A DNA stretch of 40,843 nucleotides from contig JAITSO010000027.1 of NCBI GenBank assembly GCA_031287735.1, positions 1 through 40,843 on the forward strand, written 5' to 3'. This stretch comes from Elusimicrobiota bacterium (GTDB lineage: Bacteria > Elusimicrobiota > Endomicrobiia > Endomicrobiales > Endomicrobiaceae). The position numbers and the translations under genes were made by a program. Below are positions 1 to 40,843 of the stretch, piece after piece. The notes below the pieces were generated by a model. The model worked only from the letters and a program-made list of their open reading frames with translations, was not told where the DNA came from and searched no databases. The number at the start of each line of letters is the position of its first letter. Positions within the stretch are counted from its first letter, which is position 1.

Positions 1-292
1 CACTACACAATAACAGAATCCCCACTAAAGACGACAATAACAGCCAGACACCATGACAAATTTAAACAAACTTGTCAACCCACACCTAATACACCACTCA
101 TACCACCCACTAGCTGATACCCAACGCACACCCAACACACCACTACCATATCCAAAAACGTATAAAATTTATTTGAACGATTGGTTTCCTATATTCAAGT
201 TGTGTCAGCAATTCTGCTTAATGTGCCAAAGCCGGTAACGCTATGCATGCATAGTTTTATTTTGTTTAGTTTTTTTTGTACAATAACTGGAT
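1..292. other. Intergenic region with strong A/C strand bias and a 14-bp palindrome
   Basis: No convincing gene is present. Roughly the first 170 bases are rich in A and C and very poor in G on the plus strand, unlike the rest of the window. The only ORF (53-238) encodes a His/Pro/Thr-rich peptide with no recognisable pattern and looks like a by-product of this composition. A perfect 14-bp palindrome, CTATGCATGCATAG, lies at 241-254, about 40 bases before the first gene. A weak -10-like TACAAT sits at 279-284 without a good -35 box. A start from it would give an almost leaderless mRNA for the gene at 293. Confidence 0.4.
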
Positions 293-1342
293 ATGAGAAT
301 TAATATCATGCTTTTGATTATGCTGTTTGTTTTAGCAATGTGCGGTGTTTTCTACCCAGTAGTAGAATTTTTGAGTGAACAAAAACTTGGGGATTTAGAA
401 AAAGCTGATATTTTAAATGCAAAGACTGCCGTGCGAGTGTGCATTCCTTCCATAAATAAATCTCTTGAACAGTTTGACGATATAGATTTGCTATCTTACA
501 TTAGCTCTATAGCACGTGTTGACAATATAAGTTCTTGCACAATTTTAGATAGAAGCGGGAATATAGAGCTTAATAGCAAAGGTGCTGTAGCTGCAAATGG
601 TGCGGATCTAAAATCTAAAATTTACGTTAATGCTTTAAACAGCAACGAGGAAATTTTACAAAAGATACCAAGCAATTCCAACCACTTGTTGTTTTCTGTA
701 CCTCTTACAAATAATAACTTTATGTTTTGCATTTTATCTGTAGAAAGAGCTAAAGAAATGGCTAAATATTGGAAAATTAAATATTATGTTATCGCTATCT
801 TTACCACAATGATTTTAGCTTTTGCTTTATATTTTATAGCAAAATTTACAATCCTCATCCCATTTGATAAAACTAAAAAGGATTTGGAAAGATTGCCTTT
901 AAATGAAATAAAAAGCGGAAAATACAATTCACTGGTAGATGTTTTTGTATACAAGAGTGCCAAGGAACGTGAGCATCTTATTTTGACACAGGAAAACAAT
1001 GAGAGCTTAAAGAAAATAGTCTTAAAATTGCAGGTAGATTTATCTAAAGAATACGATATTTTTGTAATACTTGACTTTCTCAACAATGTAGTTTTTGCAA
1101 AAGACTTTAAAAGCATGTTTTTAAAAGAAAGTTACTATGCAGGAAGTGATCATATTTTTGAAATTGCAAAAAGCTGTGACTTTGTAAAACTAATTGCTAA
1201 GGCAAACGAGCAGAAATTGGAACTTATTCAAGAAAGCATAAATAATTATTTTTTTGCCGTTACTTCAATAGTAGAAAACAATAAACTTTACGGCACTTTA
1301 ATTAAAGGAAAAATCATTTCTAATTTACCTGAAATAAATTAA
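293..1342 (+). CDS. Two-TM membrane sensor-like protein (Cache/PAS-like)
   Basis: This 349-residue protein has a hydrophobic N-terminal segment (about residues 5-25) and a second membrane segment (about 164-184), so about 140 residues lie outside the cytoplasmic membrane and about 165 inside. The outer part contains a run like VLD-x-SG-x-I (TILDRSGNIELNS) typical of Cache/PAS ligand-binding folds. The inner part has a PAS-like stretch (IFVILDFLNNVVFAKDF). No HAMP, kinase, methyl-accepting or GGDEF domain is visible, so it is an input module without an obvious output. It heads a same-strand cluster followed 33 bases later by the SpoVG-like protein and then two diguanylate cyclases, which suggests a sensory role in that pathway. 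The ATG at 293 has only a weak ribosome-binding site. Family assignment is by fold-like pattern only. Confidence 0.6.
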   Translation: MRINIMLLIMLFVLAMCGVFYPVVEFLSEQKLGDLEKADILNAKTAVRVCIPSINKSLEQFDDIDLLSYISSIARVDNISSCTILDRSGNIELNSKGAVAANGADLKSKIYVNALNSNEEILQKIPSNSNHLLFSVPLTNNNFMFCILSVERAKEMAKYWKIKYYVIAIFTTMILAFALYFIAKFTILIPFDKTKKDLERLPLNEIKSGKYNSLVDVFVYKSAKEREHLILTQENNESLKKIVLKLQVDLSKEYDIFVILDFLNNVVFAKDFKSMFLKESYYAGSDHIFEIAKSCDFVKLIAKANEQKLELIQESINNYFFAVTSIVENNKLYGTLIKGKIISNLPEIN

Positions 1343-1375
1343 TCAATAACCACAATTTTTTACCATAAACATAAA

Positions 1376-1939
1376 ATGAAACTAAAACTAAAACTGGTGC
1401 TATTTTTTTTCTCTTTTTGCTTTTTATTAAACAATAAGTGTTTTGCGGGTTTGAAGCTTACTGACATCTCGTCCGATAAAGAAAAATACGATATTGTTTT
1501 AAACGGAGAGATAAAAATTTCAAAAATATATTTTAAAGGTGGCCAGCTAGTTCTTCCACACTATCAAAATGGAAATAAAATCTATAAACATTTTAGTGTT
1601 TTAAAGAGAGATTTCAAAAATTATTTAGCAAAATCTATTTTTCAAAAACAGGTTGTTCAGCAAAGCGGTAAAACGCCTTTCAAAATAAACAAAATGTTGC
1701 TTTCACGTAAGTCGGGTAACATAAAAGCTTTTGCTTCTGTAATTTTTGCCGACGAATTGGAAGTTAATGTACGTGTTATGGAAAGCAAGAGTTCCATTTG
1801 GATTGCGTATCCTTCAAACAAAAGCAATGGGGTTTGGCAAGATACGTTTAGTATTTTAAATCCGAGCTTAAAGGAGGCCATAGAGGAACATTTAATGAAA
1901 CTTTACCGTTATGAAAAATCTAAAAAAAGCAATAATTAA
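1376..1939 (+). CDS. Exported protein with two SpoVG-like units
   Basis: This 187-residue protein starts with a clear signal peptide (lysine-rich start, hydrophobic run rich in F and L, cleavage likely after CFA at residue 24). Residues about 102-173 match the SpoVG pattern closely: G-x-IKAFASV-x-F-x-DE, then V-x-VRVMES, then a PSNK turn, a D before the INPS-like segment, and a helix ending LMKLY. Residues about 25-92 look like a second, more diverged copy (LNGEIKISKIYF followed by LVLPHYQNGNK). SpoVG proteins are normally cytoplasmic, single-domain, nucleic-acid-binding regulators of about 90-100 residues. A secreted tandem form is unusual, and its function is unknown. Its last 29 bases overlap the next cyclase gene, implying co-translation. 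The SpoVG assignment rests on motif reading, without a profile search. Confidence 0.65.
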   Translation: MKLKLKLVLFFFSFCFLLNNKCFAGLKLTDISSDKEKYDIVLNGEIKISKIYFKGGQLVLPHYQNGNKIYKHFSVLKRDFKNYLAKSIFQKQVVQQSGKTPFKINKMLLSRKSGNIKAFASVIFADELEVNVRVMESKSSIWIAYPSNKSNGVWQDTFSILNPSLKEAIEEHLMKLYRYEKSKKSNN

Positions 1940-3341
1940 AACTTTAAAAAATAAGCAGTTTATAGATATAATTTCAACGCTAATTTTACCTCTGCTATGC
2001 GGATTTTTTTTTATAGTTTGGTTTTTTTGTTTGATAAAATATCCTGTTTTAGTTTTTCCGTCAATTTCTATTCCAATAATAGTGCTGTATTATTTTTCAG
2101 GAAACGTATACGGAGGAATTTTTGCGGCTTTTGCAGTAGCAGCTGGATTTTTGAATATTCTTTTTGTTACTAAAAAAAATGATTCTATTGCACTCGCTTG
2201 CGAATGCATTGCGACAGTGTGGTTGTTTATAATTTTGGAAGCATATCGCAGTAAATATGTCGGTCTTAAAAATGCTTTTTTAGGCGAACATGATAGACTT
2301 ATCAGAGAGATTTCGCTCAAAGAATCAGAAATAGCGGGCAACAATAAAATTGCTGAGGTTTTAAGTTATCAGATAAAGACTTTTAGACAAATCGGAAAAA
2401 TTATTCAGTCATTTCAAGTTTTTGTCAATGACGAGGTGATACATGAGAAGTCAGAATATATGGCTTTTAAATTTGTAGGAAAAGGTTTTTGGAAATTAAA
2501 AAATTTTGAATCTGGAGTATTAGAAAGTTCTATAGAAAAAAATTCTCTTTATACCCATATAAAAAAAACTTCTTCTCCAATAATTATTGACGATGCTAGC
2601 ATTTCGGGATGCTTCAAAACAGCCCAAAATTCAAACAGACTCTCCATTATAGCTGCTCCGCTTATATTTGAAAAAAAATTTTTTGGTATTCTTGAAGGGA
2701 CATCTTGCGTAAAAGGGTTTTTTTCGCAAGATGACTTGCGAAGATTGGTGCTTTTGTCTGAAACAATTTCAGCGGTTTTAAACAATGCTTCTCTTTATAG
2801 ACATTTAGAAACGCTTGCAATTACAGATGGGTTAACTGACCTTTACACCCAATCACATTTCAAGGAAAGAGTAGAAGAAGAATTAGACATCGCGCAAAAT
2901 AATAACTTATCGCTTTCTTTGGCAATTTTGGATGTAGATTTTTTTAAAGACATTAACGATAAATACGGTCATCAAGCCGGCGATGCAGTATTGAAACAGT
3001 TTTCATCTTTTTTGCAAAAAAGGCTAAGCAGAGAATATGTTGATTTAATATCTCGCTATGGCGGTGAAGAATTTGCATTTGTAATTTTTATAAAGAAACC
3101 TAACGATGTCAAAAAATTTCTTGACAAATTGCGTCAAGATGTCGAAAAAGAGCTTTTTTTTCTGTCAGGCGATTGCTTTTATCCAACTTCTGTAAAAATA
3201 ACTATAAGTATAGGGTTTGCTTCTGTTAAAAAAGGAGTGTCGGTAGTTGTCAATGATTTTATAAAAAATGCTGATGCGGCTCTGTATGAAGCCAAAAATA
3301 GCGGAAAAAATAAAGTAGTGTCGTTTGTTTCTAATTCTTAA
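1911..3341 (+). CDS. Membrane GAF-GGDEF diguanylate cyclase (no I-site)
   Basis: This 476-residue protein makes c-di-GMP from two GTP, judging by its domain. Residues about 20-110 form several membrane segments. A helical linker follows (about 115-155), then a GAF-like sensor region (about 160-295) and a GGDEF domain (about 305-476). The catalytic motif is intact (GGEEF at 384-388), as are the Mg/GTP-binding DVDFFKDINDKYGH segment and the closing ADAALYEAKNSGKN motif. The product-inhibition site is not canonical: the position that should be R in RxxD is E375 (E375-Y-V-D378), with the arginine displaced by one. Feedback inhibition may therefore be weak or absent. The start overlaps the SpoVG-like gene by 29 bases. 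An AAGGAGG at 1871-1877 is too far upstream to serve this ATG directly, so translational coupling is likely. Confidence 0.9.
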   Translation: MKNLKKAIIKTLKNKQFIDIISTLILPLLCGFFFIVWFFCLIKYPVLVFPSISIPIIVLYYFSGNVYGGIFAAFAVAAGFLNILFVTKKNDSIALACECIATVWLFIILEAYRSKYVGLKNAFLGEHDRLIREISLKESEIAGNNKIAEVLSYQIKTFRQIGKIIQSFQVFVNDEVIHEKSEYMAFKFVGKGFWKLKNFESGVLESSIEKNSLYTHIKKTSSPIIIDDASISGCFKTAQNSNRLSIIAAPLIFEKKFFGILEGTSCVKGFFSQDDLRRLVLLSETISAVLNNASLYRHLETLAITDGLTDLYTQSHFKERVEEELDIAQNNNLSLSLAILDVDFFKDINDKYGHQAGDAVLKQFSSFLQKRLSREYVDLISRYGGEEFAFVIFIKKPNDVKKFLDKLRQDVEKELFFLSGDCFYPTSVKITISIGFASVKKGVSVVVNDFIKNADAALYEAKNSGKNKVVSFVSNS

Positions 3342-3346
3342 AAATT

Positions 3347-4684
3347 ATGGGGAAAAAGCTTTTCATTTTAGTTATTTGCACCACTTTTATTTTGCTCATA
3401 TATTTTTGTCTGGCAGATGTCAGCAAATATATTATATGTGCATCTTTTATTGCTCTTGCTGGGTTTCACTATTCATTTTGGGTTAGACACTGCGTATGCC
3501 TCACGTCTGTGGTAGCGTTTGTTTTAATTGCTCCATATATTAAATTTTATCCTTTTATAACGGTGTCGCTTTGTTTGCTTTTTATGTCAATTATCCCTTT
3601 GCCGTACTACTTCCGCAATAAATTAAAAAAACGTAAAGAAAAGTATTACGCAATAAGCAAGAACTTAAAGGTTAAGCACTCTTGCATACTTTCAAGTTAC
3701 AAAGAGTCTTTTCAGGTTAGACGCAGATATGAAAGTTTTGTGGAAAGGATAGTGCAAAATTATATTATCGGGAATAAGCTCTTAAAGTGCAGCTCAAAAG
3801 AGATTTTTGTGCAGAATATATTGAGTTTTCTGAAAGAAAAAAAAATTATTAATGGAGCGGCAATTTTCGAGCTAACTAATTCAAATTGGAATATACTTGG
3901 AGCTTTTGGGAGTATTAGCAATAAAAACTTAATACCCAAAATTTGCTACATAAAAGATATTGGTCGATACTATGAAAAAACTTTACTGTCAAAAGATGAA
4001 GATGATGTGGAAAATACATCAAAAATTTATTTGCCAATAGTAAATGCGAATGAACTTTTAGGGGCTGTTATTGTATCAGTGCAGGTTGGCGAACTTGAAA
4101 ATTTTATTGAAGAAACGTCTTTTTTCATTCCCCAAATTTCCGTAAGTTTAAAGAGACTAAAATTATTTGACTACATAAACGAGCGTTCGCGTGTAGATGG
4201 TCTTACGGGTTTATATACTAAGCACTATTTTCTGCAAAGATTAGAGGTTGAAATGTCAAGGCAAAAGCGCTATGGAAAAGGTTTTTATATTTTAATGATA
4301 GATTTAGATTTTTTTAAATGTCTAAATGATAAATATGGGCATCTGTTCGGGGATAAAATCATTCATAAGGTTGCTAAGTCAATACGCTCATCAATAAGAC
4401 GTGGAGACTTAGCTGGTAGATACGGTGGCGAAGAATTTATAGTTTTTTTACCCACAATCTCGCAAAAAATTGTTAGAAACACTGCTGAAACCATAAGACA
4501 AGCGGTTGCAAATTTAGAATTTGAAAGTAATGGAGAAAAAATCAAAGTAACTTTAAGCACCGGTGTAAGCAGCAATTCAAAAAAATCTAAAAACGTTGAA
4601 AATATAATTGCAAACGCCGACAGTGCATTATATGAGGCCAAGAAAACTGGACGCAACAAAGTTATTAGTTATGATAGTATGTAA
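3347..4684 (+). CDS. Membrane GAF-GGDEF diguanylate cyclase (with I-site)
   Basis: This 445-residue protein has about four N-terminal membrane segments (residues 4-90), a basic helical linker, a GAF-like region (about 130-270) and a GGDEF domain (about 280-445). The active-site GGEEF is at 360-364, and the metal/GTP segment reads DLDFFKCLNDKYGH. The inhibitory site RxxD is present (R351-R-G-D354), exactly five residues before GGEEF, so this enzyme should be feedback-inhibited by c-di-GMP. The gene starts five bases after the previous cyclase ends and shares its architecture, which suggests an old duplication followed by divergence. No EAL, HD-GYP or PilZ protein is seen nearby, so the c-di-GMP target must be elsewhere. 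Confidence 0.9.
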   Translation: MGKKLFILVICTTFILLIYFCLADVSKYIICASFIALAGFHYSFWVRHCVCLTSVVAFVLIAPYIKFYPFITVSLCLLFMSIIPLPYYFRNKLKKRKEKYYAISKNLKVKHSCILSSYKESFQVRRRYESFVERIVQNYIIGNKLLKCSSKEIFVQNILSFLKEKKIINGAAIFELTNSNWNILGAFGSISNKNLIPKICYIKDIGRYYEKTLLSKDEDDVENTSKIYLPIVNANELLGAVIVSVQVGELENFIEETSFFIPQISVSLKRLKLFDYINERSRVDGLTGLYTKHYFLQRLEVEMSRQKRYGKGFYILMIDLDFFKCLNDKYGHLFGDKIIHKVAKSIRSSIRRGDLAGRYGGEEFIVFLPTISQKIVRNTAETIRQAVANLEFESNGEKIKVTLSTGVSSNSKKSKNVENIIANADSALYEAKKTGRNKVISYDSM

Positions 4685-5063
4685 TTTCACGCTGGGGCTG
4701 CGATCGCGATTAAACCAAATTTGTAGTTACAGGTTGGCAACATTATCTTTGGCGACATGTTTAAATATTTCCGTACCTTTGAAATTTGGATACGTAAATC
4801 TGGTATGTCTATATATAACCTAGCAACGCAAATAAAATAATAGCGATATGGGTATTGTTCACCAAGTTAACTCGGAAACGTTTATAAATTTGAACCTGTA
4901 GCTGCCAGCACATTCTTAAAATAGGTCGTATCGCCTTGCGTGCTAAAAGTAAGTAGCCGCACGACTTTGCTTTTGTTAGATCGCCGTATTTTTTTACATT
5001 GAGTTTCTGCACTTGTAATTTTACTGAGAACACAATGCTTAATGTTGTCAAAACTGTGCAGCG
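4685..5063. other. 379-bp gap between convergent genes; no gene recognised
   Basis: This gap separates the end of the second cyclase (+) from the end of uvrA (-). Short ORFs at 4608-4823 (+) and 4809-5051 (-, TTG start) have no recognisable motifs. The gap contains an imperfect inverted pair (TAGTTACAGGTT near 4724-4735 and AACCTGTAGCTG near 4893-4904), a hairpin-forming CGTGC/GCACG pair near 4940-4965, and a CTGCAC/GTGCAG pair (5007-5012 and 5056-5061). Local GC is slightly higher than in other gaps, and GCGATCGC occurs near 4700. It could be a decayed gene or bidirectional termination sequence, and I cannot decide between them. Confidence 0.35.
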
Positions 5064-7916
5064 TTAATTTTTGTTTTTTTTGAGCGTTGCTTTTTGAAAT
5101 TTATGGTTTTTGTTAATATGCTGTTTTAAATATTTTCCAGTATAAGAATTAGAATTTTTCATTACATCTTCTGGAGTACCCGCAGCCACTATTTTTCCAC
5201 CGCGTTCACCGCCTTCAGGTCCTAAGTCTATTATCCAATCTGCAGTTTTTATCACGTCAAGATTATGTTCTATTACAATTAACGTGTTTCCAGCATAAGA
5301 AAGTCTTTGCAAAACTTCAAGCAGTTTTCCAACATCTGCAAAATGCAGACCAGTTGTGGGTTCGTCAAGAATATAAAGAGTTTTGCCCGTTCCTCTTTTG
5401 GAAAGTTCCGCCGCTAATTTCACTCTTTGTGCTTCGCCACCGGAAAGTGTAGTTGCTTGCTGACCAATTTTTATATAGCCAAGACCAACATCGTTAAGCG
5501 TTGTTAATATTCTTTGTAAGGTCGGGATGTTTTCAAAAAAAGTACAAGATTCTTCAACAGTCATATTCAAAACTTCATTTATATTTTTGCCTTTATATCT
5601 GATTTGCAAAGTCTCATCATTAAATCTTTGTCCTGAACAAACATTGCAGTTAACGTAAATGTCCGGCAAGAATTGCATCTCGACTTTTAAAGTCCCGTCG
5701 CCTTGGCAATTTTCGCAGCGACCGCCTTTAACATTGAAAGAGAACCTGCCGGGCAAATACCCTCGAGCTTTTGCTTCTGGAGTTTGCGAAAATAAATCTC
5801 TAATAATTGAGAATGCACCGGTATAAGTGACAGGGTTTGAGCGAGGAGTTTTTCCAATAGGCGATTGATCAACAATGACAACTTTATCTATATTTTCAAT
5901 TCCAGCCATACTTTTAAATTTCCCGGGTTTGCTTTTAGAGCCGTAAAGCCTATGCGAAAGATTTTTGTAAATTATTTCATGGACTAAAGTAGATTTTCCG
6001 CTTCCCGAAACTCCAGTTATACAGACGAAAACTCCAAGTGGAACATTGACGTCAATTTTTTTTAAATTAAATTGTTGAGCACCTTCTATTGAAAGCCACT
6101 TGTCCAAAAGCTGTTTTCTTTTTTTAGGAAGAGGAATTTCTAAAGCGCCGCTTAAATATTGTCCGGTAATAGATTTTTTATTTTTTACTATTTCTTTTGC
6201 GTTTCCTTGAGCAATAATATTCCCACCGTGAATGCCGGCACCGGGTCCTAAATCTATAATTAAATCCGCAGCCCTCATAGTGTCTTCATCATGTTCTACA
6301 ATGATTAAAGTGTTCCCTAATTCTTTTAATTTTACAAGAGTTTCTAAAAGTCTATCATTATCTTTTTGATGCAGACCTATAGATGGTTCGTCAAGAACGT
6401 ATAAAACGCCTGTCAATCCCGAACCTATTTGCGTAGCTAAATGGATTCTCTGTCCTTCACCTCCTGACAGAGTAGAGCTTTCTCTACCTAAACTTAAATA
6501 TCCAAGCCCGACATTATTTAAAAACTTTAATCTTTCCACAATTTCTTTCAAAATTGGCTTGGCTATTGTTTTTTTTTCTTGGCTAAATTTTAAATTCTCA
6601 AAAAATTTTAGAGAATTTTCTATTGAAAGCTTCGTGATTTCAGATATGTTTTTTCCTTCTATCAAAACTGCCAAAGCATCTTTTTTTAAACGTTTGCCTT
6701 TACACGTAGGACAAGTTTTTACTGTCATATATTTATTATAAATTTCTTCTTTTACAAAACCGGATTCGGTTTCATTGTATCTTCTTTGCATATTTGTAAT
6801 GACGCCTTCAAAATTATCACCATCGCCGTATAAAAGAATTTCCTGTTGCTTCCTTGTGAGATCTTTCCAAGCGATTTCTAATGGAATTTTGTTTTTCTTT
6901 GCTGCTGCTTCAATTAAATTCCAATAATAATCTCCCCAAGCGTTTTTCCAACGATTAGTTCTTGTGGTAACCGGGTCAGACCATGCAGCAAGTGCTCCGT
7001 ATTTGACAGAATGTTCTTTGTCTGGAACTACAAGGTTTTCGTCTATTTCTATTTTGCTACCAAGTCCCGAACACTCAGGACATGCACCAAAAGGTGTATT
7101 AAAGGAAAACAAACGTGGTTCAATTTCTGCAATGCTTATGCCACAATCTGGACAAGAGTAATATTCACTATAAACGTTTTCGGACAGAACTTTCTTGTCT
7201 TTTCCGATAACGCTTACAACCACAAGTCCCTTAGTTTCTTTTAAAGCTGTTTCAACAGACGCGGCTATTCTTGAACGTAAATTTTCACTTAATCTTATTC
7301 TGTCTATGACAATATCTATAGTATGCTTTTTATACCTATCCAATTTTATTTCTTCATCAAGTGAATAAATATTGCCGTCGATGCGAGCTTTTGAAAAACC
7401 ATTTTTTGCAAGTCTTAAAAATAATTCCTCATAAGTTCCCGTTCTTACTTTAACAAGAGGAGCAAGAATATGAATCATTGTTTCAGGGGGTATTTTCATA
7501 ATTTCATTTATAATTTGTTGAGCTGATTGCGGTTTTATTTTTTTACCACATTTGGGACAATGAGGTTCCCCTGTTCTAGCATATAAAAGCCTTAAATAAT
7601 CATAAATTTCTGTTACAGTTCCAACTGTGGAACGTGGGTTATGAGATGGGTTTCTCTGCTCTATAGAAATTGACGGTGATAACCCTTCTATAATGTCTAC
7701 GTCAGGTTTTTCCATTAAATCTAAAAATTGTCTTGCATAAGGTGATAAAGACTCAACGTACCTTCTTTGTCCTTCGGCGTAAATTGTGTCAAAAGCAAGA
7801 GAAGATTTTCCAGAACCCGAAAGTCCTGTAATTACTATTAGCTTATTCCTTGGAATGTCCACGTCAATGTTGCGTAAATTGTGCTGGCGAGCACCTCTGA
7901 TTTTTATTGTTTCCAT
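5064..7916 (-). CDS. uvrA: Excinuclease ABC subunit A (UvrA)
   Basis: This 950-residue protein is the damage-recognition ATPase of nucleotide excision repair, working with UvrB and UvrC. It has the family's double ABC layout. The first Walker A is GLSGSGKSS at about residues 31-39 and the second is GVSGSGKST in the C-terminal half. Two ABC signature stretches (SLSGGEGQR-type and TLSGGEAQR) are each followed by a Walker B ([10 protein letters not shown] and [10 protein letters not shown]). Zinc-binding cysteines are visible as CPDC...CPEC in the first half and CENC...CNVC in the second. The length is normal for the family. The ATG is preceded by a good ribosome-binding site (AGAGGTAGGA). It lies 72 bases downstream of lptG/F on the same strand. 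Confidence 0.98.
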
Positions 7917-7943
7917 TATCCTACCTCTTTATTTATATTTCTT

Positions 7944-7952
7944 TTTATATCA
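7944..7952 (-). promoter_or_regulatory. Possible extended -10 promoter for uvrA
   Basis: Read on the minus strand, the 72-base gap before uvrA contains TGATATAAA, an extended -10 (TGn plus TATAAA) without a good -35 box. It would start transcription about 20 bases before the uvrA start codon. This is pattern evidence only, and uvrA could equally be read from the upstream operon. Confidence 0.3.
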
Positions 7953-7988
7953 AAAATTTGTTTTAATTATGAATACCAATCGTAAAAT

Positions 7989-9074
7989 CTATTTCCTAAT
8001 TTTATAGAGACCAAAAACTCCGGCTGTAAAAAAAATAAAATTCGCAAGCCAGGCGGTCATAAAAGGTGATAGGTTATAGTTTTCCCCAAGTGAGCGCGAA
8101 ATCATTTGCGTTCCCCAATAGACAAAAACAGCTAAAAGTGCAAGCGTAAAACTTAGAATTTTATTTAATTTTACAGCAAAACTGGTAGCAAAAGGTATGC
8201 CTACCATCATAACGATGATGTGAGTGCAAGCGCTTGAATATCTTATGTTTAAAGCGATGGAGGCATATTTTGCTTTTGCCGTTTGCCCAAAAAGTTTGAG
8301 ACGATTTATGTATTTTAAGAAATCATGGGTTGACATCGCATCATATCCGTCGTTTTGTGCAGATAAAATTTGAGGGCTTAAAGAAATTTTTGAATCGTAA
8401 TTTTTGAAATGCTTTTCGCGAATCATGTCTTCAGTGAAATCCCTTAAGAGAACATTTTCTAAAATCCAACTGTTATTTTCCCAGTGCGCGGTTTCTGCCA
8501 ATATTAAGGCGGTTATAAAAAAATTTTCATCGTATTCTTCTATAACTACATTTTTCATAACGTTTTCTTTTGAGTTTAAGTAATCTACGGTAAGCCTACT
8601 ATTGCCTACTAAAGCAAATATTAAGTTTTGAAATTCTGTCCGCATAAGAATAGCTTCTTTTTTTATTTTTTCTCTTTTTACAACTTCATAATATTTTTCA
8701 GTTTTTGGGATGATAAATTCTCGTGCAAAAAGTTCGCCGGTTCCTATGACAAAACCCATAAACAAAAACAAAGCGATAATATGCCAAATATTTATCCCCG
8801 CTGCTTTCATCGCCGTTATTTCATTTTTGCTTGACAAATTTCCTAAAGAAAATAAAAGTGCTAAAAGTGTGGCGATAGGAAGAGCCTGCATAAGCCACCA
8901 AGGTAGCCTTGTAAAAATGTGGGCAATAATATAAAAGAAAGACGCTTTGTGTTCCATATAAAAAGACATTTTTTCAAACAGCGTTGTTGTAATTCCTATT
9001 AAAGCAACTACAGACACGGTAAACAAAAAAACTTTTGTGAAGTTCTTAATAATGTAAAAGTAGAGTATGCTCAA
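7989..9074 (-). CDS. LPS export permease, LptG/LptF (YjgP/YjgQ) family
   Basis: This 361-residue inner-membrane protein has the typical layout of LptF/LptG: three N-terminal membrane segments, a periplasmic beta-rich domain (about residues 125-265) and three C-terminal segments. These permeases work with the LptB ATPase to lift LPS onto the LptC/A bridge toward LptD, which is also encoded in this window (36968). Family members usually come as a pair; only one is here, so LptF versus LptG cannot be settled. The start codon is TTG in a TTGA overlap with the stop of the preceding sulfatase-type gene, preceded by GGGGAG, so the two are translationally coupled. Confidence 0.85.
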
Positions 9075-11083
9075 ATATTCTCCCCGGTATTTTTTAGCAA
9101 ATAATCAGAAATTGCACACATAGATAAAAATTTTTTTATAAGTTTTTTATGTCCTCGCTCTTCTTTAACTTCAACTAAATCTGTATTTTCATCAAAAGCA
9201 TAATAAGCACAACTGCGACGAAATATATCGTAGCAAACCGCTAAGTTTTTATCCATAATATAATTTAAATACATGACCGAGTTTGAAGAAGCTTCTTTAG
9301 AAAACAAATTTATTCCCTCAGATATAAACTTTGCATTTGACAGAGAAAGATTATACAGCGTAGGCATTACATCTAAATGAGAACCTAAAATATCTAGATT
9401 TGGGTTTTGAGGTTTAAAATCGTCGGGAACATAAAGGTAAAATGGAACTTTATGAGAATTAAACCAACCCCGTACAGAATAAGCATCATTGAAACTGTGG
9501 TCACCGGAAAGACCGATGATTACATTTTGCCCAAATTTTGAGTTTTTAACCTTTGATATAAAACGTCCTACCATTTCTGCACAATATTGGTAGACGACAA
9601 ATCTTTTTTTTGCTTTTTCTAAATTTAAAATTCTTTCCTTCAATTGATTAGGAATTTCTAAACTATGTTTTTTGTAATCAGAAGGGATATTGTAAGGTGG
9701 ATGATTTGTGGTAGTCAAAATAAAAATAAATTTGGGCTTGTCATTTTGGTTTAAAACTTCAAAAGCTATGTTAAACAGATATTCGTCATAAACGCCCCAA
9801 GCACCTTTCGGGTAGTTTTTTTTGGCTAAATCTGCACTTATAACTTTGTCAAAACCGCAAGATATCGCAAATGTTCCGGAATTCCTCCAAGCGGCATTGC
9901 CGCCATATATAAAAACAGTTTCATATCCTTTTTCTTTGTAGGCGAGCATGGAAGCAAAAGGATATTTTTTATACACATACCTTGATTGCGCCACATAAAA
10001 AGCAGAAGGTCGTAACTGGATATTTAAAAACAAAGCTTCTAATGCACTTGGAGTAACTTTTTCCTCTGAAATGAAATTGTTAAACACAATATCTTTGTCA
10101 AAATGTTTTTTTAGTTCGCCTAAAACATTGAAACTGTCTGAATTGTATTTAATGATATCTCCACCTAAACTTTCCGCAAGAATAAAAATTACGGAAGGTC
10201 TTTTTTCTTCTAAACGTTGCTTGAATGGAGTTGTGCGGATTAAAGAATTCTCAAAAACTGATTCGGGAATACTTTTCAAACTTTCGTTTAAAAAATCCGC
10301 AAAAGCCAATCTGATATTATTTTTATACCCGGACACATGGACATAATTTATTTCTTTTTTCTCCTCGTTCCTGTGATCTATTGCCATTTGAAGAGTGTAT
10401 ACGCAGTTTATGGCTGTTTGATTTAGAAATGCATTAGAGGAAATAGTTGCACAATCGCCAAGCGGAAGTTTCCCAAAAGTTCCTCTTGCACTTGCAAAAA
10501 TTATGGTAGAAATCGTTAGAGATATTAAAAACTTATTTAGAAATTTAGGGAATTTGAAATCATAGGTTTTAAACTTTAAAGTTTTTTTTAGGAAAATAAA
10601 AATAGACACAAAGGTTAAAAATAATGAAAAAAATATCAAAAACAGATTATAATCTGAACCAAAAGTTTTCATTAAAGCACTCGTATCGTCTTCTAAAACT
10701 CCATATATTAATATGTTTAAATGGTCTTTAAAATAAGCGTAGAAATTAAAGTCTATAAAAAAAAGAACGACAATCGTTCCGATACAAAGCAAGTAGTAAT
10801 GTCTTAAAAACAAAATAAAATATTTCAAAGCAAAGGATATGCCAGTTAAAAATACAATAATAAAAATAACCGCAGGTAGCACATTGACGATACCGATAAC
10901 AGATAAGTCAAAACGTAAACCCATAAAGAAAGCGTTTAAAATTTCTAATAAATTCTTACTCCAAGTAAGTCCTGAGTTTTTACCATAGTAGCTGAAAAAC
11001 ACAAAACGATACGCCGACATAAGGATGAGAAAAATAAAATTGATGTAAAAAATTTTAAAAAATAAGGCGTGAAGTTGTTTCAT
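9071..11083 (-). CDS. LtaS-like membrane sulfatase-fold transferase
   Basis: This 670-residue protein has about five N-terminal membrane segments (residues 8-200) followed by an alkaline-phosphatase/sulfatase-fold domain on the outer face. Visible landmarks are the metal-binding acid in FILAESLGG (about residue 304), the likely nucleophile T344 in EEKVTPSALEAL, and the C-terminal metal site SGDHSF. Relatives include lipoteichoic acid synthase (phosphoglycerol transfer), OpgB/MdoB and phosphoethanolamine transferases. In a cell with LPS export genes it more plausibly decorates lipid A, LPS or periplasmic glycans than makes lipoteichoic acid, but the substrate is not known. It ends in a 4-base overlap with lptG/F. 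The start has no strong ribosome-binding site. Confidence 0.85.
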   Translation of the reverse strand: MKQLHALFFKIFYINFIFLILMSAYRFVFFSYYGKNSGLTWSKNLLEILNAFFMGLRFDLSVIGIVNVLPAVIFIIVFLTGISFALKYFILFLRHYYLLCIGTIVVLFFIDFNFYAYFKDHLNILIYGVLEDDTSALMKTFGSDYNLFLIFFSLFLTFVSIFIFLKKTLKFKTYDFKFPKFLNKFLISLTISTIIFASARGTFGKLPLGDCATISSNAFLNQTAINCVYTLQMAIDHRNEEKKEINYVHVSGYKNNIRLAFADFLNESLKSIPESVFENSLIRTTPFKQRLEEKRPSVIFILAESLGGDIIKYNSDSFNVLGELKKHFDKDIVFNNFISEEKVTPSALEALFLNIQLRPSAFYVAQSRYVYKKYPFASMLAYKEKGYETVFIYGGNAAWRNSGTFAISCGFDKVISADLAKKNYPKGAWGVYDEYLFNIAFEVLNQNDKPKFIFILTTTNHPPYNIPSDYKKHSLEIPNQLKERILNLEKAKKRFVVYQYCAEMVGRFISKVKNSKFGQNVIIGLSGDHSFNDAYSVRGWFNSHKVPFYLYVPDDFKPQNPNLDILGSHLDVMPTLYNLSLSNAKFISEGINLFSKEASSNSVMYLNYIMDKNLAVCYDIFRRSCAYYAFDENTDLVEVKEERGHKKLIKKFLSMCAISDYLLKNTGENI

Positions 11084-11127
11084 GAGGGTATGTTCTCTTA
11101 AAAAAGGACTAAACCGGATTAACGTTT

Positions 11128-11856
11128 TTAAGCTTTTTGTGTCTCGTCATAAACGTTTTTTACTGTTATCAGCTCGTTTTCGATTTCTATTATTTTTGCA
11201 AAGCAGACATTAACGATTAAAGTTTCATCCAAAATCTGTTTGTTGGTATTTCGTCTGTCTTCTGTGTGAATGTGCCCGTGCAGCCAAAGTAAAGGCTTTG
11301 CTTTGAAAATAAATTTTCTAAAAGCTCCAAATCCTCTATGGCACAGATCAATACCGTCAAAAATTCCATTAACTGGTGCATGCGAAATCACTATAATTTT
11401 TTTCCTTTTTCTAAAAAAAATAAAATCCAAGAGCTTTATACGTCTAATTGTCCGGCAGGTTTTCTCTACAAGTTTTTCCATTTCAACGTCGTTTAGCTGA
11501 AAATCGCCTAAACTATATCGCATTGAACCACCAAAACCGACTAATATGTAATTCTCTATTATTTCAATATTTCCATGCACATCTGTTGACCCGCAATGAT
11601 TTTTTATACCTTTACCATGGTAAACTTTGTTACAAAATTCTTGAGGACTTAAGCTTTCGTAAAATTGAGAAGCGAAATGGTTGCCACAAACAAAGTACAT
11701 TTTTTTTTTTAATCCATCTACAATAAACTCGATATAGTCTTTTTGAAGATCGCCACAGGAAAAAACATAGTCTACAGCTTTTAATTTTTCGGGATGATTT
11801 TCAATTATGTGTTTGAGGTGGTTATCTTCTTTATCTGAAACAGCAAGAATTTTCAT
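11128..11856 (-). CDS. Calcineurin-like metallophosphoesterase
   Basis: This 242-residue cytoplasmic protein has the metallophosphoesterase metal-ligand series: an early D (AVSDKED, the position usually DxH), FSCGDL, VCGNH, VISHAP and LHGHIH. The first motif is DKE rather than the usual DIH/DxH, so one metal ligand may differ. The substrate cannot be told from sequence; the family includes phosphodiesterases, nucleases and UDP-diacylglucosamine hydrolases. It starts six bases after the ParB-like gene ends, so the two are almost surely one transcription unit. It precedes the envelope pair at 11083-7989 by 44 bases. Confidence 0.85.
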   Translation of the reverse strand: MKILAVSDKEDNHLKHIIENHPEKLKAVDYVFSCGDLQKDYIEFIVDGLKKKMYFVCGNHFASQFYESLSPQEFCNKVYHGKGIKNHCGSTDVHGNIEIIENYILVGFGGSMRYSLGDFQLNDVEMEKLVEKTCRTIRRIKLLDFIFFRKRKKIIVISHAPVNGIFDGIDLCHRGFGAFRKFIFKAKPLLWLHGHIHTEDRRNTNKQILDETLIVNVCFAKIIEIENELITVKNVYDETQKA

Positions 11857-11862
11857 AGAATC

Positions 11863-12726
11863 TTAATCCATTAAACGGTGTTTTATTTCTTTTATGATAC
11901 TGCTTATCATGTTGGGAACTATGTATAAGCTTTTGACGTTGCTATACTTTTCACAAAAATCTTTTATTGTGTAGTCAAATCCGACGTCGTAACCCGCTTT
12001 TTGACTTAAATAGTATTTATGCTGTTGCATCCAAACGTAAAGGTCGGTATAAGTTCTGTCTTTAAATTTTTGTAAAATTTTTTCTTTTTTTATTGTGATT
12101 ATTGAAGGCATAAAATGGCATTCATACCAATGGAGAGCAGCAAAAATTATATGCCTTTTTAAAAATTCGCCTTTGTTATAGTTTTTGTGATAATTTTCTA
12201 TTTCACGGTAAAGTTTGCCAAAACTTACAAGCTCTGTCACTTTGATAGGGTATTTTAAGATAGAATTGGAAATGCTGGTTTTCTTTTGGAAAGAATATTC
12301 TTCAAGTTTTATCAAAAATTTTCGTGCACTTTCAGTATTGTAGGAATAAACTTTGTCTGGGGAAATATCAAAATCAAATTTTATTTCTTTGATGTCAGCA
12401 TCTATGTAGGCAGCGTCCAACACTTCCCTGGCTGCCATAATCCTGTGATGTCCGTCAATGACGAAATAATTATCTAAAATTTGATAAACACTTATGGGTG
12501 GAAACGTTTCGCCATTTTTCATTGACTCTCTTATGCTCGCGTACCTTATTCCAATGTATGATTTACGTGGCAAGAATTTTTCAGAGAAATCGCTATACCG
12601 TCCTAAGCTGCCTGCTATCTTGCTTATCTCTATAGGTTTTACGCCCACACAGACAACCTTGTATCTCCCAAGATTTTTTTCTATAGAACTGAAATCTGCA
12701 GAAATTACATTTTTTTCTACACTCAT
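11863..12726 (-). CDS. ParB/Srx-fold N-terminal domain protein of unknown role
   Basis: This 287-residue protein has a ParB-type box in its N-terminal third (FPPISVYQILDNYFVIDGHHR, residues about 74-94, followed by IMAAREV). The GHHR motif is the CTP/nucleotide-binding signature of the ParB/sulfiredoxin fold. It lacks the helix-turn-helix and dimerisation regions of chromosome-partitioning ParB. The remaining ~180 residues match nothing I recognise (FLKRHIIFAALHWYECHF is a distinctive stretch). It is therefore probably not a partition protein. Its partner six bases downstream is a metallophosphoesterase. The pair could act on a nucleotide or phosphorylated substrate, but that is speculation. 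Confidence 0.7.
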   Translation of the reverse strand: MSVEKNVISADFSSIEKNLGRYKVVCVGVKPIEISKIAGSLGRYSDFSEKFLPRKSYIGIRYASIRESMKNGETFPPISVYQILDNYFVIDGHHRIMAAREVLDAAYIDADIKEIKFDFDISPDKVYSYNTESARKFLIKLEEYSFQKKTSISNSILKYPIKVTELVSFGKLYREIENYHKNYNKGEFLKRHIIFAALHWYECHFMPSIITIKKEKILQKFKDRTYTDLYVWMQQHKYYLSQKAGYDVGFDYTIKDFCEKYSNVKSLYIVPNMISSIIKEIKHRLMD

Positions 12727-12748
12727 CTTACGAATACCTTAAAATAAA

Positions 12749-12834
12749 TGGGCGGAGAGGGAATTGAACCCTCACGGCTCTTGCGAGCCTCAGGATTTTA
12801 AGTCCTGTGCGTCTGCCAGTTCCGCCATCCGCCC
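12749..12834 (-). tRNA. tRNA-Leu (anticodon TAA)
   Basis: Read on the minus strand, the 86-nt element folds as a class II tRNA. The seven-pair acceptor stem is GGGCGGA with TCCGCCC, and the discriminator is A, the leucine identity base. The anticodon arm is CAGGA-CTTAAAA-TCCTG giving TAA, the variable arm is long (GGCTC-GCAA-GAGCC), and the T arm is GAGGG-TTCAATT-CCCTC. CCA is not encoded, so it must be added by tRNA nucleotidyltransferase. It lies between guaB and the ParB-like gene, all on the same strand. Confidence 0.97.
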
Positions 12835-12905
12835 TATCCTATCCAATTTATATCTTGAACTGACAAGTGTACGACGACCTATTGTAATCAATAAGCGTAC
12901 CTAAG

Positions 12906-14411
<1,506 letters not shown>

Positions 14412-14577
14412 TCACAATAATTGCTTACAATAGTCATAGACTGCATGACAACTAAACGTTCAAGCTAAAAATGAGTCATTTTAAGCCACTTCCTATTTGT
14501 TTCATGAGCACCCAAAGGTTTGTGTGCAATAGCTGTTAAAATAAACGACATGATAAAAAGGATAACCGAGGCAATCA

Positions 14578-14606
14578 TTGACTATCAACATCTTTTCAAT
14601 TTTAAT
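14578..14606 (+). promoter_or_regulatory. Sigma-70-type promoter pointing into a gene-free region
   Basis: TTGACT (14578-14583) and TTTAAT (14601-14606) each match consensus at five of six bases and are separated by exactly 17 bases. Transcription would begin near 14613 on the plus strand, where no gene follows. The next plus-strand signal is a terminator-like hairpin 70 bases on. The surrounding genes are all on the minus strand, so this promoter does not serve them. Confidence 0.45.
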
Positions 14607-14612
14607 ATTTAA

Positions 14613-14689
14613 TTTGAGAGTGCAAAGCGGAAAAATCCGCTAATTAATAATGAGCATTTATGCACAAGCACAAAAAGCTGCTCTTTTTT
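14613..14689 (+). ncRNA. Candidate small RNA of about 75 nt
   Basis: The predicted transcript starts after the promoter at 14578-14606. It contains a perfect six-pair hairpin with an AAAA loop (AGCGGA-AAAA-TCCGCT, 14626-14641), a single-stranded A/T-rich linker, and then GAGCA (14652-14656) pairing with TGCTC (14679-14683) followed by six T (14684-14689), resembling an intrinsic terminator with a large loop. The 5' AGTGCAAA (14619-14626) is also perfectly complementary to TTTGCACT (14687-14694), which straddles the T run and could form an alternative long-range stem. No known RNA family was recognised. The layout of promoter, hairpin, linker and terminator is what one expects of a trans-acting sRNA. 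The terminator stem is only five pairs, so confidence is modest. Confidence 0.35.
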
Positions 14690-14718
14690 GCACTATGTGC
14701 TGTAACCACGATAGAAAT

Positions 14719-15135
14719 TTAGAACTTAGCGTTAGCTATTACCATTGCTGGCACATCGCCATCGATAATAAAATTTACAAGACCTATCTGAAGACCATAC
14801 ATATTTTTAGTGTAGTTTATAAAGCCTAATTGCAGACCCCTAACATAATTTGCTCTGTTGAAAAAACCGATTTGCACTCCAATAATTTTTTGAGTGTTAA
14901 CGTTTACCGGTGCGAATTGAACGCCTGTCATGATCTCGTTTGTTGAGTAAATTAGATTAAAGCTAACACCTGTCACTTGCTGTGTAAAACTTCCAATTCC
15001 CAATTCTACCCCTCGTACCTCATCGGCACAAGGTGCTGCAATCCCTTCCCAGCAAGAAACTTTTATTTGGGAAGCCGCCAAAGACGATGTGACAAACAGA
15101 ACTACAATAAACAAAGAAACTAAAAATTTTTCCAT
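14719..15135 (-). CDS. Small exported LA_2272-type surface-repeat protein
   Basis: This 138-residue protein has a signal peptide (residues 1-20, cleavage near SLAA) and then a series of short repeats of the form GVQ-hydrophobic-G-hydrophobic-N: GVELGIG, GVSFNLIYS, GVQFAPVNV, GVQIGFFN, GLQLGFIN and GLQIGLVN. This pattern resembles the LA_2272-type surface repeats described from Leptospira and other two-membrane bacteria. Alternating hydrophobic and polar residues suggest beta strands, either a small outer-membrane or surface beta structure. Function is unknown. The ATG is preceded by AAGGG. It is flanked by 90 bases from the DUF2779 gene upstream and by the candidate sRNA locus downstream. Confidence 0.6.
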   Translation of the reverse strand: MEKFLVSLFIVVLFVTSSLAASQIKVSCWEGIAAPCADEVRGVELGIGSFTQQVTGVSFNLIYSTNEIMTGVQFAPVNVNTQKIIGVQIGFFNRANYVRGLQLGFINYTKNMYGLQIGLVNFIIDGDVPAMVIANAKF

Positions 15136-15225
15136 ATTTTACCCTTTACTATGGCTCCATTGCTGACAACATCATGATGGTACTATAACTTCTGAAAAAA
15201 GTCCAATGGAAATTTTCTTTAAATA

Positions 15226-16671
15226 TCAAATAATTTTCAATAAGAATTGGTGTATTTTTATCATTGCAAGCGTGTCTTGGGCACAATAAGACAAAAGATT
15301 TTTTTTTGTTTGATATATTTTTGTATTGCTATAAAACCCCATTGCCATAAAAGCAAAAGCGGCTGTTGCATCCTTGCCTTCTTTTATCTTCAAATCAGAA
15401 TACGACATACTAGGAACTAAAACCGGAAGAATCTTCTTTATAGATGTTCGTCCACAAAACATAGCATCGTAATAGTTATTCCTTATAATGAGTTCTAAAT
15501 CTACAATTCTGTCAGCAATTTTATTTAAATTTTTACTTAATTTTGCGAAATTTGCTGCAAGTTTCAGAATGGCTATTTTTTCAAAAGATGCGTAAGTTAC
15601 AATGCTACCTTCATTTGCCAAACACTTTATGAGGTTTTCGGCAATTTTTTTTCTGCAGTCTTTTGCGTAGTCTGCAATATATTCAAAGTGATTTAAAATA
15701 TTCCCATTTTCATCTGTTTTATCAATAGAAAACTGTGTAAGAAGCGAGGTGTGAGGAGCAACGTTTTTGTAGAGTGGTAGAGCGGTTGTGATAGATTCAA
15801 AATCAAGATAATAAAAAGGTTTTTTAAATTTTTGAAGTTCCAGTTTTAAATTTTCAGATACAAATGGCTTGCCTTCAATAGTACATTCCCTAACAATTTT
15901 TTGCATATCTGTAAGTTCGTAGTTTTGTGGAATTTTATCCACACTGGTTATTCCCATGTCTATTAGTTCTTCAAGCTTTTTAGTACCTAACCTTGGCAAA
16001 TTGAATATATGGTTTTTTACTCCTTTCCCAATGCAGTTGCCGAATAAGTTGCAATTTCTGCAATTTTTTTTCAACAGAGCTTTGGGCTTACGACAAGATG
16101 ACATTTCTTTGTAAATTTTACTTGCAAGCTTTAAAAATTCGTTCTTTTTTGTTTCAACTTTTTCAAAACATTTAGTTGAAATAAACATTTTTGAAGCATC
16201 CATGCCTAATCGATAACTATGGGATAAATGCGAAATCTCTATTTCTTTTACGCAAATATCACATTTTGAAAGAACCATTGTTGTGAAAGCAACATCGCAT
16301 ATATGTTTAGATTTGTGTTTGCTGCTTGCTCTTGTTTCGAATAAGCTGTATTCGTTATTTGAAATCTTATACAAAACATCCACATTGGCAACAAAACCGT
16401 TTGCAATAAAAACAGCATCGCAAATTGCTTTAACGTCAGGGTTTTGCAGCAGCTCTTTTGTATAAATGATGCTTTTTTCAAAGCTGGATTTGCGGGCGCT
16501 AATTGCAGCAGAAAACAATGAATGAAAGATTTCGCGGAGCTTTCTAATTTCAAACGCAAAAAATTCACTACTTAAGCTTTTTTCTTTCGCAAGCAAGTTG
16601 TTTTTCGACGCCCAACCAAGCACTGGACATCTCAAATAATTCATGAAGACCGTTCTGTTTATGTAAGTCAT
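15226..16671 (-). CDS. DUF2779-type protein: Cas4-like cysteines plus DEDD-like nuclease
   Basis: This 481-residue protein has an N-terminal half recalling PD-(D/E)XK/Cas4-type proteins, beginning with an FxxYLRCP-like motif (FMNYLRCPVLGW) and closing with a cysteine cluster (NCRNCNLFGNC) suited to an iron-sulphur or zinc site. The C-terminal half begins with YYLDFESI, and has a later YDAMFCGR-TSIKKILP stretch and a final CAQDT, the pattern of DUF2779, which resembles DEDD-type 3'-5' exonucleases (DFE..., ...D). Such proteins are conserved but poorly characterised. No Cas genes, phage genes or toxin partners are nearby, so a defence role is not indicated by context. The cellular job is unknown. 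Confidence 0.75.
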   Translation of the reverse strand: MTYINRTVFMNYLRCPVLGWASKNNLLAKEKSLSSEFFAFEIRKLREIFHSLFSAAISARKSSFEKSIIYTKELLQNPDVKAICDAVFIANGFVANVDVLYKISNNEYSLFETRASSKHKSKHICDVAFTTMVLSKCDICVKEIEISHLSHSYRLGMDASKMFISTKCFEKVETKKNEFLKLASKIYKEMSSCRKPKALLKKNCRNCNLFGNCIGKGVKNHIFNLPRLGTKKLEELIDMGITSVDKIPQNYELTDMQKIVRECTIEGKPFVSENLKLELQKFKKPFYYLDFESITTALPLYKNVAPHTSLLTQFSIDKTDENGNILNHFEYIADYAKDCRKKIAENLIKCLANEGSIVTYASFEKIAILKLAANFAKLSKNLNKIADRIVDLELIIRNNYYDAMFCGRTSIKKILPVLVPSMSYSDLKIKEGKDATAAFAFMAMGFYSNTKIYQTKKNLLSYCAQDTLAMIKIHQFLLKII

Positions 16672-16765
16672 TGAAAATCATTTGCTTTATAAAACTGCAA
16701 TCGATCAACAGCTAAATAAGCACGAGTAATTAAGCCACTTTGAACGAAACGAGCGGATAGATATT

Positions 16766-19315
16766 TTAAAGTAGATCTAACAATATTTTCCAACCGAGCT
16801 TCCAATCTTTCAAATATCCATTTATGTCACTAACTCCAGTTTGGGAAAACAAAAATTTATTTAGTGCGGTAGTTCTAGAAACCCAGCTACTTTCAATGCT
16901 AGCAAGCAAATCAATTTCATTTTTCATTTTGTTTAAGATATCACCGGCGGCGTACCCCTTGTTTCCAGTGGAAGAGAGATTAAAACCCATATTGGCAGCG
17001 TTTGTATTGAGGTTATAAACTTCCATTGTCATTTTCCCTTCGATAGAATTTGTGACCACACCAGCTACCAACATATCTTCGCCTTTCCCAACTATATTTT
17101 TAAGTGCGTCAAACATTTCAGTGCCATCAACTTTTACAAAAATTTCTTCACCTTCTTTAGGGTCTAGCACGTCTTTAAAACCAGAACCGTCAAACATGTT
17201 TATAGATTTGGGTGACATTTTTATGTAAATTTCCTGTCCAGCAGCTATCATTTCTTGTGCTGTCGTAATATCGATTTCATTGCCTTGTGCATCGGTAAAA
17301 CACTGTGCTTGACCAATTACTGCAGGGTCAGTCCATAAATTGTATCTTTGCTCTTCTGTTTCTACTTTTGTTTTAGTAGGGATGTTGCCACTTTTTCCGT
17401 TCACTGTCATAGCTTGTCCACCGCTGTCATAGACAGTTGCTGAAAATGCATACGAAGTTACTTTTTTAGCATCATATAGTTCATAAATATGGTATCCCTG
17501 CAAACCAAGGTTGCTCTGATCAGTATACATTTTAGATTCGTCCATAAAAAATGGGTAAGTTTTTGCATCGGTTTCTATAAGTTCACCAGATTGGGTATAG
17601 ATATCCATACCTACTTCAAATTCTTTAAGTTCTGTTAGCACTTGCCCATCTTCTGACATTATAATATTGCCATTACCATCTTTCTTAGCGACGTAAATAT
17701 ACTTTTTGGCGTATGTTGTTGTTCCATTCTCAGTTGTTGTGTAAGGAACTAAGTTACCATCTTTGTCGTAAACAAGAATTCCATTTTCCACGTCTTGGCT
17801 TTTAGCCCTATTGCTGTTATTTATGGGTGTTTCGCCGTCTGATTCCATGGCTCCTTCGGTAATGGTTCTTTTAATTAGCGTTCTAGAAGTATTTTCGGTT
17901 AATTTGAGAGAAACCTCCATGACAGGATTACCGGCTCCCGCTCTTTCTTTAGCTATTCTTAAAGCTTCCATTATGTTCGCATCATTCTCATAGTTTTCTC
18001 CAAAAATAGTTTTAAGCAGAACATAATTATTTAAATCTGTGGAGTACAGTGTCAATGACGTTAAACCGTATCTAGTAATAATATCCAGAATTGCTTCTTC
18101 GCTAGTAGTTTTAGCCGGATTTCTAAGATCTTCAACAGCTTTTACAATGTCAGCGTAAGGAATACTAAAATCTGAAGTTGTTGCGACTACTTTCCCGTAT
18201 TGAAATATGCTCAAAGTGTTTTGAGCTCCGTTATTGTATCCGGATATGTATAAAAGCTGTCCATTTTCATCATATATGTAATATTCGGTTATATAACCAT
18301 CCTTATTAGTTTTGTAGTCCTGTTTACCGGCTTTAAAATAGGTAGTAGTTTCGTTACTCAAATCTTTCATCCATTGAACTTCCCCGCTAGGATGGTATGA
18401 ATATTGCATTATAATTTGAGCTTCCTGCTCTATGGTTTCTCCATTTTCATTTACAACTATTTGAGCTTGGGTTATATACGATACTCTTCCTCTCTCGTCC
18501 ATATGCGATATTTTTTTACTAGGAGTGAGCACTTCAACGCCAGCACCTTGTGATTTTGAAAGATTATTATCCAAAGTGTAAGTGTATTCTGTAGATTCTT
18601 TTAAGAAACCATTTTGATAAGAAAACATACCAATAGTTGTGCCATCATAAGCTATGGTTTCCTGTTTTTGTCCGTCGACTAAAGCGTTAAGCGAAGCACC
18701 ATAAGAAGCGGAAAAATCTATCATAAGGCTTCTGTGCATTCCTGGCGAATCTGTGATTACTGTTTCATCTTCTATTTTTTCACCATAAAGTAAAAAATCT
18801 TGTGCTGCGTCCAACCATGCAACATTTACAAGCTTGTTATGATCTACAATTTTATATCCGCTATCATCCAGGGTCGTGGAATAAGCTTGTAGTTGGTTTT
18901 CTTTTACTCCAACTGCGAGTAGAAAATTTTTAAGACCATTGTATTGTCTTATGGCTGCCACGTCTGTGCCATAAACATTAAAAGACGAAAAGCTCCAATC
19001 GCCACCATTATAGGCTATCTGAGCTCTTACTTTTCCATTATCGAATAAAGTTACATTTCTATCTTGATCTATCACAGAAACCATTCGACCGGCGCTATAA
19101 TTATACACAGAGGCAATTCGGCCGGTTAATTCTTTTAATGCCGCGTCTGTTTGGGCAGGTAAAATCGCTATATTTTGCATTTCATTACCTAAAAGAGATT
19201 TGTAAGATTCAACACCAGTTGGAGAAGTGGCTACATCCTGTGCTTCTGTTGCCGAAAATGCATTTTGCAAAAACATCAAACAAAACACTAATGCTAAACA
19301 TACAGATTTTTTCAT
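16766..19315 (-). CDS. Large secreted protein of unknown function
   Basis: This 849-residue protein has a classical signal peptide (residues 1-22, cleavage near AFSA) and no later membrane segment. The body is rich in Y, N, D, G and T and contains loose strand-turn-strand units such as YYIYDENGQLLYISGY, GILVYDKDGNLVPYTTTENG and FDNGKVRAQIAYNGGDWSF. These recall YD/RHS-type or other beta-sheet repeats but are not regular enough to assign. The last ~90 residues look helical (ILNKMKNEIDLLASIESSW). There is no C-terminal barrel, sorting signal or enzyme motif that I can recognise. A strong AAGGGGG ribosome-binding site suggests high expression. It may be a cell-surface or extracellular structural protein, but the function is unknown. 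Confidence 0.6.
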   Translation of the reverse strand: MKKSVCLALVFCLMFLQNAFSATEAQDVATSPTGVESYKSLLGNEMQNIAILPAQTDAALKELTGRIASVYNYSAGRMVSVIDQDRNVTLFDNGKVRAQIAYNGGDWSFSSFNVYGTDVAAIRQYNGLKNFLLAVGVKENQLQAYSTTLDDSGYKIVDHNKLVNVAWLDAAQDFLLYGEKIEDETVITDSPGMHRSLMIDFSASYGASLNALVDGQKQETIAYDGTTIGMFSYQNGFLKESTEYTYTLDNNLSKSQGAGVEVLTPSKKISHMDERGRVSYITQAQIVVNENGETIEQEAQIIMQYSYHPSGEVQWMKDLSNETTTYFKAGKQDYKTNKDGYITEYYIYDENGQLLYISGYNNGAQNTLSIFQYGKVVATTSDFSIPYADIVKAVEDLRNPAKTTSEEAILDIITRYGLTSLTLYSTDLNNYVLLKTIFGENYENDANIMEALRIAKERAGAGNPVMEVSLKLTENTSRTLIKRTITEGAMESDGETPINNSNRAKSQDVENGILVYDKDGNLVPYTTTENGTTTYAKKYIYVAKKDGNGNIIMSEDGQVLTELKEFEVGMDIYTQSGELIETDAKTYPFFMDESKMYTDQSNLGLQGYHIYELYDAKKVTSYAFSATVYDSGGQAMTVNGKSGNIPTKTKVETEEQRYNLWTDPAVIGQAQCFTDAQGNEIDITTAQEMIAAGQEIYIKMSPKSINMFDGSGFKDVLDPKEGEEIFVKVDGTEMFDALKNIVGKGEDMLVAGVVTNSIEGKMTMEVYNLNTNAANMGFNLSSTGNKGYAAGDILNKMKNEIDLLASIESSWVSRTTALNKFLFSQTGVSDINGYLKDWKLGWKILLDLL

Positions 19316-19564
19316 AAATTCCCCCTTAAAACTTTACTATTATCAAGTTATACATAATTGCTCTTTAAAATCGCAGCATGTCACACGATCATACAACAGC
19401 GTTGATTGTAGGTTACTTTTAATTTTTTTACAACTTTTGCAACGTCGCAACCACCGTATGCGAGGTGTACGAGAGATTGTGAAAATTACAGCATTGCAGA
19501 CACGGTTTGGATAACTTAAGAGCGGAAAGTCGTTTTGGAAAAACAAAAGCGAGTTTTTTGATAT
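19316..19564. other. Gap between divergent transcription units; nothing recognised
   Basis: Between the start of the large secreted protein (-) and the metal-resistance promoter (+) I see no convincing gene. Overlapping ORFs on both strands (19227-19514 plus, 19343-19612 minus) have no motif. The minus one runs through the palindromic operator. A near-palindrome TTGCAACGTCGCAA sits at 19437-19450. The promoter of the secreted protein should be here, but no clear pair of boxes was found. Confidence 0.4.
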
Positions 19565-19593
19565 TTGACATGTGGCGGCAATTTTTACATACT
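19565..19593 (+). promoter_or_regulatory. Promoter of the metal-resistance operon
   Basis: A perfect -35 box TTGACA (19565-19570) is followed after 17 bases by CATACT (19588-19593), a four-of-six match to the -10 consensus. The palindromic operator begins at the very next base, covering the start site, so a bound repressor would block polymerase. This matches how ArsR/SmtB-type operons are usually controlled. Confidence 0.5.
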
Positions 19594-19615
19594 CAATTGA
19601 ACAATTGTTCAATTG
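19594..19615. promoter_or_regulatory. 22-bp perfect palindrome, ArsR/SmtB-type operator
   Basis: The 22 bases form an uninterrupted perfect palindrome whose core is TTGAACAATTGTTCAA (19597-19612). TGAACA...TGTTCA half-sites are typical of zinc/cadmium-sensing SmtB/CzrA/CadC operators. It sits 36 bases before the ATG of the regulator gene and abuts the -10 box. The regulator encoded just downstream most likely binds it and releases it when metal is bound. Confidence 0.75.
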
Positions 19616-19651
19616 TTTGTAGAAAATATATTTTGAAAGGAGAAAAGTGTT

Positions 19652-19990
19652 ATGTGTGGTGGTGATGTCAGCAAATTCGAAGTGTCAGGAAGAATTAAGA
19701 AAATTATGCCGCAAGAGGAAAAATTGTATGATTTGGCGGAATTTTTTAAAATTTTTGGCGATAGTGCTAGAGTGAAAATTCTTTGGGCTTTAATGCAGTC
19801 TGAAATGTGTGTTTGCGACTTGGCTTGTCTTTTAAATGCCACAGAAAGTGCTGTTTCGCACCAATTGAGAATTTTAAAGCATGCAAAACTCGTCAAATAT
19901 AAAAAAATAGGGAAAAACGTTTTCTATTCGCCTTGTGATTTTCATATAAGGGAAATTTTTGAACAAGGGTTTGAACATATAAATGAATAA
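19652..19990 (+). CDS. ArsR/SmtB-family metal-sensing repressor
   Basis: This 112-residue winged-helix repressor carries both classical metal sites of the family. The alpha-3N site is EMCVCDL with C53 and C55 (matching the ELCVCDL signature of Cd/Pb/Zn sensors). The alpha-5 site reads D96-x-H98-x10-H109-x2-E112, the zinc site known from SmtB and CzrA. The DNA-recognition helix is in the segment ATESAVSHQLRILKHAKLV. C2 near the N-terminus could be an extra ligand, as in CadC. The ATG has a good GGAG ribosome-binding site. The ATPase gene starts 12 bases after it ends. It most likely represses both genes through the palindrome at 19594-19615 and responds to Zn, Cd or Pb. Confidence 0.93.
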   Translation: MCGGDVSKFEVSGRIKKIMPQEEKLYDLAEFFKIFGDSARVKILWALMQSEMCVCDLACLLNATESAVSHQLRILKHAKLVKYKKIGKNVFYSPCDFHIREIFEQGFEHINE

Positions 19991-20002
19991 AAGGAGCATA
20001 TT

Positions 20003-21889
20003 ATGACTAATTGCGTTGGAGTTTGCTGCTGCAAAAATAGCGAGGATAAAAAGAATAGCTTGCAAACTATTGCAGGGGTGGTTATATTTTTTACAGCTTT
20101 AATTTTTCTTAAAGTAAGTTTTTTTCAAACGTTTTTATTTTTAGTTTCTTATGTTTTGATTGGCTCAAAAATAATTTTTAGCTCTTTTAAAAATATCTCT
20201 AAAGGCGAAATTTTTGATGAGAACTTTTTAATGACTATCGCGACGCTAGGCGCCATAATTGTCGGTGCGTATTCGGAAGCTGTTGGGGTTATGATTTTTT
20301 ATCAAATTGGGATATTTTTTGAAGATAGAGCTGTTGACAAATCACGCAAATCTATAGCAACGCTTATGGACATAAAGCCTGATTTTGCCAATTTAATGAA
20401 AGATGGTGAACTCAAAAGAGTTGCTCCGCGGGATGTGAAAATCGGCGATATTATTGAAGTGCGGTCAGGCGAAAAAATTCCATTAGACGGTATTGTGATA
20501 TCAGGTTCTACCTCCGTTGATGTATCTGCACTTACAGGCGAAAGCGTTTTACGCGATGTTTATGAAAACAGCAATGTTTTGGCTGGGAGCATAAATAAAA
20601 CTGGATTAATTAAAATAAAAGTATCAAAGATTTTTTCTCAGTCAACAGTTGCTAAAATTTTAGAACTTGTAGAAAACGCAAGAGAAAAGAAATCAAAAGC
20701 TGAAAATTTCATAACAAAATTCGCGAAGGTATATACGCCTCTCATTATAAGTGCAGCTGCCATTTTGGGTTTTATTCAGCCCGTGATTTCAGATATTGAG
20801 CTTTCAGAAAGCATTTACCGTTCTCTTGTTTTTTTGGTGGTTTCATGTCCTTGTGCTTTAGTTATTTCTGTACCTTTGAGTTTTTTTGCAGGCATTGGTG
20901 CTGCTTCTAAAAAAGGAATTCTCATAAAGGGTAGTGCTTATCTAGAAGGCTTAAATTCTGCAAAAACATTCGTCTTCGATAAAACTGGAACTCTTACAAA
21001 AGGCATTTTTAAAGTTTCGAAAATTGTTTCAAAGAATGGTTTTTCAGAAGAAGAGGTTTTGGAAATTGCAGCTTTTGCTGAAAGTCGTTCAACGCATCCT
21101 GTTGCCAAATCAATAATGCGTCTTTTTAATAAAGAGCCGGATGGCAAAAGAATTGTAGACTATAAAGAATTCGCGGGGTATGGGATAAAAGCAAATGTGG
21201 ATGGTAAAACTATTTTAGCTGGAAATGCTAAATTTTTTGAAAAAGAAAACATTGACTTTGAAGAGCAAAGTGAAATAGGAACTATAGTATATGTTTCTAT
21301 AAATAGTGTTTTTGCCGGGTTCATTTGTGCACAAGATGCTTTAAAAAGCGATGCAAAAAAGACAATAGAGGATTTAAAAAAACTAGGCGTAAAAAGTACA
21401 ATGCTTTTAACTGGTGATAAAAAAGAAAATACGCAAAAAATAAGCCAAGAACTCAATATAGAAAAATTTTTTAGCGAACTGCTTCCAGACGAAAAGATAA
21501 ATAAAATTCAGGAAATAAAAGGTGATAGGGAAAACGGAAAAGTAGTTTTTATAGGTGATGGAATAAATGATGCCCCCGCTCTTGCGTCGGCAGATATCAG
21601 TTTTGCGATGGGAGCTGCTGGTAGTGATGCAGCTATAGAATCAGCCGATATTGTGTTAATGACAGATGAGCTTTCAAAAATAATAACAGCATTGAAAATT
21701 GCCAAAAGAACAAAATTTATCGTTTGGCAAAATATTATTTTTTCCTTAGTCGTAAAATTTTCTGTTTTAGTTTTAGGTGCTTTAGGCATTGCGAATATGT
21801 GGAGTGCTGTTTTTGCAGATGTTGGCGTAACATTCATTGCAATATTGAATTCAATAAGAGGTCTAAGAAGTTCAGATTTTAACGACTAA
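20003..21889 (+). CDS. Zn/Cd/Pb-exporting P1B-type ATPase (ZntA/CadA-like)
   Basis: This 628-residue integral-membrane pump uses ATP to expel divalent soft metals. Landmarks are the LTGES phosphatase motif, the metal-binding SCPCAL in the membrane (C282-P-C284), the phosphorylated aspartate in DKTGTLTKG (D326), the HPVAKS nucleotide-binding motif (the SEHPL-type histidine) and GDGINDAPALASAD. The usual ~70-residue N-terminal HMA domain with GxxCxxC is missing. Instead there is a short cysteine cluster (C4, then C8-C9-C10), probably a minimal metal-docking tail. CPC points to Zn/Cd/Pb or Cu, and the regulator's SmtB-type site favours Zn/Cd/Pb. It has an AAGGAG ribosome-binding site and forms an operon with the repressor. 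Confidence 0.95.
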   Translation: MTNCVGVCCCKNSEDKKNSLQTIAGVVIFFTALIFLKVSFFQTFLFLVSYVLIGSKIIFSSFKNISKGEIFDENFLMTIATLGAIIVGAYSEAVGVMIFYQIGIFFEDRAVDKSRKSIATLMDIKPDFANLMKDGELKRVAPRDVKIGDIIEVRSGEKIPLDGIVISGSTSVDVSALTGESVLRDVYENSNVLAGSINKTGLIKIKVSKIFSQSTVAKILELVENAREKKSKAENFITKFAKVYTPLIISAAAILGFIQPVISDIELSESIYRSLVFLVVSCPCALVISVPLSFFAGIGAASKKGILIKGSAYLEGLNSAKTFVFDKTGTLTKGIFKVSKIVSKNGFSEEEVLEIAAFAESRSTHPVAKSIMRLFNKEPDGKRIVDYKEFAGYGIKANVDGKTILAGNAKFFEKENIDFEEQSEIGTIVYVSINSVFAGFICAQDALKSDAKKTIEDLKKLGVKSTMLLTGDKKENTQKISQELNIEKFFSELLPDEKINKIQEIKGDRENGKVVFIGDGINDAPALASADISFAMGAAGSDAAIESADIVLMTDELSKIITALKIAKRTKFIVWQNIIFSLVVKFSVLVLGALGIANMWSAVFADVGVTFIAILNSIRGLRSSDFND

Positions 21890-21897
21890 TTCTGTGC

Positions 21898-21940
21898 AAG
21901 CTCAATTTAAAGTATGTTCTCAACTTTAGTGGCTTTTTTT
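21898..21940 (+). terminator. Possible intrinsic terminator after the metal ATPase
   Basis: Nine bases after the ATPase stop, AAGC (21898-21901) can pair with GCTT (21932-21935), enclosing an inner AAAGT/ACTTT stem. The right arm runs directly into a T tract (21934-21940). The stem is interrupted, so it is weaker than a textbook terminator, but its position between convergent genes supports the call. Confidence 0.4.
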
Positions 21941-21967
21941 GTGATCCAAAAGAGGTACAACAGCAGG

Positions 21968-23569
21968 TTACGAATATGCGATTTTTATGTTTTCTGTAGT
22001 GGAACTTGCAGGTATGCTTATTGATGGCTTGCCAAAATCATTATAAAAGCTTTTGTATAACGGGTTATTCGCATCAATTTTTAAAGCCTTATTTATGTAT
22101 TTTAAACTCAGTTGCTCATTACCTTTTATTTTGTATAAGTACGATAGTTGATAATAATGATAAGGCTTGTATTTATTTAAGAACAACGCCTCGTTTGCAG
22201 CTTCTATAGCTAAATCAAGATAATATTCGTTAGAATTAGCGATTGTTTGGTAGCGGATAAAGTAAATGTCTGATAATTTGCTCATATATTTAGGATTTAG
22301 GCAATCGCCTTTTAATGCTTTCAAAATTTCTTTTTCGGCGGATAAGTATTTTTGGGCATTAATAAATGTGATGGCTTTTTTATAGTTTTGTGAAGAATAA
22401 ACAGGATACGAGACAGCAAGTGAAAAAGGCAAAAAGATTGCTAAAATGCAATAAAAATTAACTTTGGTTTTACGTTTTTCGACGACGCAAACGTTTGTCG
22501 GATAAGAAAGCAAAAAGAATAGCAGTAGAAAATTGGTAGAAACAAAAGCCGATGAGTTAAAAAAATTGTAGACTAGAAAAGATAGTAGAGAAATCAAAAT
22601 ACAAAAATACACTTTTTTATTTTGTTCACATTCTAATTTCTTTAACACATTTGCAAGAAAAGCGATTATAACGAATATGAAAGCTGCGGTACCAAGAATT
22701 CCCGTTTCTATTAAAATTTTTAAAAACATGTTGCTTGTGTATTCAGCACCGCAGAAAAATGAGCTTGCTGAATTGCAATTTCCAAAGCCTACCCCAAAAA
22801 GTAAATTTTCTTTAGCTGCGGGTAGTAGTTTTAACCATGTGTTAAAAGTTAGTGAAAAGAAGCGGGATTTTATTAGAAAAATCGAGTTTGTTGCAAAAGA
22901 TAGACAAAAAGGACTCACGATTGTTGCAGGTTTGATTTTTAACTCATTTCTTACAGAAAACAAAAACATGCAAAATTGAGCACTTGCTATTGTTGTGGCT
23001 AAAATTGATTTTGTGAGCATAATAGCCAGAAATAATGCTATCGAAACATAAAAGTAAAGTTTGTTGCCAGGTTTCCAGAAAATGAATGAAAGTGGCAAAA
23101 CGCAAAGTAAAAAACAAATCATAGCATGCAGTTCTTTTGTCAAAAACACTTCGAATCTGTTAGTTAGAATAAAACTTAATGCTACGGCAGAAAATATATA
23201 GATAGAAAGCAAGATAGCGATAAAAACAAGCACAAATAAAATATTTTTTCTTTCATTGTCTTTTAATAAACTGTTAAGTAAGTACAAAATTGCCGATGAC
23301 AGCAAAATGTAAAGTTCATTGCGAACATTATATTTATAATCTGAGAAATGATAGATAACCAACGCTGCTAGGACAAACAGAATTACTGGTAAAAAAGAAT
23401 AGCTAAGTTTTAATCTAAATTGTGCAAAGAAAAAAACAAACACTGCACTTAGCATTACAAATAAAGCTATATAAATTTCTACTGTAGGCAAAAAACGTGC
23501 AAAGAGTGAAATTATAAAACTTGCTACAAAAATTAGGAATACAAAATTGTTTTCTGAAGCTTGCAACAT
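21968..23569 (-). CDS. O-antigen ligase/polymerase-like membrane protein with TPR tail
   Basis: This protein (533 residues from the ATG at 23569; a GTG at 23581 would add four) has about eleven membrane segments over residues 10-385, resembling the WaaL/Wzy_C family. The large outer loop includes LLFGVGFGNCNS and a later ETGILG, which match the G-x-G-x-G-N...E-x-G pattern of the family. Residues about 400-510 form about three tetratricopeptide-like repeats (for example the YYQLSYLYKIKGNEQ and KYINKALKIDANNP pair). Membrane polymerase/ligase plus TPR is a known combination in O-antigen ligases and in glycosylation enzymes of pili. The acceptor is unknown. No glycosyltransferase cluster is adjacent. 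Confidence 0.8.
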   Translation of the reverse strand: MLQASENNFVFLIFVASFIISLFARFLPTVEIYIALFVMLSAVFVFFFAQFRLKLSYSFLPVILFVLAALVIYHFSDYKYNVRNELYILLSSAILYLLNSLLKDNERKNILFVLVFIAILLSIYIFSAVALSFILTNRFEVFLTKELHAMICFLLCVLPLSFIFWKPGNKLYFYVSIALFLAIMLTKSILATTIASAQFCMFLFSVRNELKIKPATIVSPFCLSFATNSIFLIKSRFFSLTFNTWLKLLPAAKENLLFGVGFGNCNSASSFFCGAEYTSNMFLKILIETGILGTAAFIFVIIAFLANVLKKLECEQNKKVYFCILISLLSFLVYNFFNSSAFVSTNFLLLFFLLSYPTNVCVVEKRKTKVNFYCILAIFLPFSLAVSYPVYSSQNYKKAITFINAQKYLSAEKEILKALKGDCLNPKYMSKLSDIYFIRYQTIANSNEYYLDLAIEAANEALFLNKYKPYHYYQLSYLYKIKGNEQLSLKYINKALKIDANNPLYKSFYNDFGKPSISIPASSTTENIKIAYS

Positions 23570-23806
23570 GGGTTCTCGCACAACAAACTGTTATTTAACC
23601 GACCTTGACTGGCTTAAAGTGAGTGGTTTGGACAGCAAAGAAAGGACACAACAACAGACTTGGTCTTTCGCTCTGACTATCTCAAATGTCAAAAACCTGT
23701 CACATTGATAATTTTAAAAATACGAAAGCCGACTCATGAACTTGGTTGACTTGACTTTTATGAGTTAATTTTTTCAGTGATATTTTGCAACTCGTCAAAA
23801 TAAGAT

Positions 23807-23879
23807 AGCCGACGATAGGATTTGAACCTACGACCTACGGTTTACAAAACCGTTGCTCTACCAGCTGAGCTACATCGGC
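23807..23879 (-). tRNA. tRNA-Thr (anticodon TGT)
   Basis: Read on the minus strand, the 73-nt element has acceptor arms GCCGATG and CGTCGGC, with one T-G wobble. The D arm is GCTC-AGCTGGTAGA-GC, the anticodon arm is ACGGT-TTTGTAA-ACCGT (anticodon TGT) and the T arm is GTAGG-TTCAAAT-CCTAT with one G-T pair. The discriminator is T, and CCA is not encoded. It stands alone, with its own candidate promoter upstream. Confidence 0.97.
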
Positions 23880-23920
23880 ATGGGTAGATTTAAAATGAAA
23901 CCCAGGTAAATTGCTTCATA

Positions 23921-23949
23921 ATGTTATCAAAGCAAAGTATGGCTGTCAA
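23921..23949 (-). promoter_or_regulatory. Promoter for tRNA-Thr
   Basis: On the minus strand TTGACA (perfect -35, 23949-23944) and TAACAT (four-of-six -10, 23926-23921) are 17 bases apart. Transcription would begin about 35 bases before the mature tRNA 5' end, a normal leader for processing by RNase P. Confidence 0.5.
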
Positions 23950-24112
23950 ATTGTGATTTTTGCTTTTTCTGGCCTACGGAACCGTGTAAAATTTAAAAAG
24001 TGGCTTTAGAATCAGAAAATGAAATTTAAATAGAGCATAAAATTAGTGTTTTAAAAACAGTGCTATTTTTGTCTTTGTAAGTTATATGTTTGCTCTGTGT
24101 GCTACAAAAATA
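23950..24112. other. Gap before the autotransporter gene, with a weak terminator-like hairpin
   Basis: The space between the tRNA-Thr promoter and the autotransporter promoter has no ORF of note. AGCAT (24034-24038) can pair with GTGCT (24060-24064), with an inner GTT/AAC pairing and a following ATTTTTG, on the plus strand. It resembles a weak intrinsic terminator, but no plus-strand transcript is known to enter it. Confidence 0.3.
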
Positions 24113-24121
24113 TGATATAAT
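24113..24121 (+). promoter_or_regulatory. Extended -10 promoter of the autotransporter gene
   Basis: TGATATAAT combines a perfect -10 box (TATAAT, 24116-24121) with the TGn extension, which can compensate for the absence of a clear -35 box. The start site would be near 24128, leaving a leader of about 70 bases before the ATG at 24199. Confidence 0.5.
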
Positions 24122-24198
24122 ACAAGGAGTTGGTAGCAGTTTTATACATGCAATAATTATGCGGTGGTCAATTTTTAAGAAGCATCAACCGGAGTTTT

Positions 24199-27100
24199 AT
24201 GCAAAATCCCACTAATAAAGCATCTCTGTTGAGAATGGTGATATTTTTTATTGGTTTTAGCTTGTTCTCTGCACAAGCGGTAGTGTATGCGGCAGATGTG
24301 TCGTCGTATTCTTATTTTTATGAATTGCTCAATGAAAACTCTGCCGGGCAACTTCAATTAATACGTCATATCTATTGTCCCGGAACTTCTCGCGTTGATA
24401 TACATTCGGTAAAAACCATAAATGGCTTATCAACAACACTTGATGGTGCGACTTGGCTTTCCATATATTTCACAAGCTCTACCCAAGGTGGTCTTTTTTT
24501 GAATGAAAACTCCATACTTCAAATAATAAATTCAAACCTCAACTTTTCAGAATCAGGGACTGCTATTTCAGCTTTTCCTAATTCTATTTTAACCGTGTCC
24601 AACTCTTCTGGTGTGTTTAACAATAATAACGCAACAACAAATGGTGGTGCGTTTGATTTCTCGTCTTCGAGCGGTGTATTTTCAAATACTATTTTTAAGT
24701 TTGACTCAAATTCGTCTTCACAATATGGTGGAGCAATTGCTGCTGAAAACAATGCTTCAATTTTTTTCTCGACATCCCACGTTGTATTTGTTGGCAATAG
24801 TGCAAAATACGGAGGGTCAGTAGCCACTGCAAATTCGGGCGGAAATTTTACCATAAAAAACTCAGAGCTTGCTTTTTTGAATAATACTGCTGATTTAGGA
24901 GGAGCAGTATACGTTGGTTCAAAATTTAGCGTTTTAAGCACTCAAGTAAATTTTATAGATAATGTGGCCAAAAGTTCAGGCGGGGCAATTTTTGTTGCAA
25001 GTGGCGGCAAACTGTCCATTGAAACAGGTCCAAGAGCCAATATTAATTTTATTGGGAATTCAGCTGAAGTTGCTGGCGGAGCGTTGTATATGTCTCAAAA
25101 TTCAGCAGTTACCATAATGTCTAACGGTGGAAAAGTGATTTTTAGCGAAAATCGGTCTGCAGGCAAATCAAATGATATATATTTAGAGCAAGGTTCAAAT
25201 TTGCAACTGCAAGGGTACAACAATGAAATTATCATTGAGAGTGGTATAAATTCTGTCGGTAGGTCAAGCATTATAAAATCTGGTGGTGAAAGTTTGTCAA
25301 TTGGTGGCGATAGTGATATAGGTAGTTCTTTATTCTCGATAGTAGAAGGCGATATGGTACTTTTAAAAGATGCCAATTTAAAAGGAAACGGTGCTGTTCT
25401 CATGATAGACGATTTTTCTAAATTCAATATGGCGAATTCTTTTGTAAACACCGTTGCTGTGGCTACATTCGTCAATAGATTGGAAGTTGAGATGGATGTA
25501 TTTAGTTGCGGAAAGCATGATGCAATAATTGCTGACAACGCTACGCTCGGCTACAAGCTGTCAGTCAGACCTTCTCTTGGAACATATGGTGCTCATCGGG
25601 AGTATTTATTAATCCAAGATACTGGTTTTGATAAAGGAATAACAATTTTTTCTCTTTTAGATACTAATTTAAAGATTATTGGTGGTTATGACTTTGATGT
25701 TGATATCAGTAAGGGGTTATTTTTAAAACTCGGGCAAGATTTTAAAGTGGGTACTAATTTTTCATCATTGGAAGGTTTAACTTATAATCAGTTTCAAATG
25801 GCTAAGAATTACGATGCTTTGACGCTTACTAGTTTTGTGGACGTAGACAATTTTGGCGATGTTTTAAATGTTGTAGCTAACGATACAACAGACAGCAGAA
25901 GCACTATAAGAGAATTTCTAAAAGCATCTTCACCTTATTTTTATGCAAATGTTGTTAGAGGTGTTGCCAGTGTAAATGATAACAAGGAAATTTATGATAA
26001 AATGTGGAGCAGGATAGATAATAAAAGCAATTTTTGGATACAAACTGTCGGCGAAAAAAGGGAATTCCGCGAAGATGGCAATTCAACTTACCGTTGCATC
26101 AATAGAAATTACGGTTTGATGTTTGCTTTTGATAGCTACATAACAGATAATTTTAAAGGTGGGATTTTCGGAAAATATCTAAAAAATGATATAGCACAAG
26201 GCAACAATAGTGCTGAAGTTGATAGTTTCGGTGGTGGTTTTTACGGTGGTTATATAGGTAAAAATGTGGAATTGAAAGCTTTGTTGTCTGGAATGCAAAA
26301 TCGTTATTTAACTGAAAGAGTCATAGATTTTAATGAAGGTAGCTTTGAAAGTGGCAATGTCGCAAATGCAGAATTTTTAGGCGTCTCTGTAGGCGTTGAT
26401 TTAGAATTTTCATATAAAATGCTTTTTAGTGAAAAAATTTTAATTTCGCCGTTTGCAGGCGTAGAATTTAGAGAAACAGCTTTTAAATCATTCACGGAAA
26501 AAGGTGTGCAGCCTTATAATTTTGAAATATGTGATACGGATTACTTAAGAGGCGAATCTAGAGTAGGTGCTAGAGTTAGATACGATAATTACGGTTGGAG
26601 CTGGTATGGAAGTGTGTACGGTTTGTATCTGTTTTCTGGAAAAGAACCGGAAATAGAGGCAAGCTTTGACAGGGCTTACGAAAAATTTAAAGCAAAAGGA
26701 TTCAGTGAAAAAGAGCTTATTGCTGTTTTAGGTTTAGGATTGTCAAAGGAAATCTCAAAAAATATCAAGCTTTACATAGATTGCGGTTATTCCAATGGAG
26801 CTGAATACCGAAACATTAGTGCAAATTTTGGAATAAGATATAATTTTGGACAGCTTGGCGAAGCCGTGGATATAGTTCGGAGACAAAAAACAAGTATTAG
26901 CGAAGCAATGAGAGATTTAGGCAAAGATGACGCTGAAGCAGAAGATTACAATTGCATTACTCTAGACAGTTTTAGCCCACCACCGTTTCACACAAAAGAG
27001 GCGGCTATGTTAAGAAGGGAAAAGATTAGCACTGCTCGGCTGCAAGAGCCAGTAATAAGAAATGGAGAAATACTAGGTGTTTTGAGGCAAGTTACAGTAA

Positions 27101-27420
27101 ACACTACACATTTTGAAATAGGCGATTTTGACCTAACTGCTAAAGCCAAAAAAATTATAGCTGAAATTGCAAAAACAGCTATAAAAAAAAGTTATTCAAA
27201 AATAACAGTTGAAGGACATACTGACAATACCGGAAGTGAACAAATCAATAATATTTTATCTTTACAGAGAGCATTAGTTGTTGTTGAACAGCTGATGCGT
27301 CAAGGTGTAGACATTAGCAAAATACAATTTGCCAATTATGGGTATACAATACCAGTAGCGTCAAACGAAACGTCCGAAGGCAGATCTTTAAATCGCAGAA
27401 CTGAAATCTTCGTAGAATAA
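24199..27420 (+). CDS. Autotransporter with Pmp-type repeats fused to an OmpA domain
   Basis: This 1073-residue outer-membrane protein has four parts. (1) A signal peptide (residues 1-32). (2) A passenger of about 550 residues, predicted beta-helix, with repeated GGA-hydrophobic and FxxN-type motifs (GGAFDF, FDSNSS, GGAIAA, FVGNSA, GGAVYV, FIDNVA, GGAIFV, FIGNSA, GGALYM, FSENRS), the hallmark of chlamydial polymorphic membrane proteins. (3) A beta-barrel of the autotransporter type (about residues 610-900), beginning FWIQTVGEKREF and closing with an aromatic-ended strand ISANFGIRYNF. (4) After a linker, an OmpA/MotB peptidoglycan-binding domain (about 965-1073) with EGHTDNTG and a closing NRRTEIFV. 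Normal autotransporters end at the barrel, so a periplasmic OmpA domain after it is unusual. A GGAG ribosome-binding site precedes the ATG. Confidence 0.88.
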   Translation: MQNPTNKASLLRMVIFFIGFSLFSAQAVVYAADVSSYSYFYELLNENSAGQLQLIRHIYCPGTSRVDIHSVKTINGLSTTLDGATWLSIYFTSSTQGGLFLNENSILQIINSNLNFSESGTAISAFPNSILTVSNSSGVFNNNNATTNGGAFDFSSSSGVFSNTIFKFDSNSSSQYGGAIAAENNASIFFSTSHVVFVGNSAKYGGSVATANSGGNFTIKNSELAFLNNTADLGGAVYVGSKFSVLSTQVNFIDNVAKSSGGAIFVASGGKLSIETGPRANINFIGNSAEVAGGALYMSQNSAVTIMSNGGKVIFSENRSAGKSNDIYLEQGSNLQLQGYNNEIIIESGINSVGRSSIIKSGGESLSIGGDSDIGSSLFSIVEGDMVLLKDANLKGNGAVLMIDDFSKFNMANSFVNTVAVATFVNRLEVEMDVFSCGKHDAIIADNATLGYKLSVRPSLGTYGAHREYLLIQDTGFDKGITIFSLLDTNLKIIGGYDFDVDISKGLFLKLGQDFKVGTNFSSLEGLTYNQFQMAKNYDALTLTSFVDVDNFGDVLNVVANDTTDSRSTIREFLKASSPYFYANVVRGVASVNDNKEIYDKMWSRIDNKSNFWIQTVGEKREFREDGNSTYRCINRNYGLMFAFDSYITDNFKGGIFGKYLKNDIAQGNNSAEVDSFGGGFYGGYIGKNVELKALLSGMQNRYLTERVIDFNEGSFESGNVANAEFLGVSVGVDLEFSYKMLFSEKILISPFAGVEFRETAFKSFTEKGVQPYNFEICDTDYLRGESRVGARVRYDNYGWSWYGSVYGLYLFSGKEPEIEASFDRAYEKFKAKGFSEKELIAVLGLGLSKEISKNIKLYIDCGYSNGAEYRNISANFGIRYNFGQLGEAVDIVRRQKTSISEAMRDLGKDDAEAEDYNCITLDSFSPPPFHTKEAAMLRREKISTARLQEPVIRNGEILGVLRQVTVNTTHFEIGDFDLTAKAKKIIAEIAKTAIKKSYSKITVEGHTDNTGSEQINNILSLQRALVVVEQLMRQGVDISKIQFANYGYTIPVASNETSEGRSLNRRTEIFVE

Positions 27421-27434
27421 AGGATTTTGCACGC

Positions 27435-28964
27435 ATGTTTTCTCTAACATATTCAGCTGCAATTAATGGCATAGATGCCGATATTGTTGAAGTTGAGACT
27501 TATATTTCTAATGGAATGCCTGGGTTTTTTATAGTTGGGCTTCCAGATACTGCAGTAAAAGAGTCCAGAGATAGAGTTGCAGCAGCTCTGAAAAATTCCG
27601 GATTTGATTTTCCGCCTAAAAAAATAACCGTAAATTTAGCACCCGCCGACACAAAAAAAGAGGGCGGCATTTTTGATTTGCCAATTGCTTTAGGCATCCT
27701 TAGTGCAAGCGGAATAATAAAGAAAGACAGTCTTTTAGGTTTCTGTATTGCTGGTGAATTAGCTTTAGATGGCAAAATAAGAAAAGTTAAAGGCATTTTG
27801 CCTATAGCTTTATCTTTAAGCAAAACAAAAATAAAAAAAATCATAGTTCCTTTTGCGAATAGACAAGAAGCTGCAGCTTCTAGAAGCGTCAGTGCTTTTT
27901 CTTTCAAAACGCTTGACGAAGTTGTTAAATTTATTAATGGAACGACACAATGCGAACCTTACATTTACAACGATGACGAAAATACGGCAACGGTTTCAAA
28001 TTCTTATGATTTTGCAGATATTAAAGGTCAAAAAAATGCAAAAAGAGCTGTAGAGATTTCAGCGGCTGGTGGTCATAATATTTTGATGTCTGGACCTCCC
28101 GGCTCTGGAAAAACTATGATAGCAAAGCGGATGCCGTCTATTTTACCTCCTATGACTTTTGAGGAATCTGTTGAAACTACAAAAATTTGGTCATCGGCTG
28201 GGCATAATTTCTCTGGTGGTCTTATAAAGCAAAGACCTTTTAGAAGTCCGCATCACACTATTTCAGCTATCGCCCTTGCTGGTGGTGGAGCATACCCAAA
28301 GCCAGGCGAAGTAAGCTTATCGCATAATGGAATTTTGTTTTTAGATGAACTACCAGAATTTAGACGTGATGCGCTTGAAATTTTACGTCAACCTTTGGAA
28401 GATAAAAAAATAATGGTCTCTAGAACAAAAAATACTTTTGTTTTTCCAGCTTCTTTTATGCTTGTTACAGCTATGAATCCTTGCCCGTGCGGAAATTTAG
28501 GTCATAGGGAAAAGCAATGCATTTGTACGCCTTATCAGATACAAAAATACAGGGGTAAAATTTCAGGTCCTCTTATGGACAGGATAGATATTTATATTGA
28601 AGTTCCAGCATTGAAATTTTTGGAACTTACTGAGATTAAAGATGTAGGCGAGCATTCGCAAGAGATTAAACAAAGAGTAACTTTAGCTAGAGAGATTCAA
28701 AACAAGAGATTTAAGGGTACTGGAATTTACGTAAACGCACAAATGCGTTCTAAAGAAATAAAAAAACACTGCATTTTGGATGACAAGTCTTATGCGTTCC
28801 TAAAAAATACTGTTGAAAAATTAAATTTTTCGGCAAGGTCTTACGATAAAATTTTAAAAGTTGCGAGGACAATTGCAGATTTAGAAAACGAATCAAGCAT
28901 CAAAGTAAATCATATATCGCAAGCTGTTCAATACAGATTTCTTGACAGACAGATGGGAAATTAG
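27435..28964 (+). CDS. comM: ComM/YifB-family Mg-chelatase-like AAA+ protein
   Basis: This 509-residue protein has the three-part ComM layout: an N-terminal Lon-substrate-like ChlI domain (residues about 1-170), an AAA+ core with Walker A GPPGSGKTM and Walker B ILFLDELPEF, and a C-terminal Mg-chelatase-type domain. The cysteine motif CPCGNLGHREKQCIC (about residues 348-362) is the conserved zinc-like site of the family. ComM is a helicase promoting branch migration of incoming DNA during natural transformation, and homologues are also common in non-competent bacteria. No competence genes are in the window. AAGGA precedes the ATG, and the gene is followed directly by mazG. Confidence 0.95.
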   Translation: MFSLTYSAAINGIDADIVEVETYISNGMPGFFIVGLPDTAVKESRDRVAAALKNSGFDFPPKKITVNLAPADTKKEGGIFDLPIALGILSASGIIKKDSLLGFCIAGELALDGKIRKVKGILPIALSLSKTKIKKIIVPFANRQEAAASRSVSAFSFKTLDEVVKFINGTTQCEPYIYNDDENTATVSNSYDFADIKGQKNAKRAVEISAAGGHNILMSGPPGSGKTMIAKRMPSILPPMTFEESVETTKIWSSAGHNFSGGLIKQRPFRSPHHTISAIALAGGGAYPKPGEVSLSHNGILFLDELPEFRRDALEILRQPLEDKKIMVSRTKNTFVFPASFMLVTAMNPCPCGNLGHREKQCICTPYQIQKYRGKISGPLMDRIDIYIEVPALKFLELTEIKDVGEHSQEIKQRVTLAREIQNKRFKGTGIYVNAQMRSKEIKKHCILDDKSYAFLKNTVEKLNFSARSYDKILKVARTIADLENESSIKVNHISQAVQYRFLDRQMGN

Positions 28965-28965
28965 T

Positions 28966-29343
28966 GTGAAAAAATACTTGAAAGAATTCGAAAAGCTTAT
29001 AGGAATTTTCGAAAAGTTGCGTTCTAGTAATGGTTGCATTTGGGATAGGGAACAAACGCATAAATCTTTAATAAAATATCTGTTTTCGGAAAGTAAAGAA
29101 GTAAAAAAAGCTATAGATAACAATGATATGGAAAACTTAAAAGAAGAACTCGGAGACATATTATTGCAAGTAGTTTTTCATTCGCAAATTGCAAAAGAGA
29201 ATGGAGAATTTAGCATATCAGATGTAGTAAAAACTCTAAACCAAAAACTAGTTAGACGTCACCCGCATGTGTTTGGTACTTGCAAAGTAAAAACAGTAAA
29301 AGACGTAGAACGCTTGTGGAAAGAAATCAAAGCGAAAGAATAA
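28966..29343 (+). CDS. mazG: MazG-family nucleotide pyrophosphohydrolase (single domain)
   Basis: This protein of about 125 residues hydrolyses nucleoside triphosphates to monophosphates and pyrophosphate, cleaning up abnormal nucleotides. CIWDREQTH near the N-terminus matches the family's CPWDxxQTH. The metal-binding helices read ESKEV and KEELGDILLQVVFH, and RRHPHVFG closes the domain. E. coli MazG has two such domains in about 263 residues, whereas here there is one. The start is uncertain. A TTG at 28942 would overlap comM, whereas the GTG at 28966, two bases after the comM stop, gives a start at MKKYLKEFEKL and is preferred. Confidence 0.9.
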   Translation: MKKYLKEFEKLIGIFEKLRSSNGCIWDREQTHKSLIKYLFSESKEVKKAIDNNDMENLKEELGDILLQVVFHSQIAKENGEFSISDVVKTLNQKLVRRHPHVFGTCKVKTVKDVERLWKEIKAKE

Positions 29344-29389
29344 ACATGGCTTGTATAAAATAAATTCAGTTGTAGGTTTTGCAGGTAGG

Positions 29390-30676
29390 TCAAGTAAGGA
29401 TGTTTATTTCTCCGTATTTCATGAAGCATAGTTTTTTACTTGAGTAATAATTTGTTTTTTCTGACCCTACTGGAAGCATAATGGCTTCAATGTCATATTC
29501 AGGGTTTTGGAAAATATCAATTTTGCAATCAAAATAGTTTTGTGAAGAAAACTCTTGAACTGCTACTGTCTTGTTTTTGTTTTTCCCTAGCAAAGCAAAT
29601 TTATACATAACGTCTTTTTGCATGTTTTTCATCGTGTATCGCCATTTGTTCTCTTCTATTTTTTCTACATTTTCCCAATCGTAATAAAACGGATATTTGT
29701 TTTTTATTTCCCAACCTGTTCTTTTAGAAATAATATCGGCATAATATTTTGTGCTTTTTATCTGTCCGCGCCTGTTTAAATGGTAGCGGTCATTGTAGTC
29801 ATTTGGCAATAACCCTATTTCTAAAATATTATTTTTTAAATTATCGCAATATTTGAGGTTTTTTACAGTGTTTCTAATTGTTTTAAAATAACTCTCTACT
29901 TTTTTATTTTCGCTTTGAATTTCTGGCGGCTCGATTAGCCAAATTTCTACTTCATTTTTTTGTGCTAACTCTGCAATTTTTTTTAATAAAGGAATTTTAT
30001 TAGATATTAAAGCTACAGAATAACCAATGCTGCTTTTGTCATATAATTTCACATTTGCCCAATCTTTACATAATAAAGTGTCCTTAGAAATGAGACTAGC
30101 GGATTTGCTGCCGTAAGAGTTAAAATCTGAGTATAAATGCTGATAGTGTCTCTCTTTAAAATTTTCCCACCTTTTCCACTTATACGGCGAGCGGAACAAT
30201 TGCAAAATAGCAAGATAGTTTTTTGCTTTCAGTGTGGCGATTGAGACACGCATTTTGTCTTTCCAATTTCTTATGCCATCAATATTGTTTGCTAAAAACA
30301 TGCCGTTTACGTCATCTTGAATTATAAAACTTGCCGCTTCTAAACAGATTATTTTAGGTTTTTTTGTTTTTAAAAGTACTTTGATATTTTCCACAAGGGT
30401 TTGAGCGTTCTGTTGTGGAATTCCAAGCATCCAAATTTCTTTATCAAACATTTTGCTTAACAGCTCGGCGTCAAAAGCAAAAAAGCTCACAGAACTTCCA
30501 CAAAAAAGCATGTCTATTTGACCGGAATTTTTATTGTATATTTTATCCCAAGTTGGCGAATAATCTTTTATAAAGAATAATTTCTCAAGAGAGAAGATAA
30601 CGAAAAGCAAAACAGCAATAAATACGGTGCATTTTAAAAAGTTAATAAAATTTTCTTTTTTTATTTTAAGTTTCAT
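29390..30676 (-). CDS. SGNH-hydrolase-like partner of the MBOAT acyltransferase
   Basis: This 428-residue protein has one N-terminal membrane anchor (about residues 9-31) and an exported domain. The stretch MLFCGSSVSFFAFD resembles the nucleophile block of SGNH/GDSL enzymes, and DRYHLNRRGQ near residue 325 matches the catalytic D-x-x-H block (DxxHLNxxG). Proteins of this kind (AlgJ/AlgX, DltD and DUF1574-like) take the acyl group delivered by an MBOAT protein and place it on an exported polysaccharide. The preferred ATG (30676) lies eight bases after the MBOAT stop with AGGA upstream. Earlier in-frame starts overlap the MBOAT gene and lack this site. Confidence 0.7.
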   Translation of the reverse strand: MKLKIKKENFINFLKCTVFIAVLLFVIFSLEKLFFIKDYSPTWDKIYNKNSGQIDMLFCGSSVSFFAFDAELLSKMFDKEIWMLGIPQQNAQTLVENIKVLLKTKKPKIICLEAASFIIQDDVNGMFLANNIDGIRNWKDKMRVSIATLKAKNYLAILQLFRSPYKWKRWENFKERHYQHLYSDFNSYGSKSASLISKDTLLCKDWANVKLYDKSSIGYSVALISNKIPLLKKIAELAQKNEVEIWLIEPPEIQSENKKVESYFKTIRNTVKNLKYCDNLKNNILEIGLLPNDYNDRYHLNRRGQIKSTKYYADIISKRTGWEIKNKYPFYYDWENVEKIEENKWRYTMKNMQKDVMYKFALLGKNKNKTVAVQEFSSQNYFDCKIDIFQNPEYDIEAIMLPVGSEKTNYYSSKKLCFMKYGEINILT

Positions 30677-30684
30677 TGAAAATC

Positions 30685-32466
30685 CTAGAAAACTTGATAT
30701 ATAAAATTTTGCTCGACAAGACTTCCATACACTCCAAACATTATCACGAACAAAATTAAAGCTATATAAACAACCCAACGTATTAGCAAAATTTGCTTGG
30801 CAATTATTTCCCTAAACGACACAAATTGGCTTATGGATTCAAAGATACTAAAAAATATTATTGAAGTTACAGATAACATAAAATCATGCTTTGGCATTAC
30901 CGCCGTAACTGAAAAAGACAGAAATTGCAATTTTAAAATTTGAAAAATCATAACAGCAATCGCTAAACAAGAAAATAAAAACAAAATAGTCCTATCGAAT
31001 TTAGTCAGTAATTTTAAAGCAATAATTCTAATGTTTACGACTGTGAAAATAAGGAGAATTGCTAAAAGTATGTATGGACAACAAAAAGAAGCTATTTTTG
31101 AAAATATTTCAAATGAGCTTTTCATATCGTTTGCTCTAAAAAAAATACAACCTATGCAAAATAAAGTGAAAGTTCGTAAGGTTTGAAAACTTTTCCAAAT
31201 AATGCTTTCTGTATTTATTTTTAAAAACTGTGTTGTTTTCTGGAAAATAGTTTTAAACATATCTGATAAAATTATTATAAAGCATGGAACAAAGCCTACA
31301 AGTATCACGTATTTCCAACCGTCGCCATGCCATAGTCCAATCAAAAACCAAACTACAAGCATAGAAAAGTATGTTTCAAAATTTTTGGCGGCTTTGGTTC
31401 CAAAAAGTTTTGCAAATTTGGCAGAAGCAAACATTAGAAATTTTGAAGCAAAAAACGGAAAAAACACATAAGATTTAAACCAATCAAAAAGTGTGATGTG
31501 CCAGCGTCTAAAAAATTCAGCGAAAGTTCTTGAAAAAAATGGTTGTTTGAAATTCTCATTCATTTTTATTCCAAACATTTGCCCAACACCTATTGCAATA
31601 TCTACGCAACCTGAAAAATCGCAATAAAATTGAAAAGCGAAAAATATTGTAGCTATAACTAAATAAATTGCGGGATAATTTGTGTAGTCGTTAAAAATTG
31701 GATTTACGAATAAAGCGAGTCTGTCAGCTATCACCAATTTTTTCAATAAACCCCAAATTATTCTTTGTACTCCAAAAGTAAATTGTTGGTAATCAAAACA
31801 GTGTGCTTCGTAAAGCTGGGTTGCTAAATTATTGTAGCTATGTATAGGACCCACGGTTAACGTTGGGAAAAACATAGAAAAAAGCGATAGCTTAAAAAGA
31901 TTGTTTTGCGGTCTGCATTTCGCTTTGTACACGTCTATCAAGTATCCAAGGCTTGCAAAAGTGTAATAAGAAATTCCTAATGGCAAAATAAGCTTTAAAA
32001 GTGGAAGCGAATAATTTGTTAAATGCAAAAGCGTGGCAAGGTCGTTAACGCTATGTGCAAAAAAATTGTAGTATTTGAAAACCCCCAGCAATACTAAATT
32101 TACAAGGATACAGATCAAGAAAGTTTGTTTTTTTTTACTACTTAAATAGAAAAATTTTTTGGCAATGTCTGGATTTAATAATCCTTTAATTTTTTGGTGA
32201 TTATTTAGATTGCCGATGATAGTTTCTGACGACTGCTGTGACAGCTTTGTTTGTTCTAGTGCTATTTTTCCTACTACCAATGCGCTGCGCCAAACTGTGA
32301 AAGAAGTTATAAAAATGCACAAAAGCATCACATGGAATTCGACTGAAAAATAAAAAAATATACTTGCAGCAAAAAGAATGACCCACTGAAAATTTTTAGG
32401 TAAACAATAGTATAAAAGAAGCAGCACGGATAAAAAGAAAAAGAAATAGAAAGATGTTATTGGCAT
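30685..32466 (-). CDS. MBOAT-family O-acyltransferase (AlgI/DltB-like)
   Basis: This 593-residue polytopic membrane protein has about eleven membrane segments. MBOAT landmarks are YCDFSGCVDIAIG, FFRRWHITLFDWF (the conserved RRWHxxL block) and LWHGDGW, containing the catalytic histidine of the WHGxxW motif. AlgI- and DltB-type members pass acyl groups, usually acetyl or D-alanyl, across the membrane to modify exported polymers. The N-terminal ~130 residues include an insert with little similarity to AlgI, so the protein is about 100 residues longer than typical (about 470-520). The SGNH-like gene follows eight bases later. The glycan acceptor is unknown. Confidence 0.9.
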   Translation of the reverse strand: MPITSFYFFFFLSVLLLLYYCLPKNFQWVILFAASIFFYFSVEFHVMLLCIFITSFTVWRSALVVGKIALEQTKLSQQSSETIIGNLNNHQKIKGLLNPDIAKKFFYLSSKKKQTFLICILVNLVLLGVFKYYNFFAHSVNDLATLLHLTNYSLPLLKLILPLGISYYTFASLGYLIDVYKAKCRPQNNLFKLSLFSMFFPTLTVGPIHSYNNLATQLYEAHCFDYQQFTFGVQRIIWGLLKKLVIADRLALFVNPIFNDYTNYPAIYLVIATIFFAFQFYCDFSGCVDIAIGVGQMFGIKMNENFKQPFFSRTFAEFFRRWHITLFDWFKSYVFFPFFASKFLMFASAKFAKLFGTKAAKNFETYFSMLVVWFLIGLWHGDGWKYVILVGFVPCFIIILSDMFKTIFQKTTQFLKINTESIIWKSFQTLRTFTLFCIGCIFFRANDMKSSFEIFSKIASFCCPYILLAILLIFTVVNIRIIALKLLTKFDRTILFLFSCLAIAVMIFQILKLQFLSFSVTAVMPKHDFMLSVTSIIFFSIFESISQFVSFREIIAKQILLIRWVVYIALILFVIMFGVYGSLVEQNFIYQVF

Positions 32467-32487
32467 TTTGATAAGCTAACAGTGAGG

Positions 32488-34992
32488 TTATTTTTGCCAT
32501 TCGGCAATTTTTTCAGAATATATTTCAGACAATCCTTCAGCTGCACTTTTATCTTTAGCTTCTGTCCAAATATGAAATAAAGCTTCATCAGGATCAGGAA
32601 CCAAAAGAACCCAGCCATTGCTTGTAAAAATTTTTACTCCGTCTATAAGCTCAGCTTTTTTATTTTTGGTTTCTTCGATTGCATTTCGCATAACTTGTCC
32701 TTTTTTGTCCCAAGAACAAGAAACAGTTTTGTGAACCACATCAAAATAAGGAATTTCATTGACAATTTGCCCTAGTGGTATATTTTCTTTTGAGAGCATT
32801 TCTATGGTTTTGCCTATAGAGTACATGGCATCAAACGAGTTTTGAAATTCAGGAAATATAAAACCTCCGCGTCCATCGCTTATAAAAACCACATTATTTA
32901 ACGCTGCCACAACATTTGCACTTTTTGAATTCATCGCAGTTCTTTTGACTGTAACATTGAATTTAGCTGCCATCTCGTCTATAACAGAAGAAATATTAAC
33001 CGGCACTGCTATGATGGCATTTTGAATTTTATTTGTTTTCATAACAAGGTAAGCCATTGCTGCCGCCGTTAGCTCATCGCTAAGAATTTTTCCTTTTTCA
33101 TCAACTAAAAAGAGCTTTTCGGCTCCGGAGTCTATTAAAAAACCGGCATCAGCTTTTAATGTGGAGACAATATCTGAAAGTTGGTTTAAAGAAGATGAAA
33201 ACTCCTCTAAAGACTTGGTTATTTTCGAAGGGTTTACGAAAGCATTTAAAGCAACCACATCTATATTAAGCTCTCCTAAAATCGCTGGGAAAACCATAGA
33301 CGCCGAAGAATTTGAGTAGTCTATAATTATTTTCTTTTTTGATTTTTTTATAACACTTTTGTTAATTGTTTTTAAATATCCACTCTTATAATAGTCTACA
33401 GCACGTGGTGGTATGACAATTTCTCCAACATTCTCCATATTCGCTCTTTTGAAGTCTTCTCTGAAAAAAAGTTGTTCAATGGCTTTTTCTTGACTTACGG
33501 ATATGTTGCCACCTGTAGAGTTAAAAAAATTTATATCTATAACACGTGGATTAAATGGTGATTGACGGACATGTATTGCTCCAAACTCGCCATCATTTCC
33601 TATTTCATAGCGAACAACTGGAATAGGCGAACTTCTCAAATCTCCAACTTTTACGCCTGCCGATAAAAGACCTGAAACAATACTTCTGGTTATCATTCTG
33701 GAAGCTTTATTATCATCTCTTGAAGTTAAAACATAAGCATCTTCACCTGCAAAAGCTCCATAAGCAGAACCAACTTTAGCTGCAAATTCCGGGGTTATTT
33801 CTATATTGCCAAGACCTGAAATTCCATAAGCGTTAAATAAAGCTTTATTCCATTTTTCACCCCAAACAAGACTGCTTGAAAGAATTGACCCGGCTTCTAC
33901 GGTTTTATGTGGCCAGATTCTCAAATTAGCTTTTATAGTTGCTCCTTTGCCGATTTTACTTTCGTCAGCTATAATTGACCCCACTTGCACTGCCACTCTA
34001 TCACCAATGTGAACAAACGATCCTATAACATTTTCTTTAAGACGTGTTTTTATTCCTACAGAAACGTTGTTCCATATAATGCTTCTTACCACTTCAGCGC
34101 CTGCTTTTATTACTGAACCAGAACCTATAACTGAATGGGATATTACCGCCTCGTCTTCTACCACAACATTATTGCCTAGCAAAACTTCTCCGTGGATAGA
34201 AACATTTTTGCCTATAGATACGTTTTCGCCAACGTTAAGCACTTTTCCGCCAACTTCAAATTTTTTACCGTCAATTTTAATTTTTACTTTACTGTCAAGA
34301 ACATCATAATGAGCAAATCTATATTCATCGTGGTTTCCTATATCTCTCCAATATCCTTCTGCGACATAACCATAAAGCGCTTGGTTGTTTTTAAGAAGCA
34401 AAGGGTACAAATCTTTTGAGAAATCAAAAGGTGTATTTTCAGGGATATATTCAAAAACTTCAGGTTCTAAAATATAAATTCCAGTATTTATTGTGTCTGA
34501 AAAGACTTCGCCCCACGAAGGTTTTTCTAAAAATCTTTCAACTTTTCCATTTTCAGCGGTAATCACCACGCCAAACTGCAAAGGATTACTTACTCTTGTA
34601 AGAACCATTGTCGCAACAGCTTTTTTTAATTTGTGAAATTCTACAGCTTTTGATAAATCAAAATCAGTCAAAACATCACCAGATATAACTACAAAGGTAT
34701 TGTTTATATTGGAGCTTGCAAAACGCACGCTGCCGGCAGTTCCTAGATCAGACTCCGGACGAAGATATTTTATATCTACGCCTAAGCTCTTCCCATCTTT
34801 AAAATATCCTGAGATCATTTCAGGTTGATAATACAGAAGCATTGTGATATCAGAAAAGTTGTATTTCTTTAAAAGATTTATGATGTGAAATAACATCGGG
34901 TTGTTTGCTACCGGTGCCATAGGTTTAGGAACCGTGCATGTGATAGGTCTAAGCCGCGTTCCAAACCCACCAGCCATAACAACTGCTTGCAT
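32488..34992 (-). CDS. Sugar-1-P nucleotidyltransferase/phosphomannomutase-like fusion
   Basis: This 834-residue protein has three parts. (1) A nucleotidyltransferase (residues about 1-235) starting MQAVVMAGGFGTRLRP with the KPM substrate motif. (2) A left-handed beta-helix of hexapeptide repeats (about 245-380). (3) A phosphomannomutase-like region (about 385-834). Similar fusions in cyanobacteria and actinobacteria are annotated as mannose-1-phosphate guanylyltransferase. In the third part the usual active-site TASHNP reads RQSPFNP, and the sugar-binding GEMSGH-type loop reads DGRGGFIFPE, so mutase activity is doubtful and the domain may be regulatory. The ATG at 34992 with GGGAG upstream is preferred to an upstream TTG. 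The 21-base spacing from the MBOAT gene suggests it supplies GDP-mannose or another activated sugar to that system. Confidence 0.85.
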   Translation of the reverse strand: MQAVVMAGGFGTRLRPITCTVPKPMAPVANNPMLFHIINLLKKYNFSDITMLLYYQPEMISGYFKDGKSLGVDIKYLRPESDLGTAGSVRFASSNINNTFVVISGDVLTDFDLSKAVEFHKLKKAVATMVLTRVSNPLQFGVVITAENGKVERFLEKPSWGEVFSDTINTGIYILEPEVFEYIPENTPFDFSKDLYPLLLKNNQALYGYVAEGYWRDIGNHDEYRFAHYDVLDSKVKIKIDGKKFEVGGKVLNVGENVSIGKNVSIHGEVLLGNNVVVEDEAVISHSVIGSGSVIKAGAEVVRSIIWNNVSVGIKTRLKENVIGSFVHIGDRVAVQVGSIIADESKIGKGATIKANLRIWPHKTVEAGSILSSSLVWGEKWNKALFNAYGISGLGNIEITPEFAAKVGSAYGAFAGEDAYVLTSRDDNKASRMITRSIVSGLLSAGVKVGDLRSSPIPVVRYEIGNDGEFGAIHVRQSPFNPRVIDINFFNSTGGNISVSQEKAIEQLFFREDFKRANMENVGEIVIPPRAVDYYKSGYLKTINKSVIKKSKKKIIIDYSNSSASMVFPAILGELNIDVVALNAFVNPSKITKSLEEFSSSLNQLSDIVSTLKADAGFLIDSGAEKLFLVDEKGKILSDELTAAAMAYLVMKTNKIQNAIIAVPVNISSVIDEMAAKFNVTVKRTAMNSKSANVVAALNNVVFISDGRGGFIFPEFQNSFDAMYSIGKTIEMLSKENIPLGQIVNEIPYFDVVHKTVSCSWDKKGQVMRNAIEETKNKKAELIDGVKIFTSNGWVLLVPDPDEALFHIWTEAKDKSAAEGLSEIYSEKIAEWQK

Positions 34993-35156
34993 AAAATTCT
35001 CCCAGTATATATTTGCGACTTTGTCTTGCAAAACTCGGGCGGATTCTATTAAATGCGGCGAACTAAATCAAAATGGTGGCGTTTTTATGGCACCGTTATC
35101 CTTGTTTTTGTGCAAACAACTGTTTAAAATAGGTTTTGCGTGAAATTTCTTATGAT

Positions 35157-35184
35157 TTGGTGAAATTTAAAATGTATGTAGAAT
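35157..35184 (+). promoter_or_regulatory. Possible promoter of purN
   Basis: TAGAAT (35179-35184, five of six bases of the -10 consensus) is preceded after 16 bases by a weak -35-like TTGGTG (35157-35162). The start site would be near 35191, about 35 bases before the purN ATG. Low confidence because of the poor -35 box. Confidence 0.3.
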
Positions 35185-35225
35185 AATCAGTTTTTGTTAG
35201 AATTATAGCTGAGAGGTCAAAAATT

Positions 35226-35813
35226 ATGAAAAAACTTGCAGTTTTAGTTTCAGGGAATGGTTCTAATTTACAAGCTATTATAGATAGCACAAAATGTGGA
35301 ATTTTAAAAAATATGGCAAAAGTTTGCCTGGTTGTTTCAAACAATGCAAATGCTTATGCTTTAGAAAGAGCTAGAAATGAAGCTATCAAAAATTTATATA
35401 TAAAATGGAGAGCATTTGAAGACGACAGTTTTTTTGATAGAGAAATTTTGAAGCAGTTTCAGAATTTGAAAATAGATATCATTTGCCTTGCTGGTTTTAA
35501 TAGGATTTTAGGAAAATCGGTTGTTAAGATATTTGATGGGAAAATTCTAAATATTCACCCGTCTTTGCTTCCAAAATTTGGTGGAAAAGGAATGTACGGG
35601 CGTTTTGTTCATGAAGCTGTCATACAAGCTGGGGAAAAAAAATCTGGGTCGACAGTTCATTTTGTGGATGAAAATTATGATACTGGTAAAATTATTATTC
35701 AAGAAGCTATTGACGTTTTGCCGGAGTATACGCCAAATATTCTTGCCAAAAAAGTTTTGGAAATTGAGCATAAAATATACCCCAAAGCTATAAAAAAAAT
35801 TATAGAGAATTAG
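35226..35813 (+). CDS. purN: Phosphoribosylglycinamide formyltransferase (PurN)
   Basis: This 195-residue enzyme transfers a formyl group from 10-formyl-tetrahydrofolate to GAR in purine synthesis. The phosphate-binding VSGNGSNLQAI is at residues 8-18, the catalytic N109 and H111 lie in ILNIHPSLLPKF, and the catalytic aspartate is in VDENYDTGKI. These match the E. coli enzyme's essential N106, H108 and D144. The length is normal (E. coli 212). The ATG has GAGAGG upstream. It stands alone, divergent from the nucleotidyltransferase fusion, with no other purine genes adjacent. guaB is also isolated in this window. Confidence 0.97.
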   Translation: MKKLAVLVSGNGSNLQAIIDSTKCGILKNMAKVCLVVSNNANAYALERARNEAIKNLYIKWRAFEDDSFFDREILKQFQNLKIDIICLAGFNRILGKSVVKIFDGKILNIHPSLLPKFGGKGMYGRFVHEAVIQAGEKKSGSTVHFVDENYDTGKIIIQEAIDVLPEYTPNILAKKVLEIEHKIYPKAIKKIIEN

Positions 35814-35922
35814 CTATTTTTTGGTTTTTTAGTGTTGAAATAGTTTTTTGTGTGTCATGTTTTGATTATTGTAATTCGTGCATTTTGTCCATGATTTTGA
35901 GCAATTTTTTGCGAAAATATTT

Positions 35923-35951
35923 TTGATTAAAACGCAGGATTTTAGTATTAT
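35923..35951 (+). promoter_or_regulatory. Promoter of the ROK kinase-lptD operon
   Basis: TTGATT (35923-35928) and TATTAT (35946-35951) are good -35 and -10 boxes with exactly 17 bases between them. Transcription would start near 35958, about 60 bases before the ATG at 36017. This is one of the clearest sigma-70-type promoters in the window and lies in a 203-base gap with no gene. Confidence 0.6.
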
Positions 35952-36016
35952 CACGTTCCACTTACTTATTGCTTTATCTAAAAAAATTTAAAAAAAGTTA
36001 ACAAAAGAGGTTAAGA

Positions 36017-36961
36017 ATGGCTGAAAAACTTTATCTTGGCGTGGATATGGGCGGCACGCATATAAAAATAGCCGCTGTATTAGATAATGGAAACATTGTA
36101 GAAGAGATTGCAATTGATACAGACACAGCTGCTGATCCTAAAGCTGTGGTTAAAGAAGTGATTCAAGCTGCTAAAAAGTTTAAAACTTTTAGCGAAATTG
36201 AAAATATAGGTGTGGGAATTGCAGGTGACATTGAATATAAAACAGGTTTTGTACGGTTTTCGCCCAATCTTCCTAAATGGAAAAATGTGCAATTGAAAAA
36301 GCTTTTTGAACAATTAACACATAAAAAAACTTTAATAGATAATGATGCCAATACTGCTGCAATTGGAGCTTTTTGGCTTGATGATAAAGGAAAATCTGAA
36401 AGTTTAATTTGTGTTACACTTGGAACCGGCGTGGGTGGAGGAATAATTATCAATAAAAAACTCTATCACGGAGCTAGTGGTGCTGCTGGCGAGATAGGAC
36501 ATATTACCATTGATTTAGATGGACAAAAATGCAACTGTTCAAACCGTGGATGCATAGAAACTTTTGTCGGTGCGAAGTATCTTGTAAATTCAGTCAAAGC
36601 AGAGCTTAAAAAAAGCAAATCGGTAACTATAGACAAACTGACCAACAAAAACCATTTACTCATTACTCCAGAGATTTTGTTTAACGCTGCAAATTTAGGA
36701 GATAAAATTTCAAAAGATGCTTGGAAAAAAGCAGGCATAAAACTTGGAGCTTTTCTTTCCATAATTTTAAATTTTTTTAACCCAGAAACTATAATTTTTT
36801 GCGGCGGTATCAGCTGTGCTCATAAGTTTTTTTTAAAAATTGCTGTTAAGGAAGCCCAGAAAAGAGCTTTTCAATCGGCACTAAAAGCTTGCGAAATTAA
36901 AGTTTCCAAATATGGAAATAAGCTTGGAGTTGTTGGAGCCGCGATGCTTTCAAAACAGTAA
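36017..36961 (+). CDS. ROK-family sugar kinase (probable glucokinase)
   Basis: This 314-residue protein phosphorylates a hexose, most likely glucose, with ATP. It has the ATP-binding GVDMGGTHIKIA at residues 7-18, the substrate-binding LIDNDAN (catalytic D), TLGTGVGGG, and the ROK zinc motif EIGHITID...CNCSNRGCIE (GHxxx...CxCGxxGCxE, with one G to S change at CNCS-N). Length and layout match bacterial ROK glucokinases, although N-acetylglucosamine or N-acetylmannosamine kinases cannot be excluded. An AGAGG-like site precedes the ATG. The lptD gene starts six bases after this gene, so they share the promoter at 35923. Confidence 0.9.
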   Translation: MAEKLYLGVDMGGTHIKIAAVLDNGNIVEEIAIDTDTAADPKAVVKEVIQAAKKFKTFSEIENIGVGIAGDIEYKTGFVRFSPNLPKWKNVQLKKLFEQLTHKKTLIDNDANTAAIGAFWLDDKGKSESLICVTLGTGVGGGIIINKKLYHGASGAAGEIGHITIDLDGQKCNCSNRGCIETFVGAKYLVNSVKAELKKSKSVTIDKLTNKNHLLITPEILFNAANLGDKISKDAWKKAGIKLGAFLSIILNFFNPETIIFCGGISCAHKFFLKIAVKEAQKRAFQSALKACEIKVSKYGNKLGVVGAAMLSKQ

Positions 36962-36967
36962 TTTTAA

Positions 36968-38995
36968 ATGAAATTTTTTTTTCTAAAAGTTTTTTTTCCC
37001 AGTGTTTTTATTTTCTGTTTTTCAGTTGTTTCTGCTCATGAAATAGACATTAATGCTCAATATCTTGAATACGATGAAAACTGCGGGTCAATTTTTGCAA
37101 GGGATAGCGTAATTCTCCAATGGGAAAATAAAAAAATTTATGCCGATTATGTTGAATTTGTTCTTCAAAACAAAACAATGAAGGCTTTTGGCAATGTGAA
37201 AATAGAAGAAGACGGCAATATTATATTTGCAGATAGGATATTTTATAATTATGACGAAAAACACGGCGATATTGACGAAGCAGCAGTTTGTTCTAGCTTG
37301 GCTTTTATCCGTTCGCAACAGTTAAGAGGCGAAAGTAAAAATGTCTATAAAATGAAAAATACTGGCATTTCAAATTGCGATTTAGACGAACCACACGTTT
37401 GCTTTAAAGCTAAAAGCGGAAGACTTGCCATAGATGAGAGAATTACAATTTACAACCCCGTATTGTTTATCGGAAAAATCCCTGTTTTTTACCTACCGTT
37501 TTTTACGAAATCGCTTAAAGGTGGAAAAAGTTTTGGAAATTTAGATATAGAATTTGAACCCGGTTATACAAACGAGGGTGGGTTATCTTTAAAAACAACT
37601 TTAAAATATCCTATTACTAAAGAACTTGGAGTTAACGCAGTTTATGATTATTTAGGAACACGCGGCAATGGTTATGGAACCGAGCTTAACTATCATAGCA
37701 ACGGTATTTCCGGCAATCTTTATGCTTATACGATAAGAGACAAGATTGCTCAGATGCAACGTTGGAGTATTCGTCCTTATTTTTGGCAAAGAATTGGGAA
37801 GTGGACTGTACGCTCGCAAGGCGAATTTATGAGCGATAGTAAATTCAACAATTATTATAATGACAGTTGGGAACGCGTCGCAAATATCTTAAATTCTTAC
37901 GCTTCAATCTCAAGACAGGATTCATCTGGAAATTTAACAATATCAGCACAACGTTATGACGCCTACGATGCTAATAAACAAAAATATACTCTGGACTCTC
38001 AAACTTTACCAACAATAACTTATAGTTCTTATTCTAAAAAGCTTCTTGCAGGTATAACTGGCAGTTTTAATTTTAACTACAACCGTATGTATCAACAATC
38101 AGCAGGTGGTGATTATAAAAATAGCGGAAATTTCAGCTACTCTCTTATGAAAGATTTTAAAATCGCAAAACGTTTGACCTTAAAACCTTCATTAGCATTT
38201 AATGAAACATGGTCTGATAGGGATGAAGTAAATTTAGGTGATATTTTTAATGCGTACTACACTGGTTCACTAAATTCAAGATTTAGAGCGACAAGCTGGG
38301 TAGATTGGAACGTAAACTATTCAATTTCTGCACGTTCAAAAAAAAATTCTCTTTACCTCGATAATTTGGCAAACGATTACGGAATAAGCCAAAATGCTGT
38401 TTCTTTTTCTAATTCTATGTATATAGGTGAAAGGACTTCTATGCGAAATTCTTTTTCCTATAGTTTTTTGCAAAATAGAACTGATGAAATTTCACAAGAA
38501 AAAAAGTGGTCGCCAGTAGTTACAGAAATTATTTGGACACCTAAATATTATATAACAGCTTACATCAGGCAGTCTCAAAGTGTAGTTCCTGTTAAATTCA
38601 ACGCTTTCCAAGTAGATGTCCAAATTGGCGAACTTGAAAAATTTTATTTCAATTTTGGTTCTTTTTACCAAAATTACGATACAGACTTAACAATTTCTGC
38701 ACGTTCAAAAGAAATCGACAATAATTTTGGGATAGGTTTATGGTTAACGCCAAAATGGCGTTTTGATTATGACATAAGAACAACTATGTCTTTTGATAAA
38801 ACTTACATAAGAATGAGCGAACAAGAGTTTAAACTCTACAGAGATTTACACTGCTATAATCTAGGCATAAAATGGACTATAAAAAACGGTTATAGTTCTT
38901 TCTTCTTGAAATTTGATTTGAAAACAAATATGCCTTTTGACAGAACAAAAAAGAACTTTGATAGTTCAGAGGCAATATTTTACCCTTGGCGTTAA
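36968..38995 (+). CDS. lptD: LPS-assembly outer-membrane protein LptD
   Basis: This 675-residue protein has a signal peptide (residues 1-24, cleavage after VSA). An OstA/LptA-type jelly-roll (about 25-150) carries the repeated A-x-x-IxYDE...GNVKIEEDG...ADRIFYNYDE pattern. A long C-terminal beta-barrel region follows, opened by the conserved stretch around PVFYLPFF. LptD inserts LPS into the outer leaflet of the outer membrane with LptE. Its presence, together with LptG/F at 7989-9074, shows that this organism exports LPS or a related glycolipid. The cysteines in the N-terminal part (C37, then several between 100 and 140) could form the disulphides known in E. coli LptD, though the pattern differs. 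It sits in an operon with the ROK kinase. Confidence 0.92.
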   Translation: MKFFFLKVFFPSVFIFCFSVVSAHEIDINAQYLEYDENCGSIFARDSVILQWENKKIYADYVEFVLQNKTMKAFGNVKIEEDGNIIFADRIFYNYDEKHGDIDEAAVCSSLAFIRSQQLRGESKNVYKMKNTGISNCDLDEPHVCFKAKSGRLAIDERITIYNPVLFIGKIPVFYLPFFTKSLKGGKSFGNLDIEFEPGYTNEGGLSLKTTLKYPITKELGVNAVYDYLGTRGNGYGTELNYHSNGISGNLYAYTIRDKIAQMQRWSIRPYFWQRIGKWTVRSQGEFMSDSKFNNYYNDSWERVANILNSYASISRQDSSGNLTISAQRYDAYDANKQKYTLDSQTLPTITYSSYSKKLLAGITGSFNFNYNRMYQQSAGGDYKNSGNFSYSLMKDFKIAKRLTLKPSLAFNETWSDRDEVNLGDIFNAYYTGSLNSRFRATSWVDWNVNYSISARSKKNSLYLDNLANDYGISQNAVSFSNSMYIGERTSMRNSFSYSFLQNRTDEISQEKKWSPVVTEIIWTPKYYITAYIRQSQSVVPVKFNAFQVDVQIGELEKFYFNFGSFYQNYDTDLTISARSKEIDNNFGIGLWLTPKWRFDYDIRTTMSFDKTYIRMSEQEFKLYRDLHCYNLGIKWTIKNGYSSFFLKFDLKTNMPFDRTKKNFDSSEAIFYPWR

Positions 38996-39066
38996 CTGCA
39001 AGGTTGGGTAGTTTTACGTTTACGATATTGTAGGAAGTTATAAAAAGTATAATTTTGGAGGTTTTT

Positions 39067-40224
39067 ATGTTGAGATTTTCAACGGCAGGCGAGTCCCATG
39101 GAAAAGGACTTATAGCTTTTATCGAAGGAATTCCTGCAGGTCTTAAAGTAGATATTGAAGAAATTAATTCAGAACTTGCAAGGCGGCAAAGAGGTTTTGG
39201 CAGAGGACAGAGAATGAAAATTGAAACTGACACAGCAGAAATTATTTCAGGTGTTCGTCATAAAAGGACACTGGGATCGCCTATAACATTATTTATTGAG
39301 AACAAAGATTTTCAAAATTGGATTCCAGCAATGTCGCCTATATTAGATGAAGTAAGCAAAAATTCACTGACAAACCCCCGCCCGGGTCATGCGGATTTAG
39401 CAGGGCTTATGAAATATGGAGTTAAGGATTTTAGAGATATATTAGAAAGAGCATCAGCTAGAGAAACGGCAGCAAAAGTTGCTATTGGAGCAGTATGTAA
39501 GATTTTTTTGAAAGAATTTGGGATAAATGTGCGTTCTTTTATTTTGCAAATCGGAAATGTGACGGCAAAAATTAAATCTTTTGATGGCGAAAAAATTTGG
39601 TGCGATACAGAAAGTTCTGTGGTTAGGTGTCCTGATAAAGCAGCTGAAAAAGAAATGATAAAACTTATAGAAAAAGCCGCTTCAAATGGCGATACACTTG
39701 GCGGCAAACTTGCAATTTTAGTGAGCAATGTTGTGGCAGGTCTTGGCAGCCACACTCAATGGGATTTGAAGCTTGATGGAAAGCTTGCCCAGAGTTTGAT
39801 AGCAATTCAAGCGTTTAAGTCAGTAGAATTTGGAGAAGGCACAAATTTTGCCGAACTTCCCGGTTCTTTAGCTCATGATGAGATTTTTCATGATAAAAAA
39901 AATGGTTTTTACAGAAAAACTAATCATGCAGGTGGCATAGAAGGCGGTATGACAAATGGCGAACCTATTTTTATTACTTGCGTGCTAAAACCCATTCCTT
40001 CGCTTGTTCGACCTTTGCGTTCTGTAGATATTTTCACAAAAAAACCTGTAAAAGCTGAAGCCGTGCGAAGCGATATTTGTGTGGTTCCCGCAGCTGGAAT
40101 TGTAGCTGAAGCTGCAGTTTCAATAGAAATTGCAAAAGCTCTAATAGAACAATTTGGGCCAGTTTGCATGAAAGATATAAAGAATAATTACAATTTATAC
40201 GTCAAAAGAATTAAAAATATATGA
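39067..40224 (+). CDS. aroC: Chorismate synthase
   Basis: This 385-residue FMN-dependent enzyme makes chorismate from EPSP, the last shikimate-pathway step. Signature stretches are FSTAGESHG at residues 4-12, RRQRGFGRGQRM, PRPGHADLAG, SARETAAKVAIG and GGIEGGMTNGEP. The ATG at 39067 is chosen over an upstream TTG at 39055 because GGAGG (39057-39061) is ideally spaced before it and MLRFSTAGESHG is the normal start of the family. Its stop overlaps the start of aroK by four bases (ATGA), so the two are translationally coupled. Confidence 0.98.
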   Translation: MLRFSTAGESHGKGLIAFIEGIPAGLKVDIEEINSELARRQRGFGRGQRMKIETDTAEIISGVRHKRTLGSPITLFIENKDFQNWIPAMSPILDEVSKNSLTNPRPGHADLAGLMKYGVKDFRDILERASARETAAKVAIGAVCKIFLKEFGINVRSFILQIGNVTAKIKSFDGEKIWCDTESSVVRCPDKAAEKEMIKLIEKAASNGDTLGGKLAILVSNVVAGLGSHTQWDLKLDGKLAQSLIAIQAFKSVEFGEGTNFAELPGSLAHDEIFHDKKNGFYRKTNHAGGIEGGMTNGEPIFITCVLKPIPSLVRPLRSVDIFTKKPVKAEAVRSDICVVPAAGIVAEAAVSIEIAKALIEQFGPVCMKDIKNNYNLYVKRIKNI

Positions 40225-40751
40225 ATTTTATTTTAACCGGTTTTATGGGAACTGGGAAAACAAAAACCGGGCAAATTATTGCCGATAAGTTAAAATTTCA
40301 ATTTATAGATACAGATTCATTAGTAGAGTCAAAAGTTAAACTCTCTATAGGTGAAATTTTTGAGAATTTAGGTGAAAAATTTTTTAGAGAGTTGGAAAGC
40401 GAAATCATAAAAGATATGTCACAAAAGGACAGACTGGTTATTTCTTGCGGAGGTGGAGCCGTTTTGGATTTTCAAAATATAAAAAATTTGCACAAAAATG
40501 GAGTAATAATAAATTTAAAAGCTACCAGCGAAACTATTTTTGAAAGATTAAAAGATGACAACACTAGACCGCTTTTGAAATGTCAAAATCCATTAGAAAA
40601 AATCAAGGAACTTTTAAGCGTTCGAAAACTAGCTTATGAAAATTGTGATCTATCTTTTAGTACCGATTTTTTAACAGAAGCAGAAACTGCTGAAATAATA
40701 ATAGAAAAAATTAAGTTTTTGTACCTTAATTTGTTTGAATCTATAAAATAA
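40221..40751 (+). CDS. aroK: Shikimate kinase
   Basis: This 176-residue enzyme phosphorylates shikimate at the 3-position using ATP. The Walker A is GFMGTGKTKTG at residues 7-17, the shikimate-binding aspartate pair is in DTDSLVE, the R-E-x-E segment (FFRELESEII) is intact, CGGGAVLD is the Walker B-like/substrate motif, and RPLLK is the adenine/lid arginine region. It overlaps aroC by four bases. The order aroC-aroK suggests a shikimate-pathway operon that may continue beyond the window (aroB or aroQ are common next genes). Confidence 0.96.
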   Translation: MNFILTGFMGTGKTKTGQIIADKLKFQFIDTDSLVESKVKLSIGEIFENLGEKFFRELESEIIKDMSQKDRLVISCGGGAVLDFQNIKNLHKNGVIINLKATSETIFERLKDDNTRPLLKCQNPLEKIKELLSVRKLAYENCDLSFSTDFLTEAETAEIIIEKIKFLYLNLFESIK

Positions 40752-40843
40752 GGCGTTTATATGTTGTATGGTTGGAAACAACAAAATTCAGTCAAAATGG
40801 TAACTTTTGTAAATGGTTTTTGAAAAATTCAATATTTGTGTTA
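40752..40843. other. Window end; no gene recognised
   Basis: After aroK there is an ATG at 40761 opening a 20-codon ORF that ends at a TGA before the window edge. It has an AAGG-like upstream site but no recognisable sequence and is probably not a gene. The next shikimate gene, if any, would begin beyond 40843. Confidence 0.4.

Follow-up and report, generated by a model that had tools for sequence, protein, structure and literature searches.

A very probably exported protein of two SpoVG-fold units, conserved over much of Elusimicrobiota and encoded beside membrane diguanylate cyclases in Endomicrobiales

To our knowledge, SpoVG has been described solely as a cytoplasmic nucleic-acid-binding regulator. 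Proven SpoVG proteins bind both DNA and RNA (PMC3688583, PMC4959528), and DNA binding requires each of two adjacent basic residues of the protein (PMC3688583). A search of the open-access literature yielded no description of a SpoVG that is exported or in tandem. Two other systems resemble the present locus in part. In the YfiBNR system of Pseudomonas, a small periplasmic protein, YfiR, is encoded beside a membrane diguanylate cyclase, YfiN; YfiR is not of the SpoVG fold, and YfiN includes a periplasmic domain. ComEA-like exported helix-hairpin-helix proteins are also exported and have a nucleic-acid-type fold, although that fold is unrelated to SpoVG.

The window, that is, the whole stretch of 40,843 nucleotides analysed here, comes from a genome placed in Endomicrobiaceae (phylum Elusimicrobiota), a termite-symbiont lineage. 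The open reading frame at 1376..1939 on the forward strand was verified, and its 187-aa product is confirmed to consist of a signal peptide and two SpoVG-fold units. The features of the protein and of the putative operon around it are as follows.

293..1342, + strand: upstream gene of the putative operon, 349 aa, two membrane segments predicted by reading (ORF)
1376..1939, + strand: double-SpoVG protein, 187 aa, very probably exported (ORF, Pfam SpoVG, AlphaFold2, Foldseek, orthologues)
1376..1447, + strand: signal peptide, residues 1-24, predicted cut between CFA and G (sequence; 63 of 63 full-length orthologues; A24)
1451..1642, + strand: SpoVG-fold unit 1, residues 26-89, a diverged copy (hhalign with controls; orthologue units at or near the Pfam cut-off; own model)
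1679..1915, + strand: SpoVG-fold unit 2, residues 102-180 (PF04026; phmmer to 2i9x; Foldseek)
1911..3341, + strand: membrane diguanylate cyclase 1 with GGEEF motif (PF00990, 119 bits; conserved adjacency; active-site motif)
3347..4684, + strand: membrane diguanylate cyclase 2 with GGEEF and an RxxD inhibitory site (PF00990, 158.7 bits)

Both units share fold and colinear sequence with SpoVG (PF04026; PDB 2ia9, 2i9x, 2i9z), and unit 2 shares its motifs as well. The SpoVG motifs that a first-pass annotation had quoted for unit 2 all occur letter for letter, and residues 111-178 match Pfam SpoVG PF04026 with 44.8 bits (E 1.4e-11) against a curated cut-off of 29.6 bits, which makes the unit a member of that family. 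By sequence alone, phmmer connects it to the crystal structure 2i9x (E 2.9e-4). Unit 2 carries conserved tryptophans, reading GLWIAWPS where classical SpoVG reads GLFVAMPS. The NCBIfam equivalog for the septation regulator SpoVG (NF009749) gives 31.7 bits against a cut-off of 108 bits, and the 187-aa protein is therefore not the orthologue of SpoVG; nor, with its signal peptide and two units, is it a cytoplasmic single-domain protein as the septation regulator is.

Unit 1 of the window protein has no Pfam match by itself. Built from 60 rows, a profile of unit 1 nevertheless matches 35 classical SpoVG proteins of the phylum over its full length without a shift in register (hhalign P 1e-7, probability 94%); the two units also match each other in profile comparison (P 1.4e-7). 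Composition does not account for the match: the reversed profile yields P 0.18, and 150 column shuffles all stay below the score. In the distant orthologue L179, unit 1 alone scores 32.7 bits, above the Pfam SpoVG cut-off, so that the membership of unit 1 in PF04026 is established through profile comparison, this orthologue and the fold. The AlphaFold2 model (26 sequences; pLDDT 91.8, pTM 0.81) consists of two repeats with near-identical strand and helix order, a helix closing each. When the model is compared with the PDB by Foldseek, the top seven matches are chains of SpoVG crystal structures (probability 1.00, TM 0.68-0.78 by target length) and the next best match after SpoVG has a probability of 0.13; the best E-value is modest, 5.7e-3, because the units are short. 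SpoVG is thus the only credible PDB match of the predicted structure. Unit 1 modelled alone (pLDDT 89.7) also ranks SpoVG first (probability 0.90-0.99, TM 0.58-0.63, E 0.15), and the earlier suggestion that the first unit is a diverged copy holds up in the profile comparison, in L179 and in both models.

A signal peptide had likewise been proposed, and the N-terminus MKLKLKLVLFFFSFCFLLNNKCFA followed by G has the corresponding pattern. A hydrophobic segment (mean Kyte-Doolittle of at least 2.07 over 12 residues) lies immediately ahead of unit 1 in 63 of 63 full-length orthologues, A24 is invariant among 11 close orthologues, and the exported double-SpoVG proteins have Ala-rich cleavage sites of the typical kind. 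Two relatives from another, small phylum bear a lipobox, LMLTAC in L186 and VVSC in L190; their N-termini, …FLMLTAC and …FVVSC with the cut before G, are joined to a long acidic or alanine-rich linker. It could still be argued that the hydrophobic N-terminus anchors the protein in the membrane or stems from a wrong start, and that the protein is a cytoplasmic SpoVG, as five of the 63 full-length orthologues, some of them distant, have no ATG at the expected position, and a replacement would be convenient in this genome, from which classical SpoVG is absent. However, in all 63 proteins unit 1 begins right behind the hydrophobic segment and would be truncated by a later start; together with the typical Ala-rich cleavage sites, the lipoprotein signals of the two relatives and the presence of classical and exported forms together in genomes of other genera, this makes a non-exported protein highly improbable. 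Almost certainly, then, the protein is a Sec-exported single chain of two SpoVG-fold units, representing one old family of Elusimicrobiota with one small sister group. Judged from the sequence, the signal peptide would be cleaved to leave a small, basic, soluble periplasmic protein. The mature proteins are basic in 37 of 37 cases (pI 8.9-10.2); classical SpoVG proteins of Elusimicrobiota range from pI 5.9 to 9.3, so they can be basic too.

The double-SpoVG protein is encoded in 51 of 77 genomes of Endomicrobiaceae and in 29 of the 32 that are of good quality. Across the phylum (f, g, G, C and L denote our families, genera, genomes, contigs and loci), the double form occurs in families f1-f5, f7-f10, f17, f18 and f26-f28, with weaker versions in f15 and f21; only the classical single-domain SpoVG is seen in family f14 and in most of f24 and f25. 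Three genomes of the other, small phylum (named records: groundwater bacterium) also encode the double protein, two of them with the lipoprotein signal, and additionally hold two or three cytoplasmic SpoVG. No plasmid-borne relatives of the double-SpoVG protein were found. In a tree of the units, unit 1, unit 2 and classical SpoVG form three separate groups (supports 0.98, 0.70 and 0.97), which fits one old duplication. Classical SpoVG proteins of the phylum, with frames of 98-120 aa, score about 110 bits, and none was found in the genome of the window, which is 99.98% complete; a second SpoVG-like place in that genome (C39, 14.5 bits) is half a domain within a 364-aa frame and was taken as chance. 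In genera g3 and g4, the exported form alone reaches a significant score and classical SpoVG is missing, while g5, g10 and g13 have both. The exported form persists in Endomicrobium lineages without classical cytoplasmic SpoVG, and dN/dS values of 0.17-0.51 between close orthologue pairs indicate purifying selection. In G009, G041 and G020 (L149, L150 and L153), which are protist-associated relatives, the SpoVG gene is stop-broken or split, and it is therefore being lost in part of the symbionts. In G294, the gene for the exported double SpoVG occurs twice in tandem (L118:1618-3382).

Outside Endomicrobiales, the surroundings of the gene vary by family, and the idea of one general neighbour family was rejected; only a theme of barrels and helix-hairpin-helix proteins recurs. 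In f10, f17, f18, f27 and f28, the neighbours are outer-membrane barrels, which match UPF0164/TraF_2/PorP_SprF, or exported helix-hairpin-helix proteins, joined by secreted proteins with lamin-tail or FlgD_ig/CHU_C domains. By genome-wide counts, the helix-hairpin-helix matches that lie a few kilobases or less from the SpoVG gene are 4 of 4 in G291, 4 of 5 in G294, 2 of 4 in G297 and 2 of 4 in G301, with none near the gene in G295, so that this nearness is not just abundance. The f15 gene lies near those for a HAD hydrolase, an S8 protease, DUF192 and a PilB-type ATPase that carries an MshEN domain. Barrels with C-terminal ComEA-like helix-hairpin-helix domains adjoin lamin-tail secreted proteins and the SpoVG gene at L126:4455-11999, L118:131-8834, L132:118-4988 and L210:476-5515, and this barrel/helix-hairpin-helix/lamin-tail/SpoVG operon of several Elusimicrobiota families looks undescribed. 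A conserved multi-helix membrane protein lies between the SpoVG gene and the cyclases in f4 and directly follows the gene in f17, f18 and f26; it has 263-282 aa and no Pfam family, and was seen in four taxonomic families (L210:4110-4943, L203:5504-6349, L128:6532-7344 and L125). Its possible kinship with the membrane part of cyclase 1 was rejected, the match covering only 29 columns (P 5e-4).

These neighbourhoods bear on whether the protein has kept the old SpoVG ligand on the other side of the membrane, acting as a periplasmic or surface nucleic-acid binder, for instance in DNA uptake. The capacity of SpoVG for DNA and RNA (PMC3688583, PMC4959528), the basic character of every mature protein and the exported helix-hairpin-helix genes close by in f10, f17, f18, f27 and f28 all speak for such a role, as do the R-K doublet kept in unit 2 by many orthologues outside Endomicrobiaceae and the retention and expression of competence genes by Endomicrobium species, in which the passage of DNA across the outer membrane is not known (PMC8809381). 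Known SpoVG, however, is cytoplasmic and of one unit, whereas the Elusimicrobiota form is exported, has two units and, in Endomicrobiaceae, has lost the DNA-binding basic doublet. In the window protein, the residues after PS read PSNK in unit 2, leaving N-K in place of the doublet, and the corresponding stretch of unit 1 reads LPHYQNGNK; both basic residues are kept in 2 of the 13 Endomicrobiaceae members tabulated. Because the essential doublet is lost, nucleic-acid binding is weakened as an explanation for the window protein. Furthermore, an exported helix-hairpin-helix protein, such as neighbours the SpoVG gene in several other families, was not seen in Endomicrobiaceae, either next to the gene or elsewhere (G044 has none, and that of G000 lies in a 722-aa frame), and no com gene is linked to the operon. 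Overall, we regard a nucleic-acid binder as unlikely here; a nucleic-acid ligand for the double SpoVG is likelier outside Endomicrobiaceae.

Within Endomicrobiales, the context of the gene is of a different kind. The 349-aa upstream gene, 33 bases ahead of the SpoVG gene, has no Pfam or NCBIfam family and no homologue at the same position in the other loci. Downstream, the final 29 bases of the SpoVG gene are shared with the ORF of cyclase 1, and cyclase 2 starts 5 bases past cyclase 1. Of the loci examined, 33 have the cyclase pair after the SpoVG gene, among them representatives of f2, f3, f4 and f5, with one extra membrane gene in between in f4, and 63 of 63 cyclases counted retain the GGEEF or GGDEF active-site motif. 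Beyond these two cyclases, the genome of the window has no GGDEF gene, and the same is true of G012, G013, G048, G045, G038 and G288; an operon shared with the genome's only two GGDEF genes suggests a signalling link. As in YfiBNR, a small, very probably periplasmic protein is encoded in a conserved operon with a membrane diguanylate cyclase, but neither the fold nor the sequence of YfiR is present, as only SpoVG was matched in the Pfam, NCBIfam and PDB searches. The periplasmic domain of YfiN is apparently lacking too, since reading of the cyclases reveals no large periplasmic domain for signal reception.

The genome of the window yielded no known c-di-GMP receptor of the PilZ or MshEN type, so that positions 1911-4684 encode a c-di-GMP circuit without a recognised effector in that genome. 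Unit 2 was considered as a tPilZ receptor and rejected (E 0.02-0.09, below cut-off and overlapping the SpoVG match). Elsewhere in the window, the 1073-aa product of positions 24199-27420 reads as an exported protein: NNxA-type segments recur in it, its C-terminus resembles that of an autotransporter, and its end is OmpA-like. G044 and G004 have zero GGDEF genes, yet their SpoVG gene is intact and under purifying selection. Conversely, f6 and G287, which lack the SpoVG gene, retain the cyclase pair, and no hidden, diverged SpoVG was found upstream of the pair in G287, G289 and G290. The link is therefore not obligatory, and neither partner needs the other.

The most likely role is that of a periplasmic binding or adaptor protein linked to envelope signalling. 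As a whole, the explanation that we tentatively prefer, while rating it a little short of probable, is that the exported double SpoVG is an envelope binding or adaptor protein that has become joined to the cyclases in Endomicrobiales. The packing of the two units would probably mimic a SpoVG dimer, one unit in place of each subunit, and create a binding surface through which the protein could bind an envelope partner or act as its adaptor; candidate partners in the wider context are the outer-membrane barrel proteins and the exported helix-hairpin-helix proteins. In Endomicrobiales, it would be joined to the pair of membrane diguanylate cyclases, and a periplasmic ligand or the state of the envelope might thereby reach the cell's only c-di-GMP synthases, much as YfiR, with its unrelated fold, acts on YfiN. 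This mechanism, a basic periplasmic pseudo-dimer that binds an envelope partner and passes its state to the cyclases in Endomicrobiales, is put forward somewhat more hesitantly than the explanation as a whole. A stricter version, in which the double SpoVG is itself the periplasmic signal receiver, sensing an envelope or extracellular ligand and controlling the cell's only two diguanylate cyclases, appears doubtful; if true, it would be a c-di-GMP input of an undescribed kind, derived from a cytoplasmic nucleic-acid binder.

The cyclases may also merely share a transcript with an envelope housekeeping factor, one concerned with outer-membrane protein biogenesis, peptidoglycan or another polyanion. 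In favour is its presence in 29 of 32 good family genomes, among them very reduced symbionts without cyclases, where the gene is under purifying selection; the varied neighbours elsewhere, including outer-membrane barrels, the S8 protease and DUF192, and the conserved tryptophans of unit 2 (GLWIAWPS, against the classical GLFVAMPS) are also consistent with such a factor. A transcript shared by chance does not, however, predict a three-gene order kept across five families, and no envelope enzyme is consistently adjacent, so that housekeeping alone is not a likely account. Returning to the binding or adaptor protein, the recruitment of the SpoVG fold proposed in the first-pass annotation stands as far as the exported side is concerned (sequence, profile, structure prediction, 63 orthologues and lipoprotein relatives), while a nucleic acid, a glycan and a signalling partner, which it offered as targets, are each no more than candidates.

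The SpoVG domain itself is already known; what appears to be new is its duplicated, exported form. A cytoplasmic nucleic-acid-binding fold that has been doubled, exported and conserved over much of a phylum offers a clear, testable case of a move to the periplasm, and in the Endomicrobium symbionts examined the exported double SpoVG is the only SpoVG-family protein left. As such, it may give access to c-di-GMP signalling and to the envelope of intracellular symbionts of the termite gut, an area that is barely known.
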